From: Polyrhizophydium stewartii
Taxonomy: Eukaryota > Chytridiomycota > Chytridiomycetes > Rhizophydiales
Direction: 5' to 3'
NCBI GenBank assembly: GCA_027604665.1
Contig: JADGIZ010000246.1
Location: 1-18,201, forward strand
DNA length: 18,201 nucleotides
Both the position numbers and the translations under genes were made by a program. The notes beneath the pieces are model-generated. The model saw only the letters and a program-made list of their open reading frames with translations. It had not been told where the DNA came from and did not search any database. This document shows positions 1 through 18,201 of the stretch, in pieces. How positions within the stretch are numbered: position 1 is the first letter of the stretch; each line of letters starts with the position of its first letter.

Positions 1-1803
1 AAGGCACCCGAGAAGCCCGTTGTGTTCATGGAGGACATGACCGATGCCCAGATCGCCCAGGCGGTGAGGCCGGCCAAAGCTTGGCAGCGCGATGCTTGAC
101 GGGCTTCGCTGACGCACCTGCCCGCCCGCTCGCCCGGCGTAACCTGCTGCCAGCTCAAGCTACCTGCTGGCCTGACCAACCTGGGCAACACCTGCTACAT
201 GAATGCCACGATCCAGTGCCTCCGCACTGTGCCCGAGCTGCTGCAGGCGATGGAGTTGTATGTGGCTTCTCCTGCTCTCATTGATGGGCAGCTCTCAACC
301 TCGTGCTGACTGATCCCGACACGCAGGATGGAACCGCCGCGCGGCCAGGACCAGCACGCCAACCTGACGATCGCAATGCGTTCGCTCTTCCAGCTGCTTA
401 ACAAGTCTGGCGATTCTGTTCCGCCGCTCGTGTTCCTCCAGGTCCTGCGGTCCGTGTTCCCGCAGTTTGCCGAGTCCAACAACCACGGCTTCATGCAGCA
501 GGACGCGGAGGAGTGCTGGGGCCAGATCGTGCATGCCCTGAGTGATCGCGTGCCGGCTCTAACGCCGACGGGCGAGGTGGCCAAGGAGGGCCATTTTGTC
601 GACCAGTTCATGTCGACCGAGGTTATTTCGACGTGAGTTCTTGCATCATCGACGCCGTGGGACGTACCGCGCAACTGCATTGACATATTCGTGTGCGACG
701 ACCGCAGCACGACATGCGACGAAGTGCCTGAGGAGCCTGCGGCAACGACGATCGAGACGTTCAACAAGATGCGGGTCAACATCGGCCCCGGAGGTGAGCT
801 GCGGCTCGGTGCTCGGTCTGAAGCCCTTGTGCTGAAAGTGTCTGGCAGTCTCGACGTACCTCGTCTCGGAGATTGCCGCCAGTCTGACGGAGAAGATCGA
901 AAAGAACTCTCCTACGCTCAACCGCAGCTCCGTGTACACCAAGACGTCCAAGATCTCACGGTTGCCGCAGTACCTGGCCATCAACTTTGTCCGTTTCCAG
1001 TGGAAGCCGCAGGAGCGCGTCAAGGCCAAGATTCTCAAGGTAGCCAGGAATCGAGCCTTTTTTGCCCAGGGCTTCTGTGCTGACGACGCTTCCACTGCAG
1101 CGCGTGCAGTTCCCATTCGAGCTCGACATGACGCCGTTCTGCACGACGGAGCTCCAGCATAAGCTTGCGCCCGCCAAGCAGCGACTCAAGGAGGTTGCCG
1201 AGAAAAAGGCCGACGAGAAGGTGTGCAGGGTGCGTTTTGCTTCTCGTTTGATTCCGACATCTGACGAGACACGTTGCGCTCGACAGAAACGCAAGAAGCA
1301 GGCGCCGGCCGGAGACGTCGAGATGACACCCGCCGAGGGATCTTCGTCGGCCGCCCCGACTGCCGCTGACGCCAAAAAGAAGCACATGGCTGTTCTTGAG
1401 GAGATTGGCGTTGAGCCGAGCTTTCTGCAGGACCCCGGCGTCAATCCGTCGGGGCAGTACGACCTTGTTGCGGGTGAGCTGGTTGCGGTAGCCTGTTCTA
1501 TCCAGCCTGCACTGACGCTGACTGCTGCGTACTCAAGTCCTGACGCATATGGGTCGCGCCGCTGATTCGGGCCACTACATTGGATGGGCCAAGCAGGAGG
1601 GCAGCGACAACTGGTGTAGGTGCTGCGTATTGAATTGCGAAGCAACTCCATCCTCGCTGACAGTGATGCACCGCTGAAATATAGGGAAATACGACGACGA
1701 CAAGGTTTCCCAAGTCAAACAGGAGGCCATCACCAAGCTCGAGGGCGGCGGCGACTGGCACACAGCGTACATTTGCCTGTATCGTGCCAAGATGCTCGAA
1801 TGA
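1..1803 (+). CDS. USP14: Ubiquitin carboxyl-terminal hydrolase 14 (USP14/Ubp6 type), 5' partial
   Basis: Proteasome-associated cysteine protease that trims ubiquitin chains from substrates docked on the 19S particle. The exons I assign are 1-63, 154-257, 327-632, 708-793, 849-1039, 1101-1229, 1287-1473, 1538-1615 and 1685-1803 (420 codons plus TGA). All introns are GT..AG, 55-90 nt. The Cys box TNLGNTCYMN has its nucleophile at 193-195. The His box DSGHYIGW has its His at 1573-1575. The segment WWKYDDDKVS follows across the last intron, and GGGDWHTAYICLY lies near the C-terminus. The order of segments (VVFMEDMT, LPAGLTNLGNTCYMNAT, FPQFAES, KISRLPQYLAINFVRF, FPFELDM) follows USP14/Ubp6 rather than other USPs. 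The window begins inside the gene, so the N-terminal ubiquitin-like domain expected from the family (roughly 80-100 residues) lies upstream and is not seen. The family assignment is secure; single splice sites are less so, especially the stop-free 57-nt intron 1230-1286. Confidence 0.93.
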
Positions 1804-1939
1804 AGCGCCAAAGGCGGCGTTTGCCAGTCGGCGAAACGCAGCGATGCGGCACCTGATGGCAAAGCCCGACCGTGCCGGTCGAGATCTTAACCAGACAACA
1901 AACGTCTGCGTCGACACCAGCAAACAACGGCAGCCAGCT
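1804..1939. other. Intergenic/UTR gap between USP14 and dynein
   Basis: About 136 bases that must hold the USP14 3' end and the dynein promoter and leader. I see no canonical AATAAA and no TATA box. The dynein frame stays open through the whole gap, with ATGs at 1844 and 1856, so part of it could be dynein coding sequence. Confidence 0.4.
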
Positions 1940-4900
1940 ATGGACAGGAAGCTGCATGTGCCGTTGGGTCTCGACCCAACGGTTATTGCGGACCGCCCGC
2001 GCACGCTGGTGACGCCCACGCAGCTGCCGACGGGCGAGCCCGCGGCCATCGCACCCGCCGCGGCGCCACTCGGAAAGCGCGGCACTTTCAGCGAGTATGT
2101 GATGCGGCCGCTCGACTATCAGGAGCCCGCGTTTTTTGGGGCTCCCAAGCCGCTGCCGCCCATCTCCGGCAAGCCGCTGTACGTTGCCTCGTCGCTGGTG
2201 CCGTCGACCCGCTCGTTCAGACGGCCTGCGAGCAAGCGAGACTCGCTGGAAGTCCGCAACGCGGAGCGACGCTCCGCAGATGCCGAGCGTCTGCGCGACG
2301 AGACGCCCAAGGTGCAGATCAACTATCGCAAAGCGCTCGAGCCCAAGGTCATGTTGCCGTACGTATCGAGACCAGGCCAGACGCCGCGCAAGATCGAGAT
2401 TGAGCGCCGCAAGCGTGTGTATTCGATGCAGCGCGTTGACCAGCTCATCGTCGACGAGCTCGACATGCTCAAGGCGGCGGGTTTGATTGGGTCCAACCCC
2501 ATGACTGAGTTTGAAGCGATCCGCAACGAGACTCATACGGCGGCGCCGATGGCATCTCCTTCGCGCGCCGCTGCGTCACCTGCTGCCGCTTCACAAATCG
2601 ACTCTCAGTCACGGCCTGCCTCGTCTCGCGGTCCACTCCCTGCCTTGAGCGCCGATGCGACTTCTGGCGAGACGGCACAGCCCGTTGCAGCCGTTCAATC
2701 GGCGCAAGCGGGGTTCACAACCGAGTTCATTTCGAGCCAGCCGTCCGCAACGCCAGCCACCACAGACTTTTCGCATATTCTGCCGCTGCACATTTTCGAC
2801 GACTCCGAGTTCGATTCGCGGACCGTTGACGACTGGCTGGACATGTCGGTCGTGCTTGACGACCCGACACCCGAGGCGTTTGCTCGCATCGAACGTCTTC
2901 CGCGCAAGCGAGGCCTGTCTCGTCCCGATGCACCCGATATCCGCTACGCTGTCGTCCCGCTGCCCGCGCGCGCGTTCAACGGCTTCGAGTGGAGCGACTG
3001 CGTCGTTGTTGCGTATGACGATACAAATGGAAAATGGAAGGTCAAGTGGCGGTCATTTGACGGATGGCTGCTCGACCGAAAAACAGACGACGACGCACAG
3101 ATTGCATTTGACGCCGATGACGAGACTCTGCGGGCTGACTATGATCGACCAATGGCTGATCCGCGCGACGTGTCTGAGAAAGAAGCATGGCTTGACCGGT
3201 GAGGCGGCTGCAGCCGCGGTTGAATCTTTTGCAGCCAGCTGACTTCGAGTCTGTCTTTCTTGCACCAGGGTCAGCATCATGTTCCTCGCTGAAGACCCGG
3301 CAGTGTTTAGCCACCGAGTTTCCAAGGCATACCTCGACCGTTATCAGGTTGCACTCAAGCTTGTGAGCAACTCTTTCAATCGAAACACTGTTGGCCATGT
3401 CATACTGCTGACATTTTCGAAACGCTGGGCATCAACCAACCCAGAGGATTAGCTTCTACGTTGACTGCATGCCGACCGAAGAGGTTGCTGCGCATATATC
3501 TCCTGCGCAGATCAAGCGCATCATGGACATTGCCGGCGTCGACTCGCGGCAGTTCAAGCGCCTGCAGGGCTCACCTGCCATTGCCGCCCTCGTCAAAGAG
3601 TACTCGCTCGATTACGCGCGCACCATGAACTATCTGGTCTTCCAGAGCGAGGTCTCTGGGCCGCTTGGCCGCTCCAACTATCCCTCGATCGAGCTTCCTT
3701 TACCGGACCCACCTGCACACGTGCCTGTGTGAGTCTTGCGACCACGGATGCTGCTTTGTACGCACAAAGTCCGCTGCTGACGGCATTCACCCAGGTTTGG
3801 CAAAGCACAGTTACCGCAGTATGATTTTGCAGGCTGCGCCAAGGCATTTGGCTTTGCGTCTTTTCTCACAAAGGTCGAGGTTATCCGCACGCTTGCCAAG
3901 GTTCGCATCGAGTGCGACAGGCTTGCTGGCACAAATCTGTTTGCCACCAGCATCACCAAGACTGTCAAGATCGACGAGTTTGAGCAGCTGCAGGGCCAAG
4001 CGTTGCAGAATGTCAAGGGGAGCTTGAAAGACGGGTGCGTGCTGCCCGACAGGCTGTATTGCGCCTTTCGCAATCGTCTGATACAACTCGTGTCCTTTAC
4101 GCGCAGCTGGATCAATGTTCTGAAAAACATTATCAGGAGCGGCTTCAAGGACGTCGGAAAGGGCTGGTACAACATGCAAGAGTCCAATCTCGAGGTTTAC
4201 AAAATCAGCAAGCTGCGCAAGTTCATGACCGCAGTCAACTTTGTGATGCAGGACTCTCTCCGCTTCCTGGTGCTCAACTCGCTACAAGAGTACACCCGCA
4301 TGATCAGAGCCATCACGAGCCAGAAGGTGACCATCAACGCGACGAGCGATGTCAAAGTTGTCGATCCCGGCGCCAAGGAGCCACGCAAACCGCTGTTCAT
4401 GATCGATCTGGTATTCAAGGCTGGCAGGCTGCAGTACAACATTGATCCCGTCGTGTTTGAGGGCACGCTTATGGCCATTTTCGAAAAGGCCATCAGCACC
4501 CCCGAGAACTTGCCACAGCTCGAGCCTCTTGTGCTCGACCAAATGTTCTGGGCAGCCAAGCCGACGCTGCAGACGGTGCATTCCAAGGAGCCAGCGGTGA
4601 ACCGTCTGCGCGCGTCGCTGCAGCAAGCGATTCGCGATGGGCTTGCGCCGCTCGAAGCGTATCTCGGCCAGTTCGAGAAGCACCTCAAGCTGCTCAATCT
4701 CGACATCCAGCAGTTTGCAGCGCAGTACGAGTCCGAGAACCGCAGCGTCGACGAGATGGAGACGGATATTGTCAAGCACACGACGGAGTGGGAGACGCTC
4801 GACAAAGACATCCCAAATCACATCTCGCTCGGCCTCTTCTGGGTCAACTGCGACAGCCTTCGGTCGGCAATGCGCAAGGACCTGAGCAAGGTCATCCTCG

Positions 4901-7900
4901 AGCTGCTGAGTAAGCGCACGGCGCGGCTCGCGACGCAAATCTCGCAGTCGTTCTCGCAGGTTCAAACGCGCCTCAAGGAGCGGCCGACCAAGATCGAGGA
5001 GCTCATTGAGCTGCGCGAGTATATCAAGACCGTCCCCGAGACGTGCCGCGCGCTGCAGCAGCGCTTGCAGGAGATGCTGCACAACTACGAAGTTCTCGAG
5101 AAGCACCGCTTCGAGTGCTCCAACGAGGACGTGCGCGCGCGCTGGACGGCGTTTGGCTGGCCGCAACGCATCGACGAGATGCTCGTTGCGACCGAAGCCG
5201 CGCTGGCCGTCGACGAGGGCACGTTTGCGCGCAGCCTCGCGACTGACCAAGAGGTCTTTAAGGACCGCATCCACACGCTCACAACGCTCATTAGCGACTT
5301 TAGCAAGCACTCGGATCTCAGCCGCATCCAAGAGATTGTTGCCGAGGTCAACAAGATCACCAACGAGCTCAAGGACGCGCAGGCGCTGACAACTCTATTC
5401 AACAGCCGCGAGCGACTCTTCAACCTCGAGCCGACAAAGTACGAGGAGGTCTCTCAACTGGCGCGCGACTTTGAGCCCTACAAGAGCCTGTGGCTCACTT
5501 GCTCGGACTGGATGCGCTGGAAAGACCAGTGGATGCTCGGCAGTTTTCTCGAGCTCAACGCAGAAGATGTCGAGCGCAACCTCATGAACGCGTGGCGCAC
5601 AGTGTTTAAGAGCTTCAAGTTCTTCAAGAACACGCCTGGCTGCCTCGCCGTCGCAACCCAGGTCAAGGAGGAGATGGAGGAGTTTAAGCCGTATTTGCCG
5701 CTCATTCAGGCGCTGCGGAATCCCGGCATGCGCGATCGCCACTGGGACCGTCTCAGCGAGGAGCTCAGCATGAGCCTGCATCCCGACGCTTCGTTCACGC
5801 TCACTGACCTGCTTAAGATGAAGCTGCTTGACCGCGTCGACACCATCACCAAGGTATGCGACGTGGCTGGAAAGGAGTACTCTATCGAGAACGCCCTCGA
5901 CAAGATGGACGCCGAGTGGAAGGCCATCCAGCTCGAGATCATCGCATACAAGGACACGGGCACATTCATCATGAAGGCTTCCGAAGAAGTCACGCGCTTG
6001 CTCGACGACCACATTGTCATGACTCAGAGCATGAGCTTCTCGCCCTTCAAGAAGCCGTTTGCCGACCGCATCAATACGTGGGAGAGCAAGCTGCGTACAG
6101 TGCAAGAGGTGCTCGAGTCGTGGATGACTTGCCAGCGCTCGTGGCTGTATCTGGAGCCCATTTTCGGTAGCGACGACATTGTCACGCAGCTGCCGGTCGA
6201 GTCCAAGCGATTCACGACCATGGATCGCACATGGCGTCGCATCATGGGCCAGGCCAAGCAGAAGCCGGGGGTCATCGAGTGCTGCGGCGACTACAAGCTG
6301 CTTGACTCGTTCCGAGAGTGCAACAAGCTGCTCGAGCTTGTGTCCAAGGGCCTGTCCGCCTATCTGGAGAGCAAGCGCATTGCCTTTCCGCGCTTCTTCT
6401 TCCTCAGCGACGACGAGCTGCTCCAGATCCTGTCACAGACCAAGGACCCAACCGCCGTCCAGCCGCACCTGCGCAAGTGCTTCGAAAACGTCGCATCTCT
6501 CGAGTTTGCTGCCGACAAGAAGATCCTCGCCATGTACTCGGCCGAAGGTGAGCGTATCGACTGCTCGGAGCCGTTCTACCCCAAAGGCCCGGTCGAGGAG
6601 TGGCTCTTGCATGTCGAGGATCAGATGCGCCAGAGTGTGCGCAAGACGATCCGCGAGGCAATCGCGGCTTATCCGAACCGCCAGCGCACGTCCTGGGTGC
6701 TGGAATGGCCCGGACAGGCCGTGCTTGCCGGCTCGCAGACGTACTGGACGGCCGAAGTTACCGAAGCCCTCAAGACCGGCGTTGCGGGTCTCAAGGGCCT
6801 GTACGTCCGACTGCTCGCCCAGCTGCAGGGTCTCGTGGGGCTTGTGCGCGGAGAGCTTGCGTTTCTCAACCGGCTTGTGCTGGGCGACCTGATCGTCATT
6901 GACGTTCACAGCCGAGATGTTGTCAAGAAGCTCGTCGACTCCAACATCTCGAGCGACAACGACTTTGAGTGGATCAGTCAGCTGAGATACTACTGGGAAG
7001 AGGATCACCTGCGCATCAAAATCGTCAATGCCAACTTCAAGTGCGTATTTGCTTTGGGCTCGATGTTGGTCTTCTGCGTGCTGATCTTGTCTCCACCAGA
7101 TACGGTTATGAATACCTCGGCAACACGGGCCGTCTCGTGATCACGCCGCTCACGGACCGCTGCTATCTCACACTCACGGGTGCCATGCATCTCGGAATGG
7201 GTGGAGCTCCCGCCGGTCCCGCCGGTAAGCTGGTGCGTCGGTTGCGTACTTGCCAACGCTTTTGAGCTGACCAAAGATCCAGGAACGGGCAAATGCTGGG
7301 GCCGCGGCACGCGGCTGGTCATGCTCGATGGCACGACCAAGGCGGTCGAGGAGATCCGCGAAGGGGACGTGCTCATGGGGCCGGACTCAAAGCCGCGCAC
7401 CGTGCGGCCCGGCTCCATCACGCGCGGCACCGAGGCCATGTATCGCGTCACGGCGACGGGCAACGCCCGCATCTCGTGGACCTGCAACGGCCCGCACATC
7501 CTCGTGCTGCAGCTCAACGCCAAGCCAACCGTTGTAGCTGCCGGCGGCCGCTTCTTCGTCAAGACGTGGACGACGCGGCCCGGCACGAGCGCCGTCTCGC
7601 AGATCCCGTGTGCGGATCTCGTTGGTGGTGCATTCGCGACCCGCAACGACGCCGAGGCGTTCATCGACGAGCTTGTGCGCACCGAGTGGCAGCCACTCGT
7701 TTTCGAGTGCACCGTTGTCGATTACCTTGCCATCAAGGATGAGTCGCTGCGGCGGTCGCTGGCCATGTTCCAGCCGCCGCTGATCGAGTGGCCGTCGCCG
7801 GCCGTCTCGCTCGCTGAGAGGATCAGCGAGATGCGCGGCGGAGAGGCGTCGCTCGCCATGGTCGCCCAGATCGCATGGGCGATCGGCGTATGGCTGGCGC

Positions 7901-10900
7901 TGAGCACTGGTTCCGGCCGCGTCGAGACTTGCGAGCAAGTTCACTCGGAGTTTGAACGCATCGCGGCGATGCTCGGCGAGGGCGTGGCGGGCAAGCACGG
8001 ATCAGCGTTCTCGGTGCTGCTCGGATCGTACTGGCTGGCCCAGGCCACGCACATCCCGGGCGAGCTGATGACCGAGTGCCCGACGGTGCGCCGTGCGTTG
8101 CTGGCCGGACTCGTCGACTACAGCGGAAGCATTGGCAAGGACGGCGGCTGCACGATCACATCTGCATCGACAGGCATCATGACCGATGCAGCAAGCCTGG
8201 CTCGTGGCCTCGGTCTCGTCGTCGGAAAGTCGAACGAGCACGCATCCATCGCTGTCTGCGGCGCGGGCCTCACGGCTGTTGCCGAGCACATTGTGACCGA
8301 TGACAAGCGCCGTGCTGTCGCCGAGCTTGCATCAAGCGCATGCGGCACCGACCCGTGCTTTGGCTTCACGATCGAATGCGTCGGCGTCGAAGACTATTTT
8401 GGCTTCTCGCTCGACGGTCACGACGGCCGCTGCCTGCTCGAGGACTACACCGTGACGCACAACACCGAGACGACAAAGGATCTCGCCAAGGCACTCGCTA
8501 AGCAGTGCGTTGTGTTCAACTGCAGCGATCAGCTCGACTATCTGGCAATGGCCAAGTTCTTCAAGGGCTTGGCCGCATCTGGCGCATGGGCGTGCTTCGA
8601 CGAGTTCAACCGCATTGATATCGAGGTGCTTTCTGTCATTGCGCAGCAGATCGTCACAATCCAGAAGGCATGCGCTGCTGGCCAGACGCGCTTCATGTTT
8701 GAGGGCGTCGATCTGCCTCTTGATGCAAGCAACGCAATCTTCATCACCATGAATCCTGGATACGCCGGCCGCACGGAGCTGCCCGATAATCTCAAGGCGC
8801 TGTTCCGCCCGGTGGCGATGATGATCCCCAACTACGCCATGATTGCCGAGATCTCCTTGTTTTCGTTTGGTTTCTCCAACGCCAAGGTGCTGGCCGAGAA
8901 GATGGTGGCGACATTCAAGCTCAGCTCAGAGCAGCTATCCTCGCAGGACCACTACGACTTTGGTATGCGTGCGGTCAAGACGGTGATTTCCTCGGCTGGC
9001 AATCTCAAGCGCGAGCAGCCGAACGCCGGCGAGGACTTTATACTGCTGCGTGCGCTGTGCGACTGCAACTTGCCAAAGTTCCTAGCTGAGGACGTACCGC
9101 TCTTCAACGGCATCATCAGCGACCTGTTCCCGGGTGTCGAGCAGCCCAAGATTGACTACGGCGAGCTGCTCAAGTCTCTGCACTCCACGTGCGAGAAAAT
9201 GGGGCTGCAGCCGCAAGAGTCGTTTATCGCAAAGTGCATCCAGCTGTACGAGACAACGGTTGTGCGTCACGGACTGATGCTTGTCGGCCCAACGGGTGGC
9301 GGAAAGACGAGCTGCCTGCGCGTACTTTCGCGCAGCCTGAGCGCAATCGAAGGCGTCAAGGCACCCAACGGCAAGACAATCCAAAAGGTCCGCGTGCACG
9401 TGCTGAATCCAAAGTCTATCACCATGGGCCAGCTTTACGGCGAGTTTGACCAGCAGACCCACGAGTGGACCGACGGCATCCTGTCGTGCTTGATGCGCGA
9501 GGGTGTCGAGGACACAACGCCCGACAAGAAGTGGTATGTCTTTGACGGTCCGGTCGACGCTGTTTGGGTGGAGTCCATGAACACACTGCTCGACGACAAC
9601 AAGAAGCTGTGCTTATCGAGCGGCGAGATCATCAAAATGGCGACAACGCAGACCATGATGTTCGAGGTGCAGGACCTTGCGTTTGCGTCTCCTGCAACGG
9701 TCTCGCGCTGCGGCATGATCTACGTCGAGCCTGGCGCGCTAGGAATCTCGCCGCTGGTCAAGAGTTGGCTCAAGATGCAGGGAGTGTCGCTAGGCGACAA
9801 ACTCTATCCTGTGTTTGTGGCCGTGCTGCAGCCGATGCTGGACCACTATCTAGACGCGAGCCTCGAATTTGTGCGCAAGTCAATCAGGGAGGCTGTTCCA
9901 ACAACCAACGGCAATTTGGTTGCGAGTCTGCTGCGCATCATGGACTCGCTGCTCAAGCCGCTGGCGCAGCCTGGCGGAGAGAAGTCCGTGAGTTGTGTTG
10001 CGCATTTCGAGAAATACGTTGCAGTCAATGCTGATCCCGGCTCATTGATGCCGTGCAGCCAATCGAAGCGAACGATCTCAAGGTAGTCGTCGAGCCGCAA
10101 TTCCTGTTTGCGCTCGTCTGGTCCGTCGGCGCAACGGGCGATACAGAAGGCCGCAAAAAGTTCGACACATGGCTGAGAGGCCAGTTTGGCGCCAAGCCGC
10201 CCGCGATCCACATGCCGCACGAGGGTTCCGTCTACGATGTGATGTTTGACGTCGACAAGAAGGACTGGATCAACTGGATGGACATGCTCAATGAGGGCGA
10301 GGCGCAAGGCGGGGGCAGCAAGGGCGGTTCGGATGTCATTGTGCAGACCATGGACACGGTGCGCAACACGTTCTTGATTGACATTCTGCTCAAGAACGGC
10401 TACCATGTGCTCTGCACCGGCCCGACCGGAACAGGCAAGAGCGTCACGATCCAAGAAAAGTTGATGCGCGGCCTCGACCCCAACTGGACCCCCATCACCA
10501 TCAACTTTTCAGCTCGCACGAGCGCCAACCAGACCCAGGACCTGATCGACAGCAAGCTCGAAAAACGTCGCAAAGGCGTCTTTGGGCCTCCGGTTGGCAA
10601 GCGCTTTATCCTATTCATCGATGACCTCAACATGCCGCAGCTCGATATCTGCAACGCACAGCCGCCGATCGAGCTGCTGCGACAGTGGATGGACTGCCAG
10701 GGCTGGTACGACCGCAAGAACATTGGCAAGTTTATGGAGATTGTCGACATTTCGTTCATCTGCGCCATGGGCCCGCCGGGCGGTGGACGCAACCCGGTCA
10801 CAAGCCGATTCCTGCGCCACTTTAACCTGCTCAGCTTCGTCGAGATGGAGAATGCGTCTCTGCAGCGCATATTTACGACGATCCTCGGCTCGTTCCTCAG

Positions 10901-13900
10901 CAAGTTCCCGCCAGAGATCACCAAGAGCACCAACGCGCTTGTTGAGGCGTCCATTATCATCTACAACACGATCCGGTCGGAGCTGCTGCCGACCCCCGCA
11001 AAGTCGCACTACACCTTTAATCTGCGCGATCTCGCCAAGGTCGTCCAGGGCATCCTCAGTGCCGACCTCAAGACGGTCAATGTCGAGACTGACATTGTGA
11101 GGCTGTGGGTGCACGAGTGCCAACGTGTTTTCCAGGACCGACTTGTCGACAACACCGACAAAACGTGGTTCAAGAACCTGGTCATGAACACCATGACCGA
11201 CAAGCTCGATCTCTCGTGGGGCGAAGTCGTGCTGAGCGAGCCGCTTCTGTATGGCGATTACATGACGCCCGGCGCCGACCCCAAGATATACACAGAGGTC
11301 AAAGTGCGTGCAGCGCTCGACTGTGCGCTCAATGTCGATCCTCAAGCTGACATGGCTGACGCGCGGCTGTGATTCAGGACCTGCGCAGACTTGTCAAGCT
11401 CGCCGAGGAGTACCTCGACGACTACAACAGCACGTCGACAAGCCCGATGAAGCTCGTCATGTTCCTTGATGCAATCGAGCACGTCAGTCGCATCTGCCGC
11501 ATCATTCGCCAACCCGGCGGGCACGCGCTGCTGCTCGGCGTCGGCGGCAGTGGCCGCCAGAGCCTCAGCAGGCTCGCGACCTTCATGGAGGAGTTTGACC
11601 AGTTCCAGATCGAGATTTCCAAAAATTACGGCCAGACAGAGTGGCGCGACGATCTCAAGAAGGTTCTGTTTGCTTCGGGGCTCGACGGCAAGCCAACCGT
11701 GTTCCTGTACACAGACACGCAGATTGTGTCCGAGGCGTGTCTCGAAGATGTCAACAACATCCTCAACGGCGGCGACGTGCCCAACATTTACACGGGCGAA
11801 GAGATGGACCGCATTCTCAACACAATGCGGCCGATCGCGACCGAGCAGGCGATCCCGGGCACGCGCGAGAACCTCTTTGCGCTCTATATACAGCGCATCC
11901 GCGCCAATCTGCACATGATCATCTGCATGAGTCCAATTGGCGACGCGTTCCGCAACCGACTGCGCATGTTCCCGTCGCTCGTCAACTGCTGCACGATCGA
12001 CTGGTTCTCCACATGGCCGGAAGATGCGCTGCGAAGCGTCGCGGCAAACTCCATCTCTGAGATATCCGACCTCGGCTCCGAGGAGGTCATTGACGGCATC
12101 GTCAATCTGTGCGTGTTCATGCACGAGTCGGTCCGCGAGCGCTGCATCTCTTACCGCACAGAGCTCAACCGCAACAACTACGTCACGCCCAAGTCGTACC
12201 TCGAGCTGCTAGGCCTGTATAAGCGTCTGCTTGAGAAGAAGCGGAACGAGCTACTTGCCCTGCGCAAGCGCACGGCGACGGGTCTCGAGAAGCTGCTCAA
12301 CGCGACCAAGGAGGTCGAGATTCTTCAGGAGGAGCTCGAGGCAATGCAGCCGATGCTCATGCAGACGAGCCAAGAGACGGAATACGCCATGAAGAAGATT
12401 GCCGTCGACAAGATCAAGGCCGAGGAGATCAAGGAAAATGTCGTCAAGGAGGAACTCGCGTCGAGCAAGAAGGCAGAGGAGACCAAGGCCATTGCCGACG
12501 ACGCCAAGCGCGACCTCGACGAGGCGTTGCCGGCGCTCGACGCTGCCGTCGAATCGCTCAACTCGCTGTCCAAGAACGACATTATCGAAGTGCGCTCGAT
12601 GCAGCGGCCGCCAGAAGGCGTCAAGCTCGTGATCGAGGCCATTTGCATCATGAAGGGCATCAAGCCAAAGAAGGTCGACGGCGACAAGCCTGGAAAGAAG
12701 ATCGACGACTACTGGGAGCCCGGCCGCGCTTTGCTTGCCGATCCGCAAAAGTTCCTCGACAGCCTCATGAATTTTGACAAGGACAACATTGCCGAGAGCA
12801 CTGTCCAGCGCATCAAGCCGTACATCGACTCGCCAGAATTCCAGGTCAGCGTCATCTCGCGCGTGTCCAAGGCCGCGACGTCCATGTGCCAGTGGGTGCG
12901 CGCCATGGAGAAGTACTACTGGGTCTCGCGGTCCGTGGCGCCAAAGCGAGCGCGCCTGCAAGAGGCACAAGAGTCACTCGACATTACGCTCAAGGCACTT
13001 GCCGAGCTCAAGAAGAAGATGCGCGAGGCCGAGGTCAACATCAAGGAGATGGAGAAGCGCTACTCGGAGTCCGTGGCCAAGAAGGAAGAGCTCTCCCGCA
13101 AGGTCGAGGAGTGCAATGTCAAGCTGTCCCGCGCCGGAAAGCTCATCTCGGGGCTCGGCGGCGAGAAACAGCGCTGGGCCTTGGCCGTCGACCAGTTTGA
13201 CATGAAGATCAACAACATCATTGGCGACATTCTGCTCTCGAGCGGCGCGATTGCATACCTCGGCCCGTTCACGGCCGAGTACCGGAGCCTGCTGATGCGT
13301 GAGTGGATCGGCAGCGTGCTGCAGCTCAAGATCCCGCACTCGGAAAACACATCGCTGTGGGACTCGCTTGGCGACAACGTCAAGCTGCGCGAGTGGGAAA
13401 TCAGCGGCCTACCCAAGGACTCGCTGAGTCGCGACAACGCCATCATTGTGCACAACTCGCGCCGCTGGCCGCTGCTCATTGACCCGCAGGGCCAAGCCAA
13501 CAAGTGGATCCGCAACATGGAGAAAGAGCACGGGCTCGACATCATCAAGTTGACTGACCGCGACTTTTTGCGCACGCTTGAGAACGCGATCCGCTTTGGC
13601 AAGTCGGTGCTGCTCGAGAATGTCGGCGAGAAGCTCGACCCCGCGCTCGAGCCGGTGCTGCTGCGCCAGACGTTCAAGCAAGGCGGAAACACTGTCATCA
13701 AGGTGAGTCGGTCATGAGCGCAATGTTAGCGTGCGCATCTGCATGCATTCGGGTTCTGACGCGACCCAGGTCGGAGACAGCATTCTGCCGTACCACGACG
13801 ACTTCAAGTTCTACATCACCACGAAGCTGCCCAACCCCCACTACTCTCCCGAGACAAGCGCAACCGCGACGCTGGTCAACTTTACGCTCGCGCCAAGCGG

Positions 13901-16711
13901 CCTCGAAGACCAGCTTCTCGCGATTGTTGTCGCCAACGAGCGGCCCGACCTCGAGGAGGCCAAGAATCAGCTGACGGTCAACAATGCTCAGGTGAGCCTT
14001 GTCAGCTGTCCAATAATGCAAAGCGCCGCACGCCGGCTCACACTTGCGGTGCGCAGATGAAACGCGAGCTTAAGGAGATCGAGGACAAGATCTTGTACTT
14101 GCTCTCGTCGGTGCAGGGCAGCCCCGTCGACGACGAGCGCTTGATTGAAACGCTCGGCGCGTCCAAGGAAACGTCCGAGGAGATCCAGCAAAAGGTCGCC
14201 GCGGCGGAGCAGACGGAGCGCGAGATTGACACGACGCGCAACAAGTACGTCCCCGTCGCCGTACGCACGCGGATCCTGTTCTTCTGCATCACGGAGCTGG
14301 CCAATATCGACCCCATGTATCAGTACTCGCTCAACTGGTTCATGAACCTGTTTGTGTCGGCCATCAGCCACTCGGAAAAGTCGGACGACATTGACCAGCG
14401 CGTGGCTAACATCAACGAGTACTTTACCTTTTCGCTCTTCACGAACGTGTGCCGGTCGCTGTTTGAGAAGCACAAGCTGCTGTTCTCGTTCCTGCTCACG
14501 ATCCGCATCCTCATGAATGACGACAAGGTCGACATGGACGAGTGGCGCTTCCTGCTGACGGGCGGCGGCGCGCCAGACTCGAAACTGCAGAACCCGGCGC
14601 CGGACTGGCTGTCGGTACAGAGCTGGGCCGAGATCCTGGGTCTCGCAACGCTGCCGGCGTTCACGGGCTTTGACGCCGACTTTGTCGACTTTGTGCAGTT
14701 CTACATGGCCATCTTTGACAGCTCACAGCCGCACCGCGAGCCGCTGCCGGGCAAGTGGCAAAGCGAGCTCGACGGCTTCCAGAAGCTGCTGGTGCTGCGT
14801 TGTCTGCGCGCAGACCGCGTGACATCGGGAATCCAGGACTTTGTCGCCGCGCAGCTCGGCGAGCGGTTTATTGAGCCGCAGACGTCGGACCTGTCGGCGC
14901 TGTTCAAGGAATCGTCGCCCATCACGCCGCTGATCTTTGTGCTGTCGCCTGGTGCGGACCCGGCCAACTCGCTGTACAAGTTTGCCGAGGAGATGCGCAT
15001 GTCCAAGAAGCTGTCGTCTGTGTCGCTTGGCCAGGGACAAGGCCCGCGCGCCGAAGCCCTGATGAAGGAGGGCATGGAGCGCGGCATGTGGATCCTGCTG
15101 CAAAACTGCCATCTGTCGCCGTCGTGGATGCCGAGCCTCGACCGCATCATCGACTCGATCACGATGGACAAGGTCCACCGCGACTTCCGGCTGTGGCTCA
15201 CGTCGATGCCGACGCCAAAGTTCCCCGTCACGATCTTGCAAAACGGCGTTAAAACAACGCTCGAGCCGCCCAACGGCATCAAGGCCAACCTGATGCGCAA
15301 CTACAGCACGTTCAGCGAGGACTTTTTGAGCCAGTGCCTTAAGCCCAATGAGTGGAAGAAGCTGCTGTTCTCGCTGTGCTTCTTCCACGCCGTGATCCAG
15401 GAGCGCCGCAAGTTTGGCCCGCTCGGGTGGAACATCCCGTACGAGTTTACCGACGGCGACCTGCGTATCTGCATTCGGCAGCTCAAGATGTTTTTGGAAG
15501 AGTACGACGAGGTGCCCTACAAGGTGCTCAAGTACACCGTCGGCGAGATCAACTACGGCGGCCGCGTGACCGACGACTGGGACCGCCGGCTGATCATGAA
15601 CATTCTCGAGGACTACTACACGCCACGCGTGCTCGAGGACACGTACCGCTTCTCGACAAGCGAGGTGTACCGCTCGATTCCGGCCGAGTCGTACAATGCG
15701 TACAAGGCGTACATCAAGTCGCTTCCGATCGACGAGACGACCGAAATCTTTTCGATGCACGACAATGCCAACATCACGTTTGCGCAGAAGCAGACGTACA
15801 CGCTCTTTGACACTCTGCTGGCGCTGATGCCCAAGAGCAGCAAGAGCTCGTCGGGCAAGACGCGCGACGAGCAGCTGTCGGACATTGCGACCATGATCCA
15901 GTCCAAGATCCCCAAGCCGTTCCCGATGGAGTACGTGATGAAGAAGTTCCCGATCGAGTACAAGGAGAGCATGTCGACGGTGCTCGTGCAAGAGGTGATC
16001 CGGTACAACAAGCTGCTGTCGGCGATCCACTCGACGATTGTGGAGATGATCAAGGCGCTCAAAGGCCTGGTTGTGCTGTCCGAGTCGCTCGAGACGCTGT
16101 GCAACAGCATGTACATCAACCAGGTCCCGGCGCTGTGGGCCGCCAAGGCTTATCCGTCGCTCAAGACGCTGGCGTCGTGGGTCGTGGACCTGGTGCTGCG
16201 GTGCGAGTTTATCCAAAAGTGGATCGACCAGGGCATCCCCAATGTGTTCTGGATCTCGGGCTTCTTCTTCCCGCAGGCGTTCCTGACGGGCACGCTGCAA
16301 AACTATGCGCGCAAGTACGTGGTCTCGATCGATCTGCTGTCGTTTGAGTTCAAGGTCATGGACTCCAAGTGGGAGGACATTCGCGGCAAGCCCAGCGACG
16401 GCTGCTATATCCGTGGGCTGTTCCTCGAAGGCGCGCGGTGGGACGGCATTAAAAAGTTCCTCGCCGAGAGCCGGCCCAAGGAGCTCTACACGGAGATGAA
16501 TGTGATTTGGCTGCTGCCCAAGCCCAACCGCAAGCGGCCGGACACGGGCTTCTACGAGTGCCCCGTCTACAAGACGCTGACGCGCGCAGGCACGCTCTCG
16601 ACCACGGGGCACTCGACCAACTACGTGCTCACGATTGAGCTTCCGTCGGACCTGCCGCAGTCGCACTGGATTAAGCGCGGCGTGGCGCTGATCACGGGCT
16701 TGGCGTGGTGA
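1940..16711 (+). CDS. DNAH1: Axonemal dynein heavy chain, DNAH1 class, interrupted by an intein in AAA1
   Basis: ATP-driven motor subunit of an axonemal inner dynein arm. Exons: 1940-3198, 3269-3362, 3445-3728, 3795-4034, 4107-7040, 7100-7224, 7283-9987, 10059-11303, 11378-13702, 13770-13991, 14057-16711. They join into 14,088 nt without a stop: 4,695 residues, or 4,305 after intein removal, against about 4,270 for animal DNAH1. DNAH1-like marks run along its whole length: [15 protein letters not shown] (about residue 279), [35 protein letters not shown], the linker (about 1060-1480), AAA1 with Walker [13 protein letters not shown]2 [11 protein letters not shown]3 [11 protein letters not shown]4 GVGGSGRQS, the stalk (about 3243-3550), [25 protein letters not shown], and the C-terminal GHSTNYV and [11 protein letters not shown] Pro/Ala/Ser-rich linker occupies about 2537-2760. 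The start is uncertain: ATG 1940 has G at -3 and G at +4, but in-frame ATGs at 1844, 1856 and even 1784 (inside USP14) are possible. Confidence 0.95.
7225..7282 (+). other. 58-nt spliceosomal intron inside the AAA1 P-loop
   Basis: Donor GTAAGC at 7225, branch-like GCTGAC at about 7266-7271, acceptor CCAG ending at 7282, phase 1. Removing it joins GCC G to GA ACG GGC AAA and restores PAGTGK. Its 3' edge is 11 nt before the first intein codon. Confidence 0.9.
7294..8463 (+). mobile_element. Intein (390 residues) in the dynein AAA1 Walker A motif
   Basis: An in-frame protein-splicing element between Lys and Thr of GPAGTGK/T. It starts with Cys1. Block A is [13 protein letters not shown], followed by [17 protein letters not shown]. 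Block B is [12 protein letters not shown], with Thr63 and His68 at the spacing seen in VMA/PRP8-type inteins. Block F is [20 protein letters not shown]. Block G is VTHN, with penultimate His389 and terminal Asn390. The residue after it is the Thr encoded at 8464-8466, a valid +1 nucleophile and also the native Walker A Thr. The style ([17 protein letters not shown]...[10 protein letters not shown]) is that of eukaryotic nuclear and large-virus inteins. The ends TGC...AAC rule out a GT..AG intron. With every splicing residue present, I infer that it is active. Base composition looks like that of the host gene, which suggests long residence. Confidence 0.95.
7627..8358 (+). other. Degenerate LAGLIDADG homing-endonuclease domain within the intein
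   Basis: Intein residues about 112-355 lie between the two halves of the splicing domain. The second LAGLIDADG helix is clear: [13 protein letters not shown] at residues 269-281, preceded by HIPGELMT (block D) and followed by [11 protein letters not shown] and by CGAG..AVAEHI....KRR, the usual strand-helix order of this family. The first helix is [13 protein letters not shown] (196-208), where family members read LG.W.GDG. The catalytic Asp is Leu203 in motif 1 and Ser277 in motif 2. Loss of both acidic metal ligands predicts no DNA cleavage, although the frame is intact. The exact edges are approximate. Confidence 0.8.
8590..8613 (+). other. AAA1 Walker B of dynein
   Basis: Encodes WACFDEFNR, the Asp-Glu pair that activates water for ATP hydrolysis at AAA1. 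It is intact, which indicates that the gene encodes an active motor once the intein is removed. Confidence 0.9.
9286..9309 (+). other. AAA2 P-loop of dynein
   Basis: Encodes GPTGGGKT (precursor residue about 2314), the normal AAA2 Walker A of axonemal dyneins, where ATP binds structurally. It is uninterrupted, so among the P-loops only AAA1 carries an insertion. Confidence 0.9.
10419..10442 (+). other. AAA3 P-loop of dynein
   Basis: Encodes GPTGTGKS (precursor residue about 2668), the Walker A of the regulatory AAA3 module, followed by the usual [18 protein letters not shown] and [13 protein letters not shown] segments. Confidence 0.9.
11537..11563 (+). other. AAA4 P-loop of dynein
   Basis: Encodes GVGGSGRQS (precursor residue about 3016). 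Arg in place of the Walker Lys is normal for AAA4 of axonemal heavy chains and is not a lesion. It is followed by QIEISKNYG. Confidence 0.88.
12218..13150 (+). other. Dynein stalk: coiled coils and microtubule-binding tip
   Basis: Charged heptad-like sequence rich in Glu and Lys (about 12218-12560) forms the outgoing helix. The tip follows, with [17 protein letters not shown] and IMKGIKPKK, then [13 protein letters not shown] and the returning Lys/Glu-rich helix (about 12930-13150) ending near [12 protein letters not shown]. The order is that of DNAH1. Boundaries are estimates by eye. Confidence 0.8.
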
Positions 16712-16715
16712 TGCG

Positions 16716-16725
16716 TTAATATATC
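16716..16725 (+). promoter_or_regulatory. AT-rich patch TTAATATATC: polyadenylation signal of dynein or TATA-like box
   Basis: The only AT-rich patch in the 97-base gap, 5-14 bases after the dynein stop and about 84 bases before the next ATG. It contains AATATA, a known weak variant of the poly(A) hexamer, and TATAT, so it could serve either gene. This is a guess from position and composition. Confidence 0.3.
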
Positions 16726-16808
16726 GGCGGGTCTGTTGCGTCTGCTGTGGTGGTCGCCACGGTGGCGGTGGGTCGTCCGTTGGCGGGGCAGCCCCTGGTT
16801 TTCCCGCA

Positions 16809-17795
16809 ATGGACGAGACGGCGGTGCCAGACTCGGACATGTCGGCAGCGGCGGATTCGCCGACAGCGGCAGAGGCGCAGGACACGGCGGCAGGGGTGGT
16901 GGCCGAAGCGGAAGCGCCACCCCTGCCCCAGGGCGGCTCGCACTGGGACCGCCTGCCGCTCGAGATGGAGGACGAGGTCCTTGGGACGGCGGGCGTGCTC
17001 ACGCTCTGGACGGCAGGGCGCATCTCGACGGCGAAGCTGAGCGACCGCCAGCGGTTGCTGCTGTGGGAAGAGGCGATACTCATCGAGTGGAGCGGCGACC
17101 TTGCGACGCTGCCGCCGCCTGGCCGCGACGCAGGCGGCGTATTCAAGCTGGTGCGCACTCGCGGCATGTACGACCGCCTCAAGGAGCGCTGCGGCGACTG
17201 CCTGGAGACGCAGCTGCAACATATTGCCGCCCGAAACCGCTTCGACGACGAGCTCGACTTTGACGAAGGCCCCGCGCTCGCAGAGCTTGCTGCCGCCGCC
17301 GACGCCGTCGACCTTCTCGCCGACATCGTCGATGAACGCGAGTCGGCTGAGTTGGATGACGCGGTGGCCGAGGCTGCGGCAGAGTCGGGCAGCATGTCGG
17401 TGCTCCGATGGATCATGGACCGCGACGAAGCGCTTGTCCTGAAGAGCAACGTGCTAGACCGCGCGGTTCGCGGAAAGCAGACGGCCTGCATCGACTTCCT
17501 GCTGCCCAAGCTGGCGCCGGGCGATGTGGAAGTCGACAGGGTGCTTGGCACGGCGGGGCACGTTGGCGCGGTTGGTCTGTTCAACTCGCTGATTGCCCAC
17601 TTTCCCGGGCACAACATCCGGTGGGAAGCTGTGCTGCAGCGCGCCTTTAGCCGCAACAACTGCAGCTGCCCGAGAGACGTGATCTATTACAACCTGTGGG
17701 CGTTCACCCGGTCCCTCGTCGACCGCGGCTTTGTGGTCGAGTCGGCGGTCAATGCCATGATGGACGACTTTTGCGTGGGGCTGTTTGACTCTTGA
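16809..17795 (+). CDS. F-box-like/ankyrin-like repeat protein, unknown function
   Basis: A 328-residue intronless gene. The ATG has G at -3 and G at +4. Residues 1-40 are acidic, Ala/Asp/Glu-rich and low in complexity. SHWDRLPLEMEDEVLGTAG (44-62) looks like an F-box helix start (the LP.E....IL pattern). From about residue 165, units such as AAAESGSMSVLRWIMDR and LDRAVRGKQTACIDFLL have the helix pattern of worn ankyrin repeats. As I recall, proteins with a WDRLP.E start and degenerate ankyrin-like units form large families in chytrid fungi; that is memory, not a search. If the F-box reading holds, a role as a substrate adaptor of an SCF ubiquitin ligase would follow, but the sequence does not prove it. 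I see no signal peptide or membrane segment. Confidence 0.8.
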   Translation: MDETAVPDSDMSAAADSPTAAEAQDTAAGVVAEAEAPPLPQGGSHWDRLPLEMEDEVLGTAGVLTLWTAGRISTAKLSDRQRLLLWEEAILIEWSGDLATLPPPGRDAGGVFKLVRTRGMYDRLKERCGDCLETQLQHIAARNRFDDELDFDEGPALAELAAAADAVDLLADIVDERESAELDDAVAEAAAESGSMSVLRWIMDRDEALVLKSNVLDRAVRGKQTACIDFLLPKLAPGDVEVDRVLGTAGHVGAVGLFNSLIAHFPGHNIRWEAVLQRAFSRNNCSCPRDVIYYNLWAFTRSLVDRGFVVESAVNAMMDDFCVGLFDS

Positions 17796-17860
17796 TGCAT
17801 GGGAATGAAGTAGCATTTTGGTGTGTTTGCTCTGAGGCCGCATTGCTTGTGCGGGCTGGG

Positions 17861-17907
17861 CTGCCGGCGATGGCGATCTGCCGGCGATGGCAGTCTGCTG
17901 CGATGGC
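17861..17907 (+). repeat. Three 17-base tandem units, third degenerate
   Basis: CTGCCGGCGATGGC occurs at 17861 and 17878, and CTGCTGCGATGGC at 17895, an exact period of 17 bases. It lies in the 171-base gap between the ankyrin-like gene and the last gene, in the probable promoter or leader. Confidence 0.7.
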
Positions 17908-17937
17908 GGGGGCGATCGGTGAAACGAGGCGGCCGCG

Positions 17938-17963
17938 CTTTTCTTCGTTTTTTCCTCCATCCC
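17938..17963 (+). promoter_or_regulatory. Pyrimidine tract before the last gene
   Basis: Almost pure C/T, ending a few bases before the ATG at 17967. In fungal promoters such tracts often mark the transcription start zone; the role here is inferred from position only. Confidence 0.35.
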
Positions 17964-17966
17964 ACC

Positions 17967-18201
17967 ATGGGCCTGCTCTCGCTCAAGAAGATCCCCGTCG
18001 GCGTGAGTCGCCCCCCGTCGCTTCGGATCGCCGCATTCGCGGTGCACGCATGCAGCCTGCACTCCGCCGCATGCATGCGGCTGTAGCGCGGGCGTGCGGG
18101 CGAGCGGGCGGACCGCCACGGCACGCACCAGGCGCTGACAGCGGCGACCACCACAACGACGACCCAACCGGCCTCGTGCTGTTCAGGTTTACCCGCTCTT
18201 T
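17967..18201 (+). CDS. Start of a small gene, possibly B12D/NDUFA4-like mitochondrial protein (3' partial)
   Basis: ATG in a strong context (CCACCATGG), then 12 codons (MGLLSLKKIPVG) up to a GTGAGT donor at 18003. A 184-nt intron with a GCTGAC branch-like site at 18134 would end at the AG of 18185-18186, and exon 2 then reads VYPLF to the window edge. Joined, KKIPVGVYPLF resembles the start of the B12D/NDUFA4 (MLRQ) family, small single-pass proteins of the inner mitochondrial membrane that usually carry a VYPLFA-like segment there. Only 17 residues are visible, so the family is a tentative inference. Another acceptor (AG at 18140-18141) would give a different product. Confidence 0.4.
18066..18081. 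repeat. 16-base perfect palindrome
   Basis: GCCGCATGCATGCGGC equals its own reverse complement. It lies within the first intron of the last gene. No function is evident. Confidence 0.6.

Follow-up and report, generated by a model that had tools for sequence, protein, structure and literature searches.

Organisation of the dynein gene and its intein

Exact mapping of the deposited protein P0045 onto the window (the whole stretch of 18,201 nucleotides of Polyrhizophydium stewartii DNA analysed here) revealed an axonemal dynein heavy chain gene at 1940..16708 on the forward strand, in 11 exon blocks; it was assigned to the DNAH1 type, as its best PDB matches by phmmer were DNAH1. Within this gene, an insert of 390 codons (7294..8463, forward strand) begins with Cys1, ends with His389-Asn390 and is followed by Thr at position +1. 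It splits the AAA1 Walker A loop between Lys and Thr (K|T), and the AAA1 exon resumes 3′ of it at 8464..9987 (forward strand). In AAA2, this gene has a Walker A loop that reads GPTGGGKT without interruption (9283..9309, forward strand) and is the empty counterpart of the site used by the eighth copy described below.

The preliminary description had placed an intein at this position in the AAA1 domain of an axonemal dynein, and sequence family, motifs and predicted fold all agree with that assignment. On sequence and structural modelling, 7294..8463 is confirmed as a full-length intein comprising a Hint splicing domain and a LAGLIDADG endonuclease domain. Its edges (TGCTGG...CACAAC) are not GT...AG, and the deposited protein model retains the 1170-bp insert as coding, so the insert is not an RNA intron.

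The N-terminal Hint part (residues 1-100; 7294..7593, forward strand) contains blocks A and B, and the C-terminal Hint part (residues 358-390; 8365..8463, forward strand) ends in THN; together they give a predicted Hint fold. H68 is invariant across a 19-row intein alignment, and C1, H68 and H389-N390 (window numbering) as well as Thr +1 are kept in all eight copies found in the genome. The insert is in frame, and the genome has six further AAA1 loci without it. A scan of the intein against NCBIfam gave no match.

Structural comparison matched residues 185-351 (7846..8346, forward strand) to I-Tsp061I and residues 187-341 to I-DmoI, indicating a LAGLIDADG-type endonuclease domain, which is predicted to be inactive. 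Its first motif has Leu203 (WLALS; 7900..7902, forward strand) where relatives have Asp (WLADG or WLGDG), and its second has Ser277 (LAGLVDYSG; 8122..8124, forward strand), again at a position that is Asp in relatives. All 11 aligned relatives, picked from the 43 matches of the relatives search, keep the catalytic Asp of both motifs; none of the eight P. stewartii copies keeps either, and these copies therefore do not look like active homing endonucleases. The first-motif residue is Leu in all seven AAA1 copies.

Eight intein copies and their dynein hosts

All eight intein copies in the assembly have open frames and all are located in dynein P-loops. Six further AAA1 copies occupy the same site as the window intein and are 87-92% identical to it, and the hosts of the seven AAA1 copies are seven different axonemal dynein paralogues, some of the outer-arm and others of the inner-arm type. 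The eighth copy, which is diverged, was found in the AAA2 loop of C59, a dynein gene that also holds an AAA1 copy. Because the seven copies besides that of the window are spread over six other contigs and are all mutually different, an assembly error, which the earlier analysis had allowed for, is very unlikely. Duplicates created by the assembly were likewise excluded, as six of the seven AAA1 copies (C15 excluded) differ by 4-9% in DNA and their host flanks are near saturation.

By PDB match, the hosts are of the DNAH1 type, the DNAH3/7/12 group (three chains), the DNAH6 type, the outer-arm beta type (DNAH9/17) and the outer-arm gamma type (DNAH5), so that inteins occupy seven out of the nine axonemal heavy chains that could be recognised. 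Six of 13 AAA1 loci are intein-free; DNAH2- and DNAH10-type chains and two cytoplasmic-looking chains carry no intein. We take the DNAH1, DNAH3/7/12 and DNAH6 types to be single-headed inner arms, and the DNAH2- and DNAH10-type chains to be the two-headed I1/f pair. Of the ten other AAA2 loops that were read, nine are uninterrupted; in the tenth, that of C169, a different intron lies 6 nt downstream of the corresponding position.

The 58-bp intron and the composite unit

Upstream of the intein, at 7225..7282 (forward strand), lies a phase 1 spliceosomal intron of 58 bp, GTAAGC...GAGCTGACC...TCCAG. It has GT...AG ends and a branch-like CTGAC/CTTAC, and it is close in size to the remaining nine introns of this gene, which are 59-82 bp long. 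The mini-exon that follows, GAACGGGCAAA (7283..7293, forward strand), completes a Gly codon and codes for the TGK of Walker A. The deposited gene model splices out 7225-7282, and since 58 is not a multiple of three, removal of the intron is required for the intein to be read in frame.

The 58-bp intron is located 11 bp upstream of the intein in all eight copies, and the mini-exon is invariant at all eight loci except for its last base (A/G). The intron core, allowing up to three mismatches, occurs only at these eight places in the assembly, with no hit for the reversed control; the element intron matched 6/6 other intein contigs and 0/6 intein-free ones. The nine remaining introns of the gene in the window (one of them taken one base off) gave no match to other dynein stretches at E 0.01. 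An introner-like family, with near-identical introns across many unrelated genes, was rejected, as all eight places are intein loci. From the start of the intron through the mini-exon to intein codon 20, the eighth copy differs from C169 at only 4 of 129 nt, although the remainder of its intein is diverged.

Two P-loops without inteins also contain introns. C27 (DNAH10 type) has a 77-bp intron at exactly the same AAA1 position, without clear resemblance to the element intron, and C169 has the unrelated-looking intron inside its AAA2 P-loop. The AAA1 intron position may therefore predate the intein; both introns could even be what earlier breaks, or the loss of an intein, left behind at these loops.

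Age, selection and mosaicism

Comparison of the copies gave an intron divergence of 0.164 and an intein dS of 0.170, versus an uncorrected pS of 0.60, near saturation, in the flanking dynein exons on both sides. By these sequence distances the unit is young relative to its host paralogues. As the intron is confined to intein loci and shares the young age of the intein, between old flanks, the spreading unit appears to consist of the intron, the GTGK codons and the intein. The dN/dS ratio was 0.14 for the N-terminal Hint part in the seven AAA1 copies, 0.22 for the C-terminal Hint part (residues 361-390) and 0.37 for the endonuclease domain (residues 166-335), indicating that purifying selection has constrained both splicing parts more tightly than the endonuclease.

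Among informative sites, 55% of pairs were incompatible, and compatibility between nearest neighbours exceeded that of every one of 2000 permutations. The copies are thus mosaic, which points to gene conversion. Co-conversion of the flanking exons, judged against intein-free pairs, gave no general signal, which counts against the model proposed below. Two local patterns are suggestive, both chosen after looking. In the C246/C106 pair, the first 60 nt downstream are 95% alike, versus 71% beyond. The Gly codon of GP(A/T) is GGT at 7/8 intein loci versus 0/4 intein-free ones, with a chance of about 2e-5 if GGT is taken at 6 of 36 in one exon.

Relationship to other inteins

Phylogenetic trees were built from inteins cut from part of the search matches, the first with 36 rows and the second with 31, leaving out four Prp8 inteins and P0031, which have long branches. 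The closest inteins were those of P0002, a proteasome Rpt4-like ATPase, and P0003, a ribonucleotide reductase (host names assigned by eye), in a clade with the P. stewartii copies (95/91). These two inteins are not at a Walker A site and have the endonuclease Asp intact, whereas the P. stewartii copies interrupt Walker A loops and lack both Asp.

An intein at the same AAA1 K|T site was found in three Entrophospora dyneins (P0050, P0051 and P0052), which are of the cytoplasmic type, unlike the axonemal hosts of P. stewartii. It is distant: P0050 is 26% identical to the window intein over full length, and P0051 27% over half length. Both endonuclease Asp are absent here too, with motifs judged by eye. 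The annotated Entrophospora dyneins lack PFGPAG right before TGK, suggesting that an intron lies there or close by in these genes too, and the record names shown do not mention an intein. The trees did not support grouping the dynein inteins of Entrophospora with those of P. stewartii in a single clade. This same-site intein, the eight copies, the co-mobile intron and the endonuclease without catalytic residues all go beyond the preliminary description.

By sequence and fold, the nearest solved structures are the yeast VMA1 intein (PI-SceI), likewise a Hint domain with an inserted LAGLIDADG domain, and fungal Prp8 inteins, whose structures are of Hint alone. The P. stewartii inteins differ from both in their dynein hosts, their eight copies per genome, their missing endonuclease residues and the co-travelling spliceosomal intron; we know of no multi-copy family over paralogues among VMA1 and Prp8 inteins. 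Prokaryotic and viral P-loop (GK|T/S) inteins, such as those of mycobacterial DnaB and Pyrococcus RadA, also sit in an ATP-binding loop, and many of the 43 intein-search matches have GK|Cys...His-Asn|T/S junctions. However, the DnaB and RadA hosts are replication or recombination ATPases, while those in P. stewartii are eukaryotic flagellar motors and carry an intron in addition. The ATPase activity of RadA is reported to be disrupted without splicing (PMC8557812, PMC5790916). The WHO elements of yeasts are described as intein-related mobile elements whose integration swaps part of the host gene for their own copy; unlike the P. stewartii unit, they target FBA1 and operate without protein splicing (PMC7282813).

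Viral contigs scanned for a relative of the intein gave seven pattern matches, none of them confirmed. No dynein intein was found among the papers listed by the literature search, judged by title or abstract opening, the word dynein does not occur in the main text of PMC5784728, and no intein-borne intron was found in the literature searched. Within that literature, the suggestion that this is an undescribed insertion site holds.

Proposed model of splicing and spread

The reading that we consider likely is that a splicing-competent K|T intein, together with the intron and GTGK codons, spread as a unit by ectopic gene conversion, and that its endonuclease has since lost its catalytic residues. 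Both splicing steps, RNA intron removal and protein splicing, presumably occur; for protein splicing, the low dN/dS of the Hint parts (0.14 and 0.22) is indirect support. The spliceosome would remove the 58-bp intron from the mRNA, and the intein would then excise itself by Cys1 attack, transfer to Thr +1 and Asn390 cyclisation, rebuilding GPAGTGKT; the ligated dynein junctions expected are GPAGTGKTETTK, GPAGTGKTETVK and GPAGTGKTESVK. As the P-loop would be rebuilt only after both intron and intein are removed, ATP binding by the motor would depend on both steps.

The family, the shared unit with its borders, the mosaic copies and the absence of catalytic residues can be read from the aligned copies. 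We infer the direction of movement, and that endonuclease activity started the spread. Ectopic gene conversion would have carried the unit among paralogous dynein P-loops, probably triggered at first by the intein endonuclease while still active, with the intron hitch-hiking as a co-converted flank; later the endonuclease would have lost both catalytic Asp while conversion kept mixing the copies. Because both Asp are lost in 8/8 copies, with Leu at the first position in all seven AAA1 copies, their last common source was probably already inactive. Homing of the present copies by endonuclease is therefore unsupported, and older homing followed by homogenisation must be assumed.

The strongest competitor, still considerably less likely, is that the AAA1 intron is ancestral and only the intein mobile, with the introns homogenised by conversion and the AAA2 copy the sole clear intron gain. 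The C27 intron lies at the identical phase 1 position without an intein, and the intein-free AAA2 intron of C169, 6 nt from the corresponding position, indicates that an intron can arise or be kept in a P-loop in which there is no intein. The mosaicism includes the intron, and the C27 intron has a weak likeness to two element-intron copies, whose scores were reached by 32 and 68 of 1000 shuffles, uncorrected (137-936 for the other six). However, of the six AAA1 loci free of inteins, five lack an intron at this position, and the element intron is found only at intein loci. It is also present in the AAA2 loop of C59, whereas nine of the ten other AAA2 loops read are intron-free and that of C169 has a different intron, placed at a different base.

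An intein that is ancient in dyneins, predating the paralogue duplication and kept alike by concerted evolution, would explain the same-site Entrophospora intein, and a clade of the two is not rejected (p-AU 0.306). It is nevertheless improbable: in both trees the P. stewartii copies have the Rpt4-like and RIR1 inteins as their neighbours, and the Entrophospora inteins branch further out or elsewhere. In addition, 6/13 AAA1 loci are empty, and the scenario needs an intein of great age that has disappeared from almost everywhere else. We give as little credence to an endonuclease still active through other residues, with P-loop homing continuing today. Its region is under some purifying selection and the targets have P-loop codons in common, but both catalytic Asp kept by the relatives are gone; beyond these inteins the assembly has no Hom_end_hint match, and its three LAGLIDADG_3 matches are confined to C98, an AT-rich, mitochondrial-looking contig. 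That the insert is an RNA intron or an artefact is hardly conceivable given its edges, its open frame of 390 codons, its match to intein families and to their fold, its retention in the deposited protein, and eight distinct open copies under purifying selection.

Implications

Under the model of a spreading intron-intein unit, intein mobility would be a route of spliceosomal intron gain. We lean towards this view, in which a composite selfish unit, taken out partly by the spliceosome from the RNA and partly by itself from the protein, colonised the P-loops of most flagellar motors in the set. With it, the intron would have reached a minimum of one entirely new position, AAA2 of C59, and probably several at AAA1. 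Ectopic intein movement has been called "likely to be a very rare event" by Goodwin et al. 2006 (PMC1635734). In this one genome, seven paralogous sites of recent common origin are occupied, for which no fewer than six moves (or conversion events that overwrote a site) are needed, and a non-equivalent site is occupied as well. As the unit bears an intron, intron movement between genes becomes directly testable, and proteins of the species are deposited.

With these inteins, the catalytic loop of a cytoskeletal motor would become a site of protein splicing, in outer-arm, DNAH1, DNAH3/7/12 and DNAH6 chains but not in the DNAH2, DNAH10 and cytoplasmic-looking ones. Conditional splicing of P-loop inteins is described for bacteria and archaea (PMC8557812, PMC7360933, PMC5790916), and flagellar motility could be gated by splicing. 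If the model is true, flagellar assembly in P. stewartii would hang on eight autocatalytic protein-splicing reactions.

Intein copies in the assembly and their dynein hosts

A sequence search of the P. stewartii assembly with the window intein (7294-8463, 390 residues) as query found eight intein matches, every one an open frame: the window copy, six further copies with 87-92% identity to it, and one with 44%. All eight were located in dynein P-loops, the kind of site given for the window copy in the preliminary description. A Hom_end_hint family search of the assembly returned the same eight places, with no further place at E values up to 1.

The AAA1 domain gave 24 matches on 13 contigs, a lower bound on the number of loci because the assembly may be incomplete, and seven of the 13 carry an intein in AAA1. 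By the best PDB match from a single exon per gene, the seven hosts are of the DNAH1 type (C246, the contig of the window), the outer-arm gamma (DNAH5) type (C59), three of the DNAH3/7/12 group (C106, C74 and C15) and, between C169 and C49, the outer-arm beta (DNAH9/17) and DNAH6 types. AAA1 is intein-free in C27 (DNAH10 type), C19 (DNAH2 type), C123 and C267, whose P-loop contexts we take to be of cytoplasmic type, and the diverged C7 and C45. The outer-arm gamma type gene of C59 has two inteins, in AAA1 (C59:17988-19157; L004) and in AAA2 (C59:20178-21386; L008), each preceded by the same 58-bp intron; the AAA2 intein is diverged and sits between GPTGTGK and TKC. AAA2 loops were readable in ten other contigs and uninterrupted in nine (C246, C27, C123, C267, C19, C49, C15, C106 and C74). 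Upstream of the window dynein gene, on the same strand, lies a ubiquitin-specific protease (310-1565; Ubp6/USP14-like, by eye).

The 58-bp intron is part of the unit

The intron preceding the intein (7225-7282 in the window) is 58 bp long at all eight loci, and its 3′ end lies 11 bases before the intein; as 58 cannot be divided by three, the intein's reading frame joins that of the dynein only once this intron is removed. The 11-base mini-exon, GAACGGGCAAR, was identical at all eight loci, and the codons of GPA directly 5′ of the intron were variable among them. For the seven AAA1 copies, mean intron divergence was 0.164 substitutions per site and intein dS 0.170, against an uncorrected pS of 0.60 for the flanking dynein exons on both sides, which argues for one recent history of intron and intein that the host exons do not share. 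The intron core, at three or fewer mismatches, was found at eight places in the assembly, all intein loci; the reversed control gave none. When dynein stretches of 7-10 kb, outside which some orthologous introns may fall, were compared at E 0.01, the element intron matched each of the other six contigs with an intein and none of the six without, whereas the window gene's nine remaining introns, which served as the control, had no match in other dynein stretches. Judged from these sequence comparisons, the intron belongs to the unit with the intein.

Introns without inteins were also found in dynein P-loops. In the DNAH10-type gene, AAA1 contains an intron of 77 bp (C27:30079-30155; L041) at the exact phase-1 position of the element intron, which may be an older intron or a scar left by intein loss; with an intron and no intein there, the AAA1 intron position may be older than the intein. 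The AAA2 Walker A loop of C169 (from about 15390; L051) holds a phase-1 intron between GNSGTG and KS. This intron interrupts the Gly codon preceding Lys, at a point 6 nt downstream of the one that corresponds to the element intron, and looks unrelated to the element intron (no match at E 0.01).

Dynein inteins of Entrophospora

In three deposited dyneins of Entrophospora, a genus of the Glomeromycotina, an intein interrupts AAA1 between the same K and T (P0050, P0051 and P0052; two from sp. SA101 and one from E. candida). All are cytoplasmic-type dyneins whose displayed names do not mention an intein. Both intein junctions are present in P0050; the C-terminal junction is lost in the deposited models of P0051 and P0052, which are therefore imperfect. 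The residues PFGPAG are absent right before TGK in all three. The missing 18 bases alone would be too few to make up an intron; extra DNA should therefore lie before TGK in these genes, the simplest candidate being an intron at the position of the element intron or close by. A single clade of Entrophospora and P. stewartii dynein inteins was not rejected (p-AU 0.306), and the two groups may share descent. Elsewhere, C-terminal ends resembling those of inteins (HN, then C or S) occur six times in a single Prp8 protein of Dispira parvispora (P0049) and eight times in one of D. simplex (P0053), and each protein may hold up to that many inteins.

Probable endonuclease decay and exchange among copies

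In a 36-intein tree, the AAA1 and AAA2 copies of P. stewartii formed a single clade (99/96). Next to it stood two relatives of the dynein intein, those of P0002 (a proteasome Rpt4-like ATPase) and P0003 (a ribonucleotide reductase), both with their own endonuclease motifs intact. In a 19-row alignment, both catalytic Asp were kept in all 11 aligned relatives, and neither LAGLIDADG motif retained its Asp in any of the eight P. stewartii copies; the first place is Leu in all seven AAA1 copies. The dN/dS was 0.37 for the endonuclease region versus 0.14 and 0.22 for the N- and C-terminal splicing parts, suggesting that some constraint persists on this region despite the missing Asp. LAGLIDADG open frames and repeated segments were also seen on an AT-rich contig (C98:1900-3737; L054), which is probably mitochondrial group I intron sequence.

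Over the intron, mini-exon and first 20 codons, the AAA2 copy of C59 closely resembles the other copies and differs from C169 at 4 of 129 positions; further into the intein its DNA identity to other copies drops to about 50-60%, and such a near-identical start with a diverged remainder would be the picture of a conversion tract. At 86 biallelic informative sites of the seven AAA1 copies, 55% of pairs were incompatible, and neighbour compatibility at the shortest range was above all 2000 permutations; the observed compatibility was reached by 15 of the 2000 at five neighbours, 127 at eight and 425 at twelve. Incompatible sites together with neighbour agreement indicate that the copies have exchanged short tracts, intron included. 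Gene conversion alone might have spread an already inactive form, which would be the stranger course. On the simplest reading, an active ancestor of the intein would have moved among dynein P-loops, its endonuclease would have failed afterwards, and gene conversion since then would have mixed the copies.

An intein as a possible vehicle of an intron

Neither a dynein intein nor an intein-borne intron was found in the portions of the literature searched on inteins with dynein, eukaryotic nuclear, chytrid, Glomeromycot and P-loop inteins, Polyrhizophydium, spliceosomal introns, homing endonucleases, gene conversion, paralogs and intron gain, and the word dynein occurs 0 times in the main text of the 2018 survey of eukaryotic inteins (PMC5784728). 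Dynein as an undescribed intein host, as first proposed, thus holds within that literature. A passage of PMC2814812 states that introns are gained when genes recombine with others that bear them, so the idea of recombination as a carrier of introns is not a novel one; that an intein should serve as the vehicle appears, as far as these searches go, to be new.
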